A stretch of DNA of 64,000 bases from contig NZ_QKOE01000004.1 in the NCBI RefSeq assembly GCF_003226565.1, positions 124,001-188,000 on the forward strand, read 5' to 3'. The first letter of the stretch is position 1. Every line of letters begins with the position of its first letter. This document shows positions 1 through 64,000 of this stretch, piece by piece. The translations under genes and the position numbers were made by a program. The DNA is from Parazoarcus communis SWub3 = DSM 12120. Lineage in GTDB: Bacteria > Pseudomonadota > Gammaproteobacteria > Burkholderiales > Rhodocyclaceae. Below the pieces are notes generated by a model. That model worked only from the letters and a program-made list of their open reading frames with translations, did not search any database and was not told where the DNA came from.

Positions 1-51
1 GGCCAGCAGCGCACTGCCGGCCAGCAGGAAGTGTCTTCTGTCATTCTTCAT
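1..51 (-). CDS. Truncated gene start with Tat-like signal peptide
   Basis: Only the first 17 codons lie in the window. They encode MKNDRRHFLLAGSALLA, which looks like a twin-arginine export signal (RRxFL followed by a hydrophobic stretch). The ATG lies just before the pedF stop codon, so the reading frames overlap by about 11 bases and the two genes are probably co-transcribed. Genes next to pedF in PQQ-dependent alcohol oxidation clusters often encode exported accessory proteins. That context is only an inference here, because the mature protein is outside the window. Confidence 0.5.
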   Translation of the reverse strand, partial: MKNDRRHFLLAGSALLA

Positions 52-502
52 GAACAGTCTCCAGCCAGGCGCGGATGGCCCACATTGCCTCCTGCGGCAG
101 GATACCCTCGAACGGCGGCATGTACACACGGCCGTCCCGGCTGGCGCCGTTGCGGATGCGCTGCATGAAGATTTCGTCACCATCGGCATCGTTGGGCAGG
201 TAGCGCAGGTCGGGTGCAATGCCGCCGGATACGCCGCCCAGGCCGTGGCAGCGCGCGCAGTTCTGGTTGTATGCGGAGTCGCCGATGCGGATCGCCTCCT
301 TGTCCTTGCTGTAGGGATTGCGTTCCAGCCAGGCTTCGCCGAGTGGCTTCAGCGTCGATACGTCCACTGCCTGGGGGGTTACATCACCGTGGGCGCCGGC
401 CATTGATGCGGCACCGGCCAGCAATACTGCGAGGCTGGCCTTGCGCAGCGCGCGGGTGATCGTCTCCTTGTTGTACTTGTGTTCCACTTTTCTACTCCTC
501 AT
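41..502 (-). CDS. pedF: Cytochrome c-550, PedF-like
   Basis: This 153-residue protein is a periplasmic c-type cytochrome of the type that accepts electrons from PQQ-dependent alcohol dehydrogenases. The heme motif CARCH is at C82-C85-H86, and the probable axial methionine is M128 in VYMPP. A hydrophobic signal segment (about residues 21-37) ends near an AGAHG cleavage region. Residues 88-101 (LGGVSGG...APDLR) match the PedF subfamily. It is divergent from the sigma54 activator gene, and a sigma54-like promoter reads towards it. The PQQ dehydrogenase itself is not in the window. Confidence 0.85.
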   Translation of the reverse strand: MRSRKVEHKYNKETITRALRKASLAVLLAGAASMAGAHGDVTPQAVDVSTLKPLGEAWLERNPYSKDKEAIRIGDSAYNQNCARCHGLGGVSGGIAPDLRYLPNDADGDEIFMQRIRNGASRDGRVYMPPFEGILPQEAMWAIRAWLETVHEE

Positions 503-560
503 GGCAAAGATTGAAGCTCTTCAATTTCGGTGTGCCGGTACCTCCGGTTAAGGGGCATAC

Positions 561-576
561 TGCAAGCGGTGTGCCA
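561..576 (-). promoter_or_regulatory. Sigma54 (-24/-12) promoter for pedF
   Basis: On the minus strand the sequence reads TGGCACACCGCTTGCA. The -24 GG (575-574) and -12 GC (563-562) are exactly 10 bases apart, and it fits the TGGCACG-N4-TTGCW consensus with one clear mismatch. A transcript would start near 551, about 50 bases before the pedF start. The match is seen directly; use of the site is inferred. Confidence 0.7.
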
Positions 577-596
577 CCATGTTCGACTTCCCGCGC

Positions 597-612
597 TGGC
601 AAGGAACTTGCT
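597..612 (+). promoter_or_regulatory. Sigma54 (-24/-12) promoter for the activator gene
   Basis: TGGCAAGGAACTTGCT matches the consensus TGGCACG-N4-TTGCT with one mismatch. GG is at 598-599 and GC at 610-611, with the required 10-base spacing. It points away from the pedF promoter, and 20 bases separate the two elements. The start would be near 623, giving a leader of about 110 bases before the activator gene. This suggests autoregulation by the sigma54 activator it precedes. Confidence 0.7.
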
Positions 613-631
613 GTTCCATGGCGCGGCTTTG

Positions 632-651
632 ATCGCGGCAGTTGCTGCGAT
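632..651. promoter_or_regulatory. Inverted repeat, candidate activator site
   Basis: ATCGCGGCA-gt-TGCTGCGAT is an inverted repeat with one mismatch per arm. It lies about 80-100 bases upstream of the predicted pedF transcription start, a usual distance for an enhancer-binding site. It also sits in the predicted leader of the activator gene, so an RNA hairpin is the alternative. Confidence 0.4.
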
Positions 652-731
652 TCGAGGCAGGTGCTAAGTTTTGAGACATCCCCGTACTACAAAAATATGA
701 TCTTTTGCGGGGAGTACAAGGAGGAGGAGGA

Positions 732-2795
732 ATGACGGGTCAGCTTCTGGCCGGCGGAGCGCGCGAACTGCGCGTCACCGAGGCAAGGCGGCAGTTCTTC
801 GAGGAGGGGGCTTGTCCTGAGGGCGAGCTGCCGGCCGAGGTGCTGCGGTCGTGGTTGCGTTGCCGTGATTCGGGGGTGGACTACCAGGCTGACGGGCGTG
901 GAGACCCTGAGGGACGTAGTGGCCTGGTTGCGGCCCGCGAGCGCAGCGAACTGCTGCTCTCCAACGCCAGTGGTGTCATGGAGCACGTGTTCGAGCAGAT
1001 CCGCGCCTCGGGCAGCATGGTCATCCTGGCCGACGATCAGGGCATGATCCTGCACAGCCTGGGTGACCCGGACTTCGTCAATCGTGCGCAGCGCGTTGCG
1101 CTGCAGCCCGGTGCCCTGTGGAGCGAGTCACTGCGCGGTACCAATGCCATTGGGACGACGCTGGTCGAGGCGGCGCCGGTCGAAGTGATTGGTGCGGAAC
1201 ACTTTCTCGATCGCAACGGCATCCTGACCTGTAGCGCGGCACCGGTATTCAGCCCGACCGGCGAGGTGGCGGGGGTGCTCGACATCTCCGGTGACAGTCG
1301 CAGCAATCAGCGCCACACCCTGGGTCTGGTACGGCTGGCTGCGCAGTTGCTGGAAAAGCGCCTGTTCGAGATCCAGTACGCACGCGAGATCGTGGTTGCC
1401 ATTCACGCCCGGCCCGAATGTATTGGCGGTTTGCAGGAAGGCTTGCTGGCGGTGTCGCCGGAAGGGCGTGTCGTGGGTGCCAACTCGATCGCCCGCGGTC
1501 TGCTCAAGTCGCTACCGGCTGGACTCGAGGCGGTGGATTTCAGCGCGGTCAGCCGGCTGGCGTTTGGCAGCTTCATCGATCGCTGTACGCGTGACCCCTA
1601 TGCCTTGCAGGCCCTCGATCTGCGCTGTGGCGAACGCGTATTCGCGCGCCTGCGTGGCGCACCACCGCTGATCGGCATGGCTGCACGCGGCAATCGTCCG
1701 GCAGCGGAGTCGCCGGCTCGCGTGCAGGAGGCCGCGCCCAAACCGTGTAACCGCCGCACCGGCGAGATCACCCTTGAATGTCTGGCAACCGGCGACCCAC
1801 GCCTGCAACTGGCGCTCGACCGTGCGGCGCGGATCACCGGCAAGGACATTCCCTTGTTGATTCAGGGGGAGTCCGGGGTTGGCAAGGAGCTGTTTGCGCG
1901 CGCCTTCCATTTCTCCGGTCCGCGCAGCGATGGGCCCTTTGTTGCGCTCAACTGTGCGGCCATTCCCGAGAACCTGATCGAGTCCGAGCTCTTTGGTTAT
2001 GTGGGTGGGGCCTTTACCGGCGCCCGCCGCGAGGGGTCGGTGGGCAAGATCCAGCAAGCCCATGGCGGCACCCTGTTCCTTGACGAAATTGGTGACATGC
2101 CGCTGGGCATGCAGGCGCGCTTGCTGCGCGTGCTGCAGGAGCGCTGCGTGACCCCGGTGGGGGGGCAGCGCCAGATCCCGGTTGATATCTCGCTGGTGTG
2201 CGCCACCCACCGCATGTTGCGCGATGCGGTGCGTGCGGGCAGTTTCCGCGAAGATCTCTATTACCGCGTGAACGGCCTGACCGTTACCGTACCGCCCTTG
2301 CGTGACCGCACCGACATCCGATCGATCGTGGCCAACATTCTCGAGGCCGAACTGGCAGGCACGCCACGCGAGGGGCAGGTCAGCATCGGCGGGCAGGTGC
2401 TGGATTTCTTCGAACGTTACCCGTGGCCGGGTAATGTGCGCCAGTTGCAGAACGTCATCCGGGTTGCCGCAGCCCTGCTGGACGATGATGAGACCGAGAT
2501 CCTGCCGGTGCATCTGCCAGAGGAGTTGTTTGGCGCCGACCCGATGGATGATGCCGAGAGTGGGCAAGGGCTGCTGCAGGACGCCGGGCAGCCCCCGCGC
2601 TCGATGGCGGCTGTCATGCCGACGGCGCAGCCTGCCCCGTTGATGGCAGCCGGTGGTGCCCGTAGCCTGGATGAGATTGAACTCGAGGCCATTGCGGTGG
2701 TGATGCGTGAGGTCGGAGGCAATGTCTCGGCAGCGGCGCGACGGCTTGGTATCAGCCGCAATACCCTGTACCGCAAGATCGGGCGCATGAGCTGA
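732..2795 (+). CDS. AcoR-like sigma54-dependent transcriptional activator
   Basis: This 687-residue protein has the AcoR layout. An N-terminal GAF-like sensor (about 60-230) is followed by a linker, an AAA+ sigma54-interaction domain (about 345-575) and a Fis-type helix-turn-helix (about 645-685, SAAARRLGISRNTLYRK). Walker A GESGVGK is at 379-385, the sigma54-contact loop GAFTGA at 426-431 and Walker B D451-E452. The ATG at 732 was chosen over an upstream TTG because a strong AAGGAGGAGG site precedes it. It lies between pedF and aorA, and sigma54-like promoters sit in front of both and in front of itself. Control of alcohol/aldehyde oxidation is likely; the effector, perhaps an alcohol or aldehyde, is unknown. 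Confidence 0.9.
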   Translation: MTGQLLAGGARELRVTEARRQFFEEGACPEGELPAEVLRSWLRCRDSGVDYQADGRGDPEGRSGLVAARERSELLLSNASGVMEHVFEQIRASGSMVILADDQGMILHSLGDPDFVNRAQRVALQPGALWSESLRGTNAIGTTLVEAAPVEVIGAEHFLDRNGILTCSAAPVFSPTGEVAGVLDISGDSRSNQRHTLGLVRLAAQLLEKRLFEIQYAREIVVAIHARPECIGGLQEGLLAVSPEGRVVGANSIARGLLKSLPAGLEAVDFSAVSRLAFGSFIDRCTRDPYALQALDLRCGERVFARLRGAPPLIGMAARGNRPAAESPARVQEAAPKPCNRRTGEITLECLATGDPRLQLALDRAARITGKDIPLLIQGESGVGKELFARAFHFSGPRSDGPFVALNCAAIPENLIESELFGYVGGAFTGARREGSVGKIQQAHGGTLFLDEIGDMPLGMQARLLRVLQERCVTPVGGQRQIPVDISLVCATHRMLRDAVRAGSFREDLYYRVNGLTVTVPPLRDRTDIRSIVANILEAELAGTPREGQVSIGGQVLDFFERYPWPGNVRQLQNVIRVAAALLDDDETEILPVHLPEELFGADPMDDAESGQGLLQDAGQPPRSMAAVMPTAQPAPLMAAGGARSLDEIELEAIAVVMREVGGNVSAAARRLGISRNTLYRKIGRMS

Positions 2796-2895
2796 ATTTT
2801 TGCCGCAGTGAGCGAGGAGGTTCCGGCGCCGGTTCCGGGACGTGAAAGCCTCGCTGTACCGTGTTTTCACCGCCAGCCGGCTTTGTTTCGAAATC

Positions 2896-2911
2896 AGGTA
2901 TGAACCGTGCT
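2896..2911 (+). promoter_or_regulatory. Possible sigma54 promoter of the aor operon
   Basis: AGGTATGAACCGTGCT has GG (2897-2898) and GC (2909-2910) 10 bases apart, so it keeps the invariant sigma54 positions. The remaining match is moderate. The start would be near 2922, 40 bases before aorA. A repeated GGTTCCGG element around 2819-2841 lies at about -80 to -100 and could be an activator site. It is weaker than the promoters at 561-612 and 7239. Confidence 0.45.
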
Positions 2912-2962
2912 TCATAGCTCGGGCGTCATGACCTTAAAACAACCTTTCGGAGGAGAAGATCG

Positions 2963-3436
2963 ATGTGGAAATCGCTTCATATTGATCCCGCGAAGTGCAC
3001 GGGCTGTCTGCAATGCGAGATGGCCTGTTCCTATGAGCACACCGGGGTCTTCAATCCCAGCAAGTCACGCATCAAGGTGTTCAATTTCGAGACAGAAGGG
3101 CGCAAGGTGCCCTACACCTGTACCCAGTGCACCGAAGCCTGGTGTCTGAACGCCTGTCCGGTCGATGCGATCCGGGTGGATCTCACCACCGGCGCCAAAA
3201 TGGTGTTCGACGATACCTGCGTTGGCTGCAAGGTGTGCACGATCTCCTGTCCGTTCGGCACGATCAATTACAACCAGGATACCGGCAAGGTGCAGAAGTG
3301 CGACTTGTGCGAAGGCAACCCGGCCTGTGCCGAGGCCTGCCCCACCGGCGCCATCACCTATGTGGATGCTGACTGGACCGGCCTGGACAAGATGCGCGCC
3401 TGGGCTGCCAAGGCCAACACCCCCACCACTGCCTGA
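2963..3436 (+). CDS. aorA: AorA, polyferredoxin subunit of tungsten aldehyde oxidoreductase
   Basis: This 157-residue ferredoxin-like subunit has cysteines arranged for four [4Fe-4S] clusters, starting with C12xxC15xxC18xxxC22. There is no signal peptide, so it is cytoplasmic. In the characterised betaproteobacterial enzyme AorA passes electrons between the AorB active sites and the AorC flavin subunit, and AorA-AorB pairs stack into filaments. GGAGGAG ends 7 bases before the ATG. It is the first gene of aorABCDE and lies 11 bases before aorB. Confidence 0.9.
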   Translation: MWKSLHIDPAKCTGCLQCEMACSYEHTGVFNPSKSRIKVFNFETEGRKVPYTCTQCTEAWCLNACPVDAIRVDLTTGAKMVFDDTCVGCKVCTISCPFGTINYNQDTGKVQKCDLCEGNPACAEACPTGAITYVDADWTGLDKMRAWAAKANTPTTA

Positions 3437-3447
3437 GGAGGACGACC

Positions 3448-5295
3448 ATGGGTTGGAACCGTAAAGTCCTGCGCGTGAACCTCACCGCAGGCACCTGTAC
3501 CGAAGAGCCGTTGAACATGCAGTGGGCGCAGGATTACCTGGGCTCGCGTGGCCTCGCCACCAAATACCTGGTGTCCGAGATCGACCCCAAGGTCGACCCG
3601 CTGTCGGCCGACAACAAGATGATCATGGCGACCGGTCCGCTGACTGGCACCATGGCCTCGACCGGGGGCCGCTACACCGTGGTTACCAAGGGGCCCCTGA
3701 CCGGCGCGATCGCCTGTTCGAACTCGGGCGGCTTCTTTGGTGCCGAGCTGAAGTTCGCCGGCTGGGACATGATCATCTTCGAAGGCAAATCACCCAAGCC
3801 GGTTTATCTCTACGTTGAGAACGACAAGGCCGAGTTGCGCGATGCCGGCCATCTGTGGGGCAAGAGCTGCTGGGATACCGAAGAAACGATCAAGCACGAG
3901 TTGCAGGACCCGCTGGTGCGGGTGTCGTCGATCGGCGTCGCGGGCGAGAACCAGGTGTTGTTTGCCTGCATCGTCAACGATCTGCATCGTGCAGCTGGCC
4001 GCTCCGGCGTCGGTGCGGTGATGGGCTCGAAGAACCTGAAGGCGGTGGCACTGCGTGGTACGCAGGGCGTGTCGGGCATCAAGGATTTCCGCGCCTTCAT
4101 GAAGGCCACCACCGAGGCCAAGAAAGTACTGGCCGACAATGCCGTCACCGGGCAGGGGCTGCCGAAGTACGGCACCCAGGTGCTGATGAACGTGATCAAC
4201 GAGATGGGCGCGCTGCCCACCCGTAACCACCGCGACGTGCAGTTCGAGGATGCGGGCAAGATCTCTGCCGAGGCCATGCACGAGAAGCGCGAGTCCGATG
4301 GCAAGCCGCAGCTGGTGACCAACGCCGCCTGCTTTGGCTGCACCATTGCCTGTGGGCGGATCTCGGAGATCGACAAGGGCCACTTCACGGTCAAGAACAG
4401 CCCGAAGTACTGGGGCGCCTCAGGTGGTCTGGAGTACGAGGCGGCCTGGGCGCTGGGTGCAGCCAATGGTGTGGGCGACCTCGAAGCCCTGCAGTATGCC
4501 AACCTGATCTGCAACGAACAGGGCATGGACCCGATTTCCTTCGGTGCCACCGTGGGCGCGGTGATGGAACTCTACGACATGGGTGTCATCACCCGCGACA
4601 TGCTCGGCATCGATGCGCCCTTCGGTTCGGCCGAAGCGCTGGCGAAGATGGTGGAGATGACCGCGCTGGGCGAGGGCTTTGGCAAGGAAATCGGTCAGGG
4701 TTCCAAGCGGCTGTGCACCAAGTTTGGCCATCCCGAGCTGTCGATGAGCGTGAAGGGGCAGGAGTTCCCCGCCTACGACTCGCGCGGCATCCAGGGCATG
4801 GGCCTGACGTACGCGACCTCCAACCGTGGTGCCTGCCACCTGCGCTCCTACACCGTGGCGTCCGAAGTGCTGGGGATTCCGGTCAAGACCGATCCCCTGA
4901 CCACCGATGGCAAGCCCGAGCTGGTCAAGGCCTTCCAGGATGCCACTGCGGTGTTCGACTCGGCCGGTATCTGCGTGTTCACCAGCTTTGCCTGGACCCT
5001 GGCTGACGTGCAACCGCAACTGGATGCGGCCTGCGAGGGCGACTGGAGCATGGACAAGCTCAACGAAGTCGGCGAGCGTGTCTGGAACATGGAGCGCATG
5101 TTCAACAATGCGGCCGGTTTCACCGCCAAGGACGACAACCTGCCGCCGCGCCTGACCACCGAGCCGGCCAAGACCGGTCCGGCCAAGGGCTTGGTCAATG
5201 GTCTGGCCAAGATGTTGCCGGAGTACTATCAGGTGCGTGGCTGGACGCCGGATGGCGAGCCCACCGCGGAAACCCGCTCGCGACTCGGTCTTTAA
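3448..5295 (+). CDS. aorB: AorB, tungsten-dependent aldehyde:ferredoxin oxidoreductase catalytic subunit
   Basis: This 615-residue enzyme oxidises aldehydes to carboxylic acids with a tungsto-bispterin cofactor. The [4Fe-4S] ligands are visible as C295-C298-C302 and, far downstream in DSAGIC, C509. The N-terminal beta-sheet region (TGPLTGTMASTGGRYTVV) and the GGLEYEA segment with E329 and E331 are family hallmarks around the pterin and active site. The length is normal. A GAGGAGG site precedes the ATG at 3448. Neighbouring aorA and aorC make this the betaproteobacterial multi-subunit type that can use NAD+ through AorC, not a stand-alone archaeal enzyme. Confidence 0.95.
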   Translation: MGWNRKVLRVNLTAGTCTEEPLNMQWAQDYLGSRGLATKYLVSEIDPKVDPLSADNKMIMATGPLTGTMASTGGRYTVVTKGPLTGAIACSNSGGFFGAELKFAGWDMIIFEGKSPKPVYLYVENDKAELRDAGHLWGKSCWDTEETIKHELQDPLVRVSSIGVAGENQVLFACIVNDLHRAAGRSGVGAVMGSKNLKAVALRGTQGVSGIKDFRAFMKATTEAKKVLADNAVTGQGLPKYGTQVLMNVINEMGALPTRNHRDVQFEDAGKISAEAMHEKRESDGKPQLVTNAACFGCTIACGRISEIDKGHFTVKNSPKYWGASGGLEYEAAWALGAANGVGDLEALQYANLICNEQGMDPISFGATVGAVMELYDMGVITRDMLGIDAPFGSAEALAKMVEMTALGEGFGKEIGQGSKRLCTKFGHPELSMSVKGQEFPAYDSRGIQGMGLTYATSNRGACHLRSYTVASEVLGIPVKTDPLTTDGKPELVKAFQDATAVFDSAGICVFTSFAWTLADVQPQLDAACEGDWSMDKLNEVGERVWNMERMFNNAAGFTAKDDNLPPRLTTEPAKTGPAKGLVNGLAKMLPEYYQVRGWTPDGEPTAETRSRLGL

Positions 5296-5313
5296 ACCTG
5301 ACCTGTAAGCCAT

Positions 5314-5372
5314 CTGGCGGCGGCAAGCTGCCGCCGCCAGTGTTGATCGTACCGCCCCGCAAGGGGCGGTAC
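5314..5372 (+). other. Two perfect tandem hairpins between aorB and aorC
   Basis: CTGGCGGCGGCA-agc-TGCCGCCGCCAG (5314-5340) and GTACCGCCCC-gcaa-GGGGCGGTAC (5349-5372) are perfect inverted repeats 8 bases apart. The second has a GNRA-type loop. No T-run follows either, so they are not simple intrinsic terminators. They more likely protect the 3' end of aorAB mRNA or lower expression of aorCDE. Confidence 0.8.
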
Positions 5373-5394
5373 GCCCTTGCATCGAGGATGCTGC

Positions 5395-6663
5395 ATGAAA
5401 CACGTGATACTCGGTAACGGCCCCGCGGGTGTGGTGGCGGCCGAAACCCTGCGCCGCGCCGCGCCGCAGGACGAAATCGTGCTGGTGGGCAACGAGGATG
5501 CGCCGCCGTACTCGCGCATGGCCATCCCTTATCTGCTGGAAGAGAACATCGACGAAACCGGCACCTATCTGCGCAAGGCGCCGGGCCATTTCGAAAAGCT
5601 CCGTATCCGCGAATTGCGCGGTCGCGCGGTTGCACTGGATACCGACCAGCGCCGCATCCTGTTCTTCGATGGTCACTTCGAAGACTATGACCGGCTGCTG
5701 ATCGCGACGGGATCGCACCCGGTGCGGCCGCCGATTCCCGGTGTGGATCTGCCCGAGGTGCAGACCTGCTGGACGCTGGAAGACGCCCGCGCCATTGCCC
5801 GCCATGCCCAACCCGGTGCCAGGGTGCTGCAACTTGGCGCCGGCTTCATCGGCTGCATCATCATGGAAGCGCTGGCCAAGCGCGGAGTCGAGCTGACAGT
5901 GGTCGAAATGGGCGACCGCATGGTACCGCGGATGATGACGCCTCAGGCAGGCGGCATGATCAAGCGTTGGGTCGAGGACAAGGGCATCCGTGTGGTGACC
6001 CAGGCGGGTGTCAGCCGCATCGACCGCCACGACGGCGACACGCCCTTGAAGGTGACCCTGACCACCGGCGACACGCTCGATTGCGATCTGGTCATCGTCG
6101 CTGCCGGGGTGGCGCCCAATGTGGCCTTTCTGGAAGGTACCGGGGTGCATGTGGCCAAGGGGGTGCTGGTGGATGACAAGCTGGAGACCAGTGTTCCGGG
6201 TATCTATGCCGCAGGTGACGTGGCCGAGGCGCCCGACCTGTTTACCGGTGCCCACCTGGTCGCGGCGATCCAGCCCAACGCAGCCGATCAGGCACGGGTG
6301 GCGGCGCTCAACATGGCCGGTCGTCAGACCCGGCTCAATGGCGTGCTGGCGATCAACGTGCTTGATACCCTGGGGCTGATCTCCACCTCTTTCGGGCAGT
6401 GGTGGGGCGAGACTGCGGACAAGGGTGGTCAGGGCGTCGAGCATGTTGACGAAACGCGCAGCCGCTATCTCAGTCTGCAGTTCAAGGACGACGTGCTGAT
6501 CGGTGCAACCTCCATCGGGCTGACCGAGCATGTCGGTGCGCTGCGTGGCCTGATCCATGGTCAGGTCAGACTGGGCAAGTGGAAGGATCGCCTGCTGGAG
6601 ACCCCGCTGGCCTTCGTCGAGGCTTACGTCGCCACTTCGCAGCCGATGGCGTTGACGCGTTGA
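5395..6663 (+). CDS. aorC: AorC, FAD/NAD(P)-dependent oxidoreductase subunit
   Basis: This 422-residue flavoprotein belongs to the NADH-dependent ferredoxin/rubredoxin reductase fold. The FAD motif GNGPAG is at 7-12, the NAD(P) motif GAGFIG at 148-153, and the second FAD motif YAAGDVAEAP comes near residue 275. In AOR complexes it connects the iron-sulfur chain to NAD+. The ATG at 5395 is preferred to one 18 bases upstream because the family's N-terminal beta strand (MKHVILG) starts there. Tandem hairpins precede it and could make it less abundant than AorA and AorB. Confidence 0.9.
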   Translation: MKHVILGNGPAGVVAAETLRRAAPQDEIVLVGNEDAPPYSRMAIPYLLEENIDETGTYLRKAPGHFEKLRIRELRGRAVALDTDQRRILFFDGHFEDYDRLLIATGSHPVRPPIPGVDLPEVQTCWTLEDARAIARHAQPGARVLQLGAGFIGCIIMEALAKRGVELTVVEMGDRMVPRMMTPQAGGMIKRWVEDKGIRVVTQAGVSRIDRHDGDTPLKVTLTTGDTLDCDLVIVAAGVAPNVAFLEGTGVHVAKGVLVDDKLETSVPGIYAAGDVAEAPDLFTGAHLVAAIQPNAADQARVAALNMAGRQTRLNGVLAINVLDTLGLISTSFGQWWGETADKGGQGVEHVDETRSRYLSLQFKDDVLIGATSIGLTEHVGALRGLIHGQVRLGKWKDRLLETPLAFVEAYVATSQPMALTR

Positions 6664-6671
6664 GGATCGGC

Positions 6672-6923
6672 ATGCGCATTGCCTTCAAGCTGTTTGCGTC
6701 GCTGACAGACTATCTTCCCCCCGAGCGCAAGGGCAATCGCCTGGAGCTCGAGGTGGAGGAGGGCGTGACGGTGGCCGATCTGATTCATCGCTACAACGTG
6801 CCGGAGCGCAGTGCGCATCTGGTGCTGGTCAATGGCGTCTACATTCCGCCCGCCGAGCGTATCCGCCATCGCTTGAAGGATGCCGACGAGCTGGCGATCT
6901 GGCCACCGGTTGCCGGCGGCTGA
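6672..6923 (+). CDS. aorD: AorD, MoaD/ThiS-like sulfur carrier
   Basis: This 83-residue ubiquitin-fold protein ends in GG, the C-terminus that is adenylated and thiocarboxylated in MoaD and ThiS. It probably supplies dithiolene sulfur for the tungsten pterin cofactor of AorB, in place of or beside the general MoaD. The ATG at 6672 lies 8 bases after the aorC stop. An in-frame upstream extension into aorC is rejected because the fold begins at MRIAFKLFASL. Confidence 0.85.
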   Translation: MRIAFKLFASLTDYLPPERKGNRLELEVEEGVTVADLIHRYNVPERSAHLVLVNGVYIPPAERIRHRLKDADELAIWPPVAGG

Positions 6924-6925
6924 AC

Positions 6926-7234
6926 ATGGCGTTCACCCCGCGGCCGGTGCCCGTTTGCTTCGAGCGGGTACTCAGCGCCACGCCGGCGCAGTTCGAGCGC
7001 GACCTGCGCCAGGCCTGGCCTGAGGTCAGCGGCAGCGCTGCAGCTGGGCGTCTTGCCATCGAGGTGGCGCCCATGCGACTTGAACTTGAGCTGAGGGTGC
7101 TGGCTTCGCGCAGGATTGCCTTGCTTGAACTGCCGCAACTCAAGGTCTGTTACGCCTTCCAGGGTGGAGACGAGTCCGCCCGCGCACGTCTTCTTGCCCG
7201 TCTGGACCTCGCCATGCAGAAGGGAGGCGGTTGA
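6926..7234 (+). CDS. aorE: AorE, small protein of the AOR operon, function unknown
   Basis: This 102-residue protein begins 2 bases after the aorD stop, so translation is probably coupled. It shows no signal peptide, membrane segment or cysteine cluster; two isolated cysteines occur near residues 10 and 74. It contains basic residues and alternating hydrophobic strands, and ends in a glycine run. I do not recognise a catalytic family. Its place as the last gene of aorABCDE suggests a maturation role for AorB or its tungsten cofactor, which is inference only. The symbol follows operon order. Confidence 0.6.
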   Translation: MAFTPRPVPVCFERVLSATPAQFERDLRQAWPEVSGSAAAGRLAIEVAPMRLELELRVLASRRIALLELPQLKVCYAFQGGDESARARLLARLDLAMQKGGG

Positions 7235-7238
7235 ATAC

Positions 7239-7254
7239 GGGCATGCTCCTTGCT
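7239..7254 (+). promoter_or_regulatory. Sigma54 (-24/-12) promoter for the TonB receptor gene
   Basis: GGGCATGCTCCTTGCT has GG (7240-7241) and GC (7252-7253) 10 bases apart and matches GGCACG-N4-TTGCT with one mismatch. The transcript would start near 7265, about 30 bases before the receptor ATG. It begins directly after aorE. It implies that the receptor shares sigma54 control with the AOR region. Confidence 0.7.
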
Positions 7255-7294
7255 AAATACTCTTCGCCAAATATAAATATGACGAGGAGACAAA

Positions 7295-9472
7295 ATGCCT
7301 TTCAAGCCAACTTGCCTGGCCGCCGCCCTGATGTCGCCGCTTGCGCTGATGTCGACAGCACAGGCTGCTTCGAACGAGGCCGTGACGCTGACCGCGGTAT
7401 CAGTCAGCGGCATCCTGCCGGACGATCTTGAAGCCGTGCCAGGTTCGTTTGCCGTTGTCGACGAGCGGACCTTGCGCGAGCGCCAACCCTTTTCGGTCAA
7501 GGAGGCGCTGCATGCCGTACCTGGTCTGCATATCGTGGATGAGGACAGCTTCGGCCTGGGGCTGAACATCGGTGTGCGCGGTCTCGATCCGCGCCGCACT
7601 TCGCGCACGCTGTTGATGGAGGACGGCATGCCGCTGTTCCTGGCGCCCTATGGCGACCCCTCCGCACATTACTCGACGCCGCTCGATCGAGTGCGCCGCA
7701 TCGAAGTGGTGAAGGGGTCGGGGCAGGTGCTTTACGGCCCACAGACCATTGGCGGCATGATCAACTTCGTGACCCGCCCGGTGCCAACCGATGGCGTGGC
7801 CGGCAGTGTTACCGCAACGGTCGGCAATAACGCCTTCAACAGCCTGCATGCCAATATCGGGGTGGGGGGCGAGCGCGGCGGCATCATGCTGGATGCGTTG
7901 CAGAAGCAGGGCGATGGGGTGCGCGACAATCACGACTTCAAGATTCAGGAATACACCCTGAAGGGTCAGCTGAATGTCGCCGAAGGTCATACCCTGGTCG
8001 GCAAGGTGGGCTACTACCGCGAGGATTCAAACATCTCCGAAACCGGGCTTGGTGCGGTGGAGTGGCAGGAGGACAAGTTTCAGGCGCCAACCGGCAAGAA
8101 CGACGAGTTCCGGCACGAGAGAACCAGCCTGCAACTGCAACACATCTTTGACATCAAGGAAGGCGTCAGGCTCAGCACTCAGCTCTATCACGCCCATGCC
8201 GAACGGGCCTCCTTCCGCCAGATCAACGAGCCAGGCGAAGCCGGCGGGCGTTCGCGGCTTGAGCGTTGCCCGGGTGGCGTGGACAACACCAATCTGGCCA
8301 ATGCCGATCTCTGTGGTGGGCGCTGGCGGCCGCGGGAGTACTCTTACTGGGGCATCGAGCCGCGGCTGGATCTGAATCACCGCCTGTTCGGCATCGACAA
8401 CGTTGCCGTGTTTGGCTTGCGCCATCACGAGGAAGACATCACCCGCAAGCAGTTCCGTGGCAATACGCCTGAATTCCAGAGTCTGGGCTATGCCAAATCT
8501 GCTGTGCTGCCGCGCGAGCACATCGAGATCGACGTTGAGGCCAGGTCCTACTATGCGCAGAACACCTTCTATCTGGGTGACTGGTCGCTGACCCCCGGCT
8601 TGCGTCTCGAGGAGGTCCGGATTCGCACCGACGTCCGCCGCGCCGACGGCGAGTCGCACTCAAACCCGGAAGCGAAACTGAACAACCGCTTCACCAAGTT
8701 GTTGCCCGGCATTGGGCTGGCCTGGAACGGGCTGGCCAATACCACGGTGTTTGCAGGCGTGCACAAGGGCTTTGCACCGCCGCGTCCGGATCGCGATATC
8801 GATGCTGACGGACCGGATTCGGCCGTGGTGTCCAAGACTCGCCCGGAAGAGAGCACCAACTGGGAGTTGGGGGTGCGTTCAAGCTACTTCCGCGGTGTGA
8901 CGACCGAAGCGACCTTGTTCGATACCCGATTTGACGAGATCGTGATCGGTGGCGCAACGCCGGGCACCTTCGTCAATGGCGGCAAGTCGCGCCAGGCAGG
9001 TCTGGAACTGGCCGGACGGGTCGATTTCGGCAAGATTTTCGGCACTGCCCACAATGTGTACCTGACCGCGGCCTATACCAATCTGTTCACCGCCGAGTTC
9101 CGCAAGGATGATGCGGCTCAAGGCATCCGCAGTGGCAATCGCCTGCCCTATGCGCCCAAGCACCTGGCTTCGGTGTCGGCGGGTTATCAGCATCCGTCGG
9201 GTATCGATGCGCGTCTGGGCGTCGACCATGTCAGCCGCCAGTACTCCGATGGCGCCAACACCCGACAGGAAGATCTCTCCGGCATGGAGGGCACGATTCC
9301 CGCTTATACGCTGTTGAACGCTTCGGTAAGTTACACCCCGCCGGGTCGTGGCTACACCGTCTTCCTCAGCGGGCAGAACCTGGCCAACCGCGAATATCTG
9401 GTGAGCAGGGTGGATGGCAAGGTCGCTGGGCGCGAGCGGCAGATTTTCGGCGGCGTGCGGTACAGCTTCTGA
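7295..9472 (+). CDS. FecA-like TonB-dependent outer-membrane receptor, candidate tungstate/metal importer
   Basis: This 725-residue precursor has a signal peptide ending at AQA (about residue 26). A plug domain (about 45-165, GVRGLDPRRTSRTLLMEDG, then a YGPQTIGGMINFVTRP segment) precedes a 22-strand barrel ending in the terminal phenylalanine of RYSF. The plug resembles the ferric dicitrate receptor FecA. No fecIR-type signalling extension is evident. It lies between aorABCDE and tungstate transporter genes and has its own sigma54-like promoter, so a tungstate or tungsten-chelate substrate is plausible. An iron-citrate substrate is the conventional alternative. Confidence 0.75.
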   Translation: MPFKPTCLAAALMSPLALMSTAQAASNEAVTLTAVSVSGILPDDLEAVPGSFAVVDERTLRERQPFSVKEALHAVPGLHIVDEDSFGLGLNIGVRGLDPRRTSRTLLMEDGMPLFLAPYGDPSAHYSTPLDRVRRIEVVKGSGQVLYGPQTIGGMINFVTRPVPTDGVAGSVTATVGNNAFNSLHANIGVGGERGGIMLDALQKQGDGVRDNHDFKIQEYTLKGQLNVAEGHTLVGKVGYYREDSNISETGLGAVEWQEDKFQAPTGKNDEFRHERTSLQLQHIFDIKEGVRLSTQLYHAHAERASFRQINEPGEAGGRSRLERCPGGVDNTNLANADLCGGRWRPREYSYWGIEPRLDLNHRLFGIDNVAVFGLRHHEEDITRKQFRGNTPEFQSLGYAKSAVLPREHIEIDVEARSYYAQNTFYLGDWSLTPGLRLEEVRIRTDVRRADGESHSNPEAKLNNRFTKLLPGIGLAWNGLANTTVFAGVHKGFAPPRPDRDIDADGPDSAVVSKTRPEESTNWELGVRSSYFRGVTTEATLFDTRFDEIVIGGATPGTFVNGGKSRQAGLELAGRVDFGKIFGTAHNVYLTAAYTNLFTAEFRKDDAAQGIRSGNRLPYAPKHLASVSAGYQHPSGIDARLGVDHVSRQYSDGANTRQEDLSGMEGTIPAYTLLNASVSYTPPGRGYTVFLSGQNLANREYLVSRVDGKVAGRERQIFGGVRYSF

Positions 9473-9476
9473 GCTG

Positions 9477-9512
9477 AACGGGGCCTCCGTCACGGTTGAG
9501 GAGGCCCCGTTT
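9477..9512 (+). terminator. Intrinsic terminator after the TonB receptor gene
   Basis: AACGGGGCCTCC and GGAGGCCCCGTT form a perfect 12-bp stem with an 11-base loop, followed by a short T-rich stretch. It separates the receptor transcript from tupBC. Confidence 0.75.
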
Positions 9513-9580
9513 CCTGGGGCAGGGGGGCAACATGCCCTCCCGCCGGGCAGGATGCGCCCGCTTCAGTTATCCTGCCGCCG

Positions 9581-10285
9581 ATGTCGATGTTCACTTCCAC
9601 CTTTACCGATGCCTTTGCACTGCTCGCCACCCTGGATGAACGGGTGGCGGAGATCGTCTGGCTGTCACTGAAGGTCAGCGGGGGCGCAGTGCTGCTTGGC
9701 ACCCTGATCGGTTTGCCCTTGGGTGCCTGTCTGGCGGTGGGGCGCTTCCCTGGCAAGAATCTGGCCTCGGTACTGGTCAATGGTTTGATGGGGCTACCCT
9801 CGGTGGTGGTCGGGGTGGTGGTCTATTTGTTCCTCTCGCGCTCGGGACCCTTGGGCGGCTTCGGTTTGCTTTATACCCCAAGCGCGATGGTCATTGCCCA
9901 GACCTTGCTGGTGATTCCATTGATGGCGGCAATCGCCCGGCAGGTGGTCGAGGATGTATGGCAGCGCTACGCCGAAGAGCTGGCAGTGATGCGTTTCAAC
10001 TGGTGGCAGAGCGTTACCACGCTGCTCTACGATTGCCGCTACTCGCTGCTGGTTGCCGTGCTTGCCGGGTTGGGGCGGGCGATGAGCGAGGTCGGCGCGG
10101 TCATGATCGTCGGTGGCAACATCGATCGTGCCACCCGGGTCATGACCACCGCAATCGCGCTGGAAACCAGCAAGGGCGATTTGCCGCTGGCCATCGCGCT
10201 GGGTATGGTGCTGGTGCTGATCATCCTGTTGCTCAATGCGCTGGCGTTTGCCTTGCGCCATTGGGCGATGCGGCGTTTCGGCTGA
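9581..10285 (+). CDS. tupB: Tungstate ABC transporter permease
   Basis: This 234-residue inner-membrane protein has about six membrane segments. The cytoplasmic coupling loop GRAMSEVGAVMIVGGN is characteristic of TupB-type tungstate permeases rather than ModB. It lies 8 bases upstream of its ATPase gene. The periplasmic binding protein TupA, normally encoded first in tupABC, is absent here, so it must be encoded elsewhere or replaced. Position beside the tungsten enzyme genes supports tungstate as substrate. A second ATG at 9587 is an alternative start. Confidence 0.8.
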   Translation: MSMFTSTFTDAFALLATLDERVAEIVWLSLKVSGGAVLLGTLIGLPLGACLAVGRFPGKNLASVLVNGLMGLPSVVVGVVVYLFLSRSGPLGGFGLLYTPSAMVIAQTLLVIPLMAAIARQVVEDVWQRYAEELAVMRFNWWQSVTTLLYDCRYSLLVAVLAGLGRAMSEVGAVMIVGGNIDRATRVMTTAIALETSKGDLPLAIALGMVLVLIILLLNALAFALRHWAMRRFG

Positions 10286-10293
10286 GGGCGAAC

Positions 10294-11013
10294 ATGTTTC
10301 CGATCCGCATCCAGGGTTTGAGCTTTGCGCCGCAGGACCGAGCTGTTCTCGATGGCGTCGATATGACGCTTGGGGACGAAGGGATCACCCTGATCCTGGG
10401 GCCCAATGGCGCGGGCAAGAGCGTACTGTTGCGCATTCTCTGCGGGCTGGTCGAGCCTTCCGCCGGTGAGGTGAGCTGGGGCGGTGGGGCACGGCCGGCG
10501 CGTGGCGTGATGATGGTGTTCCAGCATCCGATGATGCTGCGCGCCTCGGTGCTGGACAATGTGGCTCTGGGGCTGAAGCCGCTCGGTGTGGCCGTCGCGG
10601 AGCGCCGTCGTCGCGGTATGGCGGTGCTCGAGCGAATCGGTCTGGCCCATCGTGCGCGTGACAGCGCGCCGCAGTTGTCGGGTGGCGAAAAGCAGCGTCT
10701 GGCGCTTGCCCGCGCCTGGTTGACCCGGCCCCGACTGTTGCTGCTGGATGAACCCACGGCCAGTCTGGACCCTTCGGCCACCGCCGAGGTCGAGCGCATC
10801 ATTCGTGAGATCCGTACCGACGGCACTCGCATCCTGATGGTCACCCACAACCTTGGCCAGGCCACACGACTGGGCGACGACATCGTCTTTCTGGCCGATG
10901 GCAGGGTCTGCGAGCATACCCTGACGCAGCGCTTCTTCTCGCGGCCGACCTCCAACGAGGCACGTCTGTTCATCCAGGGCGAGTTGCCGTGGAACCTCGG
11001 TTTCCGGAGCTGA
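10294..11013 (+). CDS. tupC: Tungstate ABC transporter ATP-binding protein
   Basis: This 239-residue ABC ATPase has Walker A GPNGAGKS at 36-43, the signature LSGGEKQR near 124-131 and Walker B LLLLDEPTASLD near 145-156. It energises the TupB permease for tungstate uptake. The ATG at 10294 follows the tupB stop by 8 bases. No extra C-terminal anion-sensing domain like that of ModC is present, which agrees with a Tup-type importer. Confidence 0.8.
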   Translation: MFPIRIQGLSFAPQDRAVLDGVDMTLGDEGITLILGPNGAGKSVLLRILCGLVEPSAGEVSWGGGARPARGVMMVFQHPMMLRASVLDNVALGLKPLGVAVAERRRRGMAVLERIGLAHRARDSAPQLSGGEKQRLALARAWLTRPRLLLLDEPTASLDPSATAEVERIIREIRTDGTRILMVTHNLGQATRLGDDIVFLADGRVCEHTLTQRFFSRPTSNEARLFIQGELPWNLGFRS

Positions 11014-11143
11014 GGCCGGACGGCCCACATCTATCCTAGGTTGTAGTGTTTCGGCAGCCCCGCGATGTTGCTTCGAAACGACAGTCGACTGAGCTTTGGC
11101 GTCAGGTTTGATCTAGTCCAGAAAAAGGCTTCACATACATGGC

Positions 11144-11171
11144 TAAAGTCATAATCGCGCAATGCCGATAT
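11144..11171 (+). promoter_or_regulatory. Sigma28 (FliA) promoter of the chemoreceptor gene
   Basis: TAAAGTCA, a 12-base spacer and GCCGATAT match the flagellar sigma28 consensus TAAAGTTT-N11-GCCGATAA closely, with one extra spacer base. It lies about 60 bases before the chemoreceptor start and ties that gene to the motility regulon rather than to the sigma54 genes upstream. Confidence 0.65.
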
Positions 11172-11230
11172 GCATTGCGTGCGATGTCGTTTCTGCATCG
11201 AATAACTAACAAGAAAAGCCGGAGCTCGAT

Positions 11231-12895
11231 ATGAGTAGTCTGTTTTCCTCAATGAAGGTAGGGGTACGTCTGGGGGTGTTGCAGGGGGTGTTGCTGGCCT
11301 TCATGCTGGGCATTGGTTTGCTCGGTCTGTATGGCATGGCGTCTACCGTGGCCAGCCTGCAGCGCATGCATACGGAACAGCTGACGCCGGTGCAGCGCCT
11401 GAGCGACGTGCGAGGTGCGGTACAAGGCATCAATCTCGAGTTGCTGCGCGCACTGCAACATCAGCCCGGACACGCACTGGTGGCCTTGCACAACCATCCG
11501 ACTTCGCTGCATCTGGAGCGGGTGGGCAAGCATGTCGACACCCTGACCCAGTCGTGGCAGGCCTATCAGGCCGGCCGCGCAATCGGTGCGGAGGAACGGG
11601 CCCTGATCGTGCAGTTCGATGACGCCCTGAAGGAAATCGTGCCGCTGGTGCGCGACACGACGGCGGCTCTGAGCCAGGACGATTTCTCGATGACGGTGCA
11701 GCGCCGTTTCATCGTCGAGGGGCAGGCGATGATGATGTCGCGCTTCGCCTTGCTGGACAAACTGGCAGAGTTGCAGCTCAAGTCTGGCGAGCAGCTGTCG
11801 CTGGACGTTGCGGGCGAGTACCGCAGCCAGCAGTGGTTGCTGGGCGGCTTGATCGTTGCCGCAGTGCTGTTGGGGTTTGCCGTGGGCGCCGGGGTATTGC
11901 GTTCCATCACCCGTCCGCTCGACGAGGCAGTGGCCATGGCCGAGACCATTGCCGAAGGACGGCTGGATCGGCAGATTCCGTTGAGCGGCGGCAAGGACGA
12001 ACTCAGCCGGTTGGGTACGGCGCTTGGGGCCATGCAGGGCAATCTGCGTCAAGTCATCGGCGAACTGCAAAATGCTGCCGAACAGCTATCGACCTCGGCC
12101 TTGCAGCTGACGGGCTCGGCTGACAGCGTGGCGAATGCTTCGGGTCAGCAGAGCGAGGCCGCAGCGTCGATGGCTGCGTCGGTCGAGGAAGTGACGGTCA
12201 GCGTCAATCATGTTGCGGATTCGGCGCGCGAAGCAGCACGACTGGCGCAGGAGGCTGGCGACCAGAGCGAACAGGGCAGCACGGTGATCAATCGTGCGGT
12301 GACCGGTATGCGCTCGATTGCCGACAGCATCCAGTCGGCCACCACCCGGATGACCGAGCTGCGTGATCGTACCGGAGAGATCTCACGCGTGGTGGGCGTG
12401 ATTCGCGAGGTTGCCGACCAGACCAATCTGCTGGCGCTCAATGCTGCCATCGAGGCGGCCCGGGCGGGCGAGCAGGGCCGCGGCTTTGCCGTGGTGGCCG
12501 ACGAGGTCCGCAAGCTTGCCGAGCGTACCGCGGTATCCACCACCGAAATCAGCCAGTTGATCGGCACCATCCAGCACAGTGTCGGTGACGTGTCCGGGGT
12601 GATGGAGCACTGCGCCACCAGTGCGACTGATGGGGTTGAAGTGGCCAATCAGGCCGGCGAGGCCATTGTCCGCATCAATGCCAGTGCCCAGGCAGTCGAC
12701 AGCGTGGTGGGTGACATCTCCAATGCGCTGCGCGAACAGGGTGCTGCCGCCAACGACATTGCCCGCAACGTCGAACGCATTGCCGAAATGGCCGAGCAGA
12801 ACGCCGGTGTGGTGGAGCAGACATCCGTCGCCGCACACAACCTGCACGACATGGCCAAGCAGATCGATGGCATGTTGCGCCGGTTCAGGATGTAA
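11231..12895 (+). CDS. Methyl-accepting chemotaxis protein
   Basis: This 554-residue inner-membrane chemoreceptor has a first transmembrane helix at about 13-36 and a periplasmic four-helix-bundle-type sensor to about 197. A second helix (about 198-221), a HAMP domain and a long cytoplasmic coiled coil follow. The conserved hairpin tip reads [20 protein letters not shown]. It relays ligand sensing to CheA/CheW. The ligand cannot be read from sequence. Location after tupBC could be chance or could mean taxis towards alcohols, aldehydes or oxyanions. A sigma28-type promoter precedes it and a terminator follows. Confidence 0.9.
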
Positions 12896-12898
12896 GGG

Positions 12899-12925
12899 GA
12901 CGCCCCTGCTTGGCAGGGGTGTCTT
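12899..12925. terminator. Bidirectional terminator between the chemoreceptor gene and moaC
   Basis: GACGCCCCTGC-ttg-GCAGGGGTGTC forms an 11-bp stem with one G-T pair. It lies between two convergent stop codons and can serve both genes. Confidence 0.65.
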
Positions 12926-13428
12926 CAGGCTTGCGAGTCGGTGGCCGTCCAGTGCCCCGACTTGCCACCCTTTTTCTCCAGCAACTGGATGCCTTCGATG
13001 CGCATGCCGCGATCGACCGCCTTGCACATGTCGTAGATGGTGAGCAGGCCGGTGCTCACTGCAGTCAGCGCCTCCATCTCGACGCCGGTGCGGCCGACGG
13101 TTTCGGCGGTGACGGTGCAGCGGATGGCGCTGCTGGCCTCGTCACTGTCGAACTCGACCGCGACCCGGGTCAGCGGGATGGGGTGGCAGAGCGGAATCAG
13201 CTCGGAGGTGCGCTTGGAACCCTGGATGGCCGCGATGCGGGCGATGCCGAGCACGTCGCCCTTCTTGGCATTGCCTGACCGGATCATGGCAAAGGTTGCG
13301 GCTTCCATCAGGATGCGGCCGGTTGCAACGGCGACGCGGCGGGTTTCGGACTTGTCGCCGACGTCGACCATGTGGGCCTGGCCTTCGTGGTCGAAGTGGG
13401 TCAGTGTGGGGTTCAGCGAGTCGCTCAT
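12925..13428 (-). CDS. moaC: Cyclic pyranopterin monophosphate synthase
   Basis: This 167-residue enzyme converts the MoaA product 3',8-cH2GTP to cyclic pyranopterin monophosphate, the first stable pterin precursor of molybdenum and tungsten cofactors. Family motifs are clear: [28 protein letters not shown] and [12 protein letters not shown]. The start [12 protein letters not shown] is chosen because alignment with the family begins there. It is divergent from bepA. Although near the tungsten genes, it is a general cofactor gene and is probably not part of their operon. Confidence 0.95.
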
Positions 13429-13506
13429 CTGGATTGGGGCCGCAAGGCTACATGTCGATACACCGGCGCGGGAACACACGCCACGGGGCAGGTATCATAG
13501 CACTCC

Positions 13507-14940
13507 ATGATGCGACGATTCCTTGCCCTGCTGCTCAGCCTGACGCTGGCGTTTCCAGCGCAGGCCTTTGACCTGCCCGATCTCGGTGATGTGGCGGCGT
13601 CCGAGTTTTCGCCTGCACAGGAGCGGCGGATCGGTGCCGAGATCATCCGCGAGATTCGCTGGCGCGATGCCGCCTACCTGGATGATCTGGAGGTCGAGGA
13701 ATACGTCAACCGGTTGGGCAGGCGCCTGGTCGCAGTCAGCAACAACCCGCAGCAGTCCTTCGACTTCTTCGTGGTCAAGGATGCCACGCTCAATGCGTTT
13801 GCATTGCCGGGCGGGTATATCGGTGTGCATACCGGCCTGATCCTGGCCGCCGAGTCCGAGTCCGAACTCGCTTCGGTGCTGGGTCATGAAATCGCCCATG
13901 TCACCCAGCGTCATATTGCGCAGATCGTCGGCAAGCAGAGTCAGGCCGGCATGCTGATGCTGGCCTCCTTGCTGGTGGCCATCCTGGCTGCGCGCAGCAA
14001 CTCGCAGGTCAGCGAAGCGGCGATTGCAGCCGGACAGGCCGGGGCGCTGCAATCGCAGCTGGGGTATTCGCGCGATTTCGAGCGCGAGGCCGACCGGGTG
14101 GGCCTGCAGACGCTGGATCAGGCCGGGTTCGACGTACGCGGCATGCCGTCTTTTTTTGAACGCCTGCAGCGCGCAGGGCGTTTGTATGAGAACAACGCGC
14201 CGGCCTATCTCCGGACCCACCCGCTGACCACTGAACGTATTGCCGACATGGAGAACCGGGCGGCGTCGATGCGATATCGCCAGGTACTGGATTCCGCGGA
14301 TTTCGGCTACGTTCGTGCCAAGCTGCGCGTACTTGCCGTACCGCCCGTCGATGCCGTGCGTGATTTTGAAGAGCGTGCTGCACGCATGCCGGATGATGCC
14401 GCTACCCGCTACGGCCTGGCTCGCGCCTTGCTGCGTGCCGGGCGCCTTGACGAAGCCAAGGTTCGCATTGACCAACTGCGGCGCAGTGCCGAGCCGTCAC
14501 CGTTTGTGGATACACTGTCGGCCGAGTTGGCCATGGCACGCCGGGACTACCGTTCTGCGCTGGCGCAGCTGGAAGGCGCGGTCAAGCGTTTCCCCGCGAG
14601 CCAGAGCCTGCGCTATGCGCTTGCCGATGCGCAGATCATTGGCGGGCAGCCGGTGCTGGCTGCAGAGGGCGTGCGTCAGGCCTTGCAGACCCGGGGTGAG
14701 GATATCCGCTTGTGGCAGCTGCTGTCGCGCGCCAATGCGGCATTGGGCAAGCGTACTGCCCAGCACCGCGCTCAGGCCGAAGTCTATGCCCTGCAGGGCG
14801 GTTATCGTGCCGCGGTGGAACAGCTCGAGATTGCGCGCAAGGCGGGCGATGGCGACTTTTATGATTTGTCGGCCGTCGATGCGCGCCTGCGCGAGATGCG
14901 GGCGCTGGTGCGCGAAGAACTACGCGAGCGCGGGATGTGA
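13507..14940 (+). CDS. bepA: Periplasmic M48 metalloprotease with TPR domain, BepA-like
   Basis: This 477-residue precursor has a signal peptide (about 1-20). Its M48 zinc-protease domain has H127-E128-xx-H131 and the third zinc ligand E194 in EREAD. The C-terminal half (about 285-475) consists of TPR-like helical repeats. BepA/YfgC proteins degrade or assist misassembled outer-membrane barrel proteins at the BAM complex. The length and domain order are normal. Confidence 0.9.
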   Translation: MMRRFLALLLSLTLAFPAQAFDLPDLGDVAASEFSPAQERRIGAEIIREIRWRDAAYLDDLEVEEYVNRLGRRLVAVSNNPQQSFDFFVVKDATLNAFALPGGYIGVHTGLILAAESESELASVLGHEIAHVTQRHIAQIVGKQSQAGMLMLASLLVAILAARSNSQVSEAAIAAGQAGALQSQLGYSRDFEREADRVGLQTLDQAGFDVRGMPSFFERLQRAGRLYENNAPAYLRTHPLTTERIADMENRAASMRYRQVLDSADFGYVRAKLRVLAVPPVDAVRDFEERAARMPDDAATRYGLARALLRAGRLDEAKVRIDQLRRSAEPSPFVDTLSAELAMARRDYRSALAQLEGAVKRFPASQSLRYALADAQIIGGQPVLAAEGVRQALQTRGEDIRLWQLLSRANAALGKRTAQHRAQAEVYALQGGYRAAVEQLEIARKAGDGDFYDLSAVDARLREMRALVREELRERGM

Positions 14941-15040
14941 GCGGTGCCTGGGGGTGATGTGGCTTGCGATACCGGGAACATCGTCCTGACCTGAGTTAGA
15001 ATCCGCAGGTTTGCACAAATAGATACCGAGGGACGAAACA

Positions 15041-15271
15041 ATGGAGTTCGACAAGGAAGTGGATGCCCGCGGGCTGAATTGCCCGTTGCCGATCCTGCGT
15101 GCCAAGAAGGCGCTGGCCGAGGTCAAGCCGGGCCAGATCGTGCGTGTGGTGGCAACGGATCCGGGCGCGGTGAAGGATTTTCAGGCCTTTGCCAAGCAGA
15201 CCGGTAACGAGCTGGTGCAGCAGGGCGAGACGGCGGACAAGGCCTTCGAGTTCTTCATGAAGCGCAAGTAA
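15041..15271 (+). CDS. TusA-family sulfur carrier protein
   Basis: This 76-residue protein has the TusA/SirA fold with the active-site motif LNCPLPILRAKKAL, in which the cysteine near residue 14 carries persulfide sulfur. TusA proteins feed sulfur to tRNA thiolation and to molybdenum cofactor biosynthesis. It is monocistronic, preceded by a GAGGGACGAAACA leader and followed by a strong terminator. The exact sulfur acceptor is not shown by context. Confidence 0.85.
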   Translation: MEFDKEVDARGLNCPLPILRAKKALAEVKPGQIVRVVATDPGAVKDFQAFAKQTGNELVQQGETADKAFEFFMKRK

Positions 15272-15291
15272 GCCGGCATTTGCCGACCTTG

Positions 15292-15330
15292 CCATGCAAA
15301 AAGGGCCGCGATGCGGCCCTTTTTGCATGG
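15292..15330. terminator. Perfect bidirectional terminator
   Basis: The arms CCATGCAAAAAGGGCCGC and GCGGCCCTTTTTGCATGG are a perfect 18-bp inverted repeat with a 3-base loop. The A and T runs inside the arms make it an intrinsic terminator in both directions, for the TusA-like gene and for valS. Confidence 0.9.
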
Positions 15331-15334
15331 TGCC

Positions 15335-15370
15335 GCGCCCGTGGCCGCGCCCGTGGCCGCGCCCGTGGCC
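15335..15370. repeat. Three 12-bp tandem repeats
   Basis: GCGCCCGTGGCC occurs three times without change between the terminator and the valS stop codon. It is non-coding and its length is a multiple of three only by unit size. It may vary in copy number by slippage; no function is evident. Confidence 0.85.
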
Positions 15371-15385
15371 GGGCGCGACTGCCGT

Positions 15386-18361
15386 TCAGCGTCCGGCCAG
15401 CTTGGCCAGCTGCGGGCGGAGTTGCTCCAGCGTGGCCTTGAAACCGGCCAGACGGTCGCGTTCCTGCTGCACCACGGCAGCAGGCGCGCGATCGACGAAG
15501 CTGGCGTTGCCCAGCTTGCCTTCGGCCTTGCCGATCTCGCCTTCCAGGCGGGTGATCTCCTTGTTCAGACGTTCGCGCTCGGCTGCGACATCGATTTCGA
15601 CCTTCAGCATCAGTCGGGTTTCGCCCGCGACGGCCACCGGGGCCAGCTCGTCGGCGCCGATCTCGGCCACGACCTGTACGTCCGACAGCTTGGCCAGGCC
15701 GGCCAGGTAGGGCGCGTAGCCGGTGAGGCTGTCGGCATCGCCTGCGGCCACCAGGGGCAGGCGCTGGGCGGGGGAGATGTTCATCTCGCCGCGCAGGTTG
15801 CGGCAGGCGTATACCAGGGCCTTGAGCTCGGCGACCCTGGACTCGGCGTCTTCGTCGATGCGGCTCATGTCGGCTTGCGGGTAGGCTGCCAGCATCAGGC
15901 TGTCGCAGTCCTTGCGGGCGGCCAGCGGTGCGACCGTGTCCCACAGCTCTTCGGTGATGAAGGGGATCAGCGGGTGGGCCAGACGCAGTACGGTCTCGAG
16001 CACGCGCAGCAGGGTGCGGCGCGTGGCGCGCTGCTGTTCCGGCGTGCCGGTCTGGATCTGTACCTTGGCCAGTTCGAGGTACCAGTCGCAGTATTCGTCC
16101 CAGACGAACTCATAGACCGTACGTGCGACCATGTCGAAGCGGTAGGCCTCGAACTGCGCGGCTACCTCGGCTTCGGTGCGCTGCAGGCGCGACACGATCC
16201 AGCGGTCGGCAAACGAGAAAACTGTTGACCTAAGCCTATCAGCGGCTGTTTCTGCAACCTCGTCGGGAACAACTCCGCAATCCTGGCCTTCACAGTTCAT
16301 CAACACGAAGCGGGTCGCATTCCACAGCTTGTTGCAGAAGTTGCGGTAGCCCTCGCAGCGTGCCAGGTCGAACTTGATGTCGCGGCCCGGGCTGGCAAGG
16401 CTGGCGAAGGTGAAACGCAGCGCGTCGGTACCGAAGGCAGGGATGCCTTCGGGGAATTCCTTGCGCGTCTTCTTCTCGATGCTCTGCGCCTGCTTGGGAT
16501 TCATCAGGCCGAAGGTGCGCTTCTTGACCAGTTCGTCGATGTCGATGCCGTCGATCAGGTCGATCGGGTCGAGCACATTGCCCTTGGATTTGGACATCTT
16601 CTGGCCTTCCGCGTCGCGGATCAGACCGTGCACATAGACGTGCCTGAACGGAATCTTGCCGGTGATGTGCTTGGTCATCATCACCATGCGCGCAACCCAG
16701 AAGAAGATGATGTCGAAACCGGTCACCAGCACGGTGGAGGGCAGGTAGAGGTCCAGTGCGTCGTTGCTCCTTGCCGGCCACTCGGGCGTCCAGTCCAGGG
16801 TGGAGAAAGGCCACAGGGCGGACGAGTACCAGGTGTCGAGCACGTCTTCGTCACGCCGCAGGCCCTTGCTGCGCAGGTCGGAGGCAAGCATGCGGATGTT
16901 ACCGGCTTCGTCGTGGCGGCCCTGCTGTTCGGCGTGGTGGGCATTGTCTTCGAGTTCGGCAAGGCGGACTTCGAACTGCGCCAGCGCATCGGCTTCGGAG
17001 GCCGCAACGTAGACGTTCTCGAGTGCGTCATACCAGGCCGGGATGCGGTGCCCCCACCACAGCTGACGCGAGATGCACCAGTCCTGGATGTTGTTGAGCC
17101 ACTGATTGTAGGTGTTGACCCAGTTCTCCGGATAGAACTTGATCTCGCCGGAGGCGACCACCTCCAGTGCCTTTTCGGTAATGCTCTTGCCGTCCGTGCC
17201 GGGCTTGCTCATGGCAACGAACCACTGATCGGTGAGCATGGGCTCGATGACCACGTTGGTGCGGTCGCCACGCGGCACCTGCAGCTTATGCGGCTTGATT
17301 TCGACCAGTGCGGCTTCAGCCTCCAGTCGCGCCACGACGGCATTGCGGGCATCGACGCGATCCAGCCCGGCCAGGTCTGCGGGCAGGGGCTGGGCGGACT
17401 TGGCGTGGCCGTCGCTGCTGTAGCACTCGGCCTGGGCCGGGATGCTGCCGTCCAGCTTGAGGATGACGATCATGTCCAGCTTGTGGCGCTGGCCCACGGC
17501 GTAGTCGTTGAAGTCGTGCGCGGGGGTTACCTTGACGCAGCCGGTGCCGAACTCACGGTCGACGTAGTCGTCGGCGATGATCGGAATGTCGCGGCCGACG
17601 ATGGGCAGACGGACGGTCTTGCCAATCAGGTGGGCGTAGCGCTCGTCCTCGGGGTGCACCATCACCGCAACGTCGCCGAGCATGGTTTCGGGGCGGGTGG
17701 TGGCCACGGTAAGGCCGGTGAGGCCGTTGATCGGGCCTTCGCTGAAGGGGTAGAGAATGTGGTAAAGCTTGCCGTCCTCCTCTTCGGACACCACTTCGAG
17801 GTCAGAGACTGCGGTACCCAGCTTCGGGTCCCAGTTGACCAGGCGCTTGCCGCGGTAGATCAGGCCTTCGTTGAACAGGCGGACGAAGGTTTCGGTGACG
17901 GTCTGCGACAGGCCCTCATCCATGGTGAATCGCTCGCGCTTCCAGTCGGGGCTGGTGCCCATGCGGCGCATCTGGCGGGTGATGGTGCCGCCGGAATACT
18001 CTTTCCACTCCCACACCTTTTCCAGAAACTTCTCGCGGCCGAGGTCATGGCGGCTGACGCCCTGGGCATCGAGCTGACGCTCGACCACGATCTGCGTGGC
18101 GATGCCGGCATGGTCGGTGCCGGGCTGCCACAGCGTGTTGTAACCCCGCATGCGGTGGTAGCGGGTAAGCGCGTCCATGATGGTCTGGTTGAAACCGTGC
18201 CCCATGTGCAGCGTGCCGGTGACGTTGGGCGGCGGCAGCAGGATGCAGAAGGCGTTGGGGTTGGACGTGTCGAGGCCGGCATCGAAGTAGCCGCGGGACT
18301 CCCACTCGGGATAACGACGGGCCTCGATGGCCGCCGGCTCGAAACTCTTGGCCAGTTCCAT
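15386..18361 (-). CDS. valS: Valyl-tRNA synthetase
   Basis: This 991-residue class I aminoacyl-tRNA synthetase charges tRNA-Val. The HIGH-type motif is [15 protein letters not shown] (about residues 43-57) and the KMSKS loop is KMSKSKGNV (near 585). An editing domain lies between them. The C-terminal anticodon-binding and coiled-coil arm (about 905-985) is present. It is the last gene of a pepA-holC-hypothetical-valS arrangement typical of proteobacteria. Confidence 0.97.
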
Positions 18362-18447
18362 GGTATGTACGGACGCTTGAAGGAAAGGGCGGGATTATAG
18401 CGGATGGAAGCCAGCCGCCGTGGAGGAAGGCAGGGATTCGGCGCCGC

Positions 18448-18966
18448 TCAGCGCTCGAGTTCGTCCAGCCGGCTGGCGATGTGGTTCGACAGGGTCGGCA
18501 GCAGTGTTGCGCGCAGGTGGGCAAGGGTTTCGATGCGCAGGCGCTCGCTCAGGCTGTCGAGCTCGCGCGATAGCAGTTGCGGTAGTTCGTTGCTCAGCCA
18601 GGTCTCGACCTCGCGCGCGATCAGGGTGTCGATCTCGACCAGGTGTTCGACCAGACGGGCGTGGTGCTGGCCGGACGGGTCGGCGACGCCCGTCTGTGGC
18701 ACGGGCGCCGGGGCAAGGCTGTCCTGCAACACCGGAATCTCGTCACCGAAGTCTTCCACCACCTCGGTCAGGATGGGGATGTCGTCTTCGTCAGCATTGG
18801 CGTCAAGGTCGGGCAGGTGCTCGGTCGGCAGCGGATCGGCAGCGCGGTGGCGCCATAGCAGTGCGTTGGCCTTGTCGATGAGGTCGTCGGCAAGCTCCAG
18901 CTCGGGGGCGGCATCCGGCAGGGCATCACGGTGCCCGTCGTGCTGTCGGTTGGGCCAGTCGCTCAT
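18448..18966 (-). CDS. Uncharacterised protein between holC and valS
   Basis: This 172-residue acidic protein starts at an ATG that overlaps the holC stop by 4 bases (ATGA), so the two are translationally coupled. The first half is Asp/Glu-rich and probably disordered. The C-terminal third (about 110-170) is predicted to form amphipathic helices with many Leu, Glu and Arg. It resembles a DUF2486-type betaproteobacterial protein found beside holC, but no catalytic motif is visible. A longer reading frame upstream of this start is antisense or out-of-frame to holC and pepA and was not used. Confidence 0.7.
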   Translation of the reverse strand: MSDWPNRQHDGHRDALPDAAPELELADDLIDKANALLWRHRAADPLPTEHLPDLDANADEDDIPILTEVVEDFGDEIPVLQDSLAPAPVPQTGVADPSGQHHARLVEHLVEIDTLIAREVETWLSNELPQLLSRELDSLSERLRIETLAHLRATLLPTLSNHIASRLDELER

Positions 18967-19400
18967 AGTGCAGTCCTGGTTTCGGTATCGAATGCCTTGA
19001 GCGGAAAGCCGCGGGCCTTGTACTGCATCCAGCGCGTGCGTGCGGGCAGCTTTTCGGCTTCGCTGCGGCCGATGATCTCGACCACGGTGCGGAACTGCTC
19101 GACCTCGGGCGGGATGTCCTCTGCCAGATTGAACAGCAGGTCGGTATGCGCCCAGCGGATGCCGGCTTCTGCAGTACCGATCAGCACCGGCGTCTCGGCC
19201 GCCAGCGGTGAATCGACTGCGACATGCGGGATGAAGGACAGGGGCGCAGCGGTCCACAACATCTGGTCCAGGCGGCGAGCCTGGGCTGCGTCGGCCAGGC
19301 GGATCGCGATGTGACGGCCGCCGGCCTGTGCATTGGCGACCAGCTCGCAGGTCAGCGCGAGCCGGTCCGCCGTGTTGTGGTAGAACTGCACCCGCGGCAC
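18963..19400 (-). CDS. holC: DNA polymerase III chi subunit
   Basis: This 145-residue chi subunit links the clamp loader to single-strand-binding protein during replication. The N-terminal VQFYHNTAD and the central AQARRLDQMLWT and FIPH segments match HolC. It starts 5 bases after the pepA stop and overlaps the next gene by 4 bases. Confidence 0.9.
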   Translation of the reverse strand: MPRVQFYHNTADRLALTCELVANAQAGGRHIAIRLADAAQARRLDQMLWTAAPLSFIPHVAVDSPLAAETPVLIGTAEAGIRWAHTDLLFNLAEDIPPEVEQFRTVVEIIGRSEAEKLPARTRWMQYKARGFPLKAFDTETRTAL

Positions 19401-19405
19401 CGTGC

Positions 19406-20908
19406 CTAGTCCTCGCGGCCGTCCGCCCGCCCGGCCAGGAACTCGGCCAGCAGCGGCACGGGGCGGCCGGTCGCGCCCTTGGCGTCACCCGATACCCAGG
19501 CGGTGCCGGCGATGTCAAGGTGGGCCCACTTGTAAGCCTTGGTGAAGCGGGCCAGGAAGCAGGCAGCGGTGATGGTGCCGCCGTAGCGCCCACCGATATT
19601 CCCCATGTCGGCAAAGTTGCTCTTGAGCAGGTCCTGATACTCTTCCCACAGCGGCAACTGCCAGGCGCGGTCGCCGGATTCGGTGCCGCGGCGCAGCAGT
19701 TCGGCCGCCAGCTCGTCATCGTTGGCAAGCAGGCCGCTCGGAATCTTGCCGAGTGCGACCACGCAGGCGCCGGTCAGGGTGGCGATGTCGATCACGCACT
19801 CGGGTTTGAAGCGTTCCGCGTAGGTCAGTGCATCGCACAGGATCAGACGGCCTTCGGCATCGGTGTTGAGGATCTCGATGGTCTGGCCGGACATCGAGGT
19901 CACCACGTCGCCAGGGCGGGTGGCATTGCCGCCAGGCATGTTTTCGGTGGCGGGGACGATGCCGACGACGTTGATCGGTAGTGCCATGCGGGCAAGGGCC
20001 TTGAACGTGCCGATGACGCTGGCCGCACCACACATGTCGTACTTCATCTCGTCCATTTCGGCACCCGGCTTCAGCGAGATGCCGCCGGAGTCGAAGGTGA
20101 TGCCCTTGCCAACCAGCACGATGGGCCTGGCTTTGGCCTTGCCGCCCTTGTAGTGCATGACGATGAATTTGGGCGGCAGGTGCGAGCCCTTGGCAACCGA
20201 CAGCAGCGAGCCCATGCCGAGCTTTTCCATGTCGGCACGCTCGAGTACTTCGACGTCGAACTTGAACTGCTTGCCCAGGGTTTTTGCGGTGTCGGCAAGG
20301 TAGGCCGGGGTGCACACATTGCCCGGCAGGTTGCCAAGATCCTTTGCCAGCGCCATGCCTTCGGCCGTCGCCTGGCCACGGCGTACCGCGGCTTCGAGTT
20401 CGGCATGAACCTTGTCGGCGATGATCAGGGTCAGCTTGCGTGCACCTTTGTCCTTCCTGTCGCTCTTGGCTGCTGCTCGCGGGGCGTCGAAACGGTATGC
20501 GGCATCGGCCAGCAGGCGGGTGGCCTGTTGCAGGCGCCAGGCCAGCGAGCGCTTGGGCAGTTCGACGTCGGCCAGGGTGATGGCGGCATCCTTGGCAACC
20601 CCGCCGGCCAGGACCTTGCCGGTGCTGGCGAGTGCGTCGCGATAGGCCTTGTCGCCAAAATCGGCCGCCTTGCCCAGGCTGACCACCAGCACGCGCTCGG
20701 CCACCGTGCCTGCCAGCTCATGCAGCATCAGCGTGGCCCCGGCCTTGTCGTCGAGGTCGCCGCGCCTGAGCAACTGTGTCAGCTTGCCCTTGGCCGCTTT
20801 GTCGATGGCCTGTGCGGCGGGGGTCAGGGTGGCGTCGGCAAACACGCCGACAACGAGAACGGCCGCCCGGACTTTTTCCGGGGAGCTGGTCTTTATGGTA
20901 AATTCCAC
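19406..20908 (-). CDS. pepA: Leucyl aminopeptidase (cytosol aminopeptidase)
   Basis: This 500-residue M17 dizinc aminopeptidase removes N-terminal residues from peptides and in some species also binds DNA. The metal-site motifs GKGITFDSGGISLKPG and NTDAEGRLILCDALTYAE are present. It is divergent from lptF, the usual order in proteobacteria. Confidence 0.95.
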   Translation of the reverse strand: MEFTIKTSSPEKVRAAVLVVGVFADATLTPAAQAIDKAAKGKLTQLLRRGDLDDKAGATLMLHELAGTVAERVLVVSLGKAADFGDKAYRDALASTGKVLAGGVAKDAAITLADVELPKRSLAWRLQQATRLLADAAYRFDAPRAAAKSDRKDKGARKLTLIIADKVHAELEAAVRRGQATAEGMALAKDLGNLPGNVCTPAYLADTAKTLGKQFKFDVEVLERADMEKLGMGSLLSVAKGSHLPPKFIVMHYKGGKAKARPIVLVGKGITFDSGGISLKPGAEMDEMKYDMCGAASVIGTFKALARMALPINVVGIVPATENMPGGNATRPGDVVTSMSGQTIEILNTDAEGRLILCDALTYAERFKPECVIDIATLTGACVVALGKIPSGLLANDDELAAELLRRGTESGDRAWQLPLWEEYQDLLKSNFADMGNIGGRYGGTITAACFLARFTKAYKWAHLDIAGTAWVSGDAKGATGRPVPLLAEFLAGRADGRED

Positions 20909-21030
20909 GGGCTTGCTCCTGGGGGATGACGAGATGTCGCGATCAAGGCTGATTATGGGCCTTTGCCGGTGAAGCCGTCAAAACCGCCTGGCAAGCGCTA
21001 TCCCAAAACGCATAACGGTTCCTTGTTGCG

Positions 21031-22113
21031 ATGATCTTTCGCCGCGCACTCCTGCGGGAATTCACCCACGCGGCCGCAGCGGTGTTCGTTGCGCTGTTCG
21101 CCGTCCTGATCACCACGGTGCTGATCCGCCTGCTCGGCCAGGCTGCGGGTGGGCGCGTGCCGGCCGATGCAGTGCTGGCGCTGATCGGGTTCGGCGCACT
21201 GACCGAACTGCCCATCGTGCTGACGCTGACGGTCTTCATCGCAGTGCTGCTGTCACTGTCGCGCAGCTACCGCGATTCAGAGATGGTGGTGTGGTTCGCC
21301 TCCGGGGTGCCCCTGACGGCGTGGATCGGACCCGTGCTGCGCTTTGCCGTGCCGCTGGCGCTGGTGATCGCCGGAGTAACCCTGTTTCTGGGGCCATGGG
21401 CACAATTGAAGAATGCCGAATATCGTGAGCGCCTGGACAGCCGCGACGACACCCAGCGTGTTGCACCGGGCGTCTTTCGTGAATCCGCAGGCGCTCGCCG
21501 GGTGTTTTTTGTCGAAGTGGGTGCCGGTGAGGATGGGCGTGTGCGCAATGTCTTCGTCAGCGAGCAGAACGAAGGCAAGCTGACCGTGATCGCGGCGGCA
21601 GAGGGCTTCCTGCAAAGCGATGCGCAAGGTAACCGTTATGTCGTCCTCGAGCAGGGGCGGCGTTACGACGGTGAGCCGGGCACGCCCGCCTACCGGGTGA
21701 TGAGTTTCGAGCGCTATCAGGTGCAGATCGAGCAGCCGCAATCGGCCAGTGCACTGGCCTCCAAGACACGCACCAAGCCTACCCTAGAGTTGCTGCATAA
21801 TCCGGACGCGCGCAACCTGGGCGAACTGGTCGGGCGTATCGGCATGCCGCTTGCGGCCTTGCTGCTGGCTTTGCTGGCGATTCCGCTGTCTTTCGTCAAT
21901 CCGCGGGCCGGCCGTACCAATAACCTGTTGATTGCGGTGCTGACTTACCTTGTTTATAGCAATGCGATCACCATCTGCCAGGCCTGGGTGGCGCAGGAGC
22001 GCATGCCTTTCGTGCTGGCGCTGCTGCTGCCGCACCTGGTGGTGATCGTCGCGATGGGGTTGATGTTCTACACGCGACTTGCGGTGTCTCCGTTCTGGAG
22101 GGCGCGCGCATGA
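21031..22113 (+). CDS. lptF: LPS export ABC transporter permease LptF
   Basis: This 360-residue inner-membrane protein has two membrane helices, a periplasmic beta-jellyroll domain (about 130-250) and a C-terminal membrane block. With LptG and the LptB ATPase it extracts lipopolysaccharide from the inner membrane and passes it to LptC. The ATG at 21031 is preceded by a short divergent promoter region shared with pepA. Its stop overlaps the lptG start by 4 bases. Confidence 0.95.
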   Translation: MIFRRALLREFTHAAAAVFVALFAVLITTVLIRLLGQAAGGRVPADAVLALIGFGALTELPIVLTLTVFIAVLLSLSRSYRDSEMVVWFASGVPLTAWIGPVLRFAVPLALVIAGVTLFLGPWAQLKNAEYRERLDSRDDTQRVAPGVFRESAGARRVFFVEVGAGEDGRVRNVFVSEQNEGKLTVIAAAEGFLQSDAQGNRYVVLEQGRRYDGEPGTPAYRVMSFERYQVQIEQPQSASALASKTRTKPTLELLHNPDARNLGELVGRIGMPLAALLLALLAIPLSFVNPRAGRTNNLLIAVLTYLVYSNAITICQAWVAQERMPFVLALLLPHLVVIVAMGLMFYTRLAVSPFWRARA

Positions 22114-23186
22114 GCCGTATCCTGATGCGCTACCTGGCGCGCGAGATCTTCGGGGCCACCGCCACGGTGCTGCTGGCCTTCCTTGGCCTGTTTGCCTTCT
22201 TCGACTTCGTGAACGAACTCGATAGCGTGGGCAAGGACGGCTATCAGCTGCATCAGGCACTGATCTATGTCGCGATGATCCTGCCTGGGCGGGTGTATGA
22301 GTTGTTGCCGATTGCGGTGCTGATCGGCTCGCTGTACGCGCTGACCACGCTCGCTCGTCACTCCGAGATTACCGTGATGCGGGCCTCAGGCCTGTCCACC
22401 TGGGTGATGCTGCGCTCCTTGTGCCTGATTGGCAGTGTGTTCGTGGTACTCACCTTCGTGTTTGGGGAATACATCGCACCACCAGCCGAGCGTGCGGCAC
22501 AGCAATGGCGACTGACGGCAACCAGCTCCACGGTGTCGCAGCAGTTGCGCTCGGGCTTGTGGGTGAAGGATGGGCCGATGGTGGTCAATGTCCGCACCTT
22601 GCAGCCGGATCGCACCATGGAAGGCGTGCGCATCTACACCTTTGACGAGACCTATGCACTTGAGTCGCTGGGCGAGGCAGCGCGTGGTGAGTATGTCGAG
22701 GGTGGATACTGGCGCCTGACCGATGTCGTGCGTACGCGCTTCCATGCCGATCGCACCGAGATCGAGCGCCTGCCTGAACTTGCCTGGCGCTCGGAGCTGA
22801 CGCCGGAGGTACTGAGCGTGCTGATGGTGGTGCCTGAGCGTATGTCGGTTGCAACGCTCTGGGCTTACATCAGGCACTTGCGCGACAACAGTCAGGATTC
22901 CGGGCGCTATGAGATCGCCCTGTGGAAGAAGTTGATCTACCCCTTCGCCGCACTGGTGATGATTGCACTGGCGCTGCCATTTGGTTTTACCCACGACCGC
23001 ATGGGTGGGGTCAGCGTCAAGGTCTTCCTGGGCGTCATGCTCGGGGTGGGGTTCCATCTGCTGAATGGCCTGTTCTCCAACCTTGGTGCCATCAATGCAT
23101 GGACACCGGCCTTGTCTGCCGTGACCCCCAGCCTGATCTTCCTGGCTGCTGCCGCTATCATGCTCTACATGGTCGAACGACGCTGA
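22110..23186 (+). CDS. lptG: LPS export ABC transporter permease LptG
   Basis: This 358-residue partner of LptF has the same membrane-jellyroll-membrane layout. The family segment FGFTHDRMGGVSVKVFLGVM-like follows near residue 290. It overlaps lptF by ATGA. Its 3' end overlaps the convergent btuD gene by 22 bases. Confidence 0.95.
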   Translation: MSRILMRYLAREIFGATATVLLAFLGLFAFFDFVNELDSVGKDGYQLHQALIYVAMILPGRVYELLPIAVLIGSLYALTTLARHSEITVMRASGLSTWVMLRSLCLIGSVFVVLTFVFGEYIAPPAERAAQQWRLTATSSTVSQQLRSGLWVKDGPMVVNVRTLQPDRTMEGVRIYTFDETYALESLGEAARGEYVEGGYWRLTDVVRTRFHADRTEIERLPELAWRSELTPEVLSVLMVVPERMSVATLWAYIRHLRDNSQDSGRYEIALWKKLIYPFAALVMIALALPFGFTHDRMGGVSVKVFLGVMLGVGFHLLNGLFSNLGAINAWTPALSAVTPSLIFLAAAAIMLYMVERR

Positions 23187-23953
23187 GGCGCTTGCGGCGT
23201 CAGTTGCCAGGGCAGCGGCAACTCGCTGCCTTCGAGCTGAAAGCGTGCGGCGCAGATGCCGAACGCCTGGGTCAGCATGGTGTCGGACAAGACCTCGGCC
23301 GGCGTACCGGTCGCCAGCATCCGCCCTTCGTGCAGCAAGACCAGCCGGGTGCAGAATCGTGCCGCAAGCGGCAGATCATGCAGCACCACGCCCACGGCCA
23401 TGCCCGCGCCAGCCTGAGCGCGCAGCAGCGCCATGATGCGGAGTTGATGGGCAGGATCCAGTGCGGCGAGCGGTTCGTCCGCCAGCAGCACGGCGGGACC
23501 AACAGCCAATGCACGCGCCAGCATCGTGCGTGCCCGTTCGCCGCCCGACAGGCTGAGGACATTGCGCCCAGCCAGGTGTGACAGGTCGGCCGCCTCCAGT
23601 GCGTCGTCAATGGCCGCGGTATTGCGGTCTCCCGGACCGTGGGGCAAGCGGCCGAGCGCCACCGTTTCGCGCACGCTCAAGGGCCAGTGGGCGACGTGGC
23701 CTTGTGCGAGATAGGCAAGCAGACGTGCGCGTCGCTCAGGCGCAAAGGTGCGCAGCGCCTGGCCGGCCAGCGTGATCTGGCCCGCAGTGGGGGCAAGCAG
23801 GCCGATCAGGGCCTTGAACAGGGTGGATTTGCCGGCTCCGTTGGCGCCGACGATGCCGATCAGCTCACCACGCCGGACGGCAAAGTCGATGTTGTCCAGC
23901 AGGACGCGGTCGCGTAGTTCGATGCGCAAGCCTGAACAGGCAATGGCGGTCAT
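23165..23953 (-). CDS. btuD: Cobalamin ABC transporter ATP-binding protein
   Basis: This 262-residue FecE/BtuD-type ATPase has Walker A GANGAGKST (about 35-43), signature LSGGERAR and Walker B VLLADEPLAALD. It powers vitamin B12 or corrinoid uptake through BtuC. It overlaps btuC by 4 bases as the last gene of the btuB-to-btuD minus-strand set, which is headed by a cobalamin riboswitch. Confidence 0.85.
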   Translation of the reverse strand: MTAIACSGLRIELRDRVLLDNIDFAVRRGELIGIVGANGAGKSTLFKALIGLLAPTAGQITLAGQALRTFAPERRARLLAYLAQGHVAHWPLSVRETVALGRLPHGPGDRNTAAIDDALEAADLSHLAGRNVLSLSGGERARTMLARALAVGPAVLLADEPLAALDPAHQLRIMALLRAQAGAGMAVGVVLHDLPLAARFCTRLVLLHEGRMLATGTPAEVLSDTMLTQAFGICAARFQLEGSELPLPWQLTPQAPQRRSTM

Positions 23954-24939
23954 GCAGCCTCCTGGCGGGTGCGCAGGATCAGCGCGAGAAAGAAGGGCGC
24001 TCCGACCAATGCGGTCAGCACGCCGAGCTTCAGTTCCGGGCCGGTGTTGTGGAGCAGGCGTACCGCCAGATCGGCCGCAGTCAGCAATGCCGCGCCGGCG
24101 AGTGCGGAAAGTGGCAGCAGCCGGGCAGGGTCGCCTCCGGCAAGCGGGCGCATCAGGTGAGGGGCGACGAGACCGATGAAGCCGATGCTGCCCGAAACCG
24201 AAACCGCCGCACCGACCGCTAGTGCGCTGCCGATGAGGACGCGCACACGCAGCCTTGCAAGGTCGACGCCGAGCGAGTGCGCGGTCTCCTCGCCCAGTGT
24301 CAGTGCCCGCAGACCTCGCCCGCAACCCAGCAGCAGCAAGGCGCCGAGCGCGATGAAAGGTAGCGCGAGTTCGACATCATGGCTGCTGCGGTCCGCCAGC
24401 GAGCCCAGCATCCAGAACACGATTTCGCTCAGCGCAGTGGGGTTGGGTGACCAGTTCAGCACCAGCGAGATCAGCGCACCGCACAGTGAGGACACCGCGA
24501 CACCGGCCAGAATCAGTGTCGTGGTGCCAGTACGGCGTCCGGCCAGCGCAAATACGACGCCGATTGCGATCGCGGTTCCGGTGAAACCAGCGAGGGGCAA
24601 GGCCAGATAGAAAGTGTCGGCAAAGCCGGTATAGAGCGCCAGTACCGCCCCGAGTGCGGCACCGCCGGACACGCCGAGCAGCCCCGGCTCGGCAAGCGGG
24701 TTGCGTAGCAAGCCCTGCATTGCGGCCCCGGTCAGCCCCAGCGCTGAACCCACCGCAAGACACAGGATCGTGCGTGGCAGGCGGATGTCGATCAGGATGC
24801 GTTGCGGAATCGGCTCGCCGCTCAGTGCGCCGTGGAGCAGGTGTTGTGGGCTCATGTCCACGTACCCGGTGAAGAGTGAGCTGGCTGCCAGGCTCAGCAG
24901 CAGTCCGAACAGGGCCGGTGGGGCAAGGCGACAGGTCAT
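23950..24939 (-). CDS. btuC: Cobalamin ABC transporter permease
   Basis: This 329-residue FecCD/BtuC-family permease has about ten membrane helices. Motifs include RLPRTILCLAVGSALGLTGA and LLRNPLAEPGLLGVSGGA near the N-terminal half. The start at 24939 overlaps the btuF stop (ATGA) and replaces a longer upstream frame. Gene order and riboswitch control argue for corrinoids rather than siderophores. Confidence 0.88.
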   Translation of the reverse strand: MTCRLAPPALFGLLLSLAASSLFTGYVDMSPQHLLHGALSGEPIPQRILIDIRLPRTILCLAVGSALGLTGAAMQGLLRNPLAEPGLLGVSGGAALGAVLALYTGFADTFYLALPLAGFTGTAIAIGVVFALAGRRTGTTTLILAGVAVSSLCGALISLVLNWSPNPTALSEIVFWMLGSLADRSSHDVELALPFIALGALLLLGCGRGLRALTLGEETAHSLGVDLARLRVRVLIGSALAVGAAVSVSGSIGFIGLVAPHLMRPLAGGDPARLLPLSALAGAALLTAADLAVRLLHNTGPELKLGVLTALVGAPFFLALILRTRQEAA

Positions 24940-25766
24940 GGGCGGGCCCCTCTGACCCGCAGTTGCTCGGCGGCATCCAGGTTCCACGGGCCGCCGCAGA
25001 TGGTCTGACGGGCGGGCAGCACGAGTTCGCGCGCGCCCATTCCGGCAATGGCCGGGTGACGCAGCAGACGATTGCCAAGTGTCGGCCCCCCTTGCCGGCG
25101 ATCGCTGCCGACCAGGTTGGCCGGGCCGTGCTCGACGAGTTTTTCCAGCGGCAGGGGGCCGTAGCCTGCCAGGCCGCTGCGGGCTGCACCATTCAGGTGA
25201 CCGGCCGCGCTGAAGATGTCGTCGTACAGCGTGCCCGAGCCGGCGCTGTAGCCGCCTGATACAAACTGCGTGGTCACCGGGCGAGGTTCGTGGTGGGTGG
25301 CCTTGAGCTGGGCCAGGCGGGTTTCGAAGGCGTCAATGACCTGTTCGCCACGGGCTTGCTCGCCAACTGCCTCTGCGACGATGCGGATCTCGTGTGCGAC
25401 CTCGTCAAAGCTGCGCGCGCCTGGCACGGCGAGCACCGGGATGCCGAAGCGGCGAAGCAGCGCGGTGGTGTGCCGTGTCGTGTAGGTGCCGACCAGGACC
25501 AGATCGGGCGCGAGCGCGAGCACCTCCTCGGCGTTGCCGCGTGCAGTGGGCAGGCCGCGCGCGGCGTCATGCATCGCCATGCTGAACGGATCCTGGCTCA
25601 GGAATGACAGCGCAACGATACGCTCGCGTTCGACCAGTTGCAGCAGGATCTGGTCGGTGCACAGGTTCAGCGAGACGATGCGTTGCGGCGCTGCGCTGGC
25701 GGTGGAGATCAGCAGGCCAAGGCACAGGCCGGCACTCAGGCGCCACATCGCGTTCAGCCGCCGCAT
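24936..25766 (-). CDS. btuF: Periplasmic corrinoid-binding protein
   Basis: This 276-residue precursor has a signal peptide ending at ASAA (about residue 26) and a class III periplasmic-binding fold. It starts with QRIVSLNLCTDQILL and has LALAPDLVLVG later. It would deliver corrinoids to BtuC. A second ATG at 25748 is also possible. Its start overlaps the preceding uncharacterised gene by 13 bases. Confidence 0.85.
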   Translation of the reverse strand: MRRLNAMWRLSAGLCLGLLISTASAAPQRIVSLNLCTDQILLQLVERERIVALSFLSQDPFSMAMHDAARGLPTARGNAEEVLALAPDLVLVGTYTTRHTTALLRRFGIPVLAVPGARSFDEVAHEIRIVAEAVGEQARGEQVIDAFETRLAQLKATHHEPRPVTTQFVSGGYSAGSGTLYDDIFSAAGHLNGAARSGLAGYGPLPLEKLVEHGPANLVGSDRRQGGPTLGNRLLRHPAIAGMGARELVLPARQTICGGPWNLDAAEQLRVRGARP

Positions 25767-26326
25767 ACCAGGCCGCTGCCGCTACGATCGAGTGGGTCGG
25801 GCGGGAGCGCCAGGTAATTTTCGCGCAGATAATCCCATGCGGCCAGACGTGACCAGTCCGGTGCCGAAGCCAGACGGCCGTCGCTGCCAAGGAAGGGGTT
25901 GGGCAGGAACACCGTCATCTGCTGGTGGCCCGCTACCGTGAACAGGCGCAGCCCCCAGGATTTTGGCGCGCCGTCGCGGCCCAGCACGCGGTAAAGCTCG
26001 GCGCGCCCGGTACGGCGTTGCGCGGCGTCCTGCGGGCTGGCGCCGCTGAAATGGCCAATGCACAGGTGAAAATGCCATGCCCCGAAATCGACGGTGGCAT
26101 AGCCGTCCAGCAGGCTGACCTTGACAGGGGCGTTGGGGGCGCGGATTTCCCATACCGCGCCGGGCACCAGCGTGCCAAAGTGAATATCCTGCCAGTATTG
26201 CTGGAAGACCTCTTTCAGCAGCAGCCACAAGGTGTCTTCGTCGGTCGGCAGCGGCCAGCACTGCACGCGGCCGAGGCCGGGTTCGTCGATTGCCGGCGGT
26301 GTGGCGGTGGGGGTGATGTCAGTCAT
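25754..26326 (-). CDS. Uncharacterised protein in the cobalamin-uptake operon
   Basis: This 190-residue soluble protein has no signal peptide. It begins at the ATG at 26326 and overlaps btuF by 13 bases. Its central part is rich in Trp, His and Phe (AWHFHLCIGHFSGASP), and a long alternating strand pattern suggests an all-beta or mixed fold. I do not recognise a named family. Its fixed place between btuB and btuF, under a cobalamin riboswitch, points to a role in corrinoid handling or cobalt metabolism. That is inference. Confidence 0.75.
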   Translation of the reverse strand: MTDITPTATPPAIDEPGLGRVQCWPLPTDEDTLWLLLKEVFQQYWQDIHFGTLVPGAVWEIRAPNAPVKVSLLDGYATVDFGAWHFHLCIGHFSGASPQDAAQRRTGRAELYRVLGRDGAPKSWGLRLFTVAGHQQMTVFLPNPFLGSDGRLASAPDWSRLAAWDYLRENYLALPPDPLDRSGSGLVCGG

Positions 26327-26387
26327 GGGGGTTCCTTGAAGTGGCGCGAGGCAAGCCCGCGCCAGGGCGCGTTTTTTGTACGGATGA

Positions 26388-28370
26388 TCAGAAGAAGCGG
26401 TATTCGACGCCGACGATGCCGTAGGTGCCAGGCTGCTTGTAGCCCAGCCCCTCGGGGGCATCGGCGTCAAACACGTTCTCCACGCGTGCATACAGCGAGA
26501 CGTCCTTGCTCACTGCGTAGCGGGCGGCAACATCCACGCGCACGTAGTCGTCGATCCAGTCACGACCGGTCCAGTCCAGACGCTTGTCGGTGTAGTACGC
26601 ATGGGCGCTGGCAGAGAACGGGCCCTTGACATAGAACAGCCCCAGGTTGGCCTTGTGGCGCGCGATCTGCACCGTGCGCTCGTCGTCGGCGCCCACCTTT
26701 CGGGTATGCGAGTCGGTGTAGGTGTAGTTGCCTTTCACCGTCCATGCGTCGTCCAGCGCCCACGCCAGGCTGAACTCGATGCCGCGGGTGCGCTGCTTGT
26801 CGGCGTTGGCATACTGGCCATAGCCATACGGGTTGTTGGGGTTGGCGATGCTGCTGTCGTAGATCACGACGTCGCTGACTTGCGCGTGCCACAAGGTGGC
26901 TTCCCAGTTCAGGCCCGTATTGGCGAGGTGCTGGCGTACGCCGATCTCGGTGGTGCGACCGCTTTCCGGCTTCAGTGTCACGCTACCGTAGTTAGGATTG
27001 AACAACTGCTGCAACGTCGGTGCGCGATAGCTCGTACCGTGATTGGCGAACAGGGTGAGACTGCCGAGGCGGTAACTGGCGCCCAGGCTGCCGGTGGTCT
27101 TGTCGCCCCATACATCGTAGTCGTCATGACGCAGACCCGCGGCGAGGGTGAGGCCGCTGTCACCCACGGCGTATTCGCCATTCACGTAGAAGGATCCGCG
27201 GTCTGCCTCGCCCTTCAGCGTGCCCCAGCGCCCCCATTGGCGGGTGCTCGACTCGTAGCGCTCGGCGCCTGCCAGCGCCTTCAGGCCGTCTGCTGCGTAG
27301 CGCAGGCTGTAGTCGAACTGGGTGCTGCGATCCTTGTTGTGTGCGGTCAGCGGGCTGCCACTGTCGTGGATGGGGACGGCGTCGCCCTGGTTGTAATAAT
27401 CCATCCAGTTGACGGTGAAGTTGTCCCACGGCGCTGTGATGTAACCCAGCAGGCCGTCGTCGAGGTCGCGACTCTTGCGTTGGGACAGCGTCTGGCCGGC
27501 CGCCAGCCGATGGCTCAGGGTGGTGCTCAGGTGGTGTTCCACATAGGCCTGCAGGACGGCGGTCCGGGTTGTGTTGTAGGCGTTGGGATCGGGCAGCTGG
27601 CCCCCCCAGTAGGACGGGCGCGCGCTGCGTGTCACCTCGGTCAGGTGGGCGTAGTCGAAGCGGCTGTCGGTGTGCCACAGCGAGATGCCGGCGTCGATCT
27701 GTTCGGTGCTGTAGTCCGCGGCAAACTGGAAAGTCTCGTCCTTGAAGCCTTCGTACTTGTGCACCCCATCGCTATCGACCCTGGAGGCATGCACCGAAGT
27801 GCGGAGCTGCCCCGGGCCCAACTCGACCGCGTGTTGCCACGATGCCTTCAGTTTCTGCCAGCCCAGTGAGCCGGCTTCCGCGCCGACCGACAGGCGCGGG
27901 GCGCCGCCGCGTTTCGTCGTGATGGAGATGACACCTGCGGTGGCATTGGCACCGTACAGCACGGCCTGCGGGCCGCGCAGGACTTCGATGCGGGAGATGG
28001 AAGCAGGGTCCAGCTGACTGAGCAGGTTGCCGACGTCACCCGAGCCGGCCTGATTCAGCGTCACGCCATCCACCACAACCAGTACATGACCTGCGCCGAA
28101 GCCGCGCATCTTCAGATAGTTGTACTGACCCGGTCCGCCGACCTGCTTGAACTCGATGCCGGCAAGGCTGCGCAGGATCTCGGTGACGTCGGTGTAGCCG
28201 CCGCGCGCAATTTCTTCTGCTTCGACGACGGAGGCGGACTGGGTCAGCGTGGACGAGGCTTTGTCGAGTCGACTGGCCTCGATGGTCATCTCGGGCAGCA
28301 AGGTGTCAGCCGCCTGAGCCGCTGGCAGCAGGGCGAGTGCCGTGGCGGCACTCAACAAGGCGTGTTTCAT
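26388..28370 (-). CDS. btuB: TonB-dependent vitamin B12 receptor
   Basis: This 660-residue outer-membrane receptor has a signal peptide ending at AQA. A TonB box region (DTLLPEMTIEAS), a plug domain with RGFGAGHVLVVVDGVTLN and VLRGPQAVLYGANATAGV, and a barrel ending in YRFF follow. It imports cobalamin or other corrinoids. A cobalamin riboswitch lies about 235 bases upstream on the same strand. Confidence 0.92.
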   Translation of the reverse strand: MKHALLSAATALALLPAAQAADTLLPEMTIEASRLDKASSTLTQSASVVEAEEIARGGYTDVTEILRSLAGIEFKQVGGPGQYNYLKMRGFGAGHVLVVVDGVTLNQAGSGDVGNLLSQLDPASISRIEVLRGPQAVLYGANATAGVISITTKRGGAPRLSVGAEAGSLGWQKLKASWQHAVELGPGQLRTSVHASRVDSDGVHKYEGFKDETFQFAADYSTEQIDAGISLWHTDSRFDYAHLTEVTRSARPSYWGGQLPDPNAYNTTRTAVLQAYVEHHLSTTLSHRLAAGQTLSQRKSRDLDDGLLGYITAPWDNFTVNWMDYYNQGDAVPIHDSGSPLTAHNKDRSTQFDYSLRYAADGLKALAGAERYESSTRQWGRWGTLKGEADRGSFYVNGEYAVGDSGLTLAAGLRHDDYDVWGDKTTGSLGASYRLGSLTLFANHGTSYRAPTLQQLFNPNYGSVTLKPESGRTTEIGVRQHLANTGLNWEATLWHAQVSDVVIYDSSIANPNNPYGYGQYANADKQRTRGIEFSLAWALDDAWTVKGNYTYTDSHTRKVGADDERTVQIARHKANLGLFYVKGPFSASAHAYYTDKRLDWTGRDWIDDYVRVDVAARYAVSKDVSLYARVENVFDADAPEGLGYKQPGTYGIVGVEYRFF

Positions 28371-28531
28371 GGGGCGAAGCTCCGGAGAGAACTTGCCGCA
28401 AATGAGGTTTCCGAGCGTTTCCCCGCCAGCACGGGCGAATGCACGCAGCCAAACCTGTTCAGGTGTAGCAAGGCGTATTCAGTCTGGGTGGGGCAGGTAG
28501 GCTTTAGGCAGACTCCAGATGCAGCAAATCA

Positions 28532-28550
28532 TAAACAAGACAATTGTTTA
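28532..28550. repeat. Short perfect inverted repeat in the btuB leader
   Basis: TAAACAA-gacaa-TTGTTTA is a perfect 7-bp inverted repeat between the riboswitch and btuB. It could be part of the expression platform or a protein site. The rest of 28371-28604 shows no coding signal. Confidence 0.4.
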
Positions 28551-28604
28551 CGCTACTGCAACGGTGTTGCCGCCCATCCAGAGCCCTCGCTCGACGGTAC
28601 AGTA

Positions 28605-28775
28605 ACGACTCGCATTGGCAGGTCTCCTGGCTCACGCTTCAACGCGGACCATCACCTTCCCACCCGGATACGGGCAGTGGTATGTCGATGGCCTACTCGG
28701 CGCTTACAGTTGCGAGGACAGCCACGGAGTTTCACCGTGTTCCCTTTTTCATCCCGGATGCCTGAAAGTTTCAAG
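28605..28775 (-). ncRNA. Cobalamin riboswitch upstream of btuB
   Basis: On the minus strand the order of conserved blocks is typical: GGGAACACGGTGAAACTCCG, then GTGGCTGTCCTCGCAACTGT, ending in the B12 box GAGCCAGGAGACCTGCCA (28633-28616). It should bind adenosylcobalamin and reduce btuB-operon expression. Confidence 0.93.
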
Positions 28776-28797
28776 CGGGAGCGCAATGCTGGGCGGG

Positions 28798-28827
28798 AAT
28801 ATCGAGCATGCCATAGCCCGCTGTCAA
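28798..28827 (-). promoter_or_regulatory. Sigma70 promoter of the btuB transcript
   Basis: The minus strand has TTGACA (28827-28822) and GATATT (28803-28798) with 18 bases between. It lies immediately upstream of the btuB riboswitch, so the riboswitch would form the start of this RNA. Confidence 0.6.
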
Positions 28828-28909
28828 GTCCCAGCAGGTGTGCGGTAGTGCACATGGCATGGCTGGAAATGGGTATGGCATGAATTCGCAGCTTGGGTTG
28901 AGTTGTGGA

Positions 28910-28938
28910 TTGCCGCTCGTCCGCGCACCGCGTATAGT
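28910..28938 (+). promoter_or_regulatory. Sigma70 promoter of the cob operon
   Basis: TTGCCG (28910-28915) and TATAGT (28933-28938) are 17 bases apart. The predicted start near 28945 is just upstream of the plus-strand cobalamin riboswitch. Confidence 0.6.
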
Positions 28939-28959
28939 TCGGCCTGATACCGATCAGGG

Positions 28960-29150
28960 AGCCTTGGGGCACGTCCGTGCCCTGGGGTGAAACGGGAAGT
29001 CCGGTGACGCGAGTGCAACACGCTTGCCATTCCGGCGCAGCCCCCGCTGCTGTAAGCCTGACGGCGCCGTCAACATGTGACCCACTGGGCATTCTGCTCC
29101 GGGAAGGGCGACGGCGACCGGATGATGGCGAGCCAGAAGACCGACCCTTT
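28960..29150 (+). ncRNA. Cobalamin riboswitch upstream of cobO
   Basis: Conserved blocks appear in order: GGGAAGTCCGGTG at 28994-29006, ATTCCGGCGCAGCCCCCGC, CTGCTGTAAGCCTGACG, and the B12 box GAGCCAGAAGACCGACCC at 29129-29147. It controls the long biosynthetic operon starting with cobO. It is arranged back to back with the btuB riboswitch. Confidence 0.93.
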
Positions 29151-29308
29151 TCGACTGACAGCTGAATTGCCCCGGGGTGTGGGTGGATTTGCGATGACTT
29201 GACGGTGCGGTATGGCCGTTTTTCGCGATTGGCATGGGTGCCGATCATGCGAAAGGCATCTCATGTCCTCTTGTCTGCCGGGGCTTACCAAGTCATGGAG
29301 CCAGGACG

Positions 29309-29920
29309 ATGGAAGAGGGCAAGAAGCAGAGTCACAACGCACGCATGCAGCGCAAGAAGGAAGTCGTCGATGCGGCGATCGAGCGAGCGCAGGAAGAGCG
29401 CGGCATCGTCATCCTCATTACCGGCAACGGAAAGGGCAAGACCACATCCGCCTTTGGCACCTTGTACCGTGCGCTGGGCCATGGTCATCGGGCTGGCGTG
29501 GTGCAGTTCATCAAGGGAACCCAGGCTACCGGCGAGGTCGTCTTCCTGCGTCAGCAACCGGCGAGCGCTGCGGTGCAGTACCACGCGATGGCCACCGGCT
29601 TTACCTGGAATACCCAGAACTGGGACGCCGACAAGCGTGCCGCCGACGAAGCCTGGGCGCAGGCCGCCAGCATGCTGGCGGACCCCGCCCTCAATCTGGT
29701 GGTGCTGGACGAGCTCACCTACATGCTCAAGTACAACTATCTGGACACCGCGACAGTCGTCGAGGCCATCCGCGCTCGCCCGTCGATGCAGACCGTCATC
29801 ATCACTGGTCGGGCGGCAAAGCCCGAACTGCTTGAACTGGCCGATACGGTGAGCGAGATCGCCGACTGCAAACACGCATTCAAGGCTGGCGTGAAGGCAC
29901 AGCCCGGCATCGATTTCTGA
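29309..29920 (+). CDS. cobO: Cob(I)yrinic acid a,c-diamide adenosyltransferase
   Basis: This 203-residue enzyme adds the adenosyl group from ATP to reduced corrinoids. The CobA/CobO/BtuR P-loop is GNGKGKTTSAFGTLYRALGH, and VVLDELTYMLKYNYL is also typical. The ATG at 29309, with a GGAGCCAGGA site, was chosen over longer upstream frames because those would read through the riboswitch tail. It is the first gene of the plus-strand cob operon. Confidence 0.93.
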   Translation: MEEGKKQSHNARMQRKKEVVDAAIERAQEERGIVILITGNGKGKTTSAFGTLYRALGHGHRAGVVQFIKGTQATGEVVFLRQQPASAAVQYHAMATGFTWNTQNWDADKRAADEAWAQAASMLADPALNLVVLDELTYMLKYNYLDTATVVEAIRARPSMQTVIITGRAAKPELLELADTVSEIADCKHAFKAGVKAQPGIDF

Positions 29921-30084
29921 CCCCTGGCCGGGGTGTGGCGGGTGCTGGCATGGGCTGCGGGTCCGGTCAGCATCTGAACACCTCGTCATGCCTGCCAGGC
30001 AATCCAGACGCATTTTATTTGGACCATTGGGAGCAGTGGGCCCCCGATGCGCTCGCCCTCAAGACTTCGAACCGGAGAACATCC

Positions 30085-31161
30085 ATGCGCGCTCAAGCCA
30101 GGATTCCTGCCACCATCGTTACCGGCTTTCTCGGTAGCGGCAAGACCACGCTGCTTCGCCATATCCTCGCCAATGCCGGCGGACGCCGCATCGCGGTGAT
30201 CGTCAATGAGTTTGGCGAGCTCGGCATCGACGGCGAGATCCTGCGCGGCTGCGGCATCGGTTGTGATGAGGATGGCCGCGAGCAGGCCGGCCAGCTTTTT
30301 GAGCTAGCCAATGGCTGCCTGTGCTGCACCGTTCAGGAGGAGTTCTATCCGGTGATGCGTGAGCTGATCGCGCGTCGCGACGACATTGACCACATTCTGA
30401 TCGAGACCTCGGGTCTGGCGCTGCCCAAGCCTCTGGTGCAGGCCTTCAACTGGCCGGAGGTCAAGACCGCGTGCACCGTGGATGCGGTGATCACCGTGGT
30501 GGATGTGCCTGCCGCAGCGGCCGGACAGTTCGCCGCCAACCCGTCTGCAGTGGACGCTCAGCGTCGTGCCGACCCCAACCTGGATCACGAGTCGCCGCTG
30601 CACGAGTTGTTCGAGGATCAGCTGTCGGCTGCAGATCTGGTCGTGCTGTCCAAGCTGGATCTGGTCGATGACGAGGCGCGAGCCGCGGTCGAGACGCTGT
30701 GCCGCGAGGAGCTGCCGCCCGCAGTCAAGCTGGTCGCCGCCGACCACGGCCGCATCGATCTCGACCTGATCCTCGGCCTCGAGGCTGCCGCGGAAGACAG
30801 CATCCATCTGCGTGTCAGTCATCACGACCATGAGGATGGCGAGGAGCACGATCACAATCATGAGGCCTTTCAGTCGATCTCGGTCGAGCTGCCGGTGGTG
30901 GACCGCGAGCGCCTGCTCGCCATCCTCCACGATCTGGTGCAAACCCATACGCTGTACCGGGTGAAGGGCTTCGTCGCCCTCGCCGACAAGCCGATGCGCC
31001 TGGTGGTGCATGGCGTTGGTCGTCGCTTCGACAGCTACTTCGACCGCCGCTGGCGTGCCGACGAGGCGCGCCACACCCACCTGGTGCTGATCGGCCAGGA
31101 TCTCGATGCTGCACGACTGACTGAAGCGCTGCAGGGCGCCGTGTTGGCCGAGGCTGCCTGA
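30085..31161 (+). CDS. cobW: CobW-type GTP-dependent metallochaperone
   Basis: This 358-residue COG0523 G3E GTPase has the P-loop GFLGSGKTT (about 14-22), the metal site GCLCC and the base-specific SKLDLVDD segment. A histidine-rich stretch (HHDHEDGEEHDHNH) lies near residue 250. CobW proteins are thought to deliver cobalt for corrin ring insertion by CobN. Its last base is the first base of cobN. The 164 bases upstream show no gene. Confidence 0.93.
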   Translation: MRAQARIPATIVTGFLGSGKTTLLRHILANAGGRRIAVIVNEFGELGIDGEILRGCGIGCDEDGREQAGQLFELANGCLCCTVQEEFYPVMRELIARRDDIDHILIETSGLALPKPLVQAFNWPEVKTACTVDAVITVVDVPAAAAGQFAANPSAVDAQRRADPNLDHESPLHELFEDQLSAADLVVLSKLDLVDDEARAAVETLCREELPPAVKLVAADHGRIDLDLILGLEAAAEDSIHLRVSHHDHEDGEEHDHNHEAFQSISVELPVVDRERLLAILHDLVQTHTLYRVKGFVALADKPMRLVVHGVGRRFDSYFDRRWRADEARHTHLVLIGQDLDAARLTEALQGAVLAEAA

Positions 31162-34100
31162 TGCATCTGCTCGCCGCCCAGCCGGGGGGATTCGTTGACG
31201 ACGATTCGGTGGTCACGCGCATCGCGCAGGACCCCGCCGATATCGTCATTCTCAGCGCGGCCGACACCACCCTGGCGTTGCTCGCCGCAGCCTGCCCGGC
31301 AGACGGATTTCCCGCAGTGCGGCTGGCCAACCTGCTGCACCTGCGCCAGCCTGCCTCAGTGGATCTCTATCTTGACGAGGTGCTGCAATACGCCCGCGTG
31401 ATCATCATCGATCACCTGGGCGGCGAGAGCTACTGGCCTTACGGCACCGAGCGGGTCGGTGAGCTTGCCCGTGCGCGCGGTATCGCACTGGTGATGTTCT
31501 CCGGTGACAACAGCGAAGATCTCAATCTGCTGATGAAGGGGACGGCCGACATCGACGACGCGCGCACGCTGTGGCGCTATCTGCGCGAAGGTGGGCCGGC
31601 CAATGCGCGCAACTTCTACCGTTTTCTGGGGGCGCGCTTCTTCGGCCGTACGGACACGCCTGAACCACCGCGGGCGCTACCCACCGTGGCCGTGTTCCAC
31701 CCGCGCCACGATCTGGGCAGCGTTGCCGCCTGGCACGACGACTGGCAGCCGGGTGCGCCCTGCGTGCTGGTGCTGTTCTACCGCGCCCACCTGCAGGCCG
31801 GCAACACCGCGGCCTTTGCCCATCTGTGCGAGGTCCTTCAGGCACGTCGCATGAATCCGCTGCCGCTGGCGCTGACCTCGTTGAAGGACATGTTGTGTGT
31901 AGACGCGTTGCGTGCGCTGGTGGTCGAGCACAATGTCGCACTCATCCTCAATACCACCGCGTTTGCGCGTTCTGCGCTTGACGAGCCTGGCGATCACGCG
32001 CTGGCCGGTGACGTGCCGGTACTGCAGCTCATTCTTTCCGGTGGGAATGAGGCGCGTTGGCGGGACGATGCCCATGGCCTCGCGCCGCGCGACATCGCCA
32101 TGCACATTGCGCTACCTGAGGTGGATGGGCGTATCGTCACCCGTGCGGTGAGCTTCAAGGGCCTGGGCCGCCATTGCGAGCGTACTCAGAGTGATGTCGT
32201 GCAGTACCGTGCCGAACCCGGGCGCATGGCTTTCGTCGCCGAGCTCGCACAGCGCTGGTGCCGTTTGCGCGCGCTGCCCAATGCCGACAAGCGCCTTGCC
32301 CTGGTACTGGCCAACTACCCCACACGCGAGGGGCGTATCGGCAATGGCGTGGGCCTCGACACTCCGGCCTCGGTGGTCACGATTCTACGTCGGCTCGCAG
32401 CCGAGGGCTATGTGGTCGATGGCATCCCGGCCGACGGCGATGCGCTGATGGCGCAGCTGCAGCAGGGTGTGACCAATGACCCGGAACACTGGGCCGTTCG
32501 CCCGGCGCATCAGAGCCTGGCTCTGGTCGATTACCTTGCCTTTTTCGACTGCCTGCCAGCGGTCAACCGCAGCGCCGTGGTCGAGCGTTGGGGCCCGCCA
32601 GAGGCGGACCCGATGTTGCGTGCGGGCCGTTTCATGCTCGCAGGATTGCGCTGCGGTCGGGTTTTCGTCGGCATCCAGCCGGCACGCGGCTATCAGCTTG
32701 ATCCTGCTGCGAGCTACCACGACCCCGACCTGGTTCCGCCGCACCACTATCTGGCTTTCTATTGCTGGTTGCGTGAGGTCTGGCGTGCGGACGCCATCGT
32801 GCATGTGGGCAAGCATGGCAACCTGGAATGGCTTCCGGGCAAGAGCGTGGCGCTGTCCGAGGAATGCTGGCCGGATCTGGTATTTGGCCCCATGCCGCAT
32901 CTCTACCCCTTCATCGTGAACGACCCGGGCGAGGGGACTCAGGCCAAGCGCCGCGCCCAGGCGGTGATCATCGACCACCTGATGCCGCCGCTGACCCGCG
33001 CCGAGAGCTACGGCCCCACGCGCGACCTGGAGCGCCAGGTGGACGAGTACTACGAGGCACTGATGCTCGACCCGCGTCGCGCGGCCGAGCTGCGCCGGCA
33101 GATCCTCGACCATATCGTGCGCCACGACCTGCACCGCGACCTCGGTCTTGCTGCGCCCACCACCGCCGATGAGGAGCAGCAGCTGCTCAACCGCACCGAC
33201 ACCTATCTGTGCGAGCTGAAAGAAGCACAGATCCGCGACGGGCTGCATGTGTTCGGCGCCTCGCCAGCAGGGCGCCTGCGCCGCGATACGCTGCTTGCGC
33301 TGGCCCGTCATCCGGTGGGCGACGGTCACGGTGCGCGCCAGGGGTTGACCCGCGCACTTGCCGCAGATTTCGCGCTGGGCGAAGGCTTTGATCCGCTGGA
33401 TGCCGACTGGGGCGCGCCCTGGGCCGGGCCGCGTCCGGCGATGCTCGCCGATCTTGATGCCGGGCCGTGGCGCAACACCGGGGATACCCGCGAACGTCTC
33501 GAGTTGCTGGCGCTCGACGTGCTGGAGAACGGCCTGCCCGCGGCGCTGGCGCATGACTGGCCCCACACCCGCCCGGTGCTTGAGCGCATCGAGGCGGAGC
33601 TCGCTCCTCGCCTCGATGCCTGCGGCCGTGAGGAACTTCATCAACTGTCGCGTGGCCTTGCCGGTCGTTTTGTGCCTGCCGGGCCCAGTGGAGCGCCCAC
33701 CCGTGGTCGCCCCGACGTGCTGCCCACCGGACGCAACTTCTACTCCATCGACACCCGTGCCGTACCCACCCAGACCAGCTGGACCCTGGGCCTGCGCTCG
33801 GCTGAGCGCTTGATCGAACGCTATGTGCAGGAGCACGGCGATTATCCGCGTGCCATTGGCCTGTCGGTGTGGGGGACGGCGACCATGCGCACTGGCGGTG
33901 ACGACATCGCCCAGGCCTTTGCCTTGTTGGGGGTGCGACCCAAGTGGGCCGACGGTAGTCATCGGGTGAGCGATTTCGAAATCCTGCCGATGTCCTTGTT
34001 CGATCGCCCGCGTATCGACGTGACCCTGCGCGTGTCTGGCTTCTTCCGTGATGCCTTTGCCAACGTCATCCGCCTGTTCGATGCCGCGGTGCAGGCAGTG

Positions 34101-34931
34101 GCCGGGCTGGATGAACCTGAAGAGGTGAATCCGATCCGTGCGCGCATCGCCCGCGAAGCTGCGACGCTGGCGGCCGAGGGGCTGGATGCAGACCGTGCGC
34201 GCCGTCAGGCGGGACACCGCGTGTTCGGCGCCAGGCCGGGGGCTTACGGCGCCGGCCTGCAAGGGCTGATCGACGGGCGCAACTGGGAGACCGACGACGA
34301 CCTCGCCCGCGCCTATCTGGAGTGGGGCGGTCACGCCTATGGTCAGGACGACTACGGCAGCGCCGCGCGCGACACCTTCGCACGCCGGCTTGCCGGCATC
34401 GATCTGGTGATGCACAACCAGGACAATCGCGAGCACGACCTGCTCGACTCAGACGACTACTACCAGTTTCAGGGCGGCATGGCGGCGGCGGTGCGCCATC
34501 TCGCGGGCGCCCAGCCGGCAATGTACTTTGGTGACCACAGCAACCCCGGCGCCCCCGCCATCCGCACGCTGGAAGAAGAGATCAGCCGGGTGGTGCGCAG
34601 CCGTGTCACCAACCCCAAGTGGATTGAGGGCGTGAAGCGCCATGGCTACAAGGGCGCGTTCGAGATTGCCGCCACCGTGGACTACCTGTTTGCCTACGAC
34701 GCCACCGCCCGCGTGGTGCGCGATGACCAGTACGCCCGGGTGACGGATGCCTATCTGGAAGACCCCGGCACCCGGGATTTTCTGCTGCGCCACAACCCTG
34801 ATGCGCTGGGTCAGATCTGCGAGCGCCTGCTCGAAGCGATGGACCGCGGCCTGTGGGCGGCGCCCGGTGACTACCGCGAACGCGTCGGGCAACACCTGCT
34901 TGCCGCCGAGCAGCAGCTGGAGGAACGTTGA
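31161..34931 (+). CDS. cobN: Aerobic cobaltochelatase large subunit
   Basis: This 1256-residue protein is the catalytic subunit that inserts Co2+ into hydrogenobyrinic acid a,c-diamide. It is homologous to the magnesium chelatase H subunit. Family segments include VGKHGNLEWLPGKSVALS (about 545) and MHNQDNREHDLLDSDDYYQF (about 1084). The start overlaps the cobW stop (TGATG). Classical partners CobS and CobT are not encoded in the window; a ChlI/ChlD-like gene directly downstream takes their place. Confidence 0.95.
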   Translation: MHLLAAQPGGFVDDDSVVTRIAQDPADIVILSAADTTLALLAAACPADGFPAVRLANLLHLRQPASVDLYLDEVLQYARVIIIDHLGGESYWPYGTERVGELARARGIALVMFSGDNSEDLNLLMKGTADIDDARTLWRYLREGGPANARNFYRFLGARFFGRTDTPEPPRALPTVAVFHPRHDLGSVAAWHDDWQPGAPCVLVLFYRAHLQAGNTAAFAHLCEVLQARRMNPLPLALTSLKDMLCVDALRALVVEHNVALILNTTAFARSALDEPGDHALAGDVPVLQLILSGGNEARWRDDAHGLAPRDIAMHIALPEVDGRIVTRAVSFKGLGRHCERTQSDVVQYRAEPGRMAFVAELAQRWCRLRALPNADKRLALVLANYPTREGRIGNGVGLDTPASVVTILRRLAAEGYVVDGIPADGDALMAQLQQGVTNDPEHWAVRPAHQSLALVDYLAFFDCLPAVNRSAVVERWGPPEADPMLRAGRFMLAGLRCGRVFVGIQPARGYQLDPAASYHDPDLVPPHHYLAFYCWLREVWRADAIVHVGKHGNLEWLPGKSVALSEECWPDLVFGPMPHLYPFIVNDPGEGTQAKRRAQAVIIDHLMPPLTRAESYGPTRDLERQVDEYYEALMLDPRRAAELRRQILDHIVRHDLHRDLGLAAPTTADEEQQLLNRTDTYLCELKEAQIRDGLHVFGASPAGRLRRDTLLALARHPVGDGHGARQGLTRALAADFALGEGFDPLDADWGAPWAGPRPAMLADLDAGPWRNTGDTRERLELLALDVLENGLPAALAHDWPHTRPVLERIEAELAPRLDACGREELHQLSRGLAGRFVPAGPSGAPTRGRPDVLPTGRNFYSIDTRAVPTQTSWTLGLRSAERLIERYVQEHGDYPRAIGLSVWGTATMRTGGDDIAQAFALLGVRPKWADGSHRVSDFEILPMSLFDRPRIDVTLRVSGFFRDAFANVIRLFDAAVQAVAGLDEPEEVNPIRARIAREAATLAAEGLDADRARRQAGHRVFGARPGAYGAGLQGLIDGRNWETDDDLARAYLEWGGHAYGQDDYGSAARDTFARRLAGIDLVMHNQDNREHDLLDSDDYYQFQGGMAAAVRHLAGAQPAMYFGDHSNPGAPAIRTLEEEISRVVRSRVTNPKWIEGVKRHGYKGAFEIAATVDYLFAYDATARVVRDDQYARVTDAYLEDPGTRDFLLRHNPDALGQICERLLEAMDRGLWAAPGDYRERVGQHLLAAEQQLEER

Positions 34932-34933
34932 TC

Positions 34934-36007
34934 ATGGACAGCCTGTTCCCCTTTACCGCGCTGCACGGTCAGCCCTTGCTGCAAACCGCACTGCTGCTGG
35001 CGACCGTCGACCCGCTGATCGGCGGCGTACTCATCGAAGGTCCGCGCGGTACGGCCAAATCCACTGCTGCGCGGGCGCTTGCTGCGCTGCTGCCGAGCGC
35101 GCGGGAAGTGGGGCGCTTCGTCAACCTGCCGCTATCGACCAGCGAGGAGCAACTGGTCGGCTCGCTGGATCTCGAAGCGGCGCTGCAGGGGGGTGAGGTG
35201 CGCTTCCGCCCGGGCTTGCTTGCCCGTGCCCATGAAGGTGTGCTCTATGTGGATGAGGTGAACCTGCTTGCCGACGGCCTGGTGGACCTGCTGCTGGATG
35301 TCTGCGCCAGTGGTGTGAACCGCATCGAGCGGGACGCTATCAGCCACGCCCACCCGGCACGCATCACGCTGGTGGGTACGATGAACCCGGAGGAGGGCGA
35401 GCTGCGTCCTCAGCTGCTCGACCGTTTTGGCCTTCTTGTGCGCCTTGGCAATGTCCTGCCGCCGGCTGAGCGCCAGGCCATCGTGCGGGCTCGCCTGGCC
35501 TTCGACGCGGACCCACGGGCTTTTTCCGAGCAGCACGCCCCGGCCCAGCAAGCGCTGGCCGAGCGCATTGTGGCCGCCCGTGCCACGTTGCCGATGATCG
35601 CTTTCAGCGACGCTGACCACGAGCGGGTGGCTGCGCTGTGCCATGCAGCTGCGGTGGAGGGCGTGCGCGCCGATCTGGTGATGCTGCGCGCGGCCCGTGC
35701 CCATGCGGCGCTTGCTGCCCGCCGTCAGATCGACGTTGCCGACATCGACGCGGTGGCCGAGCTGGTGCTGGCGCATCGCAGGCATGCTCAGGCGGCACCA
35801 GATGCGTCGGCGCCGTCGGCCGGGTCGCAAGCTGCGTCCGCGTCGCAGCACCCCGCTTCCGATCAGGCAAGTCCGGCGCAGGATGCAATGCAGCCATCTG
35901 CGGATGCCGGAGCGCCTGCCGAAGGCGATTGGGGGGCGATGCCATCGCAGGTGCTGCCCATTGCCGGGGTCAAGACCGTGAGGCCGTTGAATGCAAAAAA
36001 GTCCTGA
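34934..36007 (+). CDS. Chelatase AAA+ subunit (ChlI/ChlD-like), short frame-0 product
   Basis: This 357-residue AAA+ ATPase begins at the ATG at 34934, with GGAGGA 9 bases upstream; a TTG at 34928 is the alternative. Walker A GPRGTAKST is at 36-44, Walker B YVDEVNLL follows near 100, and TMNPEEGELRPQLLDRFGL is typical of magnesium/cobalt chelatase I and D subunits. The last 60 residues are an Ala/Ser/Pro-rich linker. Translation stops 4 bases after a slippery A AAA AAG. This ordinary product could act as the small (I/CobS-like) chelatase subunit for CobN. Confidence 0.85.
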   Translation: MDSLFPFTALHGQPLLQTALLLATVDPLIGGVLIEGPRGTAKSTAARALAALLPSAREVGRFVNLPLSTSEEQLVGSLDLEAALQGGEVRFRPGLLARAHEGVLYVDEVNLLADGLVDLLLDVCASGVNRIERDAISHAHPARITLVGTMNPEEGELRPQLLDRFGLLVRLGNVLPPAERQAIVRARLAFDADPRAFSEQHAPAQQALAERIVAARATLPMIAFSDADHERVAALCHAAAVEGVRADLVMLRAARAHAALAARRQIDVADIDAVAELVLAHRRHAQAAPDASAPSAGSQAASASQHPASDQASPAQDAMQPSADAGAPAEGDWGAMPSQVLPIAGVKTVRPLNAKKS

Positions 36008-36678
36008 CGCGTCCTGCGGCATCCGGACCGGATGCCGCAGGACGCGGAGTCCATCCAAAACCTGGGCACCGAGGCCGCGTGGCGCGTCAAACAGGCGCGC
36101 GGATCGACTGGCTACGCACCTTGGTGGCCAAGGGGCCGGCAATGCTGGCACGGCAGCATCTGCGTCATCGTCCGCCGCCGGCCGGTGGCGCGACCTTGTA
36201 TTGCCTGTTGCTCGATTGCTCGGCCTCTATGCTGCGCAGTCGACGGCTGGCACTGGCCAAGGGCTTGCTGCTGGAATGGGCCGCCGAGCGCTATCGCAGG
36301 CGCGAACCGTTTGCGGTGATTGGCTTCGGCGGCAAGGGCGCGCGTGTGCTGCAGGCCCCGCGCAAGGCGGTTGCCTTCAACGAACGATGGATCGCGCCAA
36401 TCGCCGGTGGTGGTGGCAGTCCGGCGGATGCCGCGGTGGCACTGGCCGACCAGTTGCTGGCACGTCGCCGGCGCAGCAAGCCGGACGAACGGTTTGTCGT
36501 CTGCCTGCTTTCGGACGTGCGCTTCACTGCCCTGCCGCCGCGCCCACAGCAGGCCGACCATTGCACCATCATCGATTTCGACGAGGGGCCCCTTGCCCTC
36601 GGTCGGGCGCGGCAGCTTGCGCGCGCATGGCAGGCAGATCACAGATCCGCTGCCGAGCTGGTGTCGGCATGCGCCTGA
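34934..36678 (+). CDS. Chelatase AAA+-VWA fusion made by -1 frameshift (ChlD-like)
   Basis: A -1 shift on A AAA AAG (35995-36001) continues translation in the frame of the downstream VWA region and gives a 581-residue protein. The AAA+ domain and linker are followed by KKVLTRPAAS and then the integrin-I/VWA domain. That domain has the metal site DCSAS (in LLLDCSASMLRSRR) and a later GGGGSPADAAVALAD segment. This is the ChlD/CobT-like medium subunit layout. Downstream, the VWA frame has no ATG with a good ribosome site; a GTG at 36079 with GAGG only 4 bases away is a weak independent start. The VWA sequence is certain; the shift is inferred from the signal. Confidence 0.75.
35980..36046 (+). 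promoter_or_regulatory. Programmed -1 ribosomal frameshift signal
   Basis: All three parts of a dnaX-type signal are present. SD-like GAGG (35980-35983) lies 11 bases upstream. The heptamer A AAA AAG (35995-36001) is in the correct zero frame (GCA AAA AAG). A 6-base spacer holding the zero-frame TGA precedes a 19-bp perfect hairpin (36008-36046, arms beginning CGCGTCCTGCGGC). The -1 frame leads directly into the VWA domain. Confidence 0.85.
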
Positions 36679-36720
36679 CGCCCTGTTGCATCACTCACGT
36701 TTGAATCCAGGAGAACGCAT

Positions 36721-37401
36721 ATGCATATCGAACCCGGCATCGTCGAAGGTGGCAAGATCCTGCTCAGCTACGGCACTGCGGCTGCGGCCATCGGTTACGG
36801 CGGCAAGCTTGCGATGGAGACCCTCAAGCGGGATGGAGGGGCGTCGCTCGTGCTGCGCGCGCTGCTTGCCACCATGCTGGTCTTTGTTTTTTTCGAAGTC
36901 TTTCCTACGCAGGCCGTTGGCGTCTCCGAGGTCCATCTGATCCTGGGCTCCACGCTGCTATTGCTGTTTGGTGCAGGTCCGACGGCCATCGGCCTGGCTG
37001 CCGGCCTGCTGGTACAGGGCGTGTTCTTTGCGCCTGATGATCTGCCGCAGTACACGATGAATGTCACCACGCTGCTGGTGCCGCTGTTCGCCATCGCCGC
37101 GCTGGCCCGGCGTATCGTGCCGGCAGACAGCGCGTACGTTGATCTGCGTTATGGCCAGGTATTCAAGCTCTCGCTGGCTTACCAGGGGGGCATTGTGGCC
37201 TGGGTGGCTTTCTGGGCCTTGTATGGTCAGGGCGTGGGTGCGGACAACCTGAATAGCGTCATGACCTTTGGTGCCGCCTACCTGCTGGTCGTCGTACTTG
37301 AACCGCTGGTCGATCTGGCCGTGCTTGCCGCCGCCAGGACCTTGCGCTCGCTCAAGGGCAGCATGGCGCTGGAGAAGCGGCTTTACGAAGGGATGCGTTG
37401 A
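36721..37401 (+). CDS. CbiM-like cobalt transport membrane protein
   Basis: This 226-residue protein has about six membrane helices and begins MHIEPGIV, the Met-His N-terminus that binds cobalt or nickel in CbiM/NikM substrate-capture proteins of ECF transporters. Position inside a cobalamin operon indicates Co2+ uptake. The usual CbiN, CbiQ and CbiO partners are absent from the window, so it either works alone or uses partners elsewhere. Confidence 0.8.
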   Translation: MHIEPGIVEGGKILLSYGTAAAAIGYGGKLAMETLKRDGGASLVLRALLATMLVFVFFEVFPTQAVGVSEVHLILGSTLLLLFGAGPTAIGLAAGLLVQGVFFAPDDLPQYTMNVTTLLVPLFAIAALARRIVPADSAYVDLRYGQVFKLSLAYQGGIVAWVAFWALYGQGVGADNLNSVMTFGAAYLLVVVLEPLVDLAVLAAARTLRSLKGSMALEKRLYEGMR

Positions 37402-37410
37402 GGCACCGTG

Positions 37411-38583
37411 ATGCTTCCCCGTATCCACGGCCGCTGCCCGGGCGCCTTGCGCCCGATGATGTCCGGTGACGGCCTCGTCCTGCGTCTGCGCCCGCGTCTG
37501 GCGCGTTTCACCCGCGACCAGGTGCTGGGCATCTGTGATGCGGCGCAGCGTCATGGCGCTGGCGTGATCGACATCACCAGCCGTGCCAACCTGCAACTGC
37601 GCGGCATTGCCGACGCGGACTGGCCGGTCTTGCTGGCGCGCTTCGGGGATGGGGGGCTGCTCGATGAGTCGGCCGATATCGAGTCACGTCGCAATGTACT
37701 GGTGACACCCGACTGGATGCCGGGTGACGACAGCGCACGGATTGCGACCGATCTGCTCGAGCGGATTGTCGACTTGCCACCGTTGCCGGCCAAGGTGGGG
37801 TTCGCCATCGATGCCGGTCCTGCGCCCAACCTGTTGCGGGATTCGGCCGATTTCCGCATCGAGCGCGGGGCGCATGGCGGCCTGATCCTGCGTGCCGACG
37901 GCCGCCCGCACGGCGTGCCGGTAGACGCTGGCCAGGCAGTGGAGGGCCTGATTGCGCTCGCCCGCTGGTTCGTCGATAGCGGAGGCTCCGTGGCGGGACG
38001 CATGGCACGCCACCGCGCGCCGCTGCCCGAATGGGCGCGCGGCGATGCCTTGCCCGGCGCGCCAGGGCCTGCACTGCGCACGGGCGCGCATCCGCTGGGT
38101 TTCGTATGTGGCCTGCCGTTCGGCCAGGTCGAGGCCGCAAGGCTGGCACGTGCCGTCCTGGCGTGTGGCGCCACGGCCTTGCGCATCACGCCGTGGCGGC
38201 GTGTGTTGTTCGAAGGCGTGGGTGACAAGGTTCCGTCGCTCCTGGATCCGGATGTTCCGGACTTCGATGCCGTTGCGGCTGCCGGGTGGCGGGTGGAAGC
38301 CTGTACCGGCGCCCCGTTCTGTCCGCAGGCCAGCGTCGATACGCGAGCGCTGGCGTTCCGGCTGATGCGCCTTGCGCAGCGCGGAATGCTGCAAGCTCCG
38401 TCATCGGCCGGGCAGCGTGTCGTTCATGTGTCGGGCTGTGCAAAAGCCTGTGCTTACCCGCAGCCTGCGACGATCAATGTCATGGGGCACGCCGGGGCGT
38501 TCGACCTGAGCTGGCAGACGGCATCCCCGCTGCATGTCGGCCTGAGTGCCGACGCGGTTGTTTCTCATCTGGAGTGTTGTTGA
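37411..38583 (+). CDS. cobG: Precorrin-3B synthase, CobG
   Basis: This 390-residue protein is related to sulfite/nitrite reductases. The [4Fe-4S]/siroheme-type cysteines occur in CTGAPFCPQA and VSGCAKACAYPQ near the C-terminus. CobG uses O2 to hydroxylate precorrin-3A before ring contraction, so the pathway is the oxygen-dependent one. The ATG at 37411 follows an in-frame GTG. Its stop overlaps the cobH start (TGATG). Confidence 0.9.
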   Translation: MLPRIHGRCPGALRPMMSGDGLVLRLRPRLARFTRDQVLGICDAAQRHGAGVIDITSRANLQLRGIADADWPVLLARFGDGGLLDESADIESRRNVLVTPDWMPGDDSARIATDLLERIVDLPPLPAKVGFAIDAGPAPNLLRDSADFRIERGAHGGLILRADGRPHGVPVDAGQAVEGLIALARWFVDSGGSVAGRMARHRAPLPEWARGDALPGAPGPALRTGAHPLGFVCGLPFGQVEAARLARAVLACGATALRITPWRRVLFEGVGDKVPSLLDPDVPDFDAVAAAGWRVEACTGAPFCPQASVDTRALAFRLMRLAQRGMLQAPSSAGQRVVHVSGCAKACAYPQPATINVMGHAGAFDLSWQTASPLHVGLSADAVVSHLECC

Positions 38584-39212
38584 TGCCGTATACCTACGAG
38601 ACGGATGGTGCGGCCATCTACCGCCAGTCCTTTGCCATGATCCGTGCCGAGGCCGAACTCGGCCGCTTTGCGCCGGACGAGGAGCCGGTGGCGGTACGCA
38701 TGATCCATGCTGCAGGGATGGTCGAGCTGGCTGCCAGCATCGATTTTTCGCCCGGCTTTGCCGCTGCGGCCAGTGCTGCGCTCGAACGAGGGGCGCCCAT
38801 CCTGTGCGATGCGCGCATGGTGTCCGAGGGGGTCACTCGTGCGCGCCTGCCAGCGTCCAATGCGGTGGTCTGCACCTTGTCGGATCCGTCGGTGCCGGCG
38901 CTTGCCGCGCGCATGGCCAACACCCGCTCGGCTGCCGCGCTGGAACTGTGGCGCCCGCTGCTGGACGGGGCGGTGGTGGCCATCGGCAATGCGCCGACCG
39001 CACTCTTTCATCTGCTCAACATGCTGGAGGCGCCGGATTGCCCCCGCCCGGCGGCCATCATCGGTTGCCCGGTCGGCTTTGTCGGCGCCCTGGAGTCCAA
39101 GGCCGCGCTGTGGGCTGCCCGTCCGGTTCCTTGCTGTGTGGTGCACGGCCGCCTGGGCGGCAGTGCCATCACCGTTGCCGCCATCAATGCACTTGCGAGT
39201 CGTATCGAATGA
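38583..39212 (+). CDS. cobH: Precorrin-8X methylmutase
   Basis: This 209-residue enzyme shifts a methyl group from C11 to C12 to give hydrogenobyrinate. The conserved segments RMIHAAGM with its catalytic histidine, ILCDARMVSEGVTR and IGNAPTALFHLL are present. It overlaps cobG by 1 base and cobI by 4 bases. Confidence 0.95.
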   Translation: MPYTYETDGAAIYRQSFAMIRAEAELGRFAPDEEPVAVRMIHAAGMVELAASIDFSPGFAAAASAALERGAPILCDARMVSEGVTRARLPASNAVVCTLSDPSVPALAARMANTRSAAALELWRPLLDGAVVAIGNAPTALFHLLNMLEAPDCPRPAAIIGCPVGFVGALESKAALWAARPVPCCVVHGRLGGSAITVAAINALASRIE

Positions 39213-40009
39213 GCCTGATTTCCATGCCTGAGGCCTCTCAGCCCACATTTGCCACAGTCTCTGACGTGTTGACCCCCAAGCCGGCGGGGCCGGGCACGGT
39301 TCATGGTGTCGGCCTGGGCCCCGGTGCCGCCGATCTGCTCAGTGTGCGCGCCGATCGTCTGGTACGTGGCGCGCGGCATGTTGCCTACTTTCGCAAGGCC
39401 GGCCGCGCCGGCCGCGCGCGGCGCATCGTCGACGGCATGCTGCGTGAGGATGTGATCGAGTTCGCCATGGAATATCCGGTCACCACCGAGATCGCGCTCG
39501 ATGACCCGCGCTACAACCAGCAACTGTCGGCTTTCTACGCCAGCTGCATCGAGCATCTGCACGCGATCACGGCCCGTGGCGAGGATGTGGTGGTGCTGTG
39601 TGAGGGCGACCCCTTCTTCTACGGCTCCTTCATGCATCTGTATTCCCGCCTGCAGGGCTTGGTGCCGGTGTGTGTGGTGCCGGGTATCACCGGCATGTCG
39701 GGTGCATGGACCGTGAGTGGGGCGCCGATCACCTGGGGAGACGACACGCTGACCGTATTGATGGCTACGTCGTCCGAGGAGGTCCTGACCCGCCGCATCC
39801 GCGACACCGATGCGCTGGTGGTGATGAAGGTTGGCCGTAACCTGCCCAAGCTTCGTCGTGCGGTGGCGGCGGCCGGACGTGAGCATGAGGCCTGGCTGGT
39901 GGAGTACGCCACCATGGCGGAGGAGCGGGTGACGCGTCTGGTCGATGTCGATAAGGTGACCCCGTATTTCTCCATTCTGCTGATCCATGGCCAGGGGCGG
40001 CGTCCATGA
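39209..40009 (+). CDS. cobI: Precorrin-2 C20-methyltransferase
   Basis: This 266-residue SAM-dependent tetrapyrrole methylase starts its core with GTVHGVGLGPGAADLLSVRA. CEGDPFFYGSF and VPGITGMSGAW are family hallmarks. About 30 extra residues precede the core. A later in-frame ATG (MPEAS) could be the real start. The ATGA overlap with cobH supports the longer form. Confidence 0.93.
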   Translation: MSLISMPEASQPTFATVSDVLTPKPAGPGTVHGVGLGPGAADLLSVRADRLVRGARHVAYFRKAGRAGRARRIVDGMLREDVIEFAMEYPVTTEIALDDPRYNQQLSAFYASCIEHLHAITARGEDVVVLCEGDPFFYGSFMHLYSRLQGLVPVCVVPGITGMSGAWTVSGAPITWGDDTLTVLMATSSEEVLTRRIRDTDALVVMKVGRNLPKLRRAVAAAGREHEAWLVEYATMAEERVTRLVDVDKVTPYFSILLIHGQGRRP

Positions 40010-40764
40010 GCGGCTGGCTGGCAATTGCCGGGCTGGGCCCGGGCGCAGCCGAGTTGATCACACCGGAGGTCGGACAGGCATTGGCGCAAGCCACCGATAT
40101 GGTCGGCTATCTGCCTTATGTCGATCGCGTGGCCGCGCGGCCGGGGCTGGTGCGGCACGCCTCGGACAATCGCGAGGAGATCGCCCGCGCACGCCAGGCC
40201 CTGCAGCTGGCGGCCGAAGGCCGGCGCGTGGTGGTGGTGTCGTCCGGCGACCCCGGCGTGTTCGCGATGGCGGCCGCAGTGTGCGAGGCGCTGGAAGACG
40301 GCCCATCGGCCTGGGGTGAAGTCGACGTGCGCGTGCTGCCGGGCATTACCGCCATGCTGGCTGCCAGCGCCCGTGCCGGTGCGCCACTGGGGCATGATTT
40401 CTGTGCCATCAACCTGTCCGACAACCTCAAGCCCTGGACATTGATCGAGCGCCGCTTGCGGCTTGCGGTGGAGGCAGATTTTGCCATTGCGCTCTACAAC
40501 CCGCGCTCGAAAGCGCGCCCGGAAGGTTTTGCCAGGGCACTCGAGTTGCTGCGCCGGGTGGGCGGCGAACAGCGCCTGGTGCTCTTTGCACGTGCAGTCT
40601 CGACCCCCGAGGAGCAATTGAAGGTCGTGTCGCTGGCCGAGGCACACCCCGGGATGGCCGATATGCGCACCGTGGTCATCATAGGCTCCAGCCAGACGCG
40701 TTTGTTGTCACGCGTGGCAGGTGCGCTGCTCTACACACCGCGTTCGGTGCCGGCGGGTGTGTGA
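40006..40764 (+). CDS. cobJ: Precorrin-3B C17-methyltransferase
   Basis: This 252-residue tetrapyrrole methylase contracts the ring and methylates C17. Core motifs are IAGLGPGAAELITPEV, VSSGDPGVFAMA, LPGITAMLAASA and YNPRSKARPEGF. It overlaps cobI by ATGA. Its 3' end overlaps the oppositely oriented cobK by 34 bases. Confidence 0.95.
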   Translation: MSGWLAIAGLGPGAAELITPEVGQALAQATDMVGYLPYVDRVAARPGLVRHASDNREEIARARQALQLAAEGRRVVVVSSGDPGVFAMAAAVCEALEDGPSAWGEVDVRVLPGITAMLAASARAGAPLGHDFCAINLSDNLKPWTLIERRLRLAVEADFAIALYNPRSKARPEGFARALELLRRVGGEQRLVLFARAVSTPEEQLKVVSLAEAHPGMADMRTVVIIGSSQTRLLSRVAGALLYTPRSVPAGV

Positions 40765-41504
40765 TGGGTCAGCCAGTCGAGGACCGCGTCGACGGTGTGA
40801 ACTTCGTTGCGCGGGGGCAGCGCAGGGCGTTCCACCATCAGTACCGGCACACGCAACTGGCGGGCAGCCAGCAGCTTGGCGCGAGCACCTTCGCCGCCGG
40901 CGTTCTTGCTGACGACAAGCTCGATGCGATGGCGCTGCAGCAGGGCAAGGTCGCCCTCGAGGGTGAACGGGCCACGATCGACCATCACATGATGGTCGGG
41001 CAGGGGGATGGCGGACGAGGGTGGGTCGACCAGGCGCAACACATAGTGATGCTGAGCTTGCGTTGCGAATTCGGCCAGATGCATGCGCCCCAGCGCCAGC
41101 AGGATGCGCTGCGGCGGACCGGTCAGCGCGGCGACTGCAGCGTCGATGTTGGCGACCTGATGCCAGCGATCGCCGGGTTCGGCCGTCCATGGCGGACGGG
41201 TCAGGGCGAGCAGCGGTACCCGCGCGATGCGGGCCGCAGCGATGGCGTGAGTGCTCATCTGTGCGGCAAAAGGGTGGGTGGCATCGATCAGGTGGGTGAT
41301 GCCCTGTTCAGTCAGGTAACGGACCAGGCCGTCCACGCCGCCGAAGCCGCCCACACGTGTGGGCAGCGGTTGAATGCGGGGATCCTTGACCCGGCCGGCG
41401 TAGCTGAAGCAGGCGCGCAGCCCGCTCGCGGACAGCGCCCGGGCGAGCAGGCTGGCTTCGGTGGTGCCGCCCAGGAGCAGGATGTTGGGAGTGCGATCGG
41501 GCAT
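40731..41504 (-). CDS. cobK: Precorrin-6A reductase
   Basis: This 257-residue enzyme reduces precorrin-6A with NADPH. Motifs include ILLLGGTTEASLLARAL near the N-terminus, IDATHPFAAQMSTHA and SKNAGGEGARAKLLAAR. It is the only cob gene on the minus strand. It overlaps cobJ at its 3' end, and its start codon overlaps the cobL start codon (CATG at 41502-41505), so any promoter must lie inside cobL. Confidence 0.93.
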   Translation of the reverse strand: MPDRTPNILLLGGTTEASLLARALSASGLRACFSYAGRVKDPRIQPLPTRVGGFGGVDGLVRYLTEQGITHLIDATHPFAAQMSTHAIAAARIARVPLLALTRPPWTAEPGDRWHQVANIDAAVAALTGPPQRILLALGRMHLAEFATQAQHHYVLRLVDPPSSAIPLPDHHVMVDRGPFTLEGDLALLQRHRIELVVSKNAGGEGARAKLLAARQLRVPVLMVERPALPPRNEVHTVDAVLDWLTHHTPAGTERGV

Positions 41505-42783
41505 GAATGAGCGCGGAAGATCCGTGTGGCTGAACATTGTCGGTATCGGCGAGGATGGCATGGCCGGCCTGTCTGCGGCAAGTCGTATGGCATTGGGTGA
41601 GGCCGAGGTGATCATCGGCGCGCCGCGTCATCTGCGCTTGCTGGAGACCAGTGGGCAGGCTGCTTCCGGGGCCGAAGGTGCCACAGCGTTCGACGACGGG
41701 GGCGCGCTGCGCGGCCGCACTGCTGCAGAACTCATCGAATGGCCGGTGCCTTTTGCCGCGGGTATCGAGCGGGTGCTCGCGCTGCGTGGACGGCGGGTGG
41801 TCATGCTTGCGTCCGGCGATCCGTTCTGGTTTGGCGCGGGCAGTGTGATCTGCCGTCACCTTGCGGCGGACGAATGGCGGGCGCTGCCCGCACCATCGGT
41901 GTTCAGCCTTGCTGCGGCGCGACTGGGCTGGGCCCTGGAACAGACGGTCTGCGTGGGGCTGCACGCCGCACCCTTCAACCGCTTGCGCCCCCAGCTTGCA
42001 TCCGGTGCGCGCTTGCTGGTGCTGGTGCGTGACGGCGCTGCAGTTGGCGAACTGGCTGCCTGGCTGACGGCACAGGGCTTCGGTGCCAGCACTGTGCATG
42101 TGCTGGAGGCGCTGGGTGGGCCACGCGAGCGGATGCGCAGCCTGCGCGCTGCGGGTGGCATCGCGGACGAAGTCCTGCATCCGGTGACGGTTGGTATAGA
42201 GGCGATGGCCGCCAGTGCGGTGGCCATGCCGTGCGCTGCAGGCAGGCCTGATGGGCTGTTCGAGCACGACGGTCAGCTGACCAAGCGGCCGATGCGTGCG
42301 CTGACCCTGTCGGCACTGGCGCCACGGCCAGGCGAGCGGCTATGGGACATCGGCGCAGGATCGGGATCCATCGGCATCGAATGGTTATTGTCCCATCCGG
42401 CGAACCAGGCGGTCGGTTTCGAGGCCGATCCGCAGCGCGCCGATCGCGCCCGACGCAATGCGCTGGCGCTGGGGGCCGACCGTCTGCAGGTCGTGACCGG
42501 GCGGGCGCCCGCGGTGCTGGAGGGCCAGCCGGCGCCAGACGCGGTGTTCATTGGTGGTGGCTTGTCCGAGGCACTGTTGCAAACCCTGTGGGCGCGACTG
42601 GCGGTGGGCACGCGCTTGGTCGCCAATGCGGTGACGCTGGAGTCTGAAACCGTGCTGGCCAACTGGCACGCGAAGCATGGCGGGCATCTGCTGCGGGTGG
42701 AACTGGCCGAAGCTGCGCCACTGGGTGGCCGGCGTGGCTGGAAGGCGGCGTATCCAGTCGTGCAGTGGAGTGTGACCCGATGA
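41503..42783 (+). CDS. cobL: Precorrin-6B C5,15-methyltransferase (decarboxylating), CbiE-CbiT fusion
   Basis: This 426-residue fusion has an N-terminal CbiE-type methylase (about 8-215) and a C-terminal CbiT-type methylase. The latter has LWDIGAGSGSIGIEWLLSHP near residue 280. Together they methylate C5 and C15 and decarboxylate the C12 acetate. The ATG at 41503 overlaps the cobK start codon; a GTG at 41524 is a possible later start. Confidence 0.93.
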   Translation: MNERGRSVWLNIVGIGEDGMAGLSAASRMALGEAEVIIGAPRHLRLLETSGQAASGAEGATAFDDGGALRGRTAAELIEWPVPFAAGIERVLALRGRRVVMLASGDPFWFGAGSVICRHLAADEWRALPAPSVFSLAAARLGWALEQTVCVGLHAAPFNRLRPQLASGARLLVLVRDGAAVGELAAWLTAQGFGASTVHVLEALGGPRERMRSLRAAGGIADEVLHPVTVGIEAMAASAVAMPCAAGRPDGLFEHDGQLTKRPMRALTLSALAPRPGERLWDIGAGSGSIGIEWLLSHPANQAVGFEADPQRADRARRNALALGADRLQVVTGRAPAVLEGQPAPDAVFIGGGLSEALLQTLWARLAVGTRLVANAVTLESETVLANWHAKHGGHLLRVELAEAAPLGGRRGWKAAYPVVQWSVTR

Positions 42784-43154
42784 TCGTCGCGGGCTTTGGT
42801 TGCCGAACCGTGACCACGTCCGCCGCCTTGCATGCGGCGCTGGAGGGCGCGCGACGCGCTTTGCCGGGCGGGATGACCGTCGGTGCACTTGCGGCACCGG
42901 CGGACCGGCGCGCGCAGCTTGTCCCGCTGGCCCATGCCCTGGCCTTGCCCCTGCTGAGTGTCGGCGCGGCTGAAGTTCGTGGCCAGACGACGAAAACCAT
43001 TTCCAGCCGCTGTCTTGCCGTGCGCGGCTGCGGCAGCGTGGCCGAGGCGGTTGCGCTGGCCGCTGCCGGCGCGGGCGGTCGCCTGCTCGTTACCCGTCAC
43101 ATTTCCCCTGATCGCACCGCAACCTGTGCAATCGCTCAAGGAGAGAACCCATGA
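42780..43154 (+). CDS. cobE: CobE/CbiG C-terminal domain protein
   Basis: This 124-residue protein matches the CbiG C-terminal/CobE fold ([20 protein letters not shown], then [10 protein letters not shown]). Its exact role in the aerobic pathway is not settled. It overlaps cobL and cobM by 4 bases each, so translation is coupled. Confidence 0.88.
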
Positions 43155-43942
43155 CCGTTCATTTCATTGGTGCCGGTCCCGGCGCCCCCGATCTGCTCAC
43201 CCTGCGCGGTCGCGACCTGATCGCCGCCTGCCCGGTGTGCCTGTACGCCGGCTCGCTGGTGCCCGAAGCGGTGCTGGCCCACTGTCCGCCAGAGGCGCGC
43301 ATCGTCAATACTGCGCCGCTGTCGCTCGACGACATTACCGCTGTGTTCGAGCAGGCCCATGCCCAGGGTCTCGATGTGGCGCGCCTGCATTCGGGCGATC
43401 TTTCGGTGTGGTCGGCCATGGGTGAGCAACTGCGTCGCCTGCGTGCGTTGGGCATCCCCTATACCGTGACGCCGGGTGTGCCTGCCTTTGCCGCGGCTGC
43501 GGCCAGCCTGGGAGCGGAGCTGACGCTGCCGGGCGTGGCCCAGTCGGTGGTGCTGACCCGTACCCCGGGGCGCGCCAGCTCGATGCCCGAGGGTGAGAGC
43601 CTGGCTCATTTTGCCCGTTCGGGTGCAACGCTGGCCATCCACCTTTCGATCCACAAGCTCGCCGAAGTGGCTGCGGCGTTGGCGCCGTTCTACGGTGCGG
43701 ACTGTCCGGTCGCCGTGGTCTGGCGCGCGAGCTGGCCGGAACAGCGCATCGTGCGTGCGACGCTGGCGGATATTGCGGCGCGGGTCGATGACAGTATGGA
43801 ACGCACTGCCTTGATCCTGGTGGGGTGGGTGCTGGCGGCCGAAGGCTTTGATGAAAGCCGCCTGTATACGCCGGATTATGAGCGCCGTTTCCGTCCGCAG
43901 TCCGCCGGTGCAATGCACGGTTGCACGACCGAGCAGGGCTGA
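43151..43942 (+). CDS. cobM: Precorrin-4 C11-methyltransferase
   Basis: This 263-residue tetrapyrrole methylase has [16 protein letters not shown] at its start. [20 protein letters not shown] and a [16 protein letters not shown] segment follow, as in CobM/CbiF. It uses S-adenosylmethionine to methylate C11 of precorrin-4. It overlaps cobE by ATGA and ends 7 bases before cobF. Confidence 0.95.
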
Positions 43943-43949
43943 GGCAGGC

Positions 43950-44717
43950 ATGGCGGACACCCTCGAACTTCACCTGGTCGGCATCGGTACCGGCAATCCT
44001 GATCATCTGACGTTGGCTGCAATCGAGGCCTTGAATGGCGCCGATCTGATCCTGCTGCCGCGCAAGGGTGAGGACAAGGCGGATCTGGCCGACCTGCGCC
44101 GCGAGATTTGTGCGCGGGTGCTGCGTGCGGATGTGCAGGTGCTGGAGTTCGACCTGCCAGTGCGCGCTTCAGACGGAGACTACCTGGCCGCAGTAGCAGA
44201 GTGGCACGACGCGATCGCGGCCGAGTGGCAGCGCCAGATCGCATGTCATCTGCCGGAGGGGGCGTGCAGGGTGGCCTTGCTGATCTGGGGCGACCCTTCG
44301 CTTTACGACAGCAGTTTGCGTATCGCGGCACGTCTGTCGAGTCATGCGAAGACCTTGCAGATCAAGGTCGTGCCGGGTATCACCAGCATGCAGGCCCTGA
44401 CTGCGGCGCATGCGATTCCCCTCAATGAGCTTGCCGAGCCGGTGTTGATCACGACCGGGCGGCGTCTGCGTGAGCGGGGCTGGCCTGCCGATGCGGCCTC
44501 GGTGGTGGTGATGCTCGATGGTGGATGTGCCTTCCAGGCACTTGATCCGGATGGGGTGTTCGTCTGGTGGGGGGCGTATCTTGGCATGCCCCAGCAGGCA
44601 TTGGTGGCGGGGCCGCTTGAACTCGTGGCCGAGGAGATCGCCGAGCAGCGTGCGGTGCTGCGCGATGCTCATGGCTGGATCATGGACGTCTATCTGATGC
44701 GCAAGTCTCCCACATGA
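43950..44717 (+). CDS. cobF: Precorrin-6A synthase (deacetylating)
   Basis: This 255-residue methylase adds the C1 methyl and releases acetate, a step found only in the oxygen-dependent route. Motifs are LVGIGTGNPDHLTLAA, LLIWGDPSLYDSSLRI and VVPGITSMQALTAAH. It is the last gene of the cob operon. The start at 43950 follows cobM by 7 bases; longer frames overlap cobM and were rejected. Confidence 0.94.
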   Translation: MADTLELHLVGIGTGNPDHLTLAAIEALNGADLILLPRKGEDKADLADLRREICARVLRADVQVLEFDLPVRASDGDYLAAVAEWHDAIAAEWQRQIACHLPEGACRVALLIWGDPSLYDSSLRIAARLSSHAKTLQIKVVPGITSMQALTAAHAIPLNELAEPVLITTGRRLRERGWPADAASVVVMLDGGCAFQALDPDGVFVWWGAYLGMPQQALVAGPLELVAEEIAEQRAVLRDAHGWIMDVYLMRKSPT

Positions 44718-44798
44718 GTGATGGCGACCCGTTCTGGTAGCTTGCTCGGCAGCAAGCACGCGGTGCGCTTGGCGTGCAGGGTAAAGGGCGGTGCCATG

Positions 44799-44827
44799 AA
44801 AAAACGGACCCTTGCGGGTCCGTTTCT
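44799..44827 (-). terminator. Terminator of the rpsP-rplS operon
   Basis: On the minus strand AAACGGACCC-gcaa-GGGTCCGTTTTTTC forms a 10-bp stem ending in a T run, just after rplS. The plus-strand version has only TTTC, so it serves mainly rplS. Confidence 0.85.
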
Positions 44828-44847
44828 GGTGCGATTCCGGATGGAAA

Positions 44848-45240
44848 TCAGCCTTGTTGCTTCTTGGCAGCAACCGCCTTGTAGTCCAGCTTTTCCTTGA
44901 TCCGAGCCGACTTGCCCGAGCGCTGGCGCAGGTAGTACAGCTTGGCACGACGAACGTCACCGCGGCGCTTCACTTCAACCGAAGCGATCAGCGGGGAGTA
45001 GGTCTGGAACGTACGCTCGACACCCTCGCCGGAGGAGATCTTGCGGACAATGAAGGAGGAGTTGAGACCGCGGTTGCGCTTGGCGATCACGACGCCTTCG
45101 TAAGCCTGCAGACGCTCGCGGGTACCTTCCTTGACCTTCACCTGGACGATCACGGTGTCGCCGGGGGCAAATGCCGGGAAGGACTTGCCTTCGGAAACGC
45201 GGGCGATTTCTTCCTGTTCGAGTTGCTGAATCAGGTTCAT
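44848..45240 (-). CDS. rplS: 50S ribosomal protein L19
   Basis: This 130-residue protein starts [15 protein letters not shown] and contains [20 protein letters not shown] and [19 protein letters not shown], as expected for L19 at the subunit interface. A 10-residue longer frame was rejected. It is the last gene of rpsP-rimM-trmD-rplS. Confidence 0.97.
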
Positions 45241-45325
45241 GTGTTTGACTCCATCTGGTCTATTGGCCATTGGCCTTCCATGCAGAGCAGGTTGCCACCT
45301 GATGCATGCGGTTTATGATGAATCC

Positions 45326-46123
45326 TCAGTCGGCAAGGCCGGCTGAGGTTTCGGCTTGCTCCCGCCGGAATTCCTCCAGCAGGCGCAATTCTTCCTTGGT
45401 CAGCACACGCCCGGCGAGCAGTTCGGGGCGTCGCATCGCGGTACGTCCCAGTGCCTGCTTCAGCCGCCAGCGGCGGATCAAGGCATGGTTGCCGGACAGC
45501 AGTACATCCGGCACCCGTTCATTCTGGTAAATCTCCGGCCGCGTATAGTGCGGACAGTCCAGCAAACCGTCGGCGAAGGAGTCTTCCACGGCCGAGTCGG
45601 CGTCGTTCAGCGCGCCAGGCAACTGGCGCACGATGGCATCGAGCAGCACCATCGCAGGCAATTCGCCACCAGAGAGCACGAAGTCTCCCAGCGAGATTTC
45701 TTCGTCCACTTCACGGTCGATCAGGCGTTGATCAACCCCTTCGTAGCGTCCACATAGCAGGATCAGTCCCGGCAACTGTGCCAGTTCCATCACCCGACGG
45801 TGATGCAGCGTACGACCCTGCGGCGACAGATAGATGACCGGGCCGCTGCTGCCAAGCTGCTGCTGTTGCTGCTCACGGGCGCGGGCAATGCTGTGCGCCA
45901 GTGGGTCGGCCAGCATCACCATGCCGGGACCGCCACCATAGGGGCGGTCGTCGACCGTGCGATGCGGGTCGCTGGTGAAGTCCCGCGGGCTGTGGAACGC
46001 CAGTTCATAAAGGCGTCGGTCCAGCGCGCGCCGGGTGATGCCGCTGCCGGTAAGGGCCGCAAACATCTCCGGAAACAGGGTGATGACATCGAAGCGGCGA
46101 GGGCCGCCAGTTGCGTGAGTCAC
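45326..46123 (-). CDS. trmD: tRNA (guanine-N1)-methyltransferase
   Basis: This 265-residue SPOUT methylase makes m1G37 in tRNA to prevent frameshifting. Motifs [35 protein letters not shown] and [12 protein letters not shown] are present. A GTG start at 46123, 7 bases after the rimM stop, fits the family N-terminus better than the longer upstream frame, which runs into rimM. Confidence 0.95.
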
Positions 46124-46130
46124 CCCGTAT

Positions 46131-46637
46131 TCACCAGTCCTTCTGCCACGCCGTGCGGATGCTCCGGGCGGCGAGGTCAACCTCCAGGATGTAGGCGGCA
46201 ACGAACGGGATCAACCGCTCCTCGTCTCCATCCTGCACCTGCAGTACATCGTGGGCACCCGTCGATAGCAGACCACTGACAGTGCCCAAGGTGTTGCCGG
46301 CTTCGTCGAATACGGTCAGGCCGACGAGGTCGCCCCAATAGTATTCGTCTACGCCAGTCCTGGGCAGTGCGTCTCGCGGTGCCGCCACATACCAGCCTTC
46401 CACGGCTTCGGCAGCGTTGCGATCAGGAACGCCCTCAAGTGTTGCGATCAGGCCCTTGCCATGCACGCGGCAATTGCCAAGCGCACGCTGGGACCATTGA
46501 CTGTCCGGCGCATCCGGATCGGCGCAGATCCACCAGTGCGACATGGTCCGCCATGATTGCGGGTCATCGCCAAATGGGTGGATCTTGAGCCAACCCTGAA
46601 CGCCGAAAGGGGCGACGATGCGCCCCATGACTACCAT
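46131..46637 (-). CDS. rimM: Ribosome maturation factor RimM
   Basis: This 168-residue protein assists 30S assembly by binding S19. The N-terminal [18 protein letters not shown] segment and the C-terminal PRC-like barrel ([18 protein letters not shown], later [15 protein letters not shown]) are present. It lies 16 bases after rpsP. Confidence 0.94.
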
Positions 46638-46653
46638 GTGTCAGCAGCCTGAA

Positions 46654-46902
46654 TCAGGCAGCCTTGCTGGCCTGCTTGACCAGACGGGCAACGGTCGGCG
46701 ACAGCTGGGCGCCGTTCTGCTGCCAGAAGGTCAGGCGCTCGGTGTTGACCACCAGGCTCTTCTCGGCGCCCGAGGCGACCGGGTTGTAGAAGCCAACGCG
46801 CTCGATGAAGCGGCCGTCACGACGGTTACGCGAATCGGCAGCAACGATGTTGTAGAACGGGCGCTTTTTGGCGCCACCACGGGCAAGGCGAATGACGACC
46901 AT
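46654..46902 (-). CDS. rpsP: 30S ribosomal protein S16
   Basis: This 82-residue protein starts [20 protein letters not shown], the standard S16 N-terminus. It is the first gene of the four-gene operon. The promoter is expected within 46903-47115, where no further gene is visible. Confidence 0.97.
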
Positions 46903-47115
46903 CTGAGTATCCTGAGATCGGTGAAGACGAAAAGCGGACGAGTATAGAGCGCCGGGGAACTTTCAGCAAGTGATGTGTCGGATTAACGGTGCTTGCGGGA
47001 ATCGGAGCTGCCCACTCGTGTCGCGCCTGGTCGCGTCTTTTCCGCCAAAAAGACACGTGACCGGGTGCCTTATCCGGAAAGTTGAATAGAATGCCATTTT
47101 CGCTGCCCCCGCGGT

Positions 47116-48636
47116 ATGAGTCGCCCGATGCCTGAATTCGCCCCTCCTGTCGATCATCTGGACGCCGTGCTGGCCTGGCTTGCTGCCGAGCCCGCCGACG
47201 ATCCTGTCGTCGACCTGACCGAGTTGCGCAAGCATCTGGATCTGCCGGCCTCACAGGACATCGTCGGTACTCAACGGCTTCAGGCGCTGGATCTGCTGCG
47301 GGTGCGGGCGCTCGACATCTGCAGCCGGTTCCGTCCACGCCTGTTGACGGCAGCCTTGCCCCTGGGGCGCAGCTTGCATCTGGCTGCGGCCGATCTGGTT
47401 GAGGCGTTGCTGGTGCTGTCCGAGCACTACCGGGTGCTGCTGGGTGAATTGCAGCGCCGCTGGCTATGGTCCCGGCAGCAGGAGATGGCGGTACTCAGCG
47501 CCCAGGGGCTGCAGATGGTCGGTGAGGCGGCCATGTTGTCGGCGATGGCTGGCGCGTCGGCACCGTTCGGACTGTGGCAAAAAGCGCATGCGCTGTGGCG
47601 TGCCTCGGGGCAGATGCGCGATGGCGGCGGCGTTGAGGCGACGCCGGTGTGCCTGCATTACCTGCGACTGCTGGCGATCGCTGTGAGCCAGCCGGAAAGC
47701 CTTACCGCCCGGGAGCTGCAGTGGCTGTTCGATTTTCTCGAATCGATTGCGCTCGACGGCGAGCTATCGACCTCGCCCATTCAGCCCGAGGCCGCTTCGT
47801 ACTGGATCGATCTGGCGCAGGACAGCCCGCCGATCGCGATTGCGCGCAAGGCGCCGGGGCAGGGCAGTGACATCCTGTTCTTCGGGCCGCTGGCGCTCAA
47901 CCGCCAGGTCAGTGCGCGTGTCGCCTGGCTGGAAGAGAAAATCCTTGAGGCCGAGGTTGTCGGGCTCGACACCGATGGCGAGTTGCTCGATCCGGAAAGC
48001 TCCGGATTGCCCGAGGGTCTGGCACCACTTGAGGCCTTGGCGCTGCTACGTCGCTTGCGTGATCGCTGGGCGACGCCTGCCCTGCGTTCGCAGCCGCGCC
48101 GGCGGCATCAATATCGTGTTCAGGTCGGGGCCGGTATCAAGGCAGTGTGGGATCTGCTGCGAGGAACGGCGGGGGAGCCGTCGGAGTGGATGGTCTACAA
48201 CGAAAGCCCTGGTGGTTACGCGATCCTCAGTGTCGGTGGCGTGGATTGCAGTCTTTCGGCCGGCATGGTGCTGGCGCTGCGGCGCGAGCCCACACAGGGA
48301 TGGACGGTCTGCGTGGTGCGCTGGATCCGCAGCGACAACCCGGATCAGGTCGAACTGGGCCTGCAGGTGATCTCGCAGGGTTGTGCGGCGGTGTCGGTCG
48401 GCTTTCGCGGGGCGGATTCGCAGTCGATGTCGCCCGCCCTGATGTTGCCACCGTTGCCTGCGGTGCGTCCGCACTTTGCCATCGTGGCGCATGCTGGAAC
48501 CTATGCGTCGCGACGCTTCATCCTCATTCACGAGGACAAGCATCTCTACGTCGCGCAGTGTCGGGTGCTGGGCCTCGACATGCAGACAGCCAGCATCGAA
48601 CTGTTCCAGTACGAGGTCGACCCCTATCCGATCTGA
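47116..48636 (+). CDS. Conserved protein with C-terminal PilZ-type c-di-GMP motif
   Basis: This 506-residue cytoplasmic protein has a mainly helical N-terminal two-thirds without a recognised domain. The C-terminal part (about 325-430) has R330xxxR334 and N362ESPGG367, the RxxxR...[D/N]xSxxG pair used by PilZ domains to bind c-di-GMP, followed by a beta-rich region (W.VCVVRWIR, ELGLQVISQGC). It is a monocistronic gene after the ribosomal operon. A c-di-GMP effector role is inferred from the motif. I do not recognise the target. A second ATG at 47128 is possible. Confidence 0.75.
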   Translation: MSRPMPEFAPPVDHLDAVLAWLAAEPADDPVVDLTELRKHLDLPASQDIVGTQRLQALDLLRVRALDICSRFRPRLLTAALPLGRSLHLAAADLVEALLVLSEHYRVLLGELQRRWLWSRQQEMAVLSAQGLQMVGEAAMLSAMAGASAPFGLWQKAHALWRASGQMRDGGGVEATPVCLHYLRLLAIAVSQPESLTARELQWLFDFLESIALDGELSTSPIQPEAASYWIDLAQDSPPIAIARKAPGQGSDILFFGPLALNRQVSARVAWLEEKILEAEVVGLDTDGELLDPESSGLPEGLAPLEALALLRRLRDRWATPALRSQPRRRHQYRVQVGAGIKAVWDLLRGTAGEPSEWMVYNESPGGYAILSVGGVDCSLSAGMVLALRREPTQGWTVCVVRWIRSDNPDQVELGLQVISQGCAAVSVGFRGADSQSMSPALMLPPLPAVRPHFAIVAHAGTYASRRFILIHEDKHLYVAQCRVLGLDMQTASIELFQYEVDPYPI

Positions 48637-49676
<1,040 letters not shown>

Positions 49677-49745
49677 GGACAGCATCCACAACGAGTTGCG
49701 GAGGTGCCCGAAGCGGGATCCGAGCCCACGTCTGGCTCAGCCGAT

Positions 49746-49800
49746 GGCGGGGTTGTCACCCCGCCCTACCTGCCCGCCCCCAAGGGCGGGATGAAATCCC
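49746..49800. repeat. Cluster of three small inverted repeats
   Basis: GGCGGGGT-tgtc-ACCCCGCC (49746-49765), CCCGCCC-ccaa-GGGCGGG-like (49773-49790) and GGGATGAAATCCC (49788-49800) lie between two convergent genes. They may act as terminators or as a REP-like element. No T run follows. Confidence 0.5.
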
Positions 49801-49840
49801 GCCGGGGCTGTTTGCAAGCGTCCAGCCACTACCCCTGATT

Positions 49841-51376
<1,536 letters not shown>

Positions 51377-51414
51377 GGTCGGCTCCTGCATGAAGGTCGG
51401 GGCAAGATGCCCAG

Positions 51415-51435
51415 GCTGCCGCCGGAGGCGGCAGC
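51415..51435. repeat. Perfect hairpin in the leuA leader
   Basis: GCTGCCGCC-gga-GGCGGCAGC is a perfect 9-bp stem 39 bases before leuA. It has no T run, so attenuation by intrinsic termination is not shown. Confidence 0.5.
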
Positions 51436-51460
51436 GTGATGTACGGATGAAGGGGAACGG

Positions 51461-51550
51461 TCAGCGCGCAGTGCGTAGTCGCAGGTGACGAGGCGGTGTC
51501 GTCACCACAGGGCGTGGCGCAAGGCGGGGAAGGGCGCGGTCACAGTTCAT
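51461..51550 (-). CDS. Possible 29-codon leader ORF of leuA
   Basis: An ATG (51550) lies within a few bases of the predicted leuA transcription start. The 29-codon frame (MNCDRALPRLAP..., ending HLRLRTAR) is rich in Arg with four Leu codons. It could be a near-leaderless regulatory peptide, but the leucine content is modest and no terminator/antiterminator pair is clear. It may be a chance ORF. Confidence 0.25.
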   Translation of the reverse strand: MNCDRALPRLAPRPVVTTPPRHLRLRTAR

Positions 51551-51557
51551 GAGCGGC

Positions 51558-51587
51558 ACTATAAGTCAGCGATTTGCATGGTGGCAA
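51558..51587 (-). promoter_or_regulatory. Likely sigma70 promoter of leuA
   Basis: The minus strand has TTGCCA (51587-51582) and TATAGT (51563-51558) separated by 18 bases, giving a leader of about 170 bases before leuA. Between this promoter and the tae4 stop at 51779 no gene or strong repeat is visible. Confidence 0.5.
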
Positions 51588-51778
51588 GAATGGGCCCGAA
51601 AGCTCGGGACTATCGCGTGTTGCGCTGGGGCGCGACAGCTGGGAGAGGCGGCTTTCCGCGACATGGGGCTGTAAGCCGGGACCGCCGATCATTCCGTCAG
51701 CCGATCAGGTGCCTGATCTCTCACCTGATCGATGCGTAGTTGTATCACCTGCGGTTCAAAAACTCAGCACGAGCCAGA

Positions 51779-52267
51779 TCAATCCAGCGGCCAGAACCAC
51801 ACTTCTTTCGCTGAGAAGTAGCATGCTGAGTTACATACTTGCGTGCTGTTTGTCGTTTCGATCACGTCAATATGACCTCCGCCATAGCCATCTATTTTCC
51901 AGAAAAATACGACCCCTTTCTTTCCAGTCAGCTTGGCCGGTGCATCAGTCGCTTTGAAAATTTGGGGTTTACCCAAGGCATGCGGGCTAGCGAGCTGATC
52001 GGCCAGAAGTTTTGCGCCAGGCTCTACCGTTCGCCCCTTGTACTTGCCGTTCTTGACTTTCAGTCGCCCATGGATCGGCACGCCGGATTTGATTAGTGCC
52101 AGACTCATTCGCGTAGCGCAGGTATTCACGTACCCACTGTTTTGTTTGATCAATGCCGCTTGGTCGAGCCCAATCTCGCTATAAAGTGCTTCACCCGATA
52201 CATAGTCAGACCTGAATTTATCGGAAGTGTAGTGATTGTTTTTCAGAACCACGTAGGAAGGTTTCAT
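51779..52267 (-). CDS. tae4: Type VI secretion amidase effector Tae4
   Basis: This 162-residue NlpC/P60-like amidase cuts peptidoglycan peptides when injected into the periplasm of rival cells. The catalytic cysteine is C50 in NTCATRMSLAL and the histidine is H132 in GGGHIDV. The C145/C149 pair (CNSAC) matches the disulfide of Tae4. There is no signal peptide, as expected for a T6SS-delivered toxin. It overlaps its immunity gene by 4 bases. No T6SS structural, hcp or vgrG gene is in the window. Base composition is clearly more AT-rich than the surroundings. Confidence 0.88.
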   Translation of the reverse strand: MKPSYVVLKNNHYTSDKFRSDYVSGEALYSEIGLDQAALIKQNSGYVNTCATRMSLALIKSGVPIHGRLKVKNGKYKGRTVEPGAKLLADQLASPHALGKPQIFKATDAPAKLTGKKGVVFFWKIDGYGGGHIDVIETTNSTQVCNSACYFSAKEVWFWPLD

Positions 52268-52653
52268 TTGTGCTTACCTCCGCAGGAAAGGTCCTTTTTA
52301 AGGATGTCCGTAATGACAAGCGCTGCTCTTTTTTGAAGCTGTCCTGCGTCCGCTTTCCTCATGCCTTCGTAGACAATCTCATCCAGCGAAATCGTCTTGA
52401 TATGGTAGTAATCACACCAGACGATGCCCTCCGTGGCATCGAGAACACCTAGTAGGTACATCTCGGCATATCGCCTTTCCACCATGTTCTTGCTCATGTA
52501 GGCTGAAAAAAAATCGCCTGCGGTCAAATTGTTGTTCTCGATAATCAAGGACTGAGAATCTGGCAGTGGCCGCAGTAGCTTGGTCTCGGCAAGAGCGTGA
52601 ATGGGAATGCCAATGCATAGAAAAAAGAGCAAAAAACGGACGGGCTTCATCAT
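52264..52653 (-). CDS. tai4: Tae4 immunity protein (Tai4/Rap1a family)
   Basis: This 129-residue precursor has a signal peptide ending at ALA (about residue 22). A small helical domain follows with AEMYLLGVLDATEGIVWCD, typical of the Rap1a/Tai4 family. It acts in the periplasm to block Tae4 from sister cells. Two adjacent ATGs (52653 and 52650) are possible starts after a GAGGA site. It is the first gene of the pair, so immunity is made before toxin. Confidence 0.85.
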   Translation of the reverse strand: MMKPVRFLLFFLCIGIPIHALAETKLLRPLPDSQSLIIENNNLTAGDFFSAYMSKNMVERRYAEMYLLGVLDATEGIVWCDYYHIKTISLDEIVYEGMRKADAGQLQKRAALVITDILKKDLSCGGKHK

Positions 52654-52831
52654 GAACTTACATCCTCGCTTTTTTGTGTAGTTAATTGGGATATTTTAAC
52701 ATTTTCATCATTAATGTTTTTGGCATTTTGTCAGGCGGTTGCGAGCGTCAGATGCCGGGCCTGCTAGGCCCATCTGCGCTGGCGGCCGAGCTGGCGTTGG
52801 GGTGAGGGAAATTTCGGCGGTTTCTGCTTAC

Positions 52832-52848
52832 AACCCTACATCAGGGTT
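52832..52848. repeat. Perfect inverted repeat upstream of the transaminase gene
   Basis: AACCCT-acatc-AGGGTT is a perfect 6-bp inverted repeat in the 367-base gap between tai4 and the transaminase gene. It could be an operator; no coding sequence is visible in the gap. Confidence 0.35.
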
Positions 52849-52924
52849 TCATGAATGCAAGCCTCATCCGCGTAGATAATGGGACATGGCTGCGTTGCCG
52901 GGAAGGACAGGGAGCACAGGGTTA

Positions 52925-52946
52925 AAGTTTCGTATAACTGAAACTT
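52925..52946. promoter_or_regulatory. Candidate operator of the beta-alanine gene cluster
   Basis: AAGTTTC-gtataact-GAAACTT is a perfect 7-bp inverted repeat with an 8-base AT-rich centre, 75 bases before the transaminase start. Its size and symmetry fit a dimeric repressor or LysR-type site. No regulator gene lies nearby. Confidence 0.45.
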
Positions 52947-53020
52947 CACTGTCGTTATCCGTTGTTTTCTGCACCTGTCTTCGTTGTTAGCATCCTCACA
53001 CCTCAACAAGGATGCATGTC

Positions 53021-54328
53021 ATGAACCACGATCAAGCCTTCTGGTTGCCGTATACCGCAAATCGCGCTTTCTGGAAGGCGCCGCGCGTAATCACTGGTGC
53101 GCGCGGCCATTACTACACGACTGACGACGGTCGTCAGCTGCTCGACGGTTTTTCCGGGTTGTGGACCTCCGGGCTGGGACATTGCCACCCGCGCATTGTC
53201 GCCGCGGTGCAGGCACAGGTCGGTACGCTCGATTACGGCATGGGTTTCCAGGTTTCCAATGACCGCGCGATTGCGCTGGCTGCCGAGGTCGCGACGATGG
53301 CACCGGCCGGGCTGGAGCGGGTGTTCTTTACCAACTCCGGTTCGGAATCCGCCGATACCGCGTTGAAGATCGCTCTGGCTTATCACCGTGCGCGGGGTGA
53401 GGGGCAGCGCACCCGCCTGATCGGCCGCGAGCGCGGCTATCACGGGGTCAATTTCGGTGGCATGTCGGTGGGTGGCATACCGGGCAACCGCAAGGTATTC
53501 AGTGCCGCCCTGCTGCCGGGTGTTGACCATATCCGCCATACCTACAGCCCAGCCGACATGGCCTACTCGCGTGGACAACCGGTGTGGGGTGCCCAACTGG
53601 CTGAAGATCTGGAGCGTCTGGTGGCCTTGCACGACGCCTCCAACATCGCGGCGTTGATCGTTGAGCCGGTGTCCGGTTCCACCGGCATCCTGGTCCCGCC
53701 GATCGGCTATCTGCAGCGCTTGCGTGAAATTTGCGACAAGTACGGCATCCTGCTGATCTTCGACGAGGTGATCACCGCCTTTGGGCGTGTGGGGGCGCCC
53801 TTTGCGGCGGCCCGATTCGGCGTGACCCCGGACATCATCACTACCGCAAAAGGACTGACCAATGGCGTGATTCCGATGGGTGCGGTGATCGTGCGCGAGC
53901 AGGTCTATCAGGCGCTGATGCAGGGGCCGGAACATGCGGTCGAGCTGTTTCACGGCTACACCTATTCCGGCCATCCGGTCGCGGCTGCTGCGGGTCTGGC
54001 CACTTTCGAGGTCTATCGCGAGGAGGACAGCTTTGCCCGCGCCCGTGCCCTGGAGCCGGTCTTCGAAGAGGCCATTCATGCATTGAAGGGTGAGCCGCAT
54101 GTGGTCGACATCCGCAACTTCGGCCTGATGGGCGGGATCGAACTGGCGCCGAGGGCGGGGGCGCCAGGGGAGCGCGGTTTCGAGGTCTTCCTGAAGTGCT
54201 TCGAGGCAGGCGTGGTGATCCGCAATGGTGGCGATATCCTGCAGTTCTCGCCCTTCCTCGATTCGACACCCGACGAACTCGGCCGTATCTTCGACACCGT
54301 GCGTACGGCTTTGCGCAGCGTGGCCTGA
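53021..54328 (+). CDS. Omega-amino acid (beta-alanine):pyruvate transaminase
   Basis: This 435-residue class III PLP aminotransferase moves the amino group of beta-alanine or similar amines to pyruvate, giving malonate semialdehyde and alanine. Motifs are [37 protein letters not shown] and the PLP lysine K277 in TTAKGLTNG. The ATG at 53021 is chosen because AAGG lies 9 bases upstream; the ATG at 53012 directly abuts that site. It is followed by a semialdehyde dehydrogenase, which completes the route. Confidence 0.9.
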
Positions 54329-54399
54329 CAGATGTCGTCCCGGTAGGCGATCTGCGTCCAGCAACAAACTCAACAGAAGACTCAAGCGAAACTCAAATC

Positions 54400-55893
54400 A
54401 TGAATATCCTCGGTCATTACATTGCCGGCCAGCCGGTTGCCGATACGTACCGTGCTCAGCCCGTGTTCAATCCCGCACTCGGTACGCCGGTGCGTCAGGT
54501 CGCGATGGCATCGAAAGCCACCGTCGAGCAGGCCATCGCTGCCGCCGAGGCAGCGTTCCCGGCTTGGCGCAAGACACCTCCACTCAAACGGGCACGCATC
54601 CTGTTCAACTACAAGGCGCTGCTGGAGCAGCACGCCGACCGCATCGTCGCGGCCATTGTCGAAGAGCATGGCAAGGTCTGGGAGGATGCGCATGGCGAGC
54701 TCGCCCGTGGGATCGAGGTGGTGGAATATGCCTGCGGTGCGCCGGAGTTCCTCAAGGGCGAACACAGCCGTGACGTCGGGCCGGAGATCGATTCCTGGTC
54801 GGAGTTCCCACCGCTGGGTGTGGTGGCCGGCATCACCCCGTTCAATTTTCCGGCGATGGTGCCGATGTGGATGTTTCCGATGGCGCTGGCCTGTGGCAAC
54901 ACCTTCGTCCTGAAGCCTTCGGAGAAGGATCCGTCGGCACCGATGATCCTGGCCGAACTGCTGACCGAAGCGGGCTTGCCGCCAGGCGTGTTCAATGTGG
55001 TCAATGGCGACAAGGAGGCGGTCGATACCCTGCTGACCGATCCCCGCGTCAAGGCGGTGAGCTTTGTGGGTTCGACACCGATCGCCGAGTACATCTACGC
55101 GACCGGCACCGCACACGGCAAGCGAGTACAAGCGCTGGGCGGGGCCAAGAACCATGCAGTGGTGATGCCCGACGCTGACCTGGATAACGCGGTCAATGCC
55201 ATCATGGGGGCAGCCTATGGCTCCTGCGGCGAGCGCTGCATGGCGATCTCGGTTGTGGTTGCGGTGGGCGATGCGGTGGCCGATGCTCTGGTGGCCAGAC
55301 TCAAGCCCAAGGTCGAAGCGCTGCGCATCGGCAATGGCGCTGCTCGCGGGCTCGACATGGGGCCGCTGGTCACTGGCGTGCATCGCGACAAGGTGCGCAG
55401 CTACATCGACCTGGGGGCCGAAGAAGGCGCTCAACTGGTGGTCGATGGCCGCACGCTGAAGGTGGCCGGGCACGAGGCGGGCTTCTTTCTCGGTGGCACC
55501 CTGTTCGACCACGTCAGCCCGACCATGCGGGTCTACAAGGAAGAGATCTTTGGCCCGGTGCTGGCGGTGGTGCGCGTGAACACCCTTCAAGAGGCGATTG
55601 CACTGATCGATGCGCACGAGTTTGGCAACGGCACCTGCGTGTTTACCCGTGATGGCGCTGTGGCAAGGCTCTTTACCGACAGCGTGCAGGTCGGCATGGT
55701 GGGGGTGAATGTGCCATTGCCGGTGCCGGTCGCCTGCCAGAGCTTTGGTGGCTGGAAGCGCTCGCTGTTTGGTGACCTGTATGCCTACGGGCCGGATTCG
55801 GTGCGCTTCTATACCCGGCGCAAGACCCTGACCCAACGCTGGATGACGGCCGGCATCGAGAAGGCGCAGTTTGCCTTTCCCAGCAATGGTTGA
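54400..55893 (+). CDS. mmsA: Methylmalonate/malonate-semialdehyde dehydrogenase (acylating)
   Basis: This 497-residue CoA-dependent aldehyde dehydrogenase converts malonate or methylmalonate semialdehyde to acetyl- or propionyl-CoA. The catalytic cysteine is C280 in [10 protein letters not shown], and [16 protein letters not shown] and [13 protein letters not shown] are typical. It receives the product of the transaminase 71 bases upstream. Confidence 0.95.
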
Positions 55894-55906
55894 GCGGAGT
55901 GCGTAC

Positions 55907-57175
55907 ATGAACGATCGTCTTGCTACCGTCGCTACGCTCGCGGTCAATGGGCCGCGCCTGTGGCAGTCGCTGATGGAGCTGGGGCAGTTGGGGGCCACCG
56001 AAAAGGGCGGCGTGTGCCGTCTGGCGCTGACCGAGCTTGACCGTCAGGCGCGTGACCTGTTTGTGGCCTGGTGCCAGGCAGAGGGCTGCAGCATCCGGAT
56101 CGATCAGATCGGCAACATCTTCGCGCGCCGCCCCGGTGTGCGCGACGATCTGCCGGCGATCGGTACCGGCAGTCATATCGACACCCAGCCCACTGGCGGC
56201 AAGTTTGATGGCAATTATGGTGTGATGGCGGGGCTCGAAGTCCTGCGCACCCTCAATCAGCACGGTGTACGTACCGAAGCGCCGATCGAGGTCTGTGTCT
56301 GGACCAATGAAGAGGGCTCGCGTTTTGTGCCGGTGATGATGGGCTCCGGCGTGTATTGCGATGCCTTCACGCTGGAGCATGCGCTGACCCGCTCCGATCA
56401 CGAGGGTGTGACCGTGCGCGAAGCGCTGGCGGCGATTGGCTATGCCGGAGACGTGCCAGCAGCGGTCAGTGCGGGTGCGCCCCGCTTTGGCGCCTATTTC
56501 GAAGCGCATATCGAGCAGGGGCCGGTGCTGGAAGATGCCGGTATCGTCATCGGTGCGGTCACCGGGGCACTGGGCCAGCGTTGGTACGATGTGGTCGTCA
56601 GCGGCATGGAGGCACATGCCGGCCCGACGCCGATGGGCTTGCGCAAGGATGCGCTGTTTGCCGCCACGCACCTGATGCAGGAGGTGGTGAATATCGCCAT
56701 GGCGCACCAGCCCAATGGTCGCGGCACGGTGGGTTGCGTACATGTGCATCCGAACTCCCGCAATGTGATTCCGGGCAAGGTCGAGTTCACCGTCGATTTC
56801 CGCCATGCAGACGACGCGGGCCTGCTGGCGATGGATGCCGCCTTACGTCAGGCTGCGGCCGAACTGAGCGGGCGTTTTCCGGTTCAGGTCAATGTCGAGC
56901 AGGTGGTGTATTTCGAGCCAGTCGCCTTCACGCCCGCCCTGGTCGAGGCGATCCGCACCGGGGCGGACCGCGCCGGCTGCCGTCATCTCGACATTGTCAG
57001 CGGTGCAGGCCACGATGCGGTCTATGTGGCACGTACTGCACCGACGGCGATGATCTTCGTGCCGTGCAAGGATGGCATCTCGCACAACGAGATCGAGGAC
57101 GCCGACCCCACCCATCTCGAGGCCGGGGCAAACGTGCTGCTGCATGCGATGCTGGAGCGGGCCGGGGTGGTCTGA
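55907..57175 (+). CDS. N-carbamoyl-amino-acid hydrolase / beta-ureidopropionase
   Basis: This 422-residue M20-type dizinc amidohydrolase (hydantoinase/carbamoylase family) has GTGSHIDTQPTGGKFDGNYG, WTNEEGSRFVPVMMGSGV and a final SGAGHDAVYVA...CKDGISHNE region. It hydrolyses N-carbamoyl amino acids, plausibly N-carbamoyl-beta-alanine to beta-alanine, CO2 and NH3. That product is the substrate of the upstream transaminase. The ATG at 55907 is 14 bases after mmsA. Dihydropyrimidine dehydrogenase and dihydropyrimidinase are not in the window. Confidence 0.85.
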   Translation: MNDRLATVATLAVNGPRLWQSLMELGQLGATEKGGVCRLALTELDRQARDLFVAWCQAEGCSIRIDQIGNIFARRPGVRDDLPAIGTGSHIDTQPTGGKFDGNYGVMAGLEVLRTLNQHGVRTEAPIEVCVWTNEEGSRFVPVMMGSGVYCDAFTLEHALTRSDHEGVTVREALAAIGYAGDVPAAVSAGAPRFGAYFEAHIEQGPVLEDAGIVIGAVTGALGQRWYDVVVSGMEAHAGPTPMGLRKDALFAATHLMQEVVNIAMAHQPNGRGTVGCVHVHPNSRNVIPGKVEFTVDFRHADDAGLLAMDAALRQAAAELSGRFPVQVNVEQVVYFEPVAFTPALVEAIRTGADRAGCRHLDIVSGAGHDAVYVARTAPTAMIFVPCKDGISHNEIEDADPTHLEAGANVLLHAMLERAGVV

Positions 57176-57250
57176 CGATCGTGGCGGCATCGCTCGGGTG
57201 ACGCCACGATAGCGACACGGTTGGCATGCGGTTGATATGGAAGACTGAAA

Positions 57251-57279
57251 CGGGGGCGCTCTTCTTGAAGACGTCCCCG
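57251..57279. terminator. Hairpin between convergent hydrolase and amidase genes
   Basis: CGGGGGCGCTCTTC-tt-GAAGACGTCCCCG forms a long stem with one mismatch and one bulge. It lies between two convergent stops and could end transcription from both sides. Confidence 0.55.
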
Positions 57280-57292
57280 CTCTTGCATTGCC

Positions 57293-58480
57293 TCACTGGC
57301 CTTGAGCGATTCTACGCGCCATGTCGATCAAGCTGCGATCGCTTCCCGCCGGGCCGAGCAGCGACAGGCCCAGCGGGGCGCCGTTGCGGCGGGTGAGAGG
57401 CATCGACAGTTGCGGAAAGCCTGACAGGCCGGCGAGGCTGAGCAGTTTGATCGCGTTGTTGCGATAGTCTTCCAGCGTGCTCTCGTCGGCGTCGCGCAGG
57501 GGGGCGATGTCGGGCATTGTCGGCAGCACCAGCACGCCATCGTGACCCAGCAGATCGGCCAGCACTGCGGTGACTTCGCGGCGGATGGCCCAGGATGATT
57601 CGAACTGGGCGTCGGTCACCTCCTTGGAGAAAGCAAAGCGTTCACGCACGCCCGGGCCGAGTGCCAGGCCGTGAGTTTCGATCAGCTCACCATCGGTCAG
57701 CCAGGCTTCACGACCCTGGATGTAACGAAAGGCCCAGTAGTTGCGCTCAAACCCTTGTGGCGCCATCAGCACCTCGGCTGCCTTGCCGAACAGGGTTTCG
57801 ATGCGGGTCAGCGCGGGGCGCAGGGCTGTGACGACCTCGGCGTCCAGCAGGCCCCAGCCATCGGTCGGGGTCAGCAGTCGCGGCATCGCCGGCAGCGGTG
57901 CGGTGTCCTCGCCAAGCAACACGGCACCGACGCGGGCAAAGGTTTCTGCGTCGCGGGTAAAGTAGCCGCAGGTATCGAAACTGGGGGCCAGATCCAGTGT
58001 GGCATCCAGGCTGATGCGGCTGTGGGTGGGGCGCAGACCGAACAGGCCGCAGTGGCTGGCCGGACAGCGGACCGAGCCGCCAGTGTCGGAGCCCAGGGCA
58101 AAGTCGACCAGACCATTGGAGACGGCGGCGGCCGAGCCGGACGACGAACCGCCGGTGATGCGATCCGGCGCTCCGCCATTGATCGGCGCGCCAAAGTGCG
58201 CGTTGATGCCATTCATCGAAAATGCGAGTTCGTCGGTGTAGGTCTTGCCCAGGCAGTAAGCACCAGCGTCCAGCAGGTGCTGGACGACCGCCGCACTTCG
58301 GGTCTTGATGCCGGACAGTGCAAGCACATGCGGGTTGCCGCCGCCAGTCGGGTAGCCGGCAACATCGAACAGATCCTTGACGGCAAAGCTGAGGCCGGCG
58401 AGCGGACCGTTGGCGGCGTGGGGCAGTACCACCCCGGGGTAGGGGACGAAGGCGTGAGCGGGGTCTTTATCGAGCAGCAT
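57293..58480 (-). CDS. Amidase signature enzyme
   Basis: This 395-residue amidase has the Ser-cisSer-Lys triad K35 (FAVKDLFDV), S112 in GGSSSGSAAAV and S136 in DTGGSVRCP, with the normal 24-residue spacing between the serines. It hydrolyses an amide to acid and ammonia. It starts at 58480 as the last gene of the Dpp/Opp-type transporter operon, so the transported compound may be its substrate. The exact substrate is not evident. Confidence 0.85.
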   Translation of the reverse strand: MLLDKDPAHAFVPYPGVVLPHAANGPLAGLSFAVKDLFDVAGYPTGGGNPHVLALSGIKTRSAAVVQHLLDAGAYCLGKTYTDELAFSMNGINAHFGAPINGGAPDRITGGSSSGSAAAVSNGLVDFALGSDTGGSVRCPASHCGLFGLRPTHSRISLDATLDLAPSFDTCGYFTRDAETFARVGAVLLGEDTAPLPAMPRLLTPTDGWGLLDAEVVTALRPALTRIETLFGKAAEVLMAPQGFERNYWAFRYIQGREAWLTDGELIETHGLALGPGVRERFAFSKEVTDAQFESSWAIRREVTAVLADLLGHDGVLVLPTMPDIAPLRDADESTLEDYRNNAIKLLSLAGLSGFPQLSMPLTRRNGAPLGLSLLGPAGSDRSLIDMARRIAQGQ

Positions 58481-58502
58481 CGGAGTCTCTGGGGTGGGGC
58501 GC

Positions 58503-59564
58503 TCAATCAGCCAGCGCAGGGCTGAGGGTGTCGGGCGCAGTGTCGTGGTTCCGGTCCATCGCGCCAACGGTGGCATCGGTACGCAGGCAGCGGACCTGAT
58601 GTGAAGGGCTGATCGCGACGGCTTCCGGCCGGGTCTGCAGACAGGCGGGTTGTGCATAGGCGCAGCGCTCGGCAAAGGCACAGCCCACCGGCAGGTTGGC
58701 AAGATCTGGTGGGGAGCCCGGGATACTGGCCAGTCGCGCGCCTTTGGTCATGGCACCATCGGCACGCGCCTGCATCAGTGCCAGGGTATAGGGGTGGCGC
58801 GGGTTGCGGATGACTTCGCGGGTCGGGCCTTCTTCGACGATGCGGCCGCCGTACATCACCGCGAAACGGTCGGCCACTTCCACCGCGGCGCCCATGTCGT
58901 GGGTGACGAAGAGGATGGCCAGGCCGAGTTCGCGCTGGAGTTCGCGCAGCAGCAACAGGATCTGGATCTGAACGGTGGCGTCGAGCGCGGTGGTCGGTTC
59001 GTCGGCGAGCAGGACTTGCGGCTTGCACGCCAGGGCAAGCGCGATCATCGCGCGCTGACGCATGCCACCGGACATCTCGTGTGGATAGGCGTCCAGGCGC
59101 CGTTCCGGGCTGGGAATGCGCACGCGCTCGAACAGTTCGAGGGCGCGCTTGCGTGCGTCCTCCTTGCTGATCGCTTCGTGGCGACGGATGGATTCGACGA
59201 TCTGCGCGCCCACCGTATACACCGGGTCGAGCGCCAGCAGCGGTTCCTGAAAGATCATCGACGCCACCTTGCCGCGGTAATCTGCCAGCGCCTTGCTGCC
59301 CAGCGCCAGCACGTCGTGGCCGGCGATGTCGATACGGCCGTCGATACGGGTGCGGCGCTCCGGGTGCAGGCGCAGCAGCGAGCGCAGGGTCACGCTCTTG
59401 CCCGAGCCGGATTCGCCGATCAGCGCGACCGACTCGCCGCGCGCCACACTCAGATCGACACCATTGACCGCCTCCACCGGCTTTTTACCGCCGGTAAAGG
59501 TGACGCGCAGGTCGCGTACCGAGACAATGGGGGAGGCGGTCGGGTTTGAATGGGATTCGCTCAT
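58503..59564 (-). CDS. Dpp/Opp-type ABC transporter ATP-binding protein (D type)
   Basis: This 353-residue ATPase has Walker A GESGSGKS (about 51-58), MSGGMRQRAMIALALACKP, Walker B LLADEPTTALD and the C-terminal Cys-containing oligopeptide-type extension. The start at 59564 has GGAGG 5 bases upstream; an ATG at 59579 overlaps the previous stop but lacks that site. It pairs with the F-type ATPase next to it. Confidence 0.9.
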   Translation of the reverse strand: MSESHSNPTASPIVSVRDLRVTFTGGKKPVEAVNGVDLSVARGESVALIGESGSGKSVTLRSLLRLHPERRTRIDGRIDIAGHDVLALGSKALADYRGKVASMIFQEPLLALDPVYTVGAQIVESIRRHEAISKEDARKRALELFERVRIPSPERRLDAYPHEMSGGMRQRAMIALALACKPQVLLADEPTTALDATVQIQILLLLRELQRELGLAILFVTHDMGAAVEVADRFAVMYGGRIVEEGPTREVIRNPRHPYTLALMQARADGAMTKGARLASIPGSPPDLANLPVGCAFAERCAYAQPACLQTRPEAVAISPSHQVRCLRTDATVGAMDRNHDTAPDTLSPALAD

Positions 59565-59575
59565 GTCGCCTCCAG

Positions 59576-60652
59576 TCATGCGGCGTAGATCGCGGCGCGG
59601 GCATCCGAATGTCCGCTACCGGGTTCATGGATCAGGCAGGCTGCCTCGCGCCCGTTTTCGGACTCCAGACTCGGAACCTGTTGCGCACATACCGCTTCGG
59701 CATGGGGGCAGCGGGTATGGAAGCGGCAACCCGGTGGTGGGTCGATCGGGTTGGGGGGGTCGCCCGCAAGCGGGGCTTCTTCGGTGCGGTGGTCCGGGTC
59801 CATTGACGGCATCGACGACAGCAAGGCCCGGGTGTAGGGATGCAGGGGGCGCTCGAACAATGCCTCGGCCGGACCCGTTTCCGCGACCTTGCCGAGATAC
59901 ATCACCATGACGCGGTCGGAAATGTAGCGCACCACGTGCAGGTCGTGGCTGATGAAGATGTAGGTGAGGCCGAACTCGTCCTTCAGGTCCATCAGCAGGT
60001 TCAGTACCTGGGCTTCGACCGATTTGTCGAGTGCCGAGACCGCTTCGTCGAGGATCACCAGGCGGGGTTCGGACGCCAGTGCGCGGGCAATATTCACGCG
60101 CTGACGCTGGCCGCCGGAGAGTTCATGCGGATAGCGCTCGGCGAAGCGGCTGGGCTCCAGTCCGACACGCGCAAGCAGGTCGCGGGCGCGGGTGAGCGCT
60201 TCACGCTTGGGCACGCCATGCACCTGCGGGCCGAAGGCGATCGAATCCTGGATGGTCAGGCGCGGGTTCAGCGACGAGTAGCTGTCCTGGAACACCATCT
60301 GCACCTGGCGACGGTATTCGCGCAGCGGCAGGGCCGGCGACCCGACGGTTTCGCCGTTGAACACGATCTCGCCTGCCGAGGGCTCGATCAGGTGCATCAG
60401 CAGGCGTGCCGTGGTGGATTTGCCACAGCCGGATTCGCCAACCACGCCCAGGGTCTCACCTTTCAGCACCTTGAAGTCGACGCCGTCGACCGCGCGCACG
60501 ACCTTGCCGCCGCCGTTGAGGGTTTCGAGAAAGCTCTTCTTCAGGTCGAAATGCTTGACCAGTTTCTTTACCGTCAGCAGTGGCTGGGCCGGGCCGCCAC
60601 GGTCGCCGTGAGGGTCTGCGCCGATGTGCTCGACGCTGATGCCGATACTCAT
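59576..60652 (-). CDS. Dpp/Opp-type ABC transporter ATP-binding protein (F type)
   Basis: This 358-residue ATPase has [33 protein letters not shown] and [20 protein letters not shown]. The C-terminal [14 protein letters not shown] segment carries the cysteine-rich extension that binds an iron-sulfur cluster in some homologues. It works with the D-type ATPase and the two permeases. Confidence 0.9.
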
Positions 60653-60668
60653 GTCTGGGCCTCCGGTT

Positions 60669-61565
60669 TCAGTTCTTGACGTCCATGGCCGAGCGCAGGC
60701 TGTCGGACAGGAGGTTGAAGGAGATCGAGGTGATGAAGATCATCAGGCCGGGCAGGGCAGCAACCCAGGGTTGGGTGTAGATCGCCGTGCGCAGGGTGTT
60801 GAGCATCAGGCCCCATTCCGGCTCCGGCGGCTTCACCCCCAGGCCGAGGAAGGACAGGCCGGAGGCCAGGATCATCGACACCGCGATCAGGCTGGTGGAG
60901 TACACAAAGATCGGCCCCAGCACATTGCCCAGCACATGTACACGGACAATGGTGAAGGCCTCTGCACCGGAGGCACGGGCGGCCTCCACATAGTCGCGAC
61001 TGCGCACCTGGGTGGTGACGCTCTCTGCGACCCGTGCGATCGGCGGGATGAATACGATGGTCAGCGACAGCAGCGCGTTGCCGATGCCGGCGCCCAGTGC
61101 GCCCGACAACGCGATCGCCAGCAGTACCGAGGGGAAGGCATACAGCACGTCGATGGTGCGCATGATCAGCGTGTTGACCAGTCCGCCGGCGTAGCCGGCA
61201 AGAATGCCGATGCCACTGCCGATGACAAAGGCGATCAGGACCGGGGTGATGCCCATGAACAGCGACAGACGGGCGCCAACCATCAGCCGCGACAGCATGT
61301 CACGACCGAGCTCGTCCGTGCCAAGCAGGTAGTTCTCGAAACCGATCGGCTTCAGGCGCTTCAGCATCGAGGCCTGGTAGGGGTCGTGCGGTGTCAGCAA
61401 CGGCGCAAAGAGTGCCATCGCGACCAGCAACAGCAGCACGATGGCGGCGCCGATTGCGACCGGATCGCGTGCCAGCTTGCGCAGCACGCCGGTCCAGAAC
61501 CCTGCCGAGCGCTCATAGGGCGTGTTGGCCGCCACAGCGGCCGGGGCGGTGATCGCGGTACTCAT
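60669..61565 (-). CDS. Dpp/Opp-type ABC transporter permease (C type)
   Basis: This 298-residue permease starts MSTAITAPAAVA and has about six membrane helices. The coupling segment EAARASGAEAFTIVRVHVLGN is typical of BPD-type transporters. The start overlaps the preceding permease gene by ATGA. Confidence 0.9.
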   Translation of the reverse strand: MSTAITAPAAVAANTPYERSAGFWTGVLRKLARDPVAIGAAIVLLLLVAMALFAPLLTPHDPYQASMLKRLKPIGFENYLLGTDELGRDMLSRLMVGARLSLFMGITPVLIAFVIGSGIGILAGYAGGLVNTLIMRTIDVLYAFPSVLLAIALSGALGAGIGNALLSLTIVFIPPIARVAESVTTQVRSRDYVEAARASGAEAFTIVRVHVLGNVLGPIFVYSTSLIAVSMILASGLSFLGLGVKPPEPEWGLMLNTLRTAIYTQPWVAALPGLMIFITSISFNLLSDSLRSAMDVKN

Positions 61566-62515
61566 GATCGCTGGATCCTCGGGTCGATGGTGGTCTGGAC
61601 GACGTCCACCAGCAGGTTGAGCAGCACGAAGAACATCGCCAGCACGAGGATGGTGCCCTGCAGCAGCGGCAGGTCGCGCTGGAAGATTGCGGAGTTGAGC
61701 AGGAAGCCGGTGCCGGGCCACGAGAACACGGTTTCAATCAGGATCGAGCCGCCGAGCAGGTAGCCCAGTTGCAGGCCCATGACTGCCAGCGCAGTCGGCG
61801 CAGCGTTCTTGACCACATGCAGGAAGATGCCGGTGTCGGTCATGCCCTTGGCCTTGAGGCCGACGACGAACTCCTGCGCCAGGATGTCGGCGACCAGCGC
61901 ACGCACGGTGCGCGCGATGATGCCCATCGGGATCACCGACATGGTGATTGCGGGCAGGATCATGAACTGGATGTGTTCCCAGTCCCACGCCCAGGCATCC
62001 GAGCCGCCGGGGCCGGCGCCGGTGGCGGGCAGCCAGGCCAGCCAGGATGAGAAGATGATCACCATCACCATGCCCAGCCAGTAGTGCGGCACGCTGACGC
62101 CGAGCACCGACAATGCCGAGGCGGCACGGTCCACCCACGAGTTGCTGAAGTAGCCGGCGACGAAGCCGAACAGGCTACCCAGCACGAAGCCGATCAGCGT
62201 GGCCAGGCAGGCCAGCATCAGGGTATTGCCAACCGCCTTGAACACCTCTTCGGCAACGGGCCGGCCAGATGCGATCGAAGTGCCCAGATCGCCCTGCAGC
62301 GCACGCCACAGCCAGGTAAAGAATTGCTCCGGCCATGAGCGGTCGAAGCCGTACAGTGTCATCAGCTGGCGCTGCAACTCGGCCGAGGCGTCGGGCGGCA
62401 GGATGGCCACCAGTGGATCACCCGGCGAGATATGCACCAGCAGGAAACAGAAAAAGGCCACCCCGAGCATGATCGGGATGGTGTAGACGATGCGTCTGAG
62501 CAGGTAGAAGATCAT
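61562..62515 (-). CDS. Dpp/Opp-type ABC transporter permease (B type)
   Basis: This 317-residue permease begins MIFYLLRRIVYTIPIMLGVA and has the family segment FLLVHISPGDPLVAILPPDA. ARTVRALVADILAQEFVVGL forms the ATPase contact. It lies 171 bases after the binding-protein gene, with a hairpin between them. Confidence 0.9.
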   Translation of the reverse strand: MIFYLLRRIVYTIPIMLGVAFFCFLLVHISPGDPLVAILPPDASAELQRQLMTLYGFDRSWPEQFFTWLWRALQGDLGTSIASGRPVAEEVFKAVGNTLMLACLATLIGFVLGSLFGFVAGYFSNSWVDRAASALSVLGVSVPHYWLGMVMVIIFSSWLAWLPATGAGPGGSDAWAWDWEHIQFMILPAITMSVIPMGIIARTVRALVADILAQEFVVGLKAKGMTDTGIFLHVVKNAAPTALAVMGLQLGYLLGGSILIETVFSWPGTGFLLNSAIFQRDLPLLQGTILVLAMFFVLLNLLVDVVQTTIDPRIQRS

Positions 62516-62632
62516 CGGAAGCTCCGCGTCCTTGTGGGTTGGGGGCAGCGGTGGGGCGGCGTCTGGGCTGATCAGTAGGCCAGGTAGCCGCCCGGGTCGG
62601 GCGCGCGGCGGGGTTTCCGCCTGCAGGTCCGT

Positions 62633-62679
62633 CAGGAGGAGCGGGCCAATTCCCTTGCGGGACCGGCCGGTTCCTCCTG
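62633..62679 (-). other. Inverted repeat between binding-protein and permease genes
   Basis: CAGGAGGAGCGGGCC and GGCCGGTTCCTCCTG are imperfect arms around a 17-base loop, just downstream of the binding-protein stop. Such hairpins often keep the binding-protein mRNA more abundant than that of the permeases. Confidence 0.5.
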
Positions 62680-62686
62680 TTAGGAC

Positions 62687-64000
62687 TTAGTCGATCTTCA
62701 TTGGGGCGATGTCGATGAACCAGCTCTTGGGCTGGACCACGTTCTTCACCTTGGGCGACATCGCACGCGGGCCAACATCGTGCGCGATCCACACGAAGGG
62801 TGCCTCTTCCACCACCCGGGCATGCAGCCTGGCCAGTGCGGCGTCACGCGCCTTGTCGTCGAAGGCGGTGCGGGCGTCGGCAATCAGCTTGTCGAACTCC
62901 TCGTTGCCGAAGTAGCCCCAGTTGTTGGAAACCGGCGGCACGGTCTTGGTGCTGATGAAACGCACCATGGCAAAGAAGGGGTCCATGGCGGCGTAGCTGA
63001 TGTTGACCGCGTGCGAGCCGTTGGCCGACGGATCCTTCGCCCCCTTGCGCCAGTTGGTAAACAGCGTGTTCCACTCGATGACGTCGAACTCGACATCGAA
63101 GAAGCACTGCTTGAGGCTTTGCTGCACGTATTCGTTCATCGGCAGCGGCTGCATCTGACCCGAACCGGAGGCCGAGATCTGCACCTTGACCTTGACCGGT
63201 TTGGCGGCGGAATAACCGGCTTCGGCCATCAGCTTCTTGGCCTCGGCGGGATCAAAGCGGATGTCGAACTTGGGATTGCCCCACCACGGGTGGCCGGGTT
63301 CGACCGTACCCTTGGGGATGCCCATCATGCCGCCCAGCATCTGCTTGAGCTCCTCACGGTTCACACACAGGTTGGCGGCGTGGCGTACGCGTTTGTCCAG
63401 CCACGGCGAGCCTTCGGCGAAGGACAGCTGCCACGGCCACACATGCGGCTGCGGGTTGCTGTGGATGACGAAGCCGCGTTTCCTGATCTGGTCCATGGCG
63501 TCGGGCGAGGGCGCCTCGATCCAGTCCACCTGGCCGGACAGCAGCGCGGCGGTGCGGGCGTTGGCCTCGGGCAGCGGCACCATGACCACCTTGTCGATGG
63601 TGGGGGTACGCTTCGGATCCCAGTAGGCGGTGTTCTTGACCATTTCCAGACGTTCACGTGGCACGAAGCGGCTCATCTTGAAAGGGCCGCTGCCGGAAGC
63701 GTCCGCAGCAAAGGCCACCCAGGCCTGCTTGGCGCGTTCGGCCGGGTCGGTCACGGTCGCAGGAACGGCCGCTAGCTTGGCCTCCCAGTGCGCAGGGGAG
63801 GCCATGAACAGATTGGTCAGGTTGAGCGGCAGGAAGGCATCGGGCTCGGAGGTGGTGAGCTCGACGGTGAGGTCGTCGATCTTCTTTGCGCTGCGCAGCG
63901 TCGGCATGCGCGAGGCGGTGACGCCGACCTGGCTGGCGTCGAAGTGCTTGGCTTCCTTGTCCAGCACCTTCTGCACGTTCCACACCACGGCATCGGCGTT
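62687..64000 (-). CDS. Dpp/Opp-type periplasmic substrate-binding protein, N-terminus missing
   Basis: The 3' 437 codons of a family 5 extracellular solute-binding protein lie in the window; the start is beyond position 64000. Segments such as VVWNVQKVLDKEA, FMSRFVPRERLEMVKNTAYW-like and CVNREELKQMLGG are typical of DppA/OppA/NikA-type proteins. It is the first gene of the operon. The ligand could be a peptide, amide or related compound. Confidence 0.88.
   Translation of the reverse strand, partial: NADAVVWNVQKVLDKEAKHFDASQVGVTASRMPTLRSAKKIDDLTVELTTSEPDAFLPLNLTNLFMASPAHWEAKLAAVPATVTDPAERAKQAWVAFAADASGSGPFKMSRFVPRERLEMVKNTAYWDPKRTPTIDKVVMVPLPEANARTAALLSGQVDWIEAPSPDAMDQIRKRGFVIHSNPQPHVWPWQLSFAEGSPWLDKRVRHAANLCVNREELKQMLGGMMGIPKGTVEPGHPWWGNPKFDIRFDPAEAKKLMAEAGYSAAKPVKVKVQISASGSGQMQPLPMNEYVQQSLKQCFFDVEFDVIEWNTLFTNWRKGAKDPSANGSHAVNISYAAMDPFFAMVRFISTKTVPPVSNNWGYFGNEEFDKLIADARTAFDDKARDAALARLHARVVEEAPFVWIAHDVGPRAMSPKVKNVVQPKSWFIDIAPMKID

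Follow-up and report, generated by a model that had tools for sequence, protein, structure and literature searches.

The window analysed here is a 64,000-nucleotide stretch of the genome of Parazoarcus communis SWub3 = DSM 12120 (contig NZ_QKOE01000004.1, positions 124,001 to 188,000). Within its cobalamin (B12) gene cluster lies a gene with two overlapping reading frames, whose start codon (ATG 34934) is found just 3' of the cobN stop. The features on which the analysis relies are given below in window coordinates.

28940..29163, + strand: cobalamin riboswitch 5' of the cob cluster (RF00174, 90.2 bits)
31161..34931, + strand: cobN, large cobaltochelatase subunit, immediately upstream of the gene (TIGR02257, 1608 bits)
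34934..36007, + strand: zero-frame ORF of 357 aa, AAA+ ATPase, ChlI/CobS-like short subunit (Pfam, TIGR02442)
35980..35983, + strand: GAGG, putative internal Shine-Dalgarno (SD)-like element (sequence; AGG codon bias in relatives)
35995..36001, + strand: slippery heptamer A_AAA_AAG in the zero frame (GCA AAA AAG) (sequence; kept in relatives)
36005..36007, + strand: zero-frame stop TGA, one codon past the heptamer (sequence)
36001..36678, + strand: -1 frame, linker and VWA domain, C-terminal part of the predicted 581-aa ChlD/CobT-like product (225 codons plus stop)
36008..36046, + strand: RNA hairpin, presumed stimulator (stem 36008-36025 with 36029-36046, loop 36026-36028)
36079..36081, + strand: GTG, rival start, the sole -1-frame start with an SD-like 4-mer before the metal-site motif

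Neighbouring genes with profile matches to B12 proteins encode a cob(I)yrinic acid a,c-diamide adenosyltransferase, CobW, precorrin-8X methylmutase, CobI, CobJ, a CbiE/CbiT fusion, CobM and precorrin-6A reductase (other strand). The cluster also holds a CobG-like precorrin-3B synthase (211.2 bits, under its cut-off of 234.8), which together with CobN would indicate an aerobic B12 route. Directly downstream of the frameshift gene is a CbiM-like cobalt uptake protein (36721-37401; PF01891, 53.4 bits), with no NCBIfam match at E 1e-10. A second, divergent cobalamin riboswitch (28600-28802, - strand; RF00174, 119.5 bits) precedes an ORF (26388-28370, - strand) that by eye resembles a TonB-dependent receptor.

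The zero-frame half of the gene matches Pfam families including Mg_chelatase, AAA_5 and AAA_lid_2, and it scores 388.2 bits against TIGR02442 (putative cobaltochelatase), its best stretch covering profile positions 88-343. We take GPRGTAKS and VLYVDEVNLL in this product to be the Walker A and Walker B motifs. A -1 slip on the heptamer would make GTC at 36001 the next codon, and the frame is then open for 225 codons up to the stop at 36676-36678. This part matches VWA_2 (28.3 bits against a cut-off of 27) and TIGR02442 (60.3 bits on profile positions 460-583), in agreement with the original prediction that the -1 frame leads into a VWA domain; DCSAS in this frame is presumably the metal-site motif of that domain. 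TIGR02442 describes in-frame proteins with the same domain order, and its cut-off of 779.45 bits is reached by neither half when each is scored singly. Counted from ATG 34934, the predicted lengths are 357 aa for the unshifted and 581 aa (356+225) for the shifted product, the values claimed beforehand.

Around the junction the zero frame reads GCA AAA AAG TCC TGA. The heptamer thus occupies the predicted register, the 6-nt spacer behind it (36002-36007) contains the TGA, and 11 nt (35984-35994) separate it from the upstream GAGG, all as first described. The hairpin begins 6 nt past the heptamer, right behind the stop. It had been called a perfect 19-bp hairpin; 19-nt arms do flank a single base, but at most 18 pairs can form around a 3-nt loop, and the minimum free energy (MFE) fold has 17. 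The folding energy of an 81-nt segment was -41.8 kcal/mol compared with a shuffle mean of -24.1 (z -5.5, 0 of 200 shuffles as low), and a 60-nt segment gave z -7.6. A dispersed (REP-like) repeat was rejected as the source of the palindrome because, even with 3 mismatches allowed, the 5.0-Mb genome contains a single copy.

A dnaX-type layout consists of a heptamer, an SD about 10-14 nt upstream and a hairpin 5-8 nt downstream, and the window has GAGG 11 nt upstream and a hairpin after 6 nt. The dnaX signal of E. coli likewise combines A AAA AAG with an upstream SD and a downstream hairpin. Shifting in dnaX yields the shorter product, whereas here it would yield the longer one, and the 'dnaX-type' label of the original prediction therefore suits the signal layout and not its outcome. 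We know of no homology between the gene and dnaX beyond the AAA+ fold.

Frameshifted chlD genes (fs-chlD) were reportedly treated by Antonov in 2020 (Mol Biol Evol). The original prediction, which took the principle to be probably known, was right on this point: Antonov et al. 2013 (PMC3711429) describe 23 'magnesium chelatase' -1 frameshift genes, grouped as one cluster and drawn from six genera. Three of these, all distinct from the window gene, were assayed in E. coli, where reporters showed both products and frameshifting was 63, 40 and 10% with runs of 11, 9 and 7 A, respectively (PMC3711429); the window gene has fewer, with 6 A. Atkins et al. 2016 (PMC5009743) report strong purifying selection on the A_AAA_AAR site and a stem in Pseudomonas protegens, a 2021 review of Archaea (PMC8211752) restates archaeal cases, and Kuznetsov et al. 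2022 (PMC9227772) tie fs-chlD frameshifting to CobNST. The locus belongs to this published class, whose mechanism and connection with CobN have been described before. Like fs-chlD genes, the window gene has an AAA+ (ChlI-like) part in the zero frame and an overlapping VWA part in the -1 frame, an A_AAA_AAR site and a downstream RNA structure, with presumed use alongside cobN for an aerobic cobaltochelatase. It also resembles the ChlI/ChlD and CobS/CobT systems, in which a small AAA+ subunit and a VWA-bearing medium subunit accompany a large ChlH/CobN partner. Those subunits are encoded by separate genes, whereas in the window one gene would give both, with an identical AAA+ region.

To obtain relatives, the protein P0001 served as the query for this gene against 199 family genomes and against genome_contigs, from which the best 80 of 576 loci by similarity to P0001 were taken, so the set leans toward genes of the window's type. 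Loci from the window's own genome (L001-L006) and loci without a P0001 match (L007-L009) were dropped before counting, as were L029 and L033, duplicates of L010 and L015, leaving 98 distinct loci, window included. The record titles of these loci (best 80 of 576 included) include Azoarcus, Thauera, Denitromonas, Pseudomonas, Stutzerimonas, Burkholderia, Caballeronia, Paraburkholderia, Cupriavidus, Pandoraea, Variovorax and Rhodoferax.

Conservation of the heptamer had been set beforehand as a test, and an in-register A6[A/G] before the zero-frame stop was found in 83 of the 98 loci (best 80 of 576 included). The counts that follow use 82 loci, again including the best 80 of 576, and omit L068, whose heptamer was recognised later. 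Another A6[A/G] occurred at 0 of 81,078 positions in their upstream ORFs. The stop lies one codon past the heptamer in 82/82 (counted from the last heptamer in L014), and the first slippery codon is AAA in 82/82, although upstream lysine codons favour AAG (234, against 129 AAA). Since the loci were chosen by this motif, weight falls on the 83 of 98 and on the zero elsewhere, not on the invariant AAA. The run of A is 6 long in 49 loci and 6 or 7 long in 80 of the 82. That of L014 (1410-1474, - strand) is 10 long, compared with 6 to 8 in the other 81; it falls in the length range of high published frameshifting, and polymerase slippage could contribute there.

The -1 frame is open for at least 201 codons in 80 of the 82 loci (best 80 of 576 included). 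In one exception, L013, the contig ends within the frame. In the other, L046 (Cupriavidus basilensis OR16), the heptamer and stop are kept and the VWA part is gone (about 5020 to 5510); its -1 frame stops after 65 codons, and the region contains an ORF that by eye resembles an AbrB-type antitoxin. An open -1 frame was set aside as stand-alone evidence, being weak in such GC-rich genomes, where many loci have a long +1 frame as well.

No heptamer was found in 15 of the 98 loci (best 80 of 576 included). Two of them (L017 and L083) end ahead of the site, and four (L018, L019, L086 and L090) each consist of one ORF of 577-643 aa. In L019, L086 and L090 the ORF is uninterrupted with the VWA part in the same frame; L018 had no VWA match with P0002 and has a VWA-like tail by eye. 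The remaining loci, L020-L028, have ORFs of 333-344 aa without an adjacent -1 VWA part; L024 and L026 do have a VWA match, over 1 kb downstream of the ORF.

Among the 82 loci, best 80 of 576 included, the window's 18-pair stem is the longest perfect Watson-Crick stem, and L011 also forms an 18-pair helix once G-U is admitted. Perfect stems of at least 8 pairs are present in 57 of these 82 loci, compared with 3.2% of 1640 mononucleotide shuffles. Not every locus has a strong hairpin, as the downstream fold has a z of -2 or weaker in 18 of the same 82. In the window itself the downstream RNA structure typical of fs-chlD genes is present.

To assess covariation, the 10 close sequences (9 distinct, window included) were aligned. 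The 17-pair structure had 93.3% of cells paired, and the same structure slid by 1-3 columns had 35-45%, a comparison that favours the former because it was read from the window's own sequence. Two-sided changes occurred at 7 pairs, and none of 500 shuffles reached any of five measures. In Pseudomonas, 40 of the 41 heptamer-bearing loci with that title were aligned (39 distinct; L032 omitted), and covariation was weak: 92.7% of cells were paired against 91.2% in shuffles, two-sided changes occurred at 4 pairs, a number that 3 of 500 shuffles attained and one slid control equalled, and further pair types were matched by 21 of 500. Of the 40 Pseudomonas loci, 33 have TAG as the stop, and the last base of the stop forms the foot of the stem in 30 of the 39 distinct sequences. 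In the Azoarcus-like, Pseudomonas and Burkholderia-like groups the stem is spaced similarly from the heptamer and differs in sequence, which points to selection acting on the structure.

The GAGG of the window was related to codon usage at the same place in the 82 loci (best 80 of 576 included). The codon at -14 to -12 is arginine in 20 of them, and AGG in 18 of these 20. AGG accounts for 42 of 2209 upstream arginine codons (1.9%) in the ORFs of the 82 loci. When the 38 alignment columns holding 15 or more arginines are ranked by AGG share, the runner-up has 4 of 28. The rare codon was seemingly kept for the mRNA and not for the protein. The 18 loci include 7 of the 10 close sequences, Caballeronia-like loci, two Candidatus Paraburkholderia, one Cupriavidus, one Pseudomonas (L032) and one Stutzerimonas. 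The pattern is suggestive of selection on an upstream SD-like element in some lineages, the loci being related and the lineages being groups of organism titles. Any SD-like 4-mer at -17 to -8 was present in 22/82 loci (7/10 close sequences, 2/40 Pseudomonas and 13/32 others; best 80 of 576 included), with a background of 7.3% of 26,452 ten-base stretches; with only 22 carriers, the element was rejected as a general part of the signal. The upstream GAGG distinguishes the window from fs-chlD genes as published, and no earlier mention of an SD element in chlD frameshifting was found in the main texts of the papers searched.

The VWA part might instead be a second gene, restarted at GTG 36079 after termination at TGA 36005-36007. 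This GTG is in frame with GAGG ahead of it (36071-36074), and terminating ribosomes would be close by, so the window taken alone is compatible with a weak restart. ATG 35991 was discarded as a VWA start because it lies in the third frame. The statement that the VWA part has no well-placed start is only partly right. Relatives argue against a restart, as SD-linked starts are not conserved in them: an SD-associated start was found in 0 of 8 close relatives tested, and four of these (L011, L014, L015 and L016) lack any ATG, GTG or TTG before the metal-site motif. The start-codon test was extended to 80 loci, best 80 of 576 included, with L013 and L046 omitted and the first 70 codons used for L060, L063 and L074, where the motif was not found. 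Eight of the 80 have no ATG, GTG or TTG before the motif, and a start with a 4-nt SD match is present in just 14, window included. A restart would also leave the in-register conservation of the heptamer and the hairpin unexplained. An independent start of the VWA part is therefore unlikely, and we give it only a slim chance.

Slippage by RNA polymerase on the A run could also generate mixed mRNAs, some of them encoding an in-frame fusion. Six A is short for such slippage, and 80 of the 82 loci (best 80 of 576 included) have a run of 6 or 7; moreover, transcriptional slippage does not depend on the register or on a hairpin spaced so as to make ribosomes pause. In its favour, the site is a run of A, L014 has 10 A, and published efficiency tracked run length (PMC3711429). 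Its chance appears slimmer still. That the gene is a broken ChlD with an accidental stop, through sequencing error or decay, gains something from the uninterrupted ORFs of L019, L086 and L090 with their VWA part in the same frame, but it has a negligible probability, as many genera share the shift, the heptamer and the spacing of the stop, and the hairpin covaries in close relatives.

To place the gene in its metabolic context, the presence of cobN was compared across the 199 genomes of the family. A close relative of P0001 was found in 9 of them (66-80% identity by tblastn, plus the window's own); cobN was present in 9/9 of these and in 3 of the other 190. The heptamer occurs in 8 of the 9 genomes, and in the ninth (L017) the contig ends ahead of the site. 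Among the three other cobN genomes, two have uninterrupted ORFs of 641-643 aa (L018 and L019) and the third has a CobT-like match. CobT had no match at E 1e-10 or better in any of the 9 genomes, window's own included, and CobS, searched in the window's own genome, had none there at E 0.001. The absence of CobS and CobT asserted by the original prediction is borne out for this genome at these thresholds, which gives the fs-chlD pattern of cobN present with cobS and cobT absent. The co-occurrence with cobN and the missing CobS and CobT matches fit a single gene that would supply both CobN partners. The four other genomes of the window's genus (G001-G004) had no cobN match at E 1e-150 and no P0001 match at E 1e-40, suggesting a patchy distribution of the cluster in the genus. 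CobT-like matches of about 260 bits occur, without cobN, in three of these genomes.

Given the conservation of the signal and the analogy with published fs-chlD genes, it is highly probable that the gene is read by programmed -1 frameshifting. Ribosomes that read GCA AAA AAG TCC TGA straight would stop and release the 357-residue AAA+ subunit, the equivalent of ChlI/CobS. Some would pause at the hairpin, aided by GAGG, slip one base back on A_AAA_AAG and continue (KKVLTRP...) into the VWA domain, giving a 581-residue subunit equivalent to ChlD/CobT. We infer that such slippage takes place in the host at some frequency, with roles for GAGG and the hairpin. Both products would have the same AAA+ sequence, and they may assemble with CobN as the motor that drives it to insert cobalt.

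The differences between groups suggest a further, tentative reading, which we regard as possible and somewhat doubtful: that fs-chlD signals swap stimulators between lineages. Azoarcus-, Thauera- and Caballeronia-like loci would keep a selected internal SD, marked by the rare AGG, together with a hairpin that follows the stop. In most Pseudomonas loci the SD is missing, and the first pair of the hairpin takes in the last base of the stop. If stimulators are swapped in this way, the ratio of short to long subunit might be held by compensating cis-elements and would itself be under selection.

The locus adds well-supported fs-chlD members from the Azoarcus/Thauera side of the Proteobacteria, and selection for an SD in some lineages is a possible addition to the published class. 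As a compact cassette, it would make measurable the shares of the SD, heptamer, stop and hairpin in setting the subunit ratio.
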